From the IMG/VR virus record IMGVR_UViG_3300045999_006819, positions 1 through 32,041 of that record: 32,041 bases of DNA; one strand, 5' to 3'. Source of the DNA: a virus. The translations under genes were made by a program, and so were the position numbers. Shown in pieces: positions 1 to 32,041 of this stretch; position 1 is the first letter of the stretch; each line of letters opens with the position of its first letter. The notes beneath the pieces were generated by a model. It made no database searches. It was not told where the DNA came from and saw only the letters and a list, made by a program, of their open reading frames with translations.

Positions 1-8
1 GGAGAAAA

Positions 9-32
9 GACCCGCTGTTTCGCTAGTGGGTC
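9..32. repeat. Short inverted repeat upstream of the terminase genes
   Basis: An 8-base stem (positions 9-16 with 25-32, one G-T pair) closes an 8-base loop. It lies 33 bases before the small terminase start. In lambda-like phages the cos region is in this place, so it could belong to a packaging site, but no cos cut site can be identified from sequence alone. There is no T-run, so it is not a convincing terminator. Confidence 0.35.
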
Positions 33-65
33 AACCTGCCGCTTTGTACGGCTGAAGGTGCGACG

Positions 66-590
66 ATGCCAGTAGGTACGGTCGAACTCATCACGCAGAC
101 GGAGTACGCGCGCCGGCGCGGCTGCACCGAGGGCGCTGTGCGTCGGGCCGTGCGCGACGGGCGGATCTCGCTGATCGACGGGAAGATCGACCCGGTGGCT
201 GCCGATGCGCAGTGGGCGCGCAACACTCGCGTCCGCGCTGGCAGCCGCTCGACCGACGACGCCAACCTGCAGGCCCCGGCCGGCCCGGCGCGCGGCCGCG
301 CTGACGAGGAGGGCGACGACGGCTACTGGGCCAGCAAGGCCCGGCGCGAAAAAGCCGAGGCCGATCTGGCCGAGCTCAAGCTGGCCGAACAGCGCAGCGA
401 GCTCGTGCGCGCGGCTGACGTCCGCGCCGCCCAGGCCCGCCGACTGGCGGCGCTGCGCGAGAGCCTCCTGCAACTGCCCGCCCGTTTGGCGCCGGTGCTG
501 GCTGCCGAGGCCGACGCCGCCCGCTGCCACGACACCCTGCAGGCAGAGCTGCACGCCCTGCTTGAGCAGATGACCGAGGGCACTGCCTGA
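66..590 (+). CDS. Terminase small subunit (Nu1-like)
   Basis: Probable DNA-recognition subunit of the packaging terminase, 174 aa. Residues about 5-45 form an HTH-like segment (TQTEYARRRGCTEGAVRRAV), as in lambda Nu1-type proteins. A long charged, Ala-rich helix from about residue 90 (KARREKAEADLAELKLAEQR) to the end would serve oligomerisation and contact with the large subunit. The ATG at 66 follows a GAAGG ribosome-binding sequence. The stop overlaps the start of the large terminase (TGATG), so the two are translationally coupled. Family membership rests on the HTH-plus-coiled-coil layout and gene order. Confidence 0.85.
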   Translation: MPVGTVELITQTEYARRRGCTEGAVRRAVRDGRISLIDGKIDPVAADAQWARNTRVRAGSRSTDDANLQAPAGPARGRADEEGDDGYWASKARREKAEADLAELKLAEQRSELVRAADVRAAQARRLAALRESLLQLPARLAPVLAAEADAARCHDTLQAELHALLEQMTEGTA

Positions 591-2677
591 TGGGCGCCCG
601 CGACGACTCCACCGCGCTGCTCGACGCCGAGCAGCTGGTCGCTGAACTCTGGCGCCAGTACCTCGCGCCGCCTCCACGGCTGAACGTGACGCAGTGGGCC
701 GAGCGTCACCGGATCCTCAGCGGCAAGGACAGCGCCGAGCCCGGCCCGTATCGCGCCGCGCGCACGCCCTACGCCCGCGAGCCGATGGACTGCCTCAGCC
801 AGCACAGCCCCGTCGAGGAGGTCGTGCTCATGTGGGGGGCGCAGACCAGCAAGACCACCATTGGCAGCAACTGGCTCGGCTACCTGGCCGACACCAACCC
901 CGGCCCGATCATGATCGTCCAGCCGACGATCGACATGGCCAAGCGCTACAGCCGGCAGCGCCTGTCGCCGATGATCGAGGAGAGCCCGCGCCTGCGTGAG
1001 CGCGTCAAGGAGAACCGCAGCCGCGACGAGGCCAACACCACGCTGCTGAAGGAGTTTCCGGGTGGCTTCATGGCCGTGGCCGGCGCCAACTCCGCGGCCG
1101 GCCTGCGCTCGATGCCGGTGCGCGACCTGTTCCTCGACGAGATCGACGGCTACCCGCTCGACGTCGACGGCGAGGGTGACCCCATCGCCCTGGCCGAAGC
1201 GCGGCAGACCACCTTCGCGCGGCGCAAGCGCCTGAAGACCAGCACCCCGACCACGCGCGGGTTCAGCCGGATCGAGACCGCCTATCAGGCCAGCGACCGC
1301 TGTCGCTTCCACGTGCCGTGCCCGCACTGCGGCGACGCCCAGGCGCTGGAGTGGGGCGCCGACCAGGCGCACGGCATCAAGTGGGACCGCGACCCCGTCA
1401 CCGGCGCCGCGCTGCCCGACACCGTGCGCTACGTCTGCCGGGCCTGCGGCAGCGAGATCCGCGAGCACCACAAGCCGGCCATGCTGGCCGCCGGCGCCTG
1501 GGTGCCCGAGCGGCCGGGCGCGCAGGCCGGCCGCGTGCGCGGCTTCCACCTCAGCAGCCTGTACTCGCCGCTCGGCTGGCTCAGCTGGTCCGAGCTGGTG
1601 ATCGAGTGGGAGCGTGCCCACACTGCCGCCCGCGCGGGCGACGTCACCCTGCTGCGCGCCTTCATCAACACCCGCCTGGCCGAGACCTTCGAGGAGCAGG
1701 GCGACAAGGCCGACGAGCACGCACTGCGCAAGCGCGCCGAAGACCTCCCGCTGCGCGTCGTCACGTGGGGGCACTACGTCATGACCATGGGCGCCGACGT
1801 CCAGGGCGACCGCCTCGAGGCCTACCTCTGGGCTTGGGGCCGCGGAATGGAGCGCCAGCTCGTGGACCGTGCCGTGTTCTACGGCGACCCGGCCATCCCC
1901 GAGGGCGAAGCCGGCAGCCCCTGGACGGCGCTCACCGAGTACCGCCGCACCCCGGTGCTGCACGCCAGCGGCAAGCCCGTGCCCGTCCTGGCCAGCTTCA
2001 TCGACTCCGGCGGCCACCACACACAGGCCGTCTACGACTACGCGCGCCGCCACCAGCACGCCCACGTCTACGCCGTGAAGGGCAGCAGCATCGGCGGCAA
2101 GGCCATCCTCGGCAAGCCGACCGATCAGGACATCAGCTGGCGCGGCCAGCGGCTCAAGCACGGCGTCAAGCTCTGGCCGATCGGCACCGACACCGCGAAG
2201 GCCGAGATCTACGGCCGGCTGCGCCTGACCGAGCCCGGCCCCGGGTACGTCCACCTCAGCCGGCACCTGGCGCCCGAGGTCTTCGAGCAGCTCACCGCCG
2301 AGCGCCTGGTCACCAAGTTCCAGGCCGGCCGCCAGCGCCTGGAGTGGGTCAAGCCCGCGGGTCGCCGCAACGAAGCGCTCGACTGCGCCGTCTACGCCCT
2401 GGCCGCGGCCATCTTTGGCGGCATCGACCGCTGGAAGGAGGGCGACTGGGAGAAGTGGCAGGGCAGGGTGGAGTCGCGCGACCTGTTCGACGCCGCGCCG
2501 GCGCCGGCCGGCGAGCCGGCCGCGCAGCCCAGCCCTGCGGCTGACCCCGCGCCTGAGGCCTCAGTTCTGCCGCCACCGCCACCGGCCCCGCCTCCTGCGG
2601 CCAGCGCTTCGTCGGCCGCCGCCCCCGATCCCGCTCCCCCACCACCCCAGCCTCGCCCGTTCTCCCGCGCCTGGTGA
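590..2677 (+). CDS. Terminase large subunit (GpA family)
   Basis: ATPase and nuclease motor that cuts and packages DNA into the prohead, 695 aa. It has the N-terminal LNVTQWAERHR signature of the lambda GpA family, a deviant Walker A (GAQTSKTT, about residues 83-90) and a Walker B (LFLDE, about 180-184). Two CxxC pairs (about 244-247 and 283-286) probably bind zinc. The region after about residue 395 (GADVQGDRLE) begins the nuclease half. The last 60 or so residues are an unusual proline/alanine-rich tail, longer than the family needs. GpA-type terminases generally go with cos packaging. It heads the head-gene cluster. Confidence 0.95.
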   Translation: MGARDDSTALLDAEQLVAELWRQYLAPPPRLNVTQWAERHRILSGKDSAEPGPYRAARTPYAREPMDCLSQHSPVEEVVLMWGAQTSKTTIGSNWLGYLADTNPGPIMIVQPTIDMAKRYSRQRLSPMIEESPRLRERVKENRSRDEANTTLLKEFPGGFMAVAGANSAAGLRSMPVRDLFLDEIDGYPLDVDGEGDPIALAEARQTTFARRKRLKTSTPTTRGFSRIETAYQASDRCRFHVPCPHCGDAQALEWGADQAHGIKWDRDPVTGAALPDTVRYVCRACGSEIREHHKPAMLAAGAWVPERPGAQAGRVRGFHLSSLYSPLGWLSWSELVIEWERAHTAARAGDVTLLRAFINTRLAETFEEQGDKADEHALRKRAEDLPLRVVTWGHYVMTMGADVQGDRLEAYLWAWGRGMERQLVDRAVFYGDPAIPEGEAGSPWTALTEYRRTPVLHASGKPVPVLASFIDSGGHHTQAVYDYARRHQHAHVYAVKGSSIGGKAILGKPTDQDISWRGQRLKHGVKLWPIGTDTAKAEIYGRLRLTEPGPGYVHLSRHLAPEVFEQLTAERLVTKFQAGRQRLEWVKPAGRRNEALDCAVYALAAAIFGGIDRWKEGDWEKWQGRVESRDLFDAAPAPAGEPAAQPSPAADPAPEASVLPPPPPAPPPAASASSAAAPDPAPPPPQPRPFSRAW

Positions 2678-2695
2678 CCCCAGCCCACCGCTGCC

Positions 2696-3151
2696 ATGCC
2701 GAACGACAACACCCGCCCCGCCCATCGCCCGTCCCGCCCGGTGCTGCGCCGCCAGCGCGAGCCCGACCTCGTGGATCGCATCTTCGACTTCCTGGCCGAC
2801 GACCCCAGGCTCAGGGGCCTGCCGCCGGCCGAGCTTGAAACCCTGCAGGCCGCCGTGCGTGCCGAGTTCGCGGGCGAGGAGTGCTACATCACCAGCCAGC
2901 CCGCCACCGCGCGCCAGGAGCTTGCCGCCAGCGTGCTGCGCCTGTTCGATGGACGCAACGCCACCGAGGTGGCGCGCTGCCTGCAGATCAGCCGCGCCAC
3001 CGTCTACCGCGTGCTTAAGCAGGCGCGCAGGCCTGCCGCTGGCCAGAGCCCCTTCCACGTGCCGGCCGCATCCCGTCTCACGTTTCCTGGAAATGAGACA
3101 GCCCAGCCCGTAGCTTCGGAGCCGCCATGCCCTTCACTGCCGCAGACCTGA
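2696..3151 (+). CDS. Mor-family transcription activator-like protein
   Basis: A 151-aa probable DNA-binding protein. Residues about 80-110 read LFDGRNATEVARCLQISRAT followed by VYRVLKQAR, the HTH signature of the Mor/C family (phage Mu middle and late activators). The preceding segment (LPPAELETLQAAVRAEF) matches the usual dimerisation half. Its place is odd: it sits inside the head operon between the large terminase and gpW, and its 3' end overlaps the gpW start by 25 bases. One of two near-identical imperfect palindromes (3075-3100) lies within its own coding sequence; the second lies before the capsid gene. It may therefore regulate late genes through these sites, which is inference. Confidence 0.75.
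   Translation: MPNDNTRPAHRPSRPVLRRQREPDLVDRIFDFLADDPRLRGLPPAELETLQAAVRAEFAGEECYITSQPATARQELAASVLRLFDGRNATEVARCLQISRATVYRVLKQARRPAAGQSPFHVPAASRLTFPGNETAQPVASEPPCPSLPQT
3075..3100. promoter_or_regulatory. Imperfect palindrome, copy 1 (candidate operator)
   Basis: The site begins GTCTCACGTTTCCTGG and ends AAATGAGACA. It contains GTCTCA/TGAGAC outer arms and a TTTCC-T-GGAAA inner palindrome. A copy differing at a single base occurs at 4847-4872. It lies inside the end of the Mor-like gene, 27 bases before the gpW start. A protein-binding operator or promoter element is plausible. Confidence 0.5.
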
Positions 3152-3345
3152 CCGCCATCGAGACCGCCCTTGCCTCGGGCGAACTCTCCGCGAAGGTGGG
3201 TGACCGCGAGGTCACCTACCGCAGCGTGTCCGACCTCGAGCGGGCGCGGCGCCTCATCAAGGCCGAGCTCGATGCCCAGGGCAACACCGCTGCGGTGCGC
3301 CGTGGCTCGTACAGCGTGCGCTTCACCACCGCCCGCGGGGACTGA
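3127..3345 (+). CDS. gpW-like head-tail joining protein
   Basis: A 72-aa protein with the size, position (between terminase and portal) and sequence style of lambda gpW, which plugs the portal after packaging so that the tail can attach. Visible features are an N-terminal helix (DLTAIETALASGE), a central strand (VTYRSVSDLERA) and a second helix (RRLIKAELDAQ). It overlaps the end of the Mor-like gene and ends 3 bases before the portal gene, as expected for the compact head operon. Confidence 0.85.
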   Translation: MPFTAADLTAIETALASGELSAKVGDREVTYRSVSDLERARRLIKAELDAQGNTAAVRRGSYSVRFTTARGD

Positions 3346-3348
3346 TCC

Positions 3349-4827
3349 ATGGCCGACGCCACCGCGCCCAACCTGCTCGACCGCCTCGTCGGCTACCTCG
3401 CCCCGGCCACGGCCATTCGCCGCATGCGTGCGCGCGAGGCTCTCACGCGGGCCTACGAAGGTGCCAGCCAGCGTGACGGCTGGCGGCCCCGGCGCAGCGG
3501 CGCCAGCGCCAACACCGACCACCTGGCCGATGCTTCCAGCCTGCGTGCCCGCTCGCGTGCCCTCGTGCAGAACGTTCCCTATGTGCGCCGCGGCCTCGAC
3601 AGCCTGGTCGCCAACATCATCGGCACCGGCATCACCCCGCGCAGCCTCGCGCAGAACGCCTCCGCCATTGACCGCCTGTGGAACGACTGGGCGCAGGTGG
3701 CCGACGCCGACGGCCGCCTCGACCTCTACGGCATCCAGGCCGCCGCCTACCGGGCCATGGAACAGGACGGCGAGGTGCTGATCCGCCTGCGCACGCGGCG
3801 CCGCGAAGACGGCCTGCCCGTGCCCCTGCAGCTGCAGCTGCTCGAGATCGACTGGCTCGACACCTCCAAGACCGGCGTCGCGCCGAACGGCAACACCATC
3901 GTCGGCGGCATCGAGTACGACGTGCTGGGCCGCCCGCTGGCCTACTGGCTGTGGGACCAGCACCCGGGCGACATCACCGTGCCGCGGCGCGGCCGTGCCG
4001 CGAGCTACGCCGTGCCGGCCAGCAGCATCATCCACCTCTACAACCCCGAGCGCCCGGGCCAGGGGCGAGGCTTCCCGCGCCTGGCGCCAGTCATCGCCCG
4101 CGTGCGCGACCTGCAGCTCTACGAAGACGCCGAGCTGCAGCGCAAGAACCTCGAGACCCGGCTGGCCGTTCTCGCCAGCGGCGACCCCTCCACCATGTCG
4201 CTGTCCGAGAGCCAGGAGCAGAGCGCCGTGCGTGCCAATGGCGAGCTCGGCACCCTGGCCAGCGGCAGCATCACTCAGGTGCCGACGGGCATGTCGCTCA
4301 CCGTCGTCGAGCCCAAGGCCGCGCCGGGCTACGTCGACTACCTGCGTTTCAACCTCCACCTCATCGCCGCCGGCATGGGCGTCACCTACGAGATGCTCAC
4401 CGGTGACGTCAAGGAGGTGAACTTCTCCAGCGCCCGCGTCGCGCTGCTGGAGTTCCGCCGCGGCGCCGAGCAGCTGCAGTGGCTCACCGTCATCCCGCGC
4501 CTGTGCGTGCCGATCTGGCGGGCCTTCATCGACGCTGCGGTGCTCGGTGGCGCGCTGCCGCGTGCCGACTACGCCGTCGACTGGTCCACGCCGAAGTGGG
4601 ACTACGTCAACCCCGAGCAGGACGTCAAGGCCGACCTGGCCGAGATCTCCGGCGGCCTGAGCACCATCAGCGAGAAGCTGCGCCGCCGGGGCTACAAGCC
4701 CGACCTCGTGTTCCGCGAGCTGCGCAGCGACTTCGAGCGCCTGCGGGCCGATGGCACGCTCGACCTGCTGCTGCAGCTGCAGACCGGCCAGGCTGCCACG
4801 GCCGAGCCGGCGCCGCCCGCAACCTGA
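3349..4827 (+). CDS. Portal protein (lambda B family)
   Basis: Dodecameric ring at the capsid vertex through which DNA enters and leaves, 492 aa. Family features are an N-terminal region with RARSRALVQNVPYVRRGLDS, a core containing EIDWLDTSKTG, and the later stretch GVTYEMLTGDVKEVNFSSAR typical of lambda-family portals. The length is normal. It directly follows gpW. A 59-base gap holding the second palindrome separates it from the protease/capsid gene. Confidence 0.93.
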   Translation: MADATAPNLLDRLVGYLAPATAIRRMRAREALTRAYEGASQRDGWRPRRSGASANTDHLADASSLRARSRALVQNVPYVRRGLDSLVANIIGTGITPRSLAQNASAIDRLWNDWAQVADADGRLDLYGIQAAAYRAMEQDGEVLIRLRTRRREDGLPVPLQLQLLEIDWLDTSKTGVAPNGNTIVGGIEYDVLGRPLAYWLWDQHPGDITVPRRGRAASYAVPASSIIHLYNPERPGQGRGFPRLAPVIARVRDLQLYEDAELQRKNLETRLAVLASGDPSTMSLSESQEQSAVRANGELGTLASGSITQVPTGMSLTVVEPKAAPGYVDYLRFNLHLIAAGMGVTYEMLTGDVKEVNFSSARVALLEFRRGAEQLQWLTVIPRLCVPIWRAFIDAAVLGGALPRADYAVDWSTPKWDYVNPEQDVKADLAEISGGLSTISEKLRRRGYKPDLVFRELRSDFERLRADGTLDLLLQLQTGQAATAEPAPPAT

Positions 4828-4846
4828 ACGCGCAGTTCTACAAGTT

Positions 4847-4872
4847 GTCTCACGTTTCCTGGAATTGAGACA
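4847..4872. promoter_or_regulatory. Imperfect palindrome, copy 2 (candidate operator)
   Basis: Near-exact repeat of the site at 3075-3100, with one base changed (GGAATT instead of GGAAAT). It fills the 59-base gap between portal and capsid genes, 15 bases before the capsid start, a sensible place for a regulator of the most highly expressed head gene. No clear -10/-35 pair is visible beside it. Confidence 0.5.
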
Positions 4873-4886
4873 CGCGGCGCCCGAGC

Positions 4887-6953
4887 ATGGGCGCCATGAC
4901 AACCCCGCAGACCTCTGCCGGCAATTCGCACCTGCTGCCCACGCAGCAGCGCGCCGCCAGCATCGCGCCGAGCAGCTTCAACGCTGCCGAGCGCACCGTC
5001 GACGTCATCTGGACCACCGGCGCCAAGGTGCGCCGAATGGACTGGTGGACCGGCCAGGCCTATGACGAGGAGCTCGTCGTCAGCGCCGAGGCCGTCGACC
5101 TCTCCCGCCTGGCCAGTGGCGCCGCCCCGGTGCTGGACTCCCACCGCGCCTACGGCCTCGACTCGCAGATCGGCGTCGTGCTGCGCGCCAGCGTCGAGGG
5201 CGGAGAGGGCCGCGCCACCCTGCGCCTGAGCGAGCGCGAGGAGCTTGCCGGCCTCGTGCGCGACATCGAGGCCGGGATCATCCGCAACATCAGCGTGGGC
5301 TACAACGTCCAGCGCTACGAAGTGGTGGCCGCGGCCAACCGCACCGACGGCGGCACCGTGCCGCTGTACCGGGCTGTCGCCTGGCAGCCCGCCGAACTCT
5401 CCTTCGTCCCCATTCCCGCGGATGCCGGCAGCGGCACCCGTGGCGACCCTGCGCATGGCGGCACGCCGTGCCTGTTCGTGTCGGCCCCTGCTGCCGACGC
5501 TACCCGGGCACCTGCCCAACCCACCACCTCGAGGACTTCGATGGACGACTCGCTCCAGCCCGGCAGCGCCGCCCCGGCCGCCGACACCAATCCCGCCCCG
5601 GCTGCGCAGCCTGCGGCGCAGCAGCGCGCCGACGCGCAGCCCGCGCAGACCGCCGCCGACATCACCGACCTGTGCGTGCGCCACGGCGTGCCGCAGCTGG
5701 CCGCCGGCCTGATCCGCTCCGGCCAGGGCCTCGACGGCGCCCGCGCCGCCGTGCTGGCCGAGCTGGCCGTGCGTGACGCCGCCTCGGGCGGCCACCGCAA
5801 CGTCGGCGCCACGCGCGTCGAGACTGTCTCCGACGAGATGGCCACGCGCATGGCGGGCATCGAGCAGGCCATCCTGCACCGCATCGCCCCGCGCACCCAG
5901 CTCGACGACAACGGCCGCCAGTACCGCGGCATGTCGCTGCTGGAGATCGGCCGCGCCTTCCTCGAGGCCCACGGCCAGCAGACCCGCGGCGTGGACCGTG
6001 TCACCCTGGCCGGCCGCATCCTGCACTTCCGTGCCGGCGGCATGCACACCACCAGCGACTTCTCCTCGCTGTTCGCCAACGTCGCCAACAAGCGCCTTCG
6101 CGGCGCCTACGACGAGAACCCCGGCACCTACGCCATGTGGGCTCGCCGCGGCCCGAACGCGCCCGACTTCAAGAACGTCAGCGTGGTGCAGCTCTCTGGT
6201 GCCCCGGATCTGCTGCAGACCAACGAGCACGGCGAGTTCAAGTACGGCACGATGCGCGACGGCGCCGAGACCTACGCCGTCATCACCTACGGCCGCATCG
6301 TCAGCCTGACCCGTCAGGCCATCATCAACGACGACCTGCGCGCCTTCGACCGCCTGGTCACCGCCTTCGGCTTCGCGGCCCGCCGGCTGGAGAACCGCAC
6401 GGTCTACAGCCAGCTCACCGCCAACGCCAACCTGGCCGACGGCGGCGCGCTGTTCAACAGCACCGCCATCACCACGGCCGGCGGCCACGCCAACCTCGGC
6501 ACCGGTGCCGGCAGCGCGCTGCAGCTGTCGAGCCTGTCCACGGCGCGCGCTGCCATGCGCGTGCAGAAGGGCCTGGCCGGCGAGGAGCTCAACCTCGCGC
6601 CGAGCTTCCTCATCGTGCCGGCCGCGCTGGAGCAGACCGCCTACCAGCTCACCAGCAACCAGTACATGCCGGCCCAGCCGAGCAACATCAACGAGTTCCG
6701 CACCGGTGGCCGCACCGCGCTGGAGCCCGTGGTCGAGCCGCTGCTGGACGCCTCCAGCGCCTCGGCGTGGTACCTGGCCGCCGCCAGCTCGCAGGTCGAC
6801 ACCGTCGAGTACTGCTACCTCGACGGCGCCGAAGGCCCGGTCATCGAGAGCGACGTCGGCTTCGAGGTCGACGGCGTCTCCTACAAGTGCCGCCTGGACT
6901 TCGGCGCCAAGGCGATCGACTTCCGCGGCCTCTACAAGGCCAACGGCGCCTGA
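4887..6953 (+). CDS. Fused prohead protease and major capsid protein
   Basis: A 688-aa protein joining two head functions. Residues about 30-180 resemble HK97-type prohead proteases, with candidate catalytic His86 (in DSHRAYG) and Ser136 (in IIRNISVGY). Residues about 185-300 are an Ala/Pro-rich and helical linker that could act as internal scaffold (delta domain). From about 330 to the end is a capsid-like region (FSSLFANVANKRLRGAYDE, ending LDFGAKAIDFRGLYKANGA). An in-frame ATG at 5541, preceded by GAGG 6 bases upstream, could start a separate 470-aa scaffold-capsid product. A second possible N-terminal ATG is at 4896. Such fusions are known in lambda-like phages. Confidence 0.92.
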   Translation: MGAMTTPQTSAGNSHLLPTQQRAASIAPSSFNAAERTVDVIWTTGAKVRRMDWWTGQAYDEELVVSAEAVDLSRLASGAAPVLDSHRAYGLDSQIGVVLRASVEGGEGRATLRLSEREELAGLVRDIEAGIIRNISVGYNVQRYEVVAAANRTDGGTVPLYRAVAWQPAELSFVPIPADAGSGTRGDPAHGGTPCLFVSAPAADATRAPAQPTTSRTSMDDSLQPGSAAPAADTNPAPAAQPAAQQRADAQPAQTAADITDLCVRHGVPQLAAGLIRSGQGLDGARAAVLAELAVRDAASGGHRNVGATRVETVSDEMATRMAGIEQAILHRIAPRTQLDDNGRQYRGMSLLEIGRAFLEAHGQQTRGVDRVTLAGRILHFRAGGMHTTSDFSSLFANVANKRLRGAYDENPGTYAMWARRGPNAPDFKNVSVVQLSGAPDLLQTNEHGEFKYGTMRDGAETYAVITYGRIVSLTRQAIINDDLRAFDRLVTAFGFAARRLENRTVYSQLTANANLADGGALFNSTAITTAGGHANLGTGAGSALQLSSLSTARAAMRVQKGLAGEELNLAPSFLIVPAALEQTAYQLTSNQYMPAQPSNINEFRTGGRTALEPVVEPLLDASSASAWYLAAASSQVDTVEYCYLDGAEGPVIESDVGFEVDGVSYKCRLDFGAKAIDFRGLYKANGA

Positions 6954-7021
6954 TGACCCACCGGGCGCCCGCACGGGCGCCCGGCTGACGCACACCACGC
7001 ACAGCAGCAAGGAACAGCACC

Positions 7022-7351
7022 ATGCGCAACTTCATCCAGGACGGTGACGTGCTCACCGTCGCCGCCCCCTACGACGTCGCCTCGGGCGCCGGCATGCAGG
7101 TGGGCTCCCTGTTCGGCGTCGCCTCTGCGGCGGCGCTCAATGGCGCCACCGTCGAGATGGCTCTCGAAGGCGTCTACGAACTGACGGCCCTCGGTACCGA
7201 CACCGGCAGCGTCGGCACGGTCGTGTACTGGGACAACACCAACAAGCGCATCACCACGACCGTCGGCTCCAACCTCAAGGTCGGCGCACTCTGGGTCGCC
7301 AAGACCAACGGCCAGACCACCGCCGTCGTGCGGCTGAACGCCACGGTCTAA
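7022..7351 (+). CDS. DUF2190-like capsid decoration protein
   Basis: A 109-aa protein right after the capsid gene, where lambda-type phages place their decoration protein. It opens MRNFIQDGDVLTVAAPYDVA, then shows alternating hydrophobic and glycine segments and ends NGQTTAVVRLNATV, the pattern of DUF2190 proteins. These are thought to bind the outside of the shell and stabilise it. The start follows an AAGGAACAG ribosome-binding region. Confidence 0.8.
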   Translation: MRNFIQDGDVLTVAAPYDVASGAGMQVGSLFGVASAAALNGATVEMALEGVYELTALGTDTGSVGTVVYWDNTNKRITTTVGSNLKVGALWVAKTNGQTTAVVRLNATV

Positions 7352-7366
7352 GCCGCGCCCGCCACC

Positions 7367-7675
7367 ATGCCCGCCGCCCCGTTCGCCGCCCTCGAAGCCC
7401 GCGTCAACGCGGCCGTCTTCGCGCGGCTGGCGAACGTGGTGGTGCAGCTCGGCGGCATCCAGCGCGCCGGCATCTTCGACAACGGCCACACGGTGGCCAG
7501 CGTCGCCGGGCTGGGCATGGCCTCGCGCGGCCCCGCGCTGCAGCTGCCCACCGCGCACGTGCCGCCCACGCCGGAGGGCCGACCGGTCGTCGTGCAGGGC
7601 AGGGCGTACACCATCGTCGAGCACCAGCCTGACGGCACCGGCATCAGCACGCTGCTGCTGGAGGTGGCCGCATGA
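7367..7675 (+). CDS. Head-tail attachment protein (gpFII-like)
   Basis: A 102-aa protein with the size and position of lambda gpFII, which makes the head-to-tail joint. Features are an N-terminal helix (FAALEARVNAAVFARLANV) followed by beta-rich sequence with GRPVVVQGRAYTIVEHQPDG, similar to FII-type proteins. It overlaps the next gene by 4 bases (ATGA). The exact family is inferred mainly from gene order and length. Confidence 0.7.
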   Translation: MPAAPFAALEARVNAAVFARLANVVVQLGGIQRAGIFDNGHTVASVAGLGMASRGPALQLPTAHVPPTPEGRPVVVQGRAYTIVEHQPDGTGISTLLLEVAA

Positions 7676-8112
7676 CCACCGTCGTCTCGCAGGTCGTCGG
7701 CGCCGTCGTGGCTGCCCTGCAGGCCGCGCCGGCCGTCTCGGCCAACGTCGCGCGGGTTCGCCTGCGGCCCTGGAGCGAGGCCACCACCTCGGCCGTGGCC
7801 GTGCGCCCCATCGACGCCACGCGCGAGGAAGCCTCGCTCTACGGCTTCGGCGGCCCCGAGGCCTGGCAGGTCCGCGTGGCCGTCGAGTGCTACGCGCGCA
7901 GCACCACCACCGCGCCCGACGCCGCCATCGACTCGCTCGTCCAGGCCGTCTACGGCCGCCTCATGGCCGACCCGACCCTCGGCGGCGTCATCACCGCCGG
8001 GCTCGAGCCCCAGGGCATCACCTTCGACTTCGACGCCGAGGCCGAGAAGTTCGCCGCCGCCACCTTTGTCCTTGCCGCCCGCATCCGCACGGCGGGCACC
8101 AACCTTTCCTGA
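7672..8112 (+). CDS. Tail terminator / minor tail protein (gpU-like)
   Basis: A 146-aa protein between the head-tail joiner and the tail tube gene, where lambda-like phages encode the terminator that caps the tube. It has an N-terminal helix (VVSQVVGAVVAALQAAP) and alternating strands, including AWQVRVAVECYARST and a C-terminal FAAATFVLAARIRTAG. No catalytic motif is visible. The call rests on position, size and fold pattern. Confidence 0.7.
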   Translation: MTTVVSQVVGAVVAALQAAPAVSANVARVRLRPWSEATTSAVAVRPIDATREEASLYGFGGPEAWQVRVAVECYARSTTTAPDAAIDSLVQAVYGRLMADPTLGGVITAGLEPQGITFDFDAEAEKFAAATFVLAARIRTAGTNLS

Positions 8113-8127
8113 CAGGAGCCCGCCACC

Positions 8128-8772
8128 ATGGCTTTCTACTTCGCCGAAGGCTCGAAGTTCTACCTCTCGCAGACCTTCGCCACCGCCAAGACCATCACCG
8201 GCATCAGCAACGCCAACCCCGGCGTGGCCACGGCCACCGCGCACGGCTACGCCGACAACGACGAGATCCTGCTCGCCTCGGGCTGGGAAGACGCCACCGA
8301 CAGCGTCTACCTCGCCGACCAGCTCACCGCCGACACCTTCGGCATCAAGGGCCTGAACAGCTCCGACACCACCTGGTTCGCCGCCGGCGCCGGCGCCGGC
8401 TCGGCGCAGAAGATCAGCTCCTGGGTCGAGATCCCGCAGGTGCTGAACATCAGCGCCAGCGGCGGTGACGCGCGCTTCACCAACGTCGAGCTGCTGGCCC
8501 GCCGCAACAGCATCGCGGTGCCCACCGGCTTCAACCCGACGCAGCTCACGCTCAGCCTTGCGCACGACCCCAACCTCGCTGGGTACCAGACGATGCTCGA
8601 CATCTCGCGCCGCCTCGCCAAGGTCGCGTTCAAGGTCGTGATGGCCGGCGGCGGCACGGGCTACGGCTACGGCCACCTGACGGTCTCCGAGATGCCTGCC
8701 ATGCAGCGCAACCAGGTCAACACCGTGCAGTGCGGCATCGCCATGCTGGGCCGGTTCATCACCTACGCCTGA
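8128..8772 (+). CDS. Major tail (tube) protein
   Basis: A 214-aa probable tube subunit that polymerises around the tape measure. It begins AFYFAEGSKFYLSQTFATAK and has a central segment similar to secondary immunoglobulin-like insertions (ISNANPGVATATAHGYADND), then a conserved-looking QVLNISASGGDARFTNVELL. It starts after an AGGAG ribosome-binding site 10 bases upstream. It is followed by a structured intergenic stretch and the frameshifting chaperone gene, the classic order of siphophage tails. Confidence 0.88.
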   Translation: MAFYFAEGSKFYLSQTFATAKTITGISNANPGVATATAHGYADNDEILLASGWEDATDSVYLADQLTADTFGIKGLNSSDTTWFAAGAGAGSAQKISSWVEIPQVLNISASGGDARFTNVELLARRNSIAVPTGFNPTQLTLSLAHDPNLAGYQTMLDISRRLAKVAFKVVMAGGGTGYGYGHLTVSEMPAMQRNQVNTVQCGIAMLGRFITYA

Positions 8773-8779
8773 CGGTTTC

Positions 8780-8886
8780 GGGGCGCGGCACGCGGCTTCT
8801 CCTCCCGCGCGCCGGATCCGATGGGTCCGAGTCCGGCACGCCGCGCCCCACCTCCTGATCGGACCCGTCAGCTATCGGACCCATCC
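8780..8886. repeat. Structured intergenic region before the tail chaperone gene
   Basis: The 116-base gap between the tube and chaperone genes holds two nested inverted repeats. A 10-base GC-rich pair is at 8780-8789 and 8840-8849. An 11-base pair, GATGGGTCCGA at 8819-8829 with TCGGACCCATC at 8876-8886, abuts the chaperone start. A direct repeat of ATCGGACCC occurs near 8858 and 8875. The second stem covers the bases just before the ATG, where no good ribosome-binding site is seen, so it could restrain translation. An mRNA 3' end stabiliser for the tube gene is the alternative. Confidence 0.5.
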
Positions 8887-8888
8887 TC

Positions 8889-9215
8889 ATGTCGATCAAG
8901 ATCAACGTCAGTGACAAGGTGCGCTGCAAGGTCAGCGGCACCATCGCCGACGCCAGCGGCCCGCAGCCGTTCGACTTCTCCTTCGTCGCCCGGCGCCTGT
9001 CGGCCGACGAGCTCGCCGACCAGCTCACCAACAGCGACCAGCTTGTGGAGGAGTTCCTCGCCGGCGTCATCGAGTCGTGGCAGGGCGTCAAGGCCGAGGC
9101 CGGCGAGATCCCCTACAGCCGCGAGGCGCTCGCCCAGCTGCTGCAGATCCCGGGCATCGGCCGCCTGATGCTGGGCGCCTACATCACCGACTGCGGCGCC
9201 CGCGCAAAAAACTAG
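8889..9215 (+). CDS. Tail assembly chaperone G-like (unshifted product)
   Basis: A 108-aa protein that, by analogy with lambda gpG, coats the tape measure during tail assembly. It has a beta-rich N-terminal half (KINVSDKVRCKVSGTIADAS) and a helical C-terminal half (DELADQLTNSDQLVEEFLAG). The frame ends at TAG 9213-9215, directly after a canonical slippery heptamer, so a minority of ribosomes should continue as the G-T fusion. It has no clear ribosome-binding site. Confidence 0.85.
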   Translation: MSIKINVSDKVRCKVSGTIADASGPQPFDFSFVARRLSADELADQLTNSDQLVEEFLAGVIESWQGVKAEAGEIPYSREALAQLLQIPGIGRLMLGAYITDCGARAKN

Positions 9216-9565
9216 CAGACGTCGCCCGTGCAGCAGCCGAGCATGCCCAGCGCCGCCAGCAGCCAGCCCACGCCTTCGAGCAGGCACTGGCTGCGCTCGG
9301 CCCTGGCGGCACGGGCGACGACGAGGTCTTCCTCTGGCGGTGCAACCTGCCGGCCTGGGAGACCTGGTGCGCGCTGCAGACTCAGTGGCGCACCAGCATG
9401 GCCGGCGCCACGGGTCTGGACTACGCCGCCGCGCTCGCGTGGCTGCGTGACGTGGAAGGCCTCGCGGGTGACGAGCTGCGCGAGCGCATGCACCTGCTGC
9501 GCGGCTGCGAGCACGCCGTCCTGGAGGTCTACGCGCGGCGCGACGACGACCAGCCGATGGGGTAG
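8889..9565 (+). CDS. Tail assembly chaperone G-T fusion by -1 frameshift
   Basis: Expected 225-aa product when ribosomes slip back one base at A AAA AAC (9206-9212). The joined sequence runs through KKLADVARAAAEHAQ and continues to the stop at 9565. The T part has a Trp-rich segment (EVFLWRCNLPAWETWCALQ), a common feature of T-domain proteins of this kind. In lambda the G:GT ratio is essential for tail assembly. It ends 6 bases before the tape measure gene. The T part has no start codon of its own in a sensible place, which supports frameshifting. Confidence 0.88.
9206..9212 (+). promoter_or_regulatory. Programmed -1 frameshift site A AAA AAC
   Basis: A canonical X XXY YYZ heptamer in phase with the G frame (GCA AAA AAC TAG). 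The zero-frame stop follows at once, and slipping moves ribosomes into the T frame with no stop until 9563-9565. Position between tube and tape measure genes matches the conserved siphophage arrangement. Confidence 0.9.
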
Positions 9566-9571
9566 CGACTG

Positions 9572-12500
9572 ATGCAGCAGAACATCGGCATTCGCATCAG
9601 CGCCGAAGGCGCCGCGCAGACCAGCGCCGAGATCGACCGCGCCGCGCAGAGCCTAGGCCGCCTGGGCGGCGCGGCGCAGTCGATCGACCGCACGCTCGGC
9701 ACGCTGCGTGGCGCGTTCGCCGGCCTCGCCGCCGGCCTGTCGGTGCGTGAGTTCTTCCAGGCCGCCGACGGCATGGCCCAAGTCAACGCGCGGCTGCGCC
9801 TGGCCACCACCAGCGCGCAGGAATTCGCCGCGGCGCAGGCCGATGTCTACCGCATCGCCCAGGCCAACAACACCGCCCTGGCCGACACCGCCACGCTCTA
9901 TTCGCGGCTGGCCGACCCGGTGCGCCGCCTGGGCGGCAGCGCCCGCGACACCGCCGCCATCACCGAGGCCGTCGCCACCTCGCTGCGCATCGTCGGCGCG
10001 TCGAGCGCCGAGTCCTCGTCGGCCATCCTGCAGTTCAGCCAGGCGCTGGCCGCCGGCGCGCTGCGCGGCGAGGAGTTCAACAGCGTCAACGAAGCCGCGC
10101 CGCGGCTCATGCAGGCGCTGGCCGACGGCCTCGGGCGCAACCGGGGCGAACTTCGCGCCATGGCCGAGGCCGGCCAGCTGACCGCCGATGTGGTGGGCAA
10201 GGCCCTGATCGGCCAGCTCGGCCGCCTGCAGGCCGAAGCCGCCACCCTGCCGCAGACAATCGGCGGCGCCTTCCAGCAGCTGCGCAACGACGCCACCCTC
10301 CTGGCTGCCAGCCTCGACCAGATCACCGGCTCCAGCGCCGGCATCGCCAGCATCGTGGGCGGTGTGGCCGGTGTGCTGGGCGAGTTCGGCCGCGCGGCGC
10401 AGCTCGTGGCCAAGGACACCAAGACCATGGCCGGCGAGTTCAGCGCGGCCGAGGGTGTCGTGCTGGCGCTGGGCACCAGCATGGAGGCCCTGGTCGTGCT
10501 GGGTGCCAACGTCGCCTTCACGTTCGACCGGATCGTGCAGCAGATCGTCGCCACCCAGCGCGTGCGCGAGCTGCTGATGCAGGGCAAGTTCGACGAGGGC
10601 ATGGAGCTGCGGGAGCGCTTCAACCGCGAGAGCGAGACCGCCCGCGCCCGGCTCGACGCCTTCACCGAGCGCGTGATCGGCTCCACCGCCCGCATCATTG
10701 CCCAGCGCGACGCTCTGCGACAGGGAACGCTCAGCCTGAGCGAGTACAACGCCGAGATGTCCAAGCTGCTGCGGCAGCAGGGCGTGCAGGGGGCCAACCT
10801 GCAGGCGCCTCCGGCAACCGGAGGAGTCAGCAACAGGGCGACCCGCCGCACCGGCCCCACCGAAGCCGAAATCTTCGCCGAGCGCAGCCTCCGCGCCATC
10901 GCCGCCTACGAAAAGGCCGAGGCCGACCTCGAGGCCCAGCTGCGCCGCAGCGCCCAGGCCGAGCGCGAGCTGGCCGCGGCGCGTGACCTGCGCGACGTCG
11001 CCAAGTATGAAGAAGCCGAAGCCGCCATCGACCGCTCGCTCAAGAGCGCGGCCGACATGGTGCAGGCCATCGAAGACGAGACCCGCGCCCTGACGCAGAC
11101 CAACACCGAGCGTGAGGTCGCCATCGCCCTGCGTGAGCTGGAGCGCACCGGCCTGGAGCGCGGCAGCTACGCCTACGAGCAGTACGCCGCCAAGATCCGT
11201 GCGGCCGTAGTCAACCGCGAGACCGTGCGCGAAAGCGTCGAGCAGACCCGCGAGATCGAGGCCCAGTGGCAGCGCACCACCGACAACATCGAGCGCGCGC
11301 TGACCGACGCACTGATGAACGGCGGCAAGAGCGCGTGGGAGTACATCAAGGGCCTGTTCCGCAGCGAGGTGCTGCGGCCCATCATCCAGGCCGTCGTGCG
11401 GCCGGTTGCTGGCACTGTCTCTGGCATCGTCTCGTCGTTCCTCGGCCTGCCCAGTTCGGCCGGAGCTTCGACCGGCAGCGGCGCTGGCTTCGGCGGCTAC
11501 AACTGGGGCGGCGGCGGGACGATCGGCGTCGGTGGTCTGCCGGGCATGGGCGGCGCCGGCAACATGCCCGGGTCCAACTGGTTCACCGACTTCGGCGGTT
11601 CGGTCTCCAATGGCGTGAACCGGATCGGGCAGCAACTCGCATCGTCCCGCGAGTGGGCGGACTTCGGCACTTCGCTGATGGACGCCTCCGACACCATCGG
11701 CAAGGTCGCCGGCACGCTGGGCGAGGTCGCCAGCTACTACCAGGCCTTCAAGGCAGCCGAAGACGGAAAGTGGGGGCAGGCCATCGGCCAGGCCGTGGGC
11801 ACCGCGATCGGCGGCCCGCTTGGCGGGATGATCGGCAACACCATCGGCTCCTGGCTCGACAAGGTGTTCTCCGGCGGCGCCGGCACCCCGCACCGCGGCT
11901 CCATCGTGCGCACCATGGCCGACGGCACCCAGTCGCTGGCCCGTGATGCCGACTGGGCCGGCATCTTGAACAACTACGACCAGGGCACCGACCAGGGCCT
12001 GCGCACGCTGGCCGGCATCGCCACGGGCGGCTTCAACCGCTTCGCCAGCGCCTTCGGTGCGCAGGGCACCGCGCAGTCGGTCATCAGCTTCGCCGCGGAT
12101 GGCCGCGACGCCTCGATCGGCAACTTCCAGCTCAGCGCCGACGGCCGCTCGCTGGTGAACCTCGGCGGTGCCGACTTCGCGCGCTACGGCAGCGACGGCG
12201 CGCAGGCCTTCCAGGCATTCGGCCTCGACGTGCTCAAGCAGACCCGGGCCGCGCTCGACACGCTCGACCTCTCGCAGTGGGCGCGCGACGAGCTGAAGAA
12301 GTTCGACGAGAGCATCGCCACGCTGGGCGAAGGCAACCTCGAACGCGCCACCGACCTGTTCAACAACACCGTCGAAGGCATCGCCCGGCTGCAGGCCGGC
12401 ATGGTCGAGCTGCAGCGCTTCATGGAGCCGCTCGGCGGCGTGTTCCTGCGCGTCTCCGACCTGTCGGGCGACGCCATGAAGGAGCTGGTCGACTTCGCGG

Positions 12501-13018
12501 GCGGCTTGGAAAACCTCGCCAACCAGACCCAGAGCTACGTCCAGAACTTCTTCCGCCGCGAGGAGATCGCCGGCCTGCAAGCGCGCGAAGTGCGCGACAC
12601 CCTGCTCGGCGCCGGCCTGACCGAGGACCAGCTTCGCGGCCTCGACACCCGCGAGGAGTTCCGCGCCCTGGTCGAGAGCATCGACCCGACGACCGAGGCC
12701 GGCCGCAAGCAGCTCGCCGCGCTGCTGGGCGTGTCGGGCACGTTCGCCGGCCTGAGCGACTACTTCGGCACCGACGGCGGCGACCTGCTCAGCGCTGCCG
12801 GCCAGGCGCCTAACACCGGCCCGCTGACGCCACCTGGCGCCGCGCCGGGTGCGCAGTCCGCCGAAAGCCCTGCCGTGAGCGTGCTCACCAGCATCAACGC
12901 CGGCATCGACCAAGTGGTCACCACGCTGCGCGAGCTGCTCGAGCTGAACCGCAGCACGCCGCGCGTGGCCATCACGGCACCGGGCGGCACCGAAGTCAAC
13001 GTGAACTGGAACCCGTGA
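9572..13018 (+). CDS. Tape measure protein
   Basis: An 1148-aa protein whose length sets tail length and which leaves the tube at injection. The N-terminal 230 residues contain the tape-measure domain pattern, with SLGRLGGAAQSIDRTLGTLR, then FFQAADGMAQVNARLRLATT and GALRGEEFNSVNEAAPRLMQ. Middle residues about 430-560 are charged coiled coil (EKAEADLEAQLRRSAQAERE). A Gly-rich hydrophobic region at about 610-780 could insert in membrane (AIGQAVGTAIGGPLGGMIGN). The C-terminal part is helical. By family scaling the length suggests a tail of roughly 150-170 nm, an inference. Confidence 0.95.
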   Translation: MQQNIGIRISAEGAAQTSAEIDRAAQSLGRLGGAAQSIDRTLGTLRGAFAGLAAGLSVREFFQAADGMAQVNARLRLATTSAQEFAAAQADVYRIAQANNTALADTATLYSRLADPVRRLGGSARDTAAITEAVATSLRIVGASSAESSSAILQFSQALAAGALRGEEFNSVNEAAPRLMQALADGLGRNRGELRAMAEAGQLTADVVGKALIGQLGRLQAEAATLPQTIGGAFQQLRNDATLLAASLDQITGSSAGIASIVGGVAGVLGEFGRAAQLVAKDTKTMAGEFSAAEGVVLALGTSMEALVVLGANVAFTFDRIVQQIVATQRVRELLMQGKFDEGMELRERFNRESETARARLDAFTERVIGSTARIIAQRDALRQGTLSLSEYNAEMSKLLRQQGVQGANLQAPPATGGVSNRATRRTGPTEAEIFAERSLRAIAAYEKAEADLEAQLRRSAQAERELAAARDLRDVAKYEEAEAAIDRSLKSAADMVQAIEDETRALTQTNTEREVAIALRELERTGLERGSYAYEQYAAKIRAAVVNRETVRESVEQTREIEAQWQRTTDNIERALTDALMNGGKSAWEYIKGLFRSEVLRPIIQAVVRPVAGTVSGIVSSFLGLPSSAGASTGSGAGFGGYNWGGGGTIGVGGLPGMGGAGNMPGSNWFTDFGGSVSNGVNRIGQQLASSREWADFGTSLMDASDTIGKVAGTLGEVASYYQAFKAAEDGKWGQAIGQAVGTAIGGPLGGMIGNTIGSWLDKVFSGGAGTPHRGSIVRTMADGTQSLARDADWAGILNNYDQGTDQGLRTLAGIATGGFNRFASAFGAQGTAQSVISFAADGRDASIGNFQLSADGRSLVNLGGADFARYGSDGAQAFQAFGLDVLKQTRAALDTLDLSQWARDELKKFDESIATLGEGNLERATDLFNNTVEGIARLQAGMVELQRFMEPLGGVFLRVSDLSGDAMKELVDFAGGLENLANQTQSYVQNFFRREEIAGLQAREVRDTLLGAGLTEDQLRGLDTREEFRALVESIDPTTEAGRKQLAALLGVSGTFAGLSDYFGTDGGDLLSAAGQAPNTGPLTPPGAAPGAQSAESPAVSVLTSINAGIDQVVTTLRELLELNRSTPRVAITAPGGTEVNVNWNP

Positions 13019-13019
13019 C

Positions 13020-13529
13020 GTGAAGTCCCTCACCGCCGCCATGAGCGCCGCGCTGGGCGCTCCCGTCACCCGGCCCGGCATCCTCGTCGAAGCCGGCTTC
13101 GACACCGTGCGCCGCTGGTCGTCGCGCAGCGCCGTGACGTGGAACGGCTACAGCTGGGGCGCCCAGGCCATGCGGCTCGACGGCCTGCAGGTCAGCGCGC
13201 TGCAGGTGCGCGGCACGCTGGTGCTCGACAACCGCGACGGCAGCGCCGGCACGCTGGTACTGTCCGAGGGCGTGCAGGACCGCAGCATCCGAATCTGGGG
13301 CTTCGACGCCTCCGCGACCTCGTTGACCGATGTCGTGTGGCTGGCCGACGCCGTGGGCGCCGCCGCGCAGATCAGCGCGACCGAGGTCTCCATCAGCCTG
13401 CGTGACGCCGCCGAGGCCACGCTCACGCCGCGCACCTTCGTCAACGCCGCGAACGGCTTCACGCAACTGCTGCCGGCCGGCGCCGTGCTGCGCATCAACG
13501 GCATCGACTACCGCCTGGAGCGCCGATAG
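13020..13529 (+). CDS. Minor tail protein, tip region
   Basis: A 169-aa protein just after the tape measure, in the slot of lambda M/L-type tip proteins. It starts at GTG overlapping the tape measure end region (TGACGTGAAG). It shows N-terminal RPGILVEAGFDTVRRWSSRS and a beta-rich core (VRGTLVLDNRDGSAGTLVLS). It resembles proteins of other siphophages that attach between tape measure and central tip, but I cannot name a family. Confidence 0.65.
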   Translation: MKSLTAAMSAALGAPVTRPGILVEAGFDTVRRWSSRSAVTWNGYSWGAQAMRLDGLQVSALQVRGTLVLDNRDGSAGTLVLSEGVQDRSIRIWGFDASATSLTDVVWLADAVGAAAQISATEVSISLRDAAEATLTPRTFVNAANGFTQLLPAGAVLRINGIDYRLERR

Positions 13530-13853
13530 ATGGCCGCCTACCCCTCGCTCCTCACCCTGCGCGAGAGCGCGATGGAAGTCGAAGGCGGCTTCGACCCGGC
13601 CCGCGCCACGAACGGCAGCCTGCGCGTGCGCCGTCTCTACGACCACGACAAGGCCAGCTTCGAGGTGCGGCACCTGCTCACCGCGGCCGAGAAGACCACG
13701 CTCCAAACGTTCTACGCTGCCGAGCGGCTGGCCGATGTCACCTACACCTGGCCGGCCGACCGCAGCACCTACACCGTGCGCTTCGTCGCCGCGCCGCAGT
13801 ACCGGCGCGTGGGCAACTTCTTCGAGGCCACCGTGCGCCTCGCCGAGGTGTGA
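13530..13853 (+). CDS. Minor tail protein, tip region
   Basis: A 107-aa protein beginning immediately after the previous stop. Most of it looks like one beta-sandwich, with GGFDPARATNGSLRVRRLYD and later YTVRFVAAPQYRRVGNFFEA. That layout is common among small tail-tip proteins (gpM/DUF2460-like in style). No cysteine clusters, membrane segment or catalytic motif is seen. Its role is inferred from place between tape measure and the J-like protein. Confidence 0.6.
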   Translation: MAAYPSLLTLRESAMEVEGGFDPARATNGSLRVRRLYDHDKASFEVRHLLTAAEKTTLQTFYAAERLADVTYTWPADRSTYTVRFVAAPQYRRVGNFFEATVRLAEV

Positions 13854-13856
13854 CGC

Positions 13857-15920
13857 ATGAACGGCGTCTCGCTGCGCTACGGTGACCTGACGATACCGCC
13901 CGCCTCGGCCCTGAACGGCGCCGCGCGTGGTGATCGGCAGCTCGCCGCCGCCGGCCAGCGCTCGGTCGTGCCGCTCGTCTACGGCCGCGACCGCATCGGC
14001 GGCCTGCTGCTCAACGTCCTCCGGCCCAGCACCGGCAGCACCAACATTCTCGTGCAGGTGCTCTGGTGCTTCGCCTGCGACGCCGTGCAGGACGTCTACC
14101 TGTCCGACCAGGCGCTACCCACGGGCGCCACCGTCACCACCTACCTCGGCACGCAGACCACCGCCGACGCCGCGCTGGTGGCCGCCTTCGCCGCCGCCGG
14201 CATCACCTACCCCGACACGCTGGCCGGCTACGCCTACAGCGTGATCGACCTGCCCATCCGCGCCTTCGAGGGCCGGCTGGACTTCACCGCCACCATCCGC
14301 GGCCGCAAGGTCTACAACCCGCAGGCCGACAGCACCATGCCAGGCGGCTCGGGCTCGCAGCGGCTGAACGACCCCAGCACCTGGGCCTACAGCAACCTGC
14401 CGGCGCTGGCGCTGGCCGACTGGCTGAGCAACAGCCTCTACGGCTGCGGCCGCACCGTGGACTGGGCCAGCGTCAAGACGGCGGCCGACGCCAACGAGGC
14501 GTTCGTCGGCGCGTCGTCGCAGCGCCGCCGCCTGATGGGCCTGGCCTTCGTGCAGCCGACCGGCGCGCTCGAAATGCTCGAAGCCCTGCGCGCCTACGCC
14601 GGCTGCTGGGTCGTGCCCAGCGCCAACGGCATGCGCCTGATCCCTGACGCCGCGGGCTCGTCGGTGGCCACCTACAGCCACGCCAGCGGCCACATCGCCA
14701 GCATCGAGCCGCTGGCGCTGCGCGACATGGCCAACAGCCCGACCGCCGTCGAGGTGCTGTGGACCGACACCAGCATCATCCCGTGGCGCGAGCGCAGCGC
14801 GCTTGTGAGCCTGACCGGCGCCGGCAGCACGCGGCCGTGGCGGCTGAGTTCCGTCAAGCTGCCCGGCATCCAGCGCAACGCGCAGGCCCGGCGCGAGGCC
14901 ACCGAGCGGCTGAACAAGCTGACGCTCACCGATCGCACGACCAGCATCGAAGTCTTCGACCAGGGCATCGCGCACGACATCGGCGACATCATCACCGTCA
15001 ACCACCCGTTGGGCCTGACAAGCGCCAAGTTCCGCGTCACGGGCATCGAGATGCCCAGCGCCGGCCGCTGGCGCCTGGGCCTCACCGAGTACGACGCTGC
15101 GGTCTACTCCGACGACCTGGCCGTCGACCCCACTACGGTCGACCCGCCGAACACCGCGCCTGACACCACCGAGGAAACGCTCACCAGCGCCACGGTCACC
15201 GTGCCAGCCAACAGTGCCGGCGTCGTCACGTCGTGGGCCGGCACCGGCACGCAGATCCGCGTCACCGAGGGCAACCGCCCGCTCACCTTCCACGGCACGA
15301 CGCTGGCCAACGGGCGTTTTACCGTCGGCACGCCCACCGTCTCGCCAGCCGGCTACCTGGTCGTCGGCGCGCGCAGCGGCAGCGGCTCCAAGCGCTGCGT
15401 CGTGGCTGACCACGCCGCAGGCGCATCGCACCCCGGCACCCCGGCGGCCACGCTGGTGACCGTCACCTACCCGCTGACCATCCGCGACTCTGCCGGCACC
15501 GAAACGACCGTCAGCCTCACGCAGACGCTGCAGATCGTCAACGCGCAGCCCTCGGCCGGCGGCGGCGGCGGCGGCTCGAACAAGGTCACCAAGACCGCCG
15601 TCTCGCTCGGCACCCAGGCGGCCAACCAGTCGGCCTTCGCCTGGACGGCTGTCTCCACCGTCTGCACCCGCGGCCTGCTGAGCCGGCTGCACATCACCGC
15701 CACCGATTCGGGCGTCTTCGACGTGCAGCTCCGCGACGCCGCGGCCGGCGGCGGCAACCTCTGGCTCGAAGCCATTGACGTCAACGGCCCGGCCTTTGAC
15801 CTCACGGCGCCGGTCTACATCGAGGGTGCCGCCGGCACCGTCTACGTCGGCATCCGCAACCGCGCCAGCAGCTCGCGCACCTTCACCCTGGCCACCCTCC
15901 GCGTCGAGGCGTTCGCATGA
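13857..15920 (+). CDS. Central tail tip protein (J-like)
   Basis: A 687-aa protein, probably the baseplate hub and tip through which the tail meets the cell. The first 400 residues resemble the conserved part of J-type proteins, with VPLVYGRDRIGGLLLNVLRP, a long insertion rich in Ala/Thr, and later FDQGIAHDIGDIITVNHPLG. From about 420 the sequence changes to Thr/Ser-rich beta domains, a six-glycine linker near residue 570, and a final sandwich (VQLRDAAAGGGNLWLEAIDV). It is shorter than lambda J (1132 aa), so receptor binding probably lies in the separate fibre at 18887. Confidence 0.83.
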   Translation: MNGVSLRYGDLTIPPASALNGAARGDRQLAAAGQRSVVPLVYGRDRIGGLLLNVLRPSTGSTNILVQVLWCFACDAVQDVYLSDQALPTGATVTTYLGTQTTADAALVAAFAAAGITYPDTLAGYAYSVIDLPIRAFEGRLDFTATIRGRKVYNPQADSTMPGGSGSQRLNDPSTWAYSNLPALALADWLSNSLYGCGRTVDWASVKTAADANEAFVGASSQRRRLMGLAFVQPTGALEMLEALRAYAGCWVVPSANGMRLIPDAAGSSVATYSHASGHIASIEPLALRDMANSPTAVEVLWTDTSIIPWRERSALVSLTGAGSTRPWRLSSVKLPGIQRNAQARREATERLNKLTLTDRTTSIEVFDQGIAHDIGDIITVNHPLGLTSAKFRVTGIEMPSAGRWRLGLTEYDAAVYSDDLAVDPTTVDPPNTAPDTTEETLTSATVTVPANSAGVVTSWAGTGTQIRVTEGNRPLTFHGTTLANGRFTVGTPTVSPAGYLVVGARSGSGSKRCVVADHAAGASHPGTPAATLVTVTYPLTIRDSAGTETTVSLTQTLQIVNAQPSAGGGGGGSNKVTKTAVSLGTQAANQSAFAWTAVSTVCTRGLLSRLHITATDSGVFDVQLRDAAAGGGNLWLEAIDVNGPAFDLTAPVYIEGAAGTVYVGIRNRASSSRTFTLATLRVEAFA

Positions 15921-16117
15921 CCACCTACGTCCAGCTCTACAGCCTGCACGGCGCGCAGCCCGCGCCGCTGCCGGCCGACCTTCCGCCCGACGCCGATCTC
16001 GCCGCGCTGGGCTACGTCATCGCCGCGCCGCGGCCCGGCGTGGCCGACGGCGAAGAAGCGCACTGGGCCGGCCGCTACTGGGTGGCGCGCCCCATCGCGC
16101 AGGAGGCCCAGCCGTGA
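15917..16117 (+). CDS. Small protein between tail tip and variable virion protein
   Basis: A 66-aa protein overlapping both neighbours by 4 bases (ATGA at its start, GTGA at its end). It is rich in Pro and Ala and carries EEAHWAGRYWVARPIAQEA at its C-terminus. No domain is recognised. The tight overlaps show that it is translated in series with the tail genes, and a virion or assembly role is likely. Confidence 0.55.
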   Translation: MTTYVQLYSLHGAQPAPLPADLPPDADLAALGYVIAAPRPGVADGEEAHWAGRYWVARPIAQEAQP

Positions 16118-17043
16118 CCTACAAGACCGGCAGCATCACCAGCGCCACGCCCGCCAAGGCGCTGTTCGACTTGCTCGACCCCGACATCACCGGCGTGGGC
16201 TACGTGCGCGTGGAGACGGGCCACACGGCCGGCGGCGTGACGTGGAACGTCTACCGCAGCCCGGCGGCCAGCAACTTCTTCGGCAGCGACTGGTACTTCG
16301 CCCTGGGCTACGACACGACCGGGCAGACGACGCTCTACTGGTGCGTCATGGAAGACTGGGACGCCACCAACAAGCTGGCGATCCGGTTCGCGCCAAACAC
16401 CGCAAGTCTGGTGCCTGGCACTGGCTACATCAACCCGCAGGCCGCCGCCGCGCTGCCGGCCGGGTTCACGCTCAGCCACGCGCTGCCCACAACCGCGTTC
16501 ACATATGCGTACAGCACGCTAATCGACCGGGTAGCGATTGCGGCGTGGACTGCTGTCAACAGCCCGCGATTCGGCTGGTACATCGGTCTGTACGACAGCT
16601 TCTATTCAACCACCGACGATCCGTTTCCTTTGCTCGCCTGCAACATTGGGCAAAGCAACGCAAGCAATTACGTGAGCGTCGCCCAGAACTTCGGCTCTGC
16701 TACTCGCGAGCCAATGACGACGGTAGCCAATACGACCAACTTTTCAGCCGGCCAAGTGGCTGCGCACGGCACCAGCAACATTGATGCTGGAGCGGGCAAT
16801 TGGTGGACGCAAGCGCGCACCAACTCGTATCAGTCGGCGCCGTGGGTCAGCCGGGTGGTGGTCAACGGCAGAGGCGGGGCCCCATCATTCCCACGCGGCT
16901 TGTTTCGTGATCTGTGGTCGACGGGCGCAAGTTTGAACAACGGCGACCGCGTTACCTGGAGCGTCAACGGCGTTACCTACGCCGCGGTGCGCGTGAGCGT
17001 GGGCGGTTCCGTGGCTCCAAGCGTCTGCATCGGCGAGCTCTGA
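16114..17043 (+). CDS. Variable virion protein, possible receptor-related
   Basis: A 309-aa protein. The start chosen is GTG at 16114, 7 bases after AGGAGG and overlapping the previous stop. The longer open frame upstream is only a shadow of the tail tip gene. The sequence is rich in Tyr, Trp, Asn and Ser (SNFFGSDWYFALGYDTTGQT; FGWYIGLYDSFYSTTDD), as in surface-exposed virion proteins. Base composition falls from about 70% to nearer 55% GC from 16490 to 17040, which suggests recent exchange. No named domain is recognised. Confidence 0.65.
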   Translation: MTYKTGSITSATPAKALFDLLDPDITGVGYVRVETGHTAGGVTWNVYRSPAASNFFGSDWYFALGYDTTGQTTLYWCVMEDWDATNKLAIRFAPNTASLVPGTGYINPQAAAALPAGFTLSHALPTTAFTYAYSTLIDRVAIAAWTAVNSPRFGWYIGLYDSFYSTTDDPFPLLACNIGQSNASNYVSVAQNFGSATREPMTTVANTTNFSAGQVAAHGTSNIDAGAGNWWTQARTNSYQSAPWVSRVVVNGRGGAPSFPRGLFRDLWSTGASLNNGDRVTWSVNGVTYAAVRVSVGGSVAPSVCIGEL

Positions 17044-17046
17044 CAC

Positions 17047-17244
17047 ATGGCCACGTTCAGCGCCCAATACCCGTCCCTGCGGGCCGACAACGTGACCCGC
17101 GCCGACCAAGCGCGCTGGAACGAGCGCCTGGCCGCGCTGCCGCGCATCGGCATGGAAATCGCCGCCCAGTACGCCCTCGTCGGCCCGGCCAACGTGCGGC
17201 TGCCCGTCGTGCCCCGGCAGACCCGCTTCCCGAGGACGCCCTGA
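17047..17244 (+). CDS. Small protein of unknown function
   Basis: A 65-aa protein starting 3 bases after the previous stop. It begins ATFSAQYPSLRADNVTRADQ and ends with a basic segment. It contains no membrane helix or known motif. The reading frame is supported by the absence of gaps and by spacing on both sides. Confidence 0.45.
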   Translation: MATFSAQYPSLRADNVTRADQARWNERLAALPRIGMEIAAQYALVGPANVRLPVVPRQTRFPRTP

Positions 17245-17246
17245 CC

Positions 17247-17678
17247 ATGAGCCTGCCGCCAATAGACGACGTCGCCGCGCTGCACGACCGCATGGACGCC
17301 GCCGAGCGGCAGCACGAGGTCTGGGCCACGCACCACCACATGCTGGCCACGCAGATCGCCGAGCTGACGGTGGGCATCCGCACCATGTCCGAAAAGAACG
17401 CCGAGATGCAGCAGTCGCTGCTCGACATGGAGCGCCGCATCCCCGAGCTGATGGCCGCCGGCATCGTCGCGGCCGTCGGCAACCCGGCCACCTGGCAGGC
17501 TGGCCGCGAGGCAATGAAGCGCCAGGCGCGCGACGCTGCCGGCGGCTGGCTGCTGGGTGGCCTGCGCTTCGTCGCAGACAAGCTCATGTGGGCCGGCGTC
17601 GCGCTGCTGGCCATCTACATGCTCGGCGGCTGGCCCGCCATTGCCGCGGCCCTCAAGGTCAAAGGAACCACGCCATGA
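17247..17678 (+). CDS. Membrane-anchored coiled-coil protein, lysis-region candidate
   Basis: A 143-aa protein. The ATG at 17247 is chosen because it follows the previous stop by 2 bases. Residues about 10-75 form a heptad-rich helix (ALHDRMDAAERQHEVWATHH; NAEMQQSLLDMERRIPELMA). A C-terminal hydrophobic helix (LMWAGVALLAIYMLGGW) is the only membrane segment. It overlaps the next gene by ATGA, and two genes downstream is the endolysin. It could be a holin, an antiholin-like regulator or a tail-associated membrane protein. Confidence 0.6.
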   Translation: MSLPPIDDVAALHDRMDAAERQHEVWATHHHMLATQIAELTVGIRTMSEKNAEMQQSLLDMERRIPELMAAGIVAAVGNPATWQAGREAMKRQARDAAGGWLLGGLRFVADKLMWAGVALLAIYMLGGWPAIAAALKVKGTTP

Positions 17679-17899
17679 AGCTCATCGACAACATCCGCCA
17701 GGCCCCCCGCATGTGGAGCGTGCAGCTCGCCTCGCTGCTCGTCGCCTGGAGCGCGCTGCCGCTCGACATGCAGGCCGCGCTGGTGCAGGCCGTCGGCATC
17801 CCGCAGGAGCGCGTGGCTGCGGTGCTTGGCCTGCTGGTCATCCTCGCGCGCCTCGTCCAGCAGCCTGCGCTGCAGAAGCCGCAGGAGCCGCAGCCGTGA
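17675..17899 (+). CDS. Probable holin-like small membrane protein
   Basis: A 74-aa protein with two hydrophobic stretches (SVQLASLLVAWSALPL and VAAVLGLLVILARLV) joined by a short loop, and a basic N-terminus. It resembles the small DUF7940-type proteins found directly upstream of endolysins. It overlaps both neighbours by 4 bases, so it is produced together with the endolysin. A pore-forming holin role is the natural reading but is not proven by sequence. Confidence 0.6.
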   Translation: MKLIDNIRQAPRMWSVQLASLLVAWSALPLDMQAALVQAVGIPQERVAAVLGLLVILARLVQQPALQKPQEPQP

Positions 17900-18516
17900 G
17901 CCTGATCACGGTGCAGCGGCTCATCGCCGCAGGCGTGCCGCCCACGCAGGCCCGCCAGTTCGCCGAGCCGCTGGCCGCCGCGTGCGCGCGCTTCGACATC
18001 ACCACCCCGGCGCGCGTCGCCGGTTTCGTCGCGCAGTGCCGGGTCGAGAGCGGAGACTTCACGCGACTCGAGGAAAACCTGCACTACACCACGCCCGATC
18101 GCATCCGCTCCGTCTTCCCGTCGCGCGTGCCCAGCCTGGCCGACGCCGCGCGCCTGGTGCGCAACCCGCAGGCGCTGGCCAAGCGCGTCTACCACTCGCG
18201 CCTGGGCAACGGCCCCGAGGCCAGCGGCGACGGCTGGCGCTACCGCGGCCGCGGCATCGTGCAGCTCACCGGCCGAGCGAACTACGCCGACGCCGCCGAG
18301 GCGCTCGCGCGGCCCTACGTCGAGCAGCCCGAGCTCGTCGCGCAGCCCAGCGACGCCTGTCTCACCGCCGCCTGGTACTGGCACGCCCGCAAGCTGTCCA
18401 TCCTGGCCGACTCGGCGCAGTGGGACGCCATCACCCGCGCCGTCAACGGCCCCGCCATGCTGCACGCCGACTTGCGGCGGCAGCACGCCGAGCAGGCCCT
18501 CACCGCCTTCGTCTGA
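17896..18516 (+). CDS. Endolysin, glycoside hydrolase family 19-like
   Basis: A 206-aa muralytic enzyme that cuts cell-wall glycan at the end of infection. It starts at GTG overlapping the holin stop. Typical family sequence includes VAGFVAQCRVESGDFTRLEE, with Glu51 as the likely acid/base residue, then NLHYTTPDRIRSVFPSR and YRGRGIVQLTGRANY. The length is that of a single catalytic domain without a wall-binding module. No signal peptide or membrane anchor is seen, so export should depend on the holin. Confidence 0.92.
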   Translation: MSLITVQRLIAAGVPPTQARQFAEPLAAACARFDITTPARVAGFVAQCRVESGDFTRLEENLHYTTPDRIRSVFPSRVPSLADAARLVRNPQALAKRVYHSRLGNGPEASGDGWRYRGRGIVQLTGRANYADAAEALARPYVEQPELVAQPSDACLTAAWYWHARKLSILADSAQWDAITRAVNGPAMLHADLRRQHAEQALTAFV

Positions 18517-18527
18517 CAAACCCCGCC

Positions 18528-18890
18528 ATGCCCGCGACCACCCACGACATCATCATCGAGCAGGGTGCCACCTTCACCCTGCAGCTCGTCTACAAGACCT
18601 CGGCCGGCGTCGCGGTGGACCTGACTGGCTACAGCGCCCGCATGCAGGTGCGTGAAAGCTACCCTGCAGCCAGCCCGCTGCTGTCGTTCACCTCCGCAGC
18701 GGGCGGCGGCATCACGCTGGGCGGCGCGGCCGGCACCATCCTGATCGAGGCCAGCGACGAAACCACCGCGGCGATCAACACGCGCCAGACCATCTGGGCC
18801 GTCTACGACCTCGAGCTCGTGCCCACAGACGGCAAGGCCCTGCGCCTGCTCGAAGGCGCCGCGCAGATCCGCCCGGAGGCCACGCGATGA
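18528..18890 (+). CDS. Tail fibre-associated small protein
   Basis: A 120-aa protein whose end overlaps the tail fibre start by 4 bases. The sequence begins with strands (HDIIIEQGATFTLQLVYKTS; VAVDLTGYSARMQVRESYP) typical of a beta-sandwich found in N-terminal domains of baseplate and fibre proteins (BppU-like in style). It could connect the fibre to the virion. Identity with a named family cannot be shown here. Confidence 0.6.
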   Translation: MPATTHDIIIEQGATFTLQLVYKTSAGVAVDLTGYSARMQVRESYPAASPLLSFTSAAGGGITLGGAAGTILIEASDETTAAINTRQTIWAVYDLELVPTDGKALRLLEGAAQIRPEATR

Positions 18891-21370
18891 GCAACGTCGT
18901 CCAGGTCGTGCAGCAGCCGGCACCCATCGTCCAGGTCGTGCAGCAGCCGGCCATGGTCGTCGAGGTCGAGATGCCGTCCGGCGTCTCCAGCGTCGACGCG
19001 CCGCTGACCTATGACCCGGTGACGCAGCGGCTGGGCTTCAGCGCCGCACAGGTAACGGGCCTTCCGCCCTCGGCCACCACCGGCACGGCCGTGGTCGACG
19101 CCGACCCACGTCTCAGCAATCCCCGCGCGCCCACCACGCACAAGAGCACCCACGCCACCGGCGGCAGCGACGCGCTCACCCCGGCCGATATCGGCGCCGA
19201 GCCGGCGGGCACCTCTGCCGCTGGCATGGCCTCGCACCTGGCCGCCAGTGACCCGCACCCGCAGTACGCCACCACCGCCGAGGCCGCCGCTGCCGCACCC
19301 GTGCAGAGCGTGGCCGGCAAGACGGGCGCCGTCACGCTGACGCCGGCCGACGCAGGCGCAGACCCGACTGGAACCGCCATCGCAGCCGTGGCCGCCCACG
19401 TCGCCGCTGCCGACCCGCACAGCCAGTACACCACCGCCGCGCGCGTGCGCGACGTCGTGCTGACCGGGCTCAGCACCGCCACGAACGCGGCCATCGCCGC
19501 CGCCGACTCAATCCTGGCTGCCTTCGGCAAACTGCAGGCCCAGATCAACGCGCACTTCGGCGCGGGCGGCGCGGCGCACGCCAACGCCACCACCAGCGCC
19601 GCCGGCTTTATGGCCGCAGCCGACAAGACCAAGCTTGACGGCATCGCCCCGGCCGCCACCGCCAACGCCACCGACGCCCAGCTCCGCGACCGCGCCACGC
19701 ACACCGGCACCCAGGCCATCAGCACCGTCAGCGGCCTGCAGACTGCGCTCGACGGCAAGGAGGCCGCCGGCACCGCCGCGGCCAGCATGGCCACGCACCT
19801 GGCCGCCACGGACCCGCACAGCCAGTACACCACCGCAGCCGAGGCCGCAACCGCCGCGCCAGTTCAGAGCGTGGCCGGCCGCACCGGCGCAGTGACCATC
19901 GCCGCTGCCGACATCACCGACAGCACCGCCGCTGGCCGGGCACTGCTGACTGCCGCCGACGCGCCAGCGCAGCGCACCGCGCTCGGCCTGGCCATCGGCA
20001 CCGACGTGCAGGGCTACGACGCTGACCTGCAGGCCATCGGCGCGCTCGCCGGCACCGCCGGCCTGTTGCGCAAGACGGCGGCCAACACGTGGAGCCTCGA
20101 CGGGGCCAGCTACCTGACGGGCAACCAGACCGTCAGCATCAGCGGCGACGCGACGGGCTCGGGCGCCACGGCGATCACGCTGACGCTCGCCAACAGCGGC
20201 GTCAGCGCGGGCACCTACAACGACAGCGCCACCTCAATGCGCCCGTTCACGGTCGACGCCAAGGGCCGTGTCACCAGCATCGGCACCGCCGTCACCATCA
20301 CCCCGGCGTGGTCCTCGATCACCAGCAAGCCGACGACCCTGGCCGGCTACGGAATCACCGACGCGCAGCCGCTCGACTCTGACCTGACCGCCATCGCGGC
20401 GCTCACGCACGCGGTCGACAACTTTCTGGTCAGCAACGGGACCGCCTGGGTGCGCGAAACTCCTGCCGAGGCGCTGGTGTCGCTCGGTCTCGGGACGCCC
20501 ACCGGCACGGGCAATGTGGTTCGAGCGACCAGCCCCACGGTCTCTGATGCGACGCTCAACGGCCAGACTCGGCTCGCAGCCGGCACCGCCGCCGCCCCCG
20601 CGCTGACCACGATTGGCGACTTGGATACGGGGGTGTTTTTCCCCGCCGCGAACACGTGGTCGGTGGCGACTGGTGCGTCGGAGCGCATGCGGATCAGCAG
20701 TACCGGTGATGTCGGTATTGGCATGACACCAGGCACGAAGCTCGATGTCCAAGGTGATATCACCGCTCGCGGCGCAAGCATCTCCTCGGCCGCGTACATC
20801 AACATGGGTGCTGCGTACACAGCCGCGTACCTTGAATGGGTTCCAGGATCGAGTCAGCTAACGATCATGAACTCCCAAGCTGGCCCGCTGCGGTTTGCCA
20901 CCAACAATGGCGAGCGCATGCGGATCACCAGCAGCGGGAATGTTGGCATCAACGATTCAAACCCCGGCTATCTGCTGACGCTGACTGGCGCGAGCAATCC
21001 GCAAGTCTGGGTCAGTGCCACAAACGTTGCGGGCAACAGCGCAGGAATCGGCTTCGAAAATCAGGGCCAGCGCAACTGGCAAATCTGGGCGGATCGCAGC
21101 ACCGACACCCTGAGCTTCGGCAACAACAACCGCGGCTCGACAAATGTCGTTATCAGCAATACGGGCAATGTCGGTATTGGGACCACGAGCCCTGCTGTTC
21201 GGCTCGAAGTCGCCGGGCAAATCCGCACCGAAGCGCCGACAGGTGGTACTGCTGCCAACTGGAGACTCGGCACCGTTCACACGGTCAGCCCAACGTCGCC
21301 CAACCGCACCATAGAAGTCGATATTGGCGGAACGATTTACTACCTGCACGCCAAGACCACCAACAACTGA
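18887..21370 (+). CDS. Tail fibre protein
   Basis: An 827-aa probable receptor-binding fibre. The N-terminus has a 10-residue tandem repeat (VQVVQQPAPI). Three modules follow, each with a DPHxQY motif (SDPHPQYATT, ADPHSQYTTA, TDPHSQYTTA), two of them followed by APVQSVAGxTGAV, a style common in fibre shafts. The distal half contains repeated RMRISSTGDVGIG-type segments near residues 605, 680 and 765, typical of trimeric phage fibres. It lacks a visible self-cleaving chaperone domain. Base composition falls after about 20630, which points to exchange of the distal part. Confidence 0.9.
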   Translation: MSNVVQVVQQPAPIVQVVQQPAMVVEVEMPSGVSSVDAPLTYDPVTQRLGFSAAQVTGLPPSATTGTAVVDADPRLSNPRAPTTHKSTHATGGSDALTPADIGAEPAGTSAAGMASHLAASDPHPQYATTAEAAAAAPVQSVAGKTGAVTLTPADAGADPTGTAIAAVAAHVAAADPHSQYTTAARVRDVVLTGLSTATNAAIAAADSILAAFGKLQAQINAHFGAGGAAHANATTSAAGFMAAADKTKLDGIAPAATANATDAQLRDRATHTGTQAISTVSGLQTALDGKEAAGTAAASMATHLAATDPHSQYTTAAEAATAAPVQSVAGRTGAVTIAAADITDSTAAGRALLTAADAPAQRTALGLAIGTDVQGYDADLQAIGALAGTAGLLRKTAANTWSLDGASYLTGNQTVSISGDATGSGATAITLTLANSGVSAGTYNDSATSMRPFTVDAKGRVTSIGTAVTITPAWSSITSKPTTLAGYGITDAQPLDSDLTAIAALTHAVDNFLVSNGTAWVRETPAEALVSLGLGTPTGTGNVVRATSPTVSDATLNGQTRLAAGTAAAPALTTIGDLDTGVFFPAANTWSVATGASERMRISSTGDVGIGMTPGTKLDVQGDITARGASISSAAYINMGAAYTAAYLEWVPGSSQLTIMNSQAGPLRFATNNGERMRITSSGNVGINDSNPGYLLTLTGASNPQVWVSATNVAGNSAGIGFENQGQRNWQIWADRSTDTLSFGNNNRGSTNVVISNTGNVGIGTTSPAVRLEVAGQIRTEAPTGGTAANWRLGTVHTVSPTSPNRTIEVDIGGTIYYLHAKTTNN
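18898..18951 (+). repeat. Tandem repeat at the tail fibre N-terminus
   Basis: A 24-base unit beginning CGTCCAGGTCGTGCAGCAGC occurs at 18898-18921 and again at 18928-18951 (period 30). It encodes the doubled VQVVQQPA segment. Slippage here would change the length of the fibre's virion-proximal end. Confidence 0.85.
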
Positions 21371-21381
21371 AAGGCAACATC

Positions 21382-21720
21382 ATGAACATCCTCTGGCAAA
21401 TCGAGTGGATGCGCTGCGTCCCGCAGATCGAAGGCGTCGAAAATCTGGTCGTCGAGTGCGGCTGGCGAGCGACGGCGAGCGACGGCCCGCACAGCGCCGC
21501 CGCGTACGGATCGTGCGCTTGGAGCCAGCCTGAGAGCGCCGAGGGCTTCGTGCCCTACAGCGAGTTGACCGAGGACCAAGTGCTCGGCTGGGTCTACGGC
21601 AGCGGCGTCGACCGCGCGGCCACTGAGGCCGCGCTGACCAAGCAGGTCAACGACCTCATCAACCCGCCCATCGTGCAGCCGGCGCTGCCGTGGGCCAACA
21701 ACACCGAAAGCCACGCATGA
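21382..21720 (+). CDS. DUF7936-like phage protein
   Basis: A 112-aa protein after the fibre. It has LWQIEWMRCVPQIEGVENLV near the start and PYSELTEDQVLGWVYGSGVD in the second half, matching a small protein commonly found next to tail fibres (DUF7936-like). The start is the ATG at 21382 after GAAAGGCAAC; the longer open frame upstream belongs to a shadow of the fibre gene. A fibre-assembly or attachment role is possible but unproven. Confidence 0.7.
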   Translation: MNILWQIEWMRCVPQIEGVENLVVECGWRATASDGPHSAAAYGSCAWSQPESAEGFVPYSELTEDQVLGWVYGSGVDRAATEAALTKQVNDLINPPIVQPALPWANNTESHA

Positions 21721-21962
21721 CCACGCCCACCACCGTTACCCTGTCCGTCCAGCTCGTCGACGCCGTGCTGACCTACCTCGGCACCCGGCCGTACGCCGAG
21801 GTAGCGCGCCTGATTCACGCGGTGCAAGCCGAGGCCAAGCAGTCCATGGACGCGCAGCAGCAGGCTGCGCAGGACGCAGAGCAGGCAAAGAACGCTGCCG
21901 CTCAAGCCGCAGAGGTGGTGCAAGCCGCCAAGGCCGCCGCGCAGGACGGCCAGCGGTCGTGA
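21717..21962 (+). CDS. Small helical protein, unknown function
   Basis: An 81-aa protein overlapping the previous gene by ATGA. The N-terminal part (TLSVQLVDAVLTYLGTRPYA) is a hydrophobic helix-turn. The C-terminal 45 residues are one Ala/Gln-rich helix (AQQQAAQDAEQAKNAAAQAA). It lies just before the spanin pair. No function can be assigned. Confidence 0.55.
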   Translation: MTTPTTVTLSVQLVDAVLTYLGTRPYAEVARLIHAVQAEAKQSMDAQQQAAQDAEQAKNAAAQAAEVVQAAKAAAQDGQRS

Positions 21963-22453
21963 TGCTGCCCTGGCTCGGCCTGGCCGCCCGCGCCGCCCTG
22001 GCCGCCGGCATCGTCGCCGCAGCCGGCTGGGCGCTCACGGCCGCGTACCGCGCCGGCCACGACCGCGCCCAGCTCAAGGCCCGCGAGCTGGCCGACGCCG
22101 CGGCCGAGCAAGCGCGCGAGCTGGCACGCGAGCGCGCCAGGGCAACCGGGAGGATCGACCATGACACCCACCAAGCACTACGCGCGGCACAGGCTCACGC
22201 TGATGCTGCTGCCGCTGACGCTCGCGGCCTGCGCGACGCGCTCGCCAGCGCCACCGCTTCCGCCCCCGGAGCTTCCCAGCCCGCCGGCTGCGCTGATGTC
22301 CGACAGCAGCGTGACCGACTGGCAGGACTACTCGCAGAAGGCGCGGAACTGGTTGCAGCGTGCGCGGCAGCAGGTGATCGAGTTGCTGCCACCGCCACCG
22401 GGCTGCAACGCTACGTCACCGAGGTCAGCGGGGTGTCTGTGACAGGCCGGTGA
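21959..22453 (+). CDS. Inner-membrane spanin (Rz-like)
   Basis: A 164-aa protein with one N-terminal membrane helix (AALAAGIVAAAGWALTAAY) followed by a long periplasmic coiled coil (QLKARELADAAAEQARELAR). That layout is typical of i-spanins, which fuse inner and outer membranes in the last step of lysis. The start is GTG 21959 or ATG 21962. The call is strengthened by the lipoprotein gene embedded in another frame at 22161-22442. Confidence 0.85.
   Translation: MMLPWLGLAARAALAAGIVAAAGWALTAAYRAGHDRAQLKARELADAAAEQARELARERARATGRIDHDTHQALRAAQAHADAAAADARGLRDALASATASAPGASQPAGCADVRQQRDRLAGLLAEGAELVAACAAAGDRVAATATGLQRYVTEVSGVSVTGR
22161..22442 (+). CDS. Outer-membrane spanin lipoprotein (Rz1-like), embedded in Rz
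   Basis: A 93-aa protein lying wholly inside the Rz-like gene in another frame, the classical Rz/Rz1 arrangement. It has a basic N-terminus, a hydrophobic signal (LTLMLLPLTLAAC) with lipobox LAAC and modified Cys at residue 24, then a proline-rich segment (PAPPLPPPELPSPPAA). It should be anchored in the outer membrane and bind the Rz coiled coil across the periplasm. It is longer than lambda Rz1 (60 aa). Confidence 0.88.
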   Translation: MTPTKHYARHRLTLMLLPLTLAACATRSPAPPLPPPELPSPPAALMSDSSVTDWQDYSQKARNWLQRARQQVIELLPPPPGCNATSPRSAGCL

Positions 22454-22577
22454 GTGTGCGGAAAGTGTGCGGGGAAATCTGTCCACCATCGGGCACGAAA
22501 TGCGAATACTGCGCAAGATGCGCGGCGTCGTTCACCTATGAAAGACCGCCTCAGAGCGGGTTCGTAAACCGCGCGCC

Positions 22578-22641
22578 TCGGACTCGAAATCCGGTATACG
22601 GTTTCACCGTATCGAGGGTTCGAATCCCTCCCTTTCCGCCA
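22578..22641 (+). other. attP core: 3' part of a tRNA-Ser(CGA) gene
   Basis: Positions 22578-22641 match the 3' two-thirds of a serine tRNA. The anticodon arm is at 22578-22594 with loop CTCGAAA (anticodon CGA), the long variable arm at 22596-22612 (ATACGG/CCGTAT), the T arm at 22614-22630, the 3' acceptor strand CCTTTCC, then G and CCA ending at 22641. The bases to the left do not supply the GGAAAGG acceptor strand or a normal D arm, so this is not a complete tRNA. Phage genes lie on both sides and the integrase is near, so this is best read as the phage attachment core that restores the host tRNA on integration. Confidence 0.85.
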
Positions 22642-22656
22642 GCCGTAAGGCTTTTT
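22641..22656 (+). terminator. Intrinsic terminator after the tRNA core
   Basis: The hairpin AGCC-GTAA-GGCT is followed by a T-run (22652-22656). It lies between the convergent late operon (ending 22453) and HNH/integrase operon (ending 22670). It may be part of the att identity, since tRNA-integrating phages often carry the host terminator. Confidence 0.6.
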
Positions 22657-22669
22657 GCGATAGTGCCCG

Positions 22670-23314
22670 CTAACGTGCCAACTTAAGTGTGCGGGCGCAT
22701 TTGACCGGTTCCATGTTGGGAACGAGGGCGTGCGCAGTCAGTCCCAACGCGCAGTAGCGGTTGACGATGTAGCCGGTCGCAATCTGCGCGAATACCTCTT
22801 CGCCCCAGTTGGACATTGCGAGATTCACCGCGTAGCAGACCAAGCGGCAATTCGCGGCGACGTACCCCTTTGAGGAGTCGACACGGTCTAGGCTGTGAAA
22901 GAACGGGCGCGCCCGGGATTCATCTGGCTTGTGAATCTGGAACGCAATGCCGCTCACCTCACACCTTCCGCGGCTGCGGCGCATGATCGCCTCCAACTCC
23001 GAGGCAGTCAGGCTCGCCGATCTTCCTTTCGCTGACGATCTGGATCGGCAGCCAGCAAGGGTGGAGTGCAGCCACGAGCCCTTGTCAGCGACCAGCCGCG
23101 ACACGTAGTCGTCCCACGCGCCTACAGCGCTGACCAGACGGCGCTTGACGTACTCCTCGGCCTCCAGCTTGGCCGCCAACGCCTGCGCTTGCTCTTCGGA
23201 CACTCCCTTCGGCAAGAGTCGGGACTTGCGAACGCGCTCGCTCCCATCCTCCGACTGGATGTATCGGTCGAACTCCCAGCGCCACCGCCCGTTGCGCTCG
23301 TCGAATCGAATCAT
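22670..23314 (-). CDS. HNH-like protein with an integrase-type N-terminal domain
   Basis: A 214-aa protein with two parts. Residues 1-60 (RWRWEFDRYIQ, KSRLLPKGVSEEQAQALAAK) are plainly homologous to the first 55 residues of the adjacent integrase (RWRFEFDRYVQ, TSRLLPKGWSRTQADAF), a region that in such integrases binds arm-type DNA sites. Residues about 105-175 resemble an HNH-type nuclease: CEVSGIAF, HSLDRVDSSKGYVAANCRLV, and NLAMSNWG. Its start overlaps the integrase stop by ATGA, so it is co-translated, and it lies between int and attP. It may recognise the same att arms and cut or regulate there. Neither activity is proven. Confidence 0.75.
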   Translation of the reverse strand: MIRFDERNGRWRWEFDRYIQSEDGSERVRKSRLLPKGVSEEQAQALAAKLEAEEYVKRRLVSAVGAWDDYVSRLVADKGSWLHSTLAGCRSRSSAKGRSASLTASELEAIMRRSRGRCEVSGIAFQIHKPDESRARPFFHSLDRVDSSKGYVAANCRLVCYAVNLAMSNWGEEVFAQIATGYIVNRYCALGLTAHALVPNMEPVKCARTLKLAR

Positions 23315-24300
23315 CCTGACTTCCTCTTGCCAATCTTGCCCACGGCATCCGCCAGTGTGCGGGCCGTCAGGTGGGCGTAGCGCTTGGTCGAGCGCGGATC
23401 GCGGTGGCCCAAGACGGCCCCCACGGTGTATAGATCGACCCCGGCGTTGACCATCTCGCTGGCTGCGCTGTGGCGCAAATCATGAAAGCGCACGCCCTCA
23501 AGGCCCACGGCGTCGCGCGCCCGCTCCCAGGCCCGCTGGATGGTGATCTTGGGCGCCTTCAGCGGCAGCCACGCCAGCAGGTGACGGATGCGTGGGTGTG
23601 CGGGGATCGCCCGCACATCGCCGTTCTTGGTGTCGCGCAGCAGGATCAGGTCGCCGTCGACCTCGGCGCGCAGCAGCTCGCCCAGGCGCAGGCCGGTGTA
23701 GAACCCCAGGCGGATGGCGGCGCGGGCCTCGCGGTGCGTGCAGGCACGCGCGGCCTGCACCATGCCCCGGCGCTGCACGTAGACCTGGCGCTCGTTGCGC
23801 ACGGCCGGCAGCATCATCCGCGTCGTCGGGTCGTGCTTGGTGATCCCGTGCGCTTTCCATGCGTGGCGGCAGGCGGCCTTCAGCACCGCGATGCGGTTCT
23901 TCGCCGTCGTGATGCTGATGACGTGCTCGTCCCGGCGCTCGGTCTTCGGCACGAGGCGCTTCGCGGCGATCTCGCGCGACACCTCGGGCAGCTCCGACAT
24001 CGGCCGGCCGGCGTAGGCCCAGGCGATGGCCGCCAAGTGCTCGGCTGTGGCCTTGTAGGACTTGAGGCCCGTCTTGTCCTGCAGGTACAGGGCGACGGCC
24101 GTGTCGATCAGGGGGTCGTCGTCTTGGATGCCAGCCGCAACGGCGTAGAGGCGGGCGCTCTCGGTGCGGTCGAAGGCGTCAGCCTGGGTGCGACTCCAGC
24201 CTTTCGGAAGGAGTCGAGAAGTCCGCGTGCGGCGGCCTTGAACGTAGCGGTCGAACTCGAAGCGCCAGCGCTTGTTGCGGGTGTCCCAGCGGATCGACAT
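23311..24300 (-). CDS. int: Phage tyrosine integrase
   Basis: A 329-aa site-specific recombinase for integration at the tRNA-Ser core 0.7 kb away. Residues 1-60 are the arm-binding domain and about 65-155 the core-binding domain. The catalytic domain holds Arg205 (TGLRLGE), Lys225 (RDTKNGD), His273 and Arg276 (FHDLRHSAA), His299 (LGHRDP) and nucleophile Tyr308 (STKRYAHL). The start at 24300 (MSIRWDTRNK) is chosen by alignment with the HNH neighbour; the frame remains open upstream but overlaps the HTH gene. The arm domain, the nearby attP and the lack of obvious extra helices mark it as a phage integrase rather than an integron integrase. Confidence 0.95.
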   Translation of the reverse strand: MSIRWDTRNKRWRFEFDRYVQGRRTRTSRLLPKGWSRTQADAFDRTESARLYAVAAGIQDDDPLIDTAVALYLQDKTGLKSYKATAEHLAAIAWAYAGRPMSELPEVSREIAAKRLVPKTERRDEHVISITTAKNRIAVLKAACRHAWKAHGITKHDPTTRMMLPAVRNERQVYVQRRGMVQAARACTHREARAAIRLGFYTGLRLGELLRAEVDGDLILLRDTKNGDVRAIPAHPRIRHLLAWLPLKAPKITIQRAWERARDAVGLEGVRFHDLRHSAASEMVNAGVDLYTVGAVLGHRDPRSTKRYAHLTARTLADAVGKIGKRKSG

Positions 24301-24446
24301 GCGGTCTTGTAAGCGGTGACGTCTGAGGGGTCGAAGCGTACCGCATCGCCGAAACGGTACGACGGCAGGGCGCCCGACCTCGCCAAGTCGTACACCTTTC
24401 GCCGGCTCAGCCCAAGCTGCTCGGCGACCTGGGCGGCTGTCAGCAT
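24108..24446 (-). CDS. Excisionase-like HTH protein overlapping int
   Basis: Up to 112 aa. Residues 1-50 form a MerR/excisionase-type HTH (LTAAQVAEQLGLSRRKVYDL, then SGALPSYRFGDAVRFDPSDV). It should help direct excision at att. The rest of the frame reads on through the first 193 bases of the integrase gene, with Ala/Ser/Thr-rich sequence and no domain. This is unusually long overlap; the functional part may be only the N-terminal half, or a frameshift may join the HTH to the integrase. The start overlaps the stop of the preceding HTH gene. Confidence 0.7.
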   Translation of the reverse strand: MLTAAQVAEQLGLSRRKVYDLARSGALPSYRFGDAVRFDPSDVTAYKTACRSAGTPATSAGASSSTATFKAAARGLLDSFRKAGVAPRLTPSTAPRAPASTPLRLASKTTTP

Positions 24447-24880
24447 TTGCCCCCCATCTTGCGCAGTAGCTCGGCTTCGACCGAGCGAACAACCAGCACC
24501 CCGAACTCCACCATGCCGATCGGGCGAGCGGAGGTCGACACCACTCGCCCCACAAGGTCGGTCGCTTCGGCTTCAGTCAACGGCTGTAGCGCCGGCAACG
24601 CCGGCAGCACCGGCAGCACAGGCGGCCGGCGAGGTGCCTTGCCGGGCACCTGCCGCAGTGCCACGGCCTGCGGGGCCGGCGGCGGCGCGCGGCGCCTTGC
24701 CGACTCCTCGAGGGCCAGCTCGTCCAGGCGCTGCAGCAGCGCTCCGGACGGCAGCACCCAGTCGGTACCGAGCTTGACGCCGGGAAGGTCGCCCTGGCGC
24801 AGCCTCTCGCGCACGGTCGATGGCTCGCAGCGCAGAAGCTGCGCGGCGGTGTCGACGTCCAAGACGGGCGGCAGAGACAT
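24440..24880 (-). CDS. HTH DNA-binding protein next to the cassette array
   Basis: A 146-aa protein with an N-terminal excisionase-like HTH (VLDVDTAAQLLRCEPSTVRE, then GDLPGVKLGTDWVLPSGALL). A proline/alanine-rich linker at about 60-100 follows, and a C-terminal helical part (SVEAELLRKMGGKC). It ends 7 bases inside the next HTH gene. Its ATG at 24880 is 16 bases from the boundary of the cassette array and lacks a good ribosome-binding site, so array insertion may have replaced its native upstream region. Likely roles are a second recombination directionality factor or a regulator. Confidence 0.65.
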   Translation of the reverse strand: MSLPPVLDVDTAAQLLRCEPSTVRERLRQGDLPGVKLGTDWVLPSGALLQRLDELALEESARRRAPPPAPQAVALRQVPGKAPRRPPVLPVLPALPALQPLTEAEATDLVGRVVSTSARPIGMVEFGVLVVRSVEAELLRKMGGKC

Positions 24881-24896
24881 GGTTGGTCTATTTCGC

Positions 24897-24903
24897 GTTA
24901 GGC
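24897..24903 (+). other. Left array boundary, simple GTTAGGC site
   Basis: A single GTTAGGC box follows GGTTGGTCTATTTCGC with no matching R'' or inner arms to its left. It is the exact complement of R'' of the attC at 25465. This is what is expected at the start of a + polarity array joined to an attI or a secondary (G-T-T) site. The same bases give the stop codon of the leftmost cassette gene on the - strand. Confidence 0.7.
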
Positions 24904-25149
24904 GTGTTCATGCGCGCCACCAGTTGCCTTGCGCCGGATCTCGCGGCACTGCTCGCGGAACAGGCGCGCGTTCTCCAGCGCTTCGTGCTTCGTCTCAAAG
25001 TACATGCCGCTGTCGGTGCCAACCGGGCACCCGTAGATCGTGCCCACATACCCGCGCCATAGCTCGCTGTTGCGCACCTGCTGCCACGGCTCGGCGGCCA
25101 TGTCGGTGTCCAGCGCGTTTGCGTAGGCCGCCGCCTTGTCAAAAGCCAT
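24898..25149 (-). CDS. Cassette 1 protein B, unknown function
   Basis: An 83-aa protein. The ATG at 25149 is chosen; it overlaps the stop of protein A (TGATG), and a GTG lies one codon earlier. The sequence has YANALDTDMAAEPWQQVRNS, then GYVGTIYGCPVGTDSGMYFE and a helical, basic C-terminus with LFREQCREIRRKATGG. It seems soluble. No family is recognised. Its TAA stop is made by the cassette's first three bases. Confidence 0.65.
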   Translation of the reverse strand: MAFDKAAAYANALDTDMAAEPWQQVRNSELWRGYVGTIYGCPVGTDSGMYFETKHEALENARLFREQCREIRRKATGGAHEHA

Positions 25150-25439
25150 CACAGCAGCGTTCCTTCGCGTTTGTAGGGGTCAAGTGCATAAGCCAGCGCC
25201 ATGCGCAGGTCGCGCATCTTCTCGGCCTCGTCGCCGTCGTCGGCTTCAATCGTCGCCAGCACCGCATCGCAGTCGCGCAGCAGGCCAGCCAGCACCGCAT
25301 GCTCTCCGGCCATTGCCGCGTAGTGCTTCAGCACCGCATCAAGGTAGTCCAGGCGCACATTCACCAGCTTCTGCGGGTGGTGCGGCTCGGCCATTGCCCG
25401 GTCGCGCACTTGTGCAAGGTGTCCATAGTCGCTGCTCAT
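25149..25439 (-). CDS. Cassette 1 protein A, helical, similar to an early-operon protein
   Basis: A 96-aa all-helical protein. It starts 25 bases from the attC with an AGAGGAACT ribosome-binding region. Residues about 49-83 (VLAGLLRDCDAVLATIEADD, then DEAEKMRDLRMAL) resemble the second half of the 114-aa early protein at 28502-28846 (VLLQLLRDAADVLHTVVGAD, then DEDRRLREMRDLI). This suggests that the cassette gene belongs to the same phage accessory pool. No catalytic residues are apparent. Confidence 0.7.
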   Translation of the reverse strand: MSSDYGHLAQVRDRAMAEPHHPQKLVNVRLDYLDAVLKHYAAMAGEHAVLAGLLRDCDAVLATIEADDGDEAEKMRDLRMALAYALDPYKREGTLL

Positions 25440-25464
25440 AGTTCCTCTCGTTTCTCCACCACAC

Positions 25465-25522
25465 GCCTAACACGCAAATCAAGCTGACCGCCTACGGCGG
25501 CAGCTTATTTGCAACGTTAGCC
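25465..25522 (+). repeat. attC site 1
   Basis: R'' is GCCTAAC at 25465-25471 and R' is GTTAGCC at 25516-25522. The left arm AAATcAAGCTGaCCGCC pairs with the right arm GGCGGCAGCTTATTT, leaving C and A unpaired on the + strand left arm; the loop is TAC. Total 58 bases. The two outer boxes of this site disagree at one base, but each matches the partner expected in its own cassette circle. Confidence 0.88.
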
Positions 25523-25532
25523 CGCTTGTGGT

Positions 25533-25811
25533 TCACGGGGCGTTTCTCATGTCGTGGCTCATGGCGGTGCTGCCGCAGCGTGAGCACGTCGCGCTCCATG
25601 CGCAGCCGTCCTCGCTCTCCCAGCCTTCGCCATCCCACTTGTGTTCGCAAGGGCCACCCGTGGCGCATGCGCAGTAGCAGGCGCCCGGGTTGAAGTTGGA
25701 GCGCAGGCTTTGCAGCGGCACGCCCCACTCGTCGGCCATCTTCTGGTGCATCTCCTGCACGGCCGCATTGCGGCGGGCGCGCAGGGCCTCAAAGTCGGGC
25801 GCCGCTTCCAT
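25533..25811 (-). CDS. Cassette 2 protein B, Cys-rich C-terminus
   Basis: A 92-aa protein starting 2 bases after the stop of the Acb2-like gene, so the two are probably co-translated. Residues 1-40 are helical (FEALRARRNAAVQEMHQKMA). The second half holds several Cys and His residues (ACYCACATGGPCEH; CAWSATCSRCGSTAMSH), with a CxxC pair in TCSRCG, which suggests zinc binding. It could be a partner of the sponge protein, but no family is recognised. Confidence 0.68.
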   Translation of the reverse strand: MEAAPDFEALRARRNAAVQEMHQKMADEWGVPLQSLRSNFNPGACYCACATGGPCEHKWDGEGWESEDGCAWSATCSRCGSTAMSHDMRNAP

Positions 25812-25813
25812 GC

Positions 25814-26098
25814 TCAGAACGTGCTGGGCTGTGCGATGCCGCGAATCACGGCCATGAACCCGCGCTGCAGGTCAGTCGCGCCGATGGAAACCCAGCGCTG
25901 GTCGATGCTGGGAACCGGGCCGTCCGGGCTGTCGTTCGTGAACGGCACGCCGTTGGCGCCCGTGGCAGGCATCGCGCGCAGCTTGGCGATGTAGGCGCCG
26001 CACTGCTCGGCCAGTGCCTTGCCCTCGTTCATCAGCGCGGCCTCGGTCGCGGTCAGTTGGCGGTAGCCCGTCACCTTCGGTTGAATCATCGTTTCCAT
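25814..26098 (-). CDS. acb2: Acb2/Tad1-type cyclic nucleotide sponge (anti-CBASS/Thoeris candidate)
   Basis: A 94-aa protein close to Acb2-type sponges. Residues 9-40 (VTGYRQLTATEAALMNEGKA, then LAEQCGAYIAKL) form the N-terminal helical hairpin, and residues 67-94 (QRWVSIGATDLQRGFMAVIR, then GIAQPSTF) give the family's typical end pattern (HLQxGFMxLxRAxxRPxxF-like). Known members form hexamers that bind cyclic di- and trinucleotides released by CBASS, and related proteins bind Thoeris signals. Tyr12 and Lys27 lie where ligand contacts have been reported, as I recall. ATG 26098 follows AGGAACG; ATG 26089 is an alternative. It lies in an attC-bounded cassette. Family assignment is by recognition, without a search. 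Confidence 0.82.
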   Translation of the reverse strand: METMIQPKVTGYRQLTATEAALMNEGKALAEQCGAYIAKLRAMPATGANGVPFTNDSPDGPVPSIDQRWVSIGATDLQRGFMAVIRGIAQPSTF

Positions 26099-26133
26099 GT
26101 CGTTCCTACGTTGTGCCGCTTTTCGGGGGAGCG

Positions 26134-26190
26134 GGCTAACCCCTCATTCCAGCCGACGCCTAGCGGCGCGGCTGAATTCGATCGTTAGGC
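26134..26190 (+). repeat. attC site 2
   Basis: R'' is GGCTAAC at 26134-26140 and R' is GTTAGGC at 26184-26190. The left arm TTcCAGCCGaCGCC pairs with GGCGCGGCTGAA, again with unpaired C and A on the + strand left arm. R'' differs from the box within its own site but is the exact complement of the GTTAGCC at 25516, the left end of the same cassette. Confidence 0.88.
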
Positions 26191-26289
26191 CCCAAGAGCG
26201 CGCCAGAGCGCCCACGCGGCCCAGCCGATGATGTTGGCCGCGTACAGCGTCACCGCTGCAACCAGCCACAGGTCAAACCTCCTCGCCAT
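26185..26289 (-). CDS. Cassette 3 small membrane protein
   Basis: A 34-aa protein consisting almost wholly of one membrane helix (LWLVAAVTLYAANIIGWAAW) after a basic start (MARRFD). The ATG at 26289 lies inside the end of the upstream gene (17-base overlap), whose sequence GGCGAGGAGG is near it. Its TAA stop comes from the first bases of the cassette. A longer open frame upstream has no sensible start. Small membrane proteins of phages often act in superinfection exclusion or host takeover, but no specific role is shown. Confidence 0.5.
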   Translation of the reverse strand: MARRFDLWLVAAVTLYAANIIGWAAWALWRALGA

Positions 26290-26542
26290 TGCGCACCCCC
26301 TTTGCACAGTTCTGCGCAGCCCTGGCGGCGGCAAAGCACCGGCTGCGGCTCTCGCTGTCTTCCTGGTGCTGCTTGCCGGCTTCCTCGCGTATGCGCGCCT
26401 CGTCATCGCACACACGGGCCGCGCGCTCGCGCTCGGTCGTCACGGCGTTGCGCACCAGCGAAACGGCAAAGTTCGTTTGGCTCCAAGTCAACCCCTGGCG
26501 CCGCAGTGCCTCGGCCATGGTGTCTATCTGCTTTTGGTCCAT
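26273..26542 (-). CDS. Cassette 3 protein, helical, unknown function
   Basis: An 89-aa protein beginning 23 bases from the attC with a GGAGCGAG ribosome-binding sequence. The N-terminal part (DQKQIDTMAEALRRQGLTWS) and the charged middle (ERERAARVCDDEARIREEAG) are predicted helices. The C-terminus (SRCFAAARAAQNCAKGVRNG) resembles small phage early proteins of unknown role. No catalytic motif or membrane segment is visible. Confidence 0.68.
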   Translation of the reverse strand: MDQKQIDTMAEALRRQGLTWSQTNFAVSLVRNAVTTERERAARVCDDEARIREEAGKQHQEDSESRSRCFAAARAAQNCAKGVRNGEEV

Positions 26543-26564
26543 CGTCTCGCTCCGGTTGGTTGGG

Positions 26565-26634
26565 GCCTAACACTTCGCTCAAGGGCGACAGTCGCCGGAG
26601 TACCGGCGCCTGCGCCTTAGCTCAAGCGTTGGGC
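26565..26634 (+). repeat. attC site 3
   Basis: R'' is GCCTAAC at 26565-26571, then ACTTCG, left arm CTcAAGGGCG, right arm CGCCTTAG, then CTCAAGC and R' GTTGGGC at 26628-26634. The layout TAAC-TTCG-TcAAG ... CTTAG-CTCAAGC-GTT closely follows the known aadA1 attC read in the gene direction, which fixes polarity as +. R' GTTGGGC does not match its own R'' but is the exact complement of R'' of attC 4 (GCCCAAC). Confidence 0.9.
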
Positions 26635-26906
26635 GGCTTGCGCACCGCCACGATTTGCCAGTCTCCGAAGTCGCGGCCCGCTTGGGTCACGCCCTCCACA
26701 CTCACCGTCAGTTCGGTGGCGCCGGCCTCTGCGGCATCGCAGCACAGCAGCAGCGCGGCAGTCATCGTGATGGTTCGGTCCATCTGTTCGGCGGCAGTCT
26801 TGAACTGAATCAGCTTCTTGCGCATCAACGCGCCCAGCGCCTGGTCGTCCAAGTCCGTCCACAGTTCGGCCGCCTTCTCCGCGTCCGTCAAGATCAGTTC
26901 AGCCAC
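26622..26906 (-). CDS. Cassette 4 protein, unknown function
   Basis: A 94-aa protein. The GTG at 26906 is chosen because AAAGGAGG lies 6 bases upstream and it follows the attC; the longer open frame crosses the attC. The N-terminal part is helical and acidic (VAELILTDAEKAAELWTDLD), and the C-terminal half looks like a small alpha/beta fold (GATELTVSVEGVTQAGRDFG, then DWQIVAVRKPPNA). The last two codons and the stop lie across the cassette junction in the neighbouring attC. No family is recognised. Confidence 0.7.
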   Translation of the reverse strand: MAELILTDAEKAAELWTDLDDQALGALMRKKLIQFKTAAEQMDRTITMTAALLLCCDAAEAGATELTVSVEGVTQAGRDFGDWQIVAVRKPPNA

Positions 26907-26940
26907 AGCGGGCCTCCTTTCGTGCCTTCGTTCACCAGCC

Positions 26941-27038
26941 GCCCAACAATCGCTCAGCCGGAAAACCCCGGCAGGCGGCATCGTGGTGCCTGTCATCGTT
27001 TGTAGCTGCCGGGTTTTCCGGCTAGCTTTGCGTTAGGA
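26941..27038 (+). repeat. attC site 4
   Basis: R'' is GCCCAAC at 26941-26947 and R' is GTTAGGA at 27032-27038. A long arm begins CTcAGCCGGAAAACCC and pairs with GGGTTTTCCGGCTAG over about 20 bases with two unpaired C residues, and the loop is about 40 bases. Total 98 bases. The long perfect arm makes this the most stable hairpin of the array. Confidence 0.88.
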
Positions 27039-27340
27039 AGCACCAGCGGCCCCAGCCATTCAAGGTCGCGGAACCAGCCGTATTCGCTGGCGTCCTGCCC
27101 GTGGAAGCTGTCGGCCATCAACTCGACTCTCACGAACGGACCATAGGTCGGCTTGATGATCTGTCCACCGCCTATGCCCTGCGGGCTGATGCACTTCACG
27201 CCCACATTGGAGCGCGCAATCACCGGGCGGTTGAACGGGTGGCCGCGAGCCATCCAGGCCAGTTCGCGGCCTTGCGGGTGGTCTTCCACGCTGGGCGCTA
27301 CTCGCGTCCAGTGGCCGGGCCATTCATGCGTCTGTCTCAT
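26993..27340 (-). CDS. Cassette 5 protein, unknown function
   Basis: A 115-aa protein. The start at 27340 (MRQTHEW) has GGAG 6 bases upstream and follows the attC by 18 bases. It contains GHWTRVAPSVEDHPQGRELA and several aromatic residues (SEYGWFRDLEWLGPLVLP). No membrane helix or catalytic motif is seen. The last 12 or so residues (AKLAGKPGSYKR) and the stop are encoded by attC 4, beyond the cassette junction at 27032/27033, so rearrangement would change the C-terminus. Confidence 0.66.
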   Translation of the reverse strand: MRQTHEWPGHWTRVAPSVEDHPQGRELAWMARGHPFNRPVIARSNVGVKCISPQGIGGGQIIKPTYGPFVRVELMADSFHGQDASEYGWFRDLEWLGPLVLPNAKLAGKPGSYKR

Positions 27341-27358
27341 CGTTTCTCCAACAGTGCT

Positions 27359-27410
27359 GCCTAACACTTCGTTCCAGCCGACCTACGGCGGCTGAACTCG
27401 GGCGTTAGGC
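27359..27410 (+). repeat. attC site 5
   Basis: GCCTAAC at 27359-27365, ACTTCG, left arm TTcCAGCCGaCC, loop TAC, right arm GGCGGCTGAA, CTCGGGC, and GTTAGGC at 27404-27410. At 52 bases it is the shortest of the array. Unpaired C and A are both in the left arm on the + strand. R'' matches the left box of its cassette (GTTAGGA) at six of seven bases. Confidence 0.9.
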
Positions 27411-27839
27411 GCTTGGGTCTGTGACCGTGTAGCCGAGCTTCCGCAACACCTTCACCGCCCATCGCACCGTCGTTGGTGAGTAGTTGCCCGTCGATGCCGC
27501 CCGCGCCCGCGTCTTGAAGTCCGCTTCTCCGCGCGTGACCCACTCGCACATCACCCTCTGGCCCCGTGTGCTGTTTGCATAGTCCGGGTTGACATCGGTG
27601 AATTGCGTTACCGCGCCAGCTCGCAAAAGCTTCTGAAACTGCTTGCTGCCCAAATATGCCGCGGCTTCCTTCCGAAGCATTGGCGTCTCTTCCAAGTGCG
27701 CCAGCAGGTGCATAGTCTTGTTCGTTTCCGGCAGCGAGACACGCTTGCTCAGCACAATGCGGCGATCGGCTACCCAGTGAGCGCGCCTAACTGTCGGTTC
27801 AACCGGAGCCCCAACGGCCGGCGAGTTCTGTTCGTTCAT
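27405..27839 (-). CDS. Cassette 6 protein, unknown function
   Basis: A 144-aa protein beginning inside the loop of attC 6, with AGGAG 6 bases before the ATG at 27839. Its TAA stop uses the first bases of the cassette. The middle holds LHLLAHLEETPMLRKEAAAY-like helices (residues about 43-62) and a basic segment ADFKTRARAAS. The C-terminal stretch (YSPTTVRWAVKVLRKLGYTV) resembles a winged-helix or recognition helix, so DNA binding is possible. The first 20 residues overlap attC sequence. No family is recognised. Confidence 0.68.
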   Translation of the reverse strand: MNEQNSPAVGAPVEPTVRRAHWVADRRIVLSKRVSLPETNKTMHLLAHLEETPMLRKEAAAYLGSKQFQKLLRAGAVTQFTDVNPDYANSTRGQRVMCEWVTRGEADFKTRARAASTGNYSPTTVRWAVKVLRKLGYTVTDPSA

Positions 27840-27887
27840 CGTTGCTCCTGTTGCGCCGTGTCGGGCGCGGTTAACCTGGCGTTAGGC
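27785..27887 (+). repeat. attC site 6, right end of array
   Basis: R'' is GCCTAAC at 27785-27791 and R' is GTTAGGC at 27881-27887. The left arm GGTTcAACCG (27796-27805) pairs with CGGTTAACC (27868-27876) with one unpaired C, and GCCC/GGGC extends the stem. At 103 bases it is long. The loop holds the start of the 144-aa gene on the - strand. Evidence is weaker than for the others because half of the site is coding. Confidence 0.75.
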
Positions 27888-27944
27888 CCTACAAATCGCG
27901 GCCAAGTAATCGGCCCGCGTCGCCACTACCTTGACGGGGCATGG

Positions 27945-28505
27945 TCATTTCCCCACCCCCATGCGCTTCAGCACCTCGGCCTCGACGGCGCGGGCGATCT
28001 GTCGGATGAACCGTTGTTGCCCCTCTGAGGTCGTGCCGTACTCGTAGATGAAATCCATAAGATCGTCGCGTGATTTCGCGGTCAGGATGTCGATGTCATC
28101 GTCCGCCACCGGCTGCGGAGCTGGTGGTGACCACGGAAGGCCGGCACCCGGATCGTGAGGCAGTGGCTTACCCTCTGCTGCGGCCCAGAGGTTGTCGAGC
28201 ATCTCGACCGGCCCGTCTGCTACCCCGACCGCCTGATATGCCGCCGCGCACAGGTCCCGCAGCGGCTGCGGCGTGGGCGGGGTGGTGTAGAGGGGCACCA
28301 CGTCAAGCGGCTCCACGAACTGATCGGCACGGCGAATGGCGGCTTCCTCAGTCCAGTACAGCCCCTCGTCTTTGACCATCCACGCCACCGGCTGCGGCTG
28401 CTCTGCCGGCGCAGCCCGCAGCGCATCTGCCGCGGCGATCAATTCGGCCTTGCACCCGCTGCCCTCGATCGCGTCGAGCGCTTGCTGCATCGCGGCGCGG
28501 CTCAT
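27945..28505 (-). CDS. Early-operon protein, unknown function
   Basis: A 186-aa protein overlapping the previous gene by 4 bases (ATGA). The N-terminal helix (SRAAMQQALDAIEGSGCKAE) is followed by PVAWMVKDEG and PLYTTPPTPQPLRDLCAAAY, a pattern of Pro-flanked segments often seen in uncharacterised phage early proteins. The C-terminal region (FIYEYGTTSEGQQRFIRQIA) is helical. It is the last early gene before the cassette array, from which a 57-base stretch separates it. Confidence 0.7.
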   Translation of the reverse strand: MSRAAMQQALDAIEGSGCKAELIAAADALRAAPAEQPQPVAWMVKDEGLYWTEEAAIRRADQFVEPLDVVPLYTTPPTPQPLRDLCAAAYQAVGVADGPVEMLDNLWAAAEGKPLPHDPGAGLPWSPPAPQPVADDDIDILTAKSRDDLMDFIYEYGTTSEGQQRFIRQIARAVEAEVLKRMGVGK

Positions 28506-28846
28506 CGCTGCGCCTCCTGCACCATCGCCAGCATCACGCCGCCGCAGGCATCCGCGATCAGGTCGCGCATCTCGCGCAGGCGCCGGTCTTCGTCGGCGTC
28601 AGCACCGACAACCGTGTGCAGCACGTCGGCCGCGTCGCGCAGCAGCTGCAGCAGCACGTCGCGCTGGCCGCGCAGATCGGTGATCTGCTTGGCCTGGGTC
28701 TGCAGGTCGGCCAGCATGCGCGGCAGTTCGGCGTTGAGTCGGTCGATCATCGGCTCAGCCTGCGCAAGCGCCAGGCGTCCAAGGTACAGCTCGCGCCCCA
28801 TCTCATCGAGCCGGCGCTCCAGGTCATGCATCGTCGGCTCACTCAT
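28502..28846 (-). CDS. Early-operon coiled-coil protein
   Basis: A 114-aa helical protein. ATG 28846 is chosen because GGAG lies 7 bases before it. Long heptad segments (LERRLDEMGRELYLGRLALA; LADLQTQAKQITDLRGQRDV) suggest a coiled coil. The second half resembles the cassette 1 protein at 25149-25439. No enzymatic motif is seen. Confidence 0.65.
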   Translation of the reverse strand: MSEPTMHDLERRLDEMGRELYLGRLALAQAEPMIDRLNAELPRMLADLQTQAKQITDLRGQRDVLLQLLRDAADVLHTVVGADADEDRRLREMRDLIADACGGVMLAMVQEAQR

Positions 28847-28861
28847 CTGTCGCTCCACCAC

Positions 28862-29191
28862 TCAATCACACAGGCCGCCAGCCCAACACTCGACCGGCTT
28901 GCCGCCCTTGGCCTTCGAGAAGTGCTTGCAGTCGGGGCTGAACCACGCAAGCCCGACACGCCGGCCGGCGCACACCTCGCGCGGGTTGACGTCCCAGACC
29001 GACTCGCACAGGTGCAGCGTCTGCGGGTGATTGGTTTGGTGCATGGCCACGGCCTCGGGGTCGTGGTTGATGGCGATGTCGACCGGGCGGCCGATCGCGC
29101 GCTCGATGCCGGTGCTGGCGCCGCCGCCGCCGGCGAAGTTGTCGACCACCAGCTCATCGGCCAGGGGCAGCAGGAACTGCGGGGTCAGCAT
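28862..29191 (-). pseudogene. Truncated DNA cytosine-5 methyltransferase
   Basis: A 109-aa product from ATG 29191 (AAGGAG 8 bases upstream). It holds motif I for S-adenosylmethionine binding (VDNFAGGGGASTGIE), an acidic turn (INHDPEAVAMHQTNHP) and the motif IV region with the catalytic cysteine (FSPDCKHFSKAKGGKPV). Full-length relatives continue for several hundred residues with motifs VI-X and the target recognition domain. Here the reading stops ten residues after GGKPV (ECWAGGLCD). It should not methylate DNA unaided. A deletion is more likely than a frameshift, since the next early gene starts 15 bases on. Confidence 0.8.
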
Positions 29192-29742
29192 GCTGGCTGC
29201 TCCTTGCCGCACAGCATGGCCACCAAGTGCCGCGCTTGGCTCATCGCGTCATGCAGGGCCTGGTGGTGCGTGCCTTCGCGCTCCATCGGGACATCGGGGT
29301 GCAGCGCCTTCACGGTGCGGTAGCAGCGTTCGTTGTAGTAGCGCCAGGGCGGCTGCTTGCCGATGGCGCGGTAGGCGTTGGCGAGGATCACGCAGTCGAA
29401 GCTCGCGCCATTGCCCCAGACGCGCACGCTCTTCGGGTCGCTGTACTTCTCGATGTACCAGCGCAGCGTGTTGAGCGCCCACTGCAGACTGCCGCCCGGG
29501 GGCGACGCTTCGCTGCTGCTGATGGCCGCCCGGGCTGCATCGCTCTGGCGCAGCCACCACATGACGGTGCCGGCGTCCATCGTCAGGCCGTGGCTCACGC
29601 TGTCTTCCAGCCGCACCGGCGAGTAGAACGGCGTGTCGCACAGCGTACCGGCGTCAAGGTCGATCAGCACAGCGCCGATGGCGACGATGGCCGCATTCGG
29701 GCCGGTGCCCATCGTCTCAAGGTCGATCATCAGGTCATTCAT
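29185..29742 (-). CDS. DEDDh 3'-5' exonuclease
   Basis: A 185-aa DnaQ-superfamily exonuclease. It has Asp7 and Glu9 (LMIDLETMGTGPNAAIVAIG), Asp116 (GNGASFDCVIL), and His160 with Asp165 (HHQALHDAMSQA), the full DEDDh set. Between these is WWLRQSDAARAAI, typical of the phage and Rv2179c-like subgroup. Likely roles are trimming DNA or RNA ends in phage replication or recombination. Its end overlaps the methyltransferase start by 7 bases, and its start overlaps the end of the preceding gene by 8 bases. Confidence 0.92.
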   Translation of the reverse strand: MNDLMIDLETMGTGPNAAIVAIGAVLIDLDAGTLCDTPFYSPVRLEDSVSHGLTMDAGTVMWWLRQSDAARAAISSSEASPPGGSLQWALNTLRWYIEKYSDPKSVRVWGNGASFDCVILANAYRAIGKQPPWRYYNERCYRTVKALHPDVPMEREGTHHQALHDAMSQARHLVAMLCGKEQPAC

Positions 29743-29953
29743 GTGCAGGCCCTCCCGGTTCGCTCCAGTGCGTCACGGCCCCGGCGATCTGGCCGCCGTT
29801 GCAGGCATCGCGCCACTCGGCGCCATCCCACCACCCAGGACACCAGTCGGTCGTGCCGTCGTCGTAGACGATCCAGCACAGCACCGTGATGTCCGCATCG
29901 GGCATGGCGCTCGATGCTTGCTGCCACTGCAACTGCTCGGTGATGCTGCTCAT
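29735..29953 (-). CDS. DUF551-like small phage protein
   Basis: A 72-aa protein with the pattern MPDADITVLCWIVYDDGTT, then GWWDGAEWRDACNG and THWSEPGGP, close to DUF551-type proteins found in many temperate phages. Its function is unknown. It overlaps the preceding gene by ATGA and the exonuclease start, so it is part of the same transcript. Confidence 0.75.
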   Translation of the reverse strand: MSSITEQLQWQQASSAMPDADITVLCWIVYDDGTTDWCPGWWDGAEWRDACNGGQIAGAVTHWSEPGGPAHE

Positions 29954-30270
29954 CGGCCGCTCCCGTACACACTCTCCAGCCAGCTGCTGTACTCCATGCA
30001 GTCGCTGATCAGCTTGTGCCGGCCGTCCGCAATGCCGAGCTGGCGGTCATCGCTGCCGTCGTTGCACTCGTGGCAGGCCGAGAGGTAGGCGCTGACTGCC
30101 TCCGCCGCCGCCTCGAGCTTCGCCGCGCAGGCCAGCGCGGCTTTGCGCCGTGCGGCCTCGGCGCGCGCCTGGGCTTTGCGGTCGCGGTCGCTCGTCCAGT
30201 CGTCGCCGGTCAGGGCGGTCTGAGTCATCACGTGCGCGGGGCGCGTAAAGGGGAGGGTGGGCTCGCTCAT
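29950..30270 (-). CDS. Early-operon protein, unknown function
   Basis: A 106-aa protein with a basic, Ala-rich helix (RKAQARAEAARRKAALACAA) and a C-terminal segment containing ACHECNDGSDDRQLGIADGR. One Cys pair (CHEC) is not enough to claim a zinc site. It overlaps both neighbours by 4 bases. No family is recognised. Confidence 0.6.
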   Translation of the reverse strand: MSEPTLPFTRPAHVMTQTALTGDDWTSDRDRKAQARAEAARRKAALACAAKLEAAAEAVSAYLSACHECNDGSDDRQLGIADGRHKLISDCMEYSSWLESVYGSGR

Positions 30271-30473
30271 GTCTGCGCCTCCTCAAGCCTCTGCGCCCGC
30301 CCATCCCGCCACACGAGCCGCGAGCCCATGCGGCTTGGCAGCTGCATCGCATCCATCGCGCCCGGCCGCAGCACCGGCGCTTTGCGGTCACCGTTGCCCA
30401 TGCTCACGCGGCGGCTCTGCGTGAGCAGCTCACGCTGTCCGGGCGCCAGGGCCTGCATGTCGAAGGCGCTCAT
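30267..30473 (-). CDS. Early-operon small protein
   Basis: A 68-aa basic protein (LAPGQRELLTQSRRVSMGNG, then LPSRMGSRLVWRDGRAQRLE) with 4-base overlaps at both ends. The overlaps are the main support for this gene. No domain is recognised. Confidence 0.55.
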   Translation of the reverse strand: MSAFDMQALAPGQRELLTQSRRVSMGNGDRKAPVLRPGAMDAMQLPSRMGSRLVWRDGRAQRLEEAQT

Positions 30474-31102
30474 GCGGCGCTCCTCTCAGCCGCGTCGTTC
30501 GCGGCCTGCGTGCCCTTGCGGGCCTTCGGCTCGACGCGCCAGATCCGCGCCATCTGCGGGTCCACGCGCATCAGCACGTAGGCCTCGCCGTGGTACTTCT
30601 TGCGAATGGCCGCGGCCTTCTTGATCGCGTCGCAGTAGTGCGCAGGCACCAGGCGGCTGTGGCCGATCTCGGTGAGCGTGGCGAACAGGCTGTCGTACTT
30701 GGTGCGCCCGCGGCGCATCGACTGGTTGCTGCCCGGCACCGGCACGTCGGCCTCGACCGGCGGCAGGCTGTCGATGTCGAGCTCGGGCAGGTGGGCGGCC
30801 GGCATCTTGGTCTCGCGCTTGGCGGCCACCTTCTTGGCAGCGGTCACGGCCTCGGCCTTCCTGGCTTCCATGCGCTCGTGCCACGCCGCCAGGGCAGCGC
30901 CGGGGCCGTAGACGCGCGCCGCGCGGGTCAGCAGGCCGGTGTCGACCGAGGGTTTGAGCAGCGTCTTCACGCTGGCCAGCGAGCAGTCGAACTTCAGCGA
31001 GATGTCGGCCTCGCTCAGCTCCTCCTCGGGCTGCTGGATGAAGTAGCTGCACACGCGCCACGCCACGCTGTGCGGCGCGGGGTTGTAGGTCCGTTCGTTC
31101 AT
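30470..31102 (-). CDS. Winged-helix-like early protein
   Basis: A 210-aa protein. ATG 31102 (MNERTYNP) is chosen. Residues about 12-55 (VAWRVCSYFIQQPEEELSEA, then DISLKFDCSLASVKTLLKPS) look like a winged-helix DNA-binding domain. A basic helical linker follows (RKAEAVTAAKKVAAKRETKM). The C-terminal part has TLTEIGHSRLVPAHYCDAIK and HGEAYVLMRVDPQMARIWRV. It could be a replication or regulatory protein of the early operon. It overlaps the next gene by 4 bases. Confidence 0.68.
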   Translation of the reverse strand: MNERTYNPAPHSVAWRVCSYFIQQPEEELSEADISLKFDCSLASVKTLLKPSVDTGLLTRAARVYGPGAALAAWHERMEARKAEAVTAAKKVAAKRETKMPAAHLPELDIDSLPPVEADVPVPGSNQSMRRGRTKYDSLFATLTEIGHSRLVPAHYCDAIKKAAAIRKKYHGEAYVLMRVDPQMARIWRVEPKARKGTQAANDAAERSAA

Positions 31103-31118
31103 GGGTCGGCTCTCTCGT

Positions 31119-31574
31119 TCACGCGGCCTGCAGCCGGCGCTCACGCGCGGCCCGGGCCATCCGGTTGATCTGTTCCTCGCTCCAGTCGGCGGCCTCGGCG
31201 GCCACGTGCTGGTCGACGGCCTGCGCCAGGGCGTCCATCACCTCGACGTGCTGCTTCGCCCGCTGGTACTCGGGGCCGCTGAAGGCCACGCGGCCCGTGC
31301 GCTCGAAGCGCTCGGCCAGGCGCTCGCACAGGCCGATCTGCTCGCGCATATCGTCCACGCCGGCCTGCAGGCGCTCGGCAATGCGCAGCCAGGTCAGGCC
31401 GCCACCGAACACCTGCCAGAGCACGTCCTCGTCGGCCTCACCCCGGGCGATGACGTCGAGGTTGGTCATGTGGGCCAGTGCCAGGTCGAGCACCTGGGCG
31501 CGGCTGAGCTTCGGCCGCATGCCCGGCGGCGGCAGCGGGCGCACCGGCCGGCGGTGGCAGCGCTTGCGGCTCAT
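31119..31574 (-). CDS. Early-operon helical protein
   Basis: A 151-aa protein. ATG 31574 (MSRKRCHRR) overlaps the HD gene stop by 4 bases, which decides the start. The first 25 residues are basic and proline-rich. The rest is helical (LSRAQVLDLALAHMTNLDVI; LTWLRIAERLQAGVDDMREQ; EVMDALAQAVDQHVAAEAAD). It resembles small phage proteins of unknown function that accompany replication genes. Confidence 0.62.
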   Translation of the reverse strand: MSRKRCHRRPVRPLPPPGMRPKLSRAQVLDLALAHMTNLDVIARGEADEDVLWQVFGGGLTWLRIAERLQAGVDDMREQIGLCERLAERFERTGRVAFSGPEYQRAKQHVEVMDALAQAVDQHVAAEAADWSEEQINRMARAARERRLQAA

Positions 31575-32041
31575 ACCTGGGCCTCCCGCCCACCGGCCAG
31601 CACGGCGCTGGCCAGCTCGGTCCACTTGTCGAGGAACGCCTGCCGCCAGTGCTCCCAGCCCAGGCATGCGCGGCTGCCCAGGCGCACACACTCGGTCGGC
31701 TCAATGCCGGTCAGGGCCAGCCAGAGAGCCTCGCTGCGCGGCAGCACGTCGCGGCGCTCGGTGGCCAGCGCGACCATGTCGGCGTGGTGCACCTCGTGGC
31801 GCCACCCAGCGCTGACGGCCAGCACGCCCAAGGCGCCGCGCACGGCGTGCTGGATGCGCGCCTCGCACTGCTCCCAGGCCGGGCCGAGCACGCGCTTCAT
31901 CGGCGTCGACAAGTCGGAGCAGTAGGCCTCGTGGGCGTCGTGCGTCAGGCCGGCCAGGAGTGCGCCGGGCTGGGTGATGCCCATGTCGCGCTCCATGATC
32001 TCGACGACCAGGAGGCTGTGCTCGGCGACGCTGTACGGGCG
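31571..32041 (-). CDS. HD-domain phosphohydrolase, 5' end outside window
   Basis: At least 156 codons; the frame stays open to the right edge, so the N-terminus is missing. Visible metal-site motifs are SVAEHSLLVVEIMERD (first His), then LTHDAHEAYCSDLSTPMKRV (the HD pair and a following Asp). This is the YfbR-like group of nucleotide phosphohydrolases often carried by phages, some of which cleave deoxynucleotides such as dATP. Substrate cannot be told here, and no modified-base genes lie in the window. It overlaps the next gene by ATGA. Confidence 0.85.
   Translation of the reverse strand, partial: RPYSVAEHSLLVVEIMERDMGITQPGALLAGLTHDAHEAYCSDLSTPMKRVLGPAWEQCEARIQHAVRGALGVLAVSAGWRHEVHHADMVALATERRDVLPRSEALWLALTGIEPTECVRLGSRACLGWEHWRQAFLDKWTELASAVLAGGREAQV

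Follow-up and report, generated by a model that had tools for sequence, protein, structure and literature searches.

The window, by which we mean the whole stretch of 32,041 nucleotides analysed here, is a 32-kb virus record from a tailed temperate phage, with terminase, portal, capsid, tape measure, endolysin, phage integrase and excisionase-like genes on one contig and a tRNA-Ser gene at 22554-22637. The phage integrase (23311..24555, minus strand) is a tyrosine recombinase (PF00589, E 1.6e-18) and not an integron integrase; it scores 35 bits with the integron integrase model TIGR02249, whose cut-off is 265. Genes to the right of the phage integrase run leftward. Between the array and xis lies an HTH_17/excisionase-like gene (24440..24880, minus strand; PF12728, E 2e-7, and tblastn), and upstream of the array lie leftward early genes (27945..31996, minus strand; PHROG matches to exonuclease, methyltransferase-like and nucleotide phosphatase families) that are codirectional with the cassette genes. 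Six hairpin sites occupy the space between the xis/int block and the exonuclease and methyltransferase genes, so that the annotated genes agree with a first-pass annotation of this DNA, which had put an integron cassette array between int/xis and the early operon. A DNA search of deposited phages returned no close relative of this phage, and an Rfam search of the window with gathering cut-offs returned zero matches.

The hairpins were scored with an attC covariance model built from 12 attC sites of class 1 plasmids, none of them from the window; the 12 sites were aligned, three long loops were shortened and the known pairing was written in. The model is home-built and differs from the published IntegronFinder model, and its E-values are rough. 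Run unfiltered over the whole window, it recovered all six sites on the plus strand at 57 to 21 bits; the best match outside the array reached 16.3 bits (E 0.07), and otherwise there were weaker opposite-strand echoes of the same six hairpins. In cassette order, the attC sites lie at 25465..25522 (44.1 bits, E 1.3e-8), 26134..26190 (52.6 bits), 26565..26634 (45.4 bits), 26941..27038 (20.6 bits, E 0.0067), 27359..27410 (57.2 bits, E 9e-12; 12.1 bits on the minus strand) and 27785..27887 (26.5 bits, E 2.4e-4). The fourth and sixth, both with long loops, are the two weak sites. The window sites have RYYYAAC and GTTRRRY boxes, a short spacer and inner arms complementary to one another, and the plus-strand 5' arm has an extra C in every one, often with an extra A too, as in canonical attC. 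All six attC-like sites of the first-pass annotation are thereby recovered at the same positions, boxes, arms and unpaired bases included, and the covariance search by which it had proposed to check them gives scores far above background.

Measured between successive G/TT crossover points, the cassettes are 619, 668, 444, 404, 372 and 477 nt long and hold one or two ORFs each, in keeping with the earlier description of one or two short genes between sites spaced 370-670 bases apart (372-668 nt as measured). Every attC is on the plus strand and every gene on the minus strand. Cassette 1 (24898..25516, bounded by G/TT at 24897/24898 and 25516/25517) contains genes at 25149-25439 and 24898-25152. 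Cassette 2 (25517..26184) contains acb2 (25814..26098) and a second small gene (25533..25811), an ORF inside the mobile unit to which family searches gave no reliable match. One gene each is found in cassette 3 (26185..26628; gene 26273-26542), cassette 4 (26629..27032; gene 26622-26906), cassette 5 (27033..27404; gene 26993-27340) and cassette 6 (27405..27881; gene 27405-27839, with its start codon within its own attC loop), and cassettes 3, 4 and 6 are likewise bounded at G/TT. The first bases of cassettes 2-6 are complementary to their own R'' box over 11, 12, 11, 6 and 9 nt, versus at most 9 nt with the R'' boxes of other sites in the window, and over all viral arrays a complementarity of at least 8 nt occurs in 71% of own pairs versus 12% of other pairs. 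Such a match between cassette start and own R'' is the expected mark of circular cassettes.

The leading junction (24880..24903, plus strand) is a lone G/TTAGGC beside the HTH gene, attI- or attG-like and with no second box in its sequence; the leading junctions of two related contigs (L039 and L068) are likewise a lone G/TT without a second box. Its GTTAGGC at 24897 bears a weak likeness to the attI motif of the phage integron integrases described below, a match too unconvincing for us to take the junction as the phage attI. No integron integrase was found in the window, where the C-terminus of the phage integrase alone matches IntI. A CALIN is a cluster of at least two attC sites with no integron integrase nearby, its cassettes being units bounded at G/TT; here six sites lie within 2.5 kb, no such integrase is near and the cassettes end at G/TT. 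A complete integron would contain intI and an attI site, with Pc driving its cassette genes in the direction away from attI; here intI is absent and the genes face the leading end. The sequence supports the view that this tailed phage carries an array of integron cassettes. This kind of element is already known, since 17 CALINs and 3 complete integrons were reported in bacteriophages in 2023 and phage attC sites were recombined into attI1 by IntI1 (Qi et al. 2023, PMC9892861), which overtakes the first-pass view that such an array is not a standard description of a phage module.

The acb2 gene, reversed in cassette 2, belongs to the Acb2/Tad1 hairpin family (PF24729, E 7.5e-14), whose domain spans the full length of the window protein. 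Its product, a predicted anti-CBASS protein, is homologous in sequence, over its full length, to the anti-CBASS sponge Acb2, phage protein p26 (PDB 8h2j/8ixz, E 1.8e-9). Unlike the p26 gene, acb2 of the window and its relatives rides a mobile cassette with attC before the start codon: nine further contigs among 80 relatives have acb2 with an attC lying 36-40 bp ahead of the gene, making ten with the window. Other arrays carry methylases of the C5, N6/N4 and Dam types, the restriction-alleviation protein Lar, and HNH, pentapeptide and DUF proteins. Cassette genes have counterparts in phage protein families, and a minority of cassettes, in the window and overall, have a recognisable function. 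Since the recognisable cargo consists of counter-defence and phage early genes, the array is probably an exchangeable anti-defence module, and most of its cassettes may have an anti-defence function.

A search with the phage integrase brought up relatives such as L007 and L004, the latter carrying nine attC sites upstream of int. From IMG/VR, a pattern scan gave 74 stretches, in which the covariance model lists more than 300 attC matches, nearly all on one strand per array. Cassette 2 recurs whole in four viral contigs (L223, L224, L225 and L245; 660-680 bp, 88.8-91.3% identity), where homology ends exactly at G/TT: sequence to the left of GTTAGCCC is unrelated, and to the right of GATCGTT it is divergent. 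For L223, where the contig breaks off at the cassette, the comparison informs on the right junction alone. Cassette 1 has a flush, full-length homologue at 67.8% identity in three contigs (L030, L039, L098), and cassette 5 one at 85% with different neighbours (L035, 2219-2574). Single sites recur as well; contig L090 ends in a near-identical copy of the cassette 3 attC (98.6% over 69 nt), and the first 47 nt of the cassette 5 attC are identical in L037, L042 and L095. Among contigs that are 98-100% identical, L063 holds one cassette that is absent from L093, L060, L063 and L093 have different sequence ahead of a shared block, L030 and L039 differ ahead of the leading cassette, and L067 and L068 have the same cassettes in another order. 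The base-level breakpoints of these switches are all at G/TT. The relatives are metagenome contigs, so any single one may be a chimaera; taken together, they indicate that cassettes circulate between phages as units. The first-pass annotation had proposed comparing relatives at the G/TT points and had named an invariant gene order as what would refute it; what we find is whole-cassette differences exactly there.

The canonical attC orientation in the window is the plus strand and the genes lie on the minus strand, a point that had gone unremarked; every callable cassette gene of the window runs against the direction that is conventional in bacterial cassettes. For integrons, a fixed relation of gene direction to attC direction is usually stated as a rule. 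Taking as the direction of a cassette that of its longest ORF with a ribosome site, we counted 175 reversed versus 11 forward in viral arrays (related contigs included), versus 3 reversed and 12 forward at bacterial IntI loci and 0 reversed and 5 forward on class 1 plasmids (Fisher p 8e-11 for viral arrays versus controls, with contigs treated as independent though they are related). After removal of most near-duplicates, the reversed and forward ORF sets numbered 144 and 17, and Pfam matches fell in 17 families among reversed ORFs and in none among forward ORFs. For the bacterial control count we used a home-made attC finder, which places 208 of the 315 model sites on the strand given by the model and 3 on the other; a second round of controls used the covariance model. 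Among published phage CALINs, depositors annotated reversed genes in H101 and MW202573 and forward ones in TJE1, so that reversal in phage arrays is not absolute.

L007, a relative of the window phage with a homologous phage integrase (66%), encodes an integron integrase of its own (TIGR02249, 399.6 bits, cut-off 265). The gene lies beside the phage integrase, ends in the xis start and occupies the slot that the HTH gene has in the window. In integrons, the attC top strand points away from intI, and the L007 attC sites are in this usual geometry. An IntI above the cut-off was found in only 4 of 50 array records, many of which are fragments. Scans for IntI gave 32 clear viral sequences and 80 from bacterial genome records, and in a tree made by a quick search with no bootstrap 28 of these (24 viral, 4 bacterial-labelled) form one clade with an SH-aLRT of 99. 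One of the bacterial-labelled members, from Thiobacillus, is a prophage gene, with an adjacent phage integrase and a terminase ~13 kb away; another, from Denitromonas, lies among chromosomal genes. A 3-kb MAG contig with a phage-clade IntI is the sole pointer to the host of the window phage, and it suggests Hydrogenophaga. All 15 callable members of the clade have mostly reversed cassette genes, and outside it are all 11 forward loci plus three reversed ones. Several members share the attI motif GTTATnCGAC..GAATTnnnGTTRGGC. In five records IntI is on one contig with terminase or tape measure. Of the 53 records with an array or an IntI, some 28 have terminase or tape measure on the contig (three marker families tested), among them all five of the IntI group nearest L007, the remainder being fragments or records to which no other markers were applied. 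A mostly phage-borne clade of integron integrases with a shared attI motif is thus well supported. The host IntI that the first-pass annotation proposed as the agent may still be a source of recombinase, and phages of this group can evidently encode one themselves.

We consider it highly probable that the region is a six-cassette CALIN in a phage, served by an IntI acting in trans and read from the phage operon as an exchangeable anti-defence module. The array would sit at the tail end of the phage's leftward early operon, and cassettes would enter and leave at G/TT when an integron integrase supplied in trans recombines the folded bottom strands of attC. This enzyme would most likely come from relatives or co-resident prophages with a phage-clade IntI, such as L007 has, or from a host integron. 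In 28 of the 33 arrays that could be called, flanking genes on the far side, away from attI, run the same way as the cassettes; those on the attI side are mixed (17 to 16). No terminator-like site was found on the minus strand from 23000 to 32041 and no promoter-like site at the leading end of the array; the sole promoter-like site of the region, inside cassette 5, is weak and not above chance expectation. Because the cassette genes are opposite to the usual convention, they are probably expressed by read-through from the far-side early operon and not from a Pc at attI, and selection for such read-through would explain their reversal. With somewhat less assurance, we lean towards a wider reading, in which a phage-dedicated integron lineage has its own IntI, its own attI, a shared counter-defence pool and genes inverted for early-operon expression, and phages without IntI, such as that of the window, share the pool.

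Alternatively, a host IntI could insert cassettes of a host pool one at a time at attG-like G/TT points, with no phage-specific system involved. IntI insertion at attG sites is described in the literature, most array records are without IntI, and the arrays of the window, L039 and L068 begin at a lone G/TT. The near-universal reversal in viral arrays is, however, unexpected from random entry of bacterial cassettes, the cassette genes resemble phage protein families, and the IntI of viral contigs fall mostly in one clade with its own attI motif; we regard this explanation as unlikely. Much less probable is the single capture of a piece of a host chromosomal integron, carried since as an inert passenger. 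Vibrio anguillarum phages with captured host-integron fragments have been published (PMC9892861), and the window has neither an IntI nor a clear attI. Nevertheless, window cassettes recur in other viral contigs, exchange is seen among relatives that are 98-100% identical, the gene direction is reversed, unlike that of bacterial arrays, a phage relative encodes an IntI of the mostly phage clade, and only 4 of 301 Hydrogenophaga-family genomes have even partial matches to the array.

A third possibility is that the modules are shuffled by homologous recombination between similar hairpins and not by site-specific recombination. Neighbouring attC sites of L063 are 92-97% alike, close enough for RecA or slippage to produce an indel between them. 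At many junctions, though, dissimilar sequences are joined and the switch is still exactly at G/TT, as at the left ends of the acb2 cassette (L224, L225, L245 and the window) and in the L030/L039 and L067/L068 pairs, which makes this mechanism very improbable. It is hardly credible that a mistaken attC orientation or faulty gene calling produced the reversal: a codon-usage model trained on the window phage did misread the class 1 gene aadA1 as reversed, but that model was not used for the claim, the cassette 5 attC scores 57 versus 12 bits on its two strands, almost every IntI locus has attC on the strand opposite to IntI, Pfam and PDB matches fall on the reversed strand, the depositors' calls for H101 and MW202573 agree, and for cassette 2 the travelling unit itself refutes it, since the hairpin that moves with acb2 sits at the 5' end of the gene, just before the start codon. 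The codon-usage model was right for 54 of 54 integrase windows and was set aside; it is uncallable or wrong on class 1 cassettes, which have lower GC, so the direction calls rest on start-site ORFs, Pfam and deposited annotation.

Published phage CALINs (TJE1, H101/PH101, P12002L, MW202573) resemble the window array in being attC clusters without integrase, with short cassettes and methyltransferase cargo; the parts of that work that we consulted give no account of gene direction relative to attC, of a phage IntI clade or of cassette traffic between phages (PMC9892861). Our search of freely available journal papers found no report of reversed cassettes as a phage rule, of a phage IntI clade, of anti-CBASS cassette traffic or of anti-defence cassettes in general. 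What appears to be new here, relative to that literature, is the reversal of viral cassette genes and the phage IntI clade with its attI motif, both shown by sequence comparison, and the cargo of acb2, lar and DNA methyltransferases. If our reading is right, phages own a site-specific device that swaps anti-immunity genes singly, which would help to account for the rapid spread of counter-defence genes among them; a gene of unknown function between two such attC sites would then be an anti-defence candidate, so that the arrays could serve as a search tool. The link between attC and gene direction would, in the same case, appear to depend on promoter location.

Mobile class 1 and sedentary chromosomal integrons share with the viral arrays the attC anatomy, the G/TT crossover, the IntI geometry and cassette shuffling. 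The viral arrays, including that of the window, differ from them in reversed genes, an improbable reading from Pc, a place in a phage operon and phage-type cargo, and the window differs further in having no IntI. Treponema integrons depart from the usual layout in another way, with intI transcribed toward attI and the integrase and cassette genes in one direction (PMC3607928): Treponema turns intI, whereas the phage relatives keep the place of intI and have the genes inside the cassettes turned round.

The phage contig L085 carries a homologue (83% over 58 amino acids) of the window's HTH gene (24440..24880, minus strand), and its array (9598-11400) flanks that gene on the opposite side from the array in the window, with an attC at the gene's 3' end; the L085 array is apparently an insertion point independent of the window's. 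On the far side of the phage integrase gene int (23311..24555, minus strand), a tRNA-Ser adjoins an HNH-type endonuclease gene, which stands between the tRNA and int (22554-23314). In relatives, a 65-73-nt piece of the tRNA is found directly past int, and this stretch is a likely attachment site.

Start codons are located within attC loops in the window (27785-27839) and, together with a ribosome site, in L004 (8233-8358), a relative found via the phage integrase; the recombination hairpin and the translation start therefore overlap. Two phages bearing an integron integrase (IntI), L186 (7345-7621) and L187 (5961-6238), have in common a 278-bp block of 95% identity, which lies at a different distance from IntI in each and is probably a single cassette.

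Eight IntI from viral contigs (L207, L208 and L210-L215) form a second group, separate from the main phage clade in the tree (SH-aLRT 94). In L207, IntI and the attC sites are on one strand, and the cassette genes, where callable, are forward. The record L084 (IMGVR_UViG_2834908352_000001) contains a terminase, a tape measure and an IntI exceeding the cut-off (TIGR02249, 265 bits); the covariance model detected 13 attC sites there, with a top score of 88 bits and scores near those of class 1 plasmid sites. The same model placed 12 attC sites in the 4.5-kb contig L045, where the spacing is mostly 150-280 bp, so that ordinary genes would not fit between most of them.
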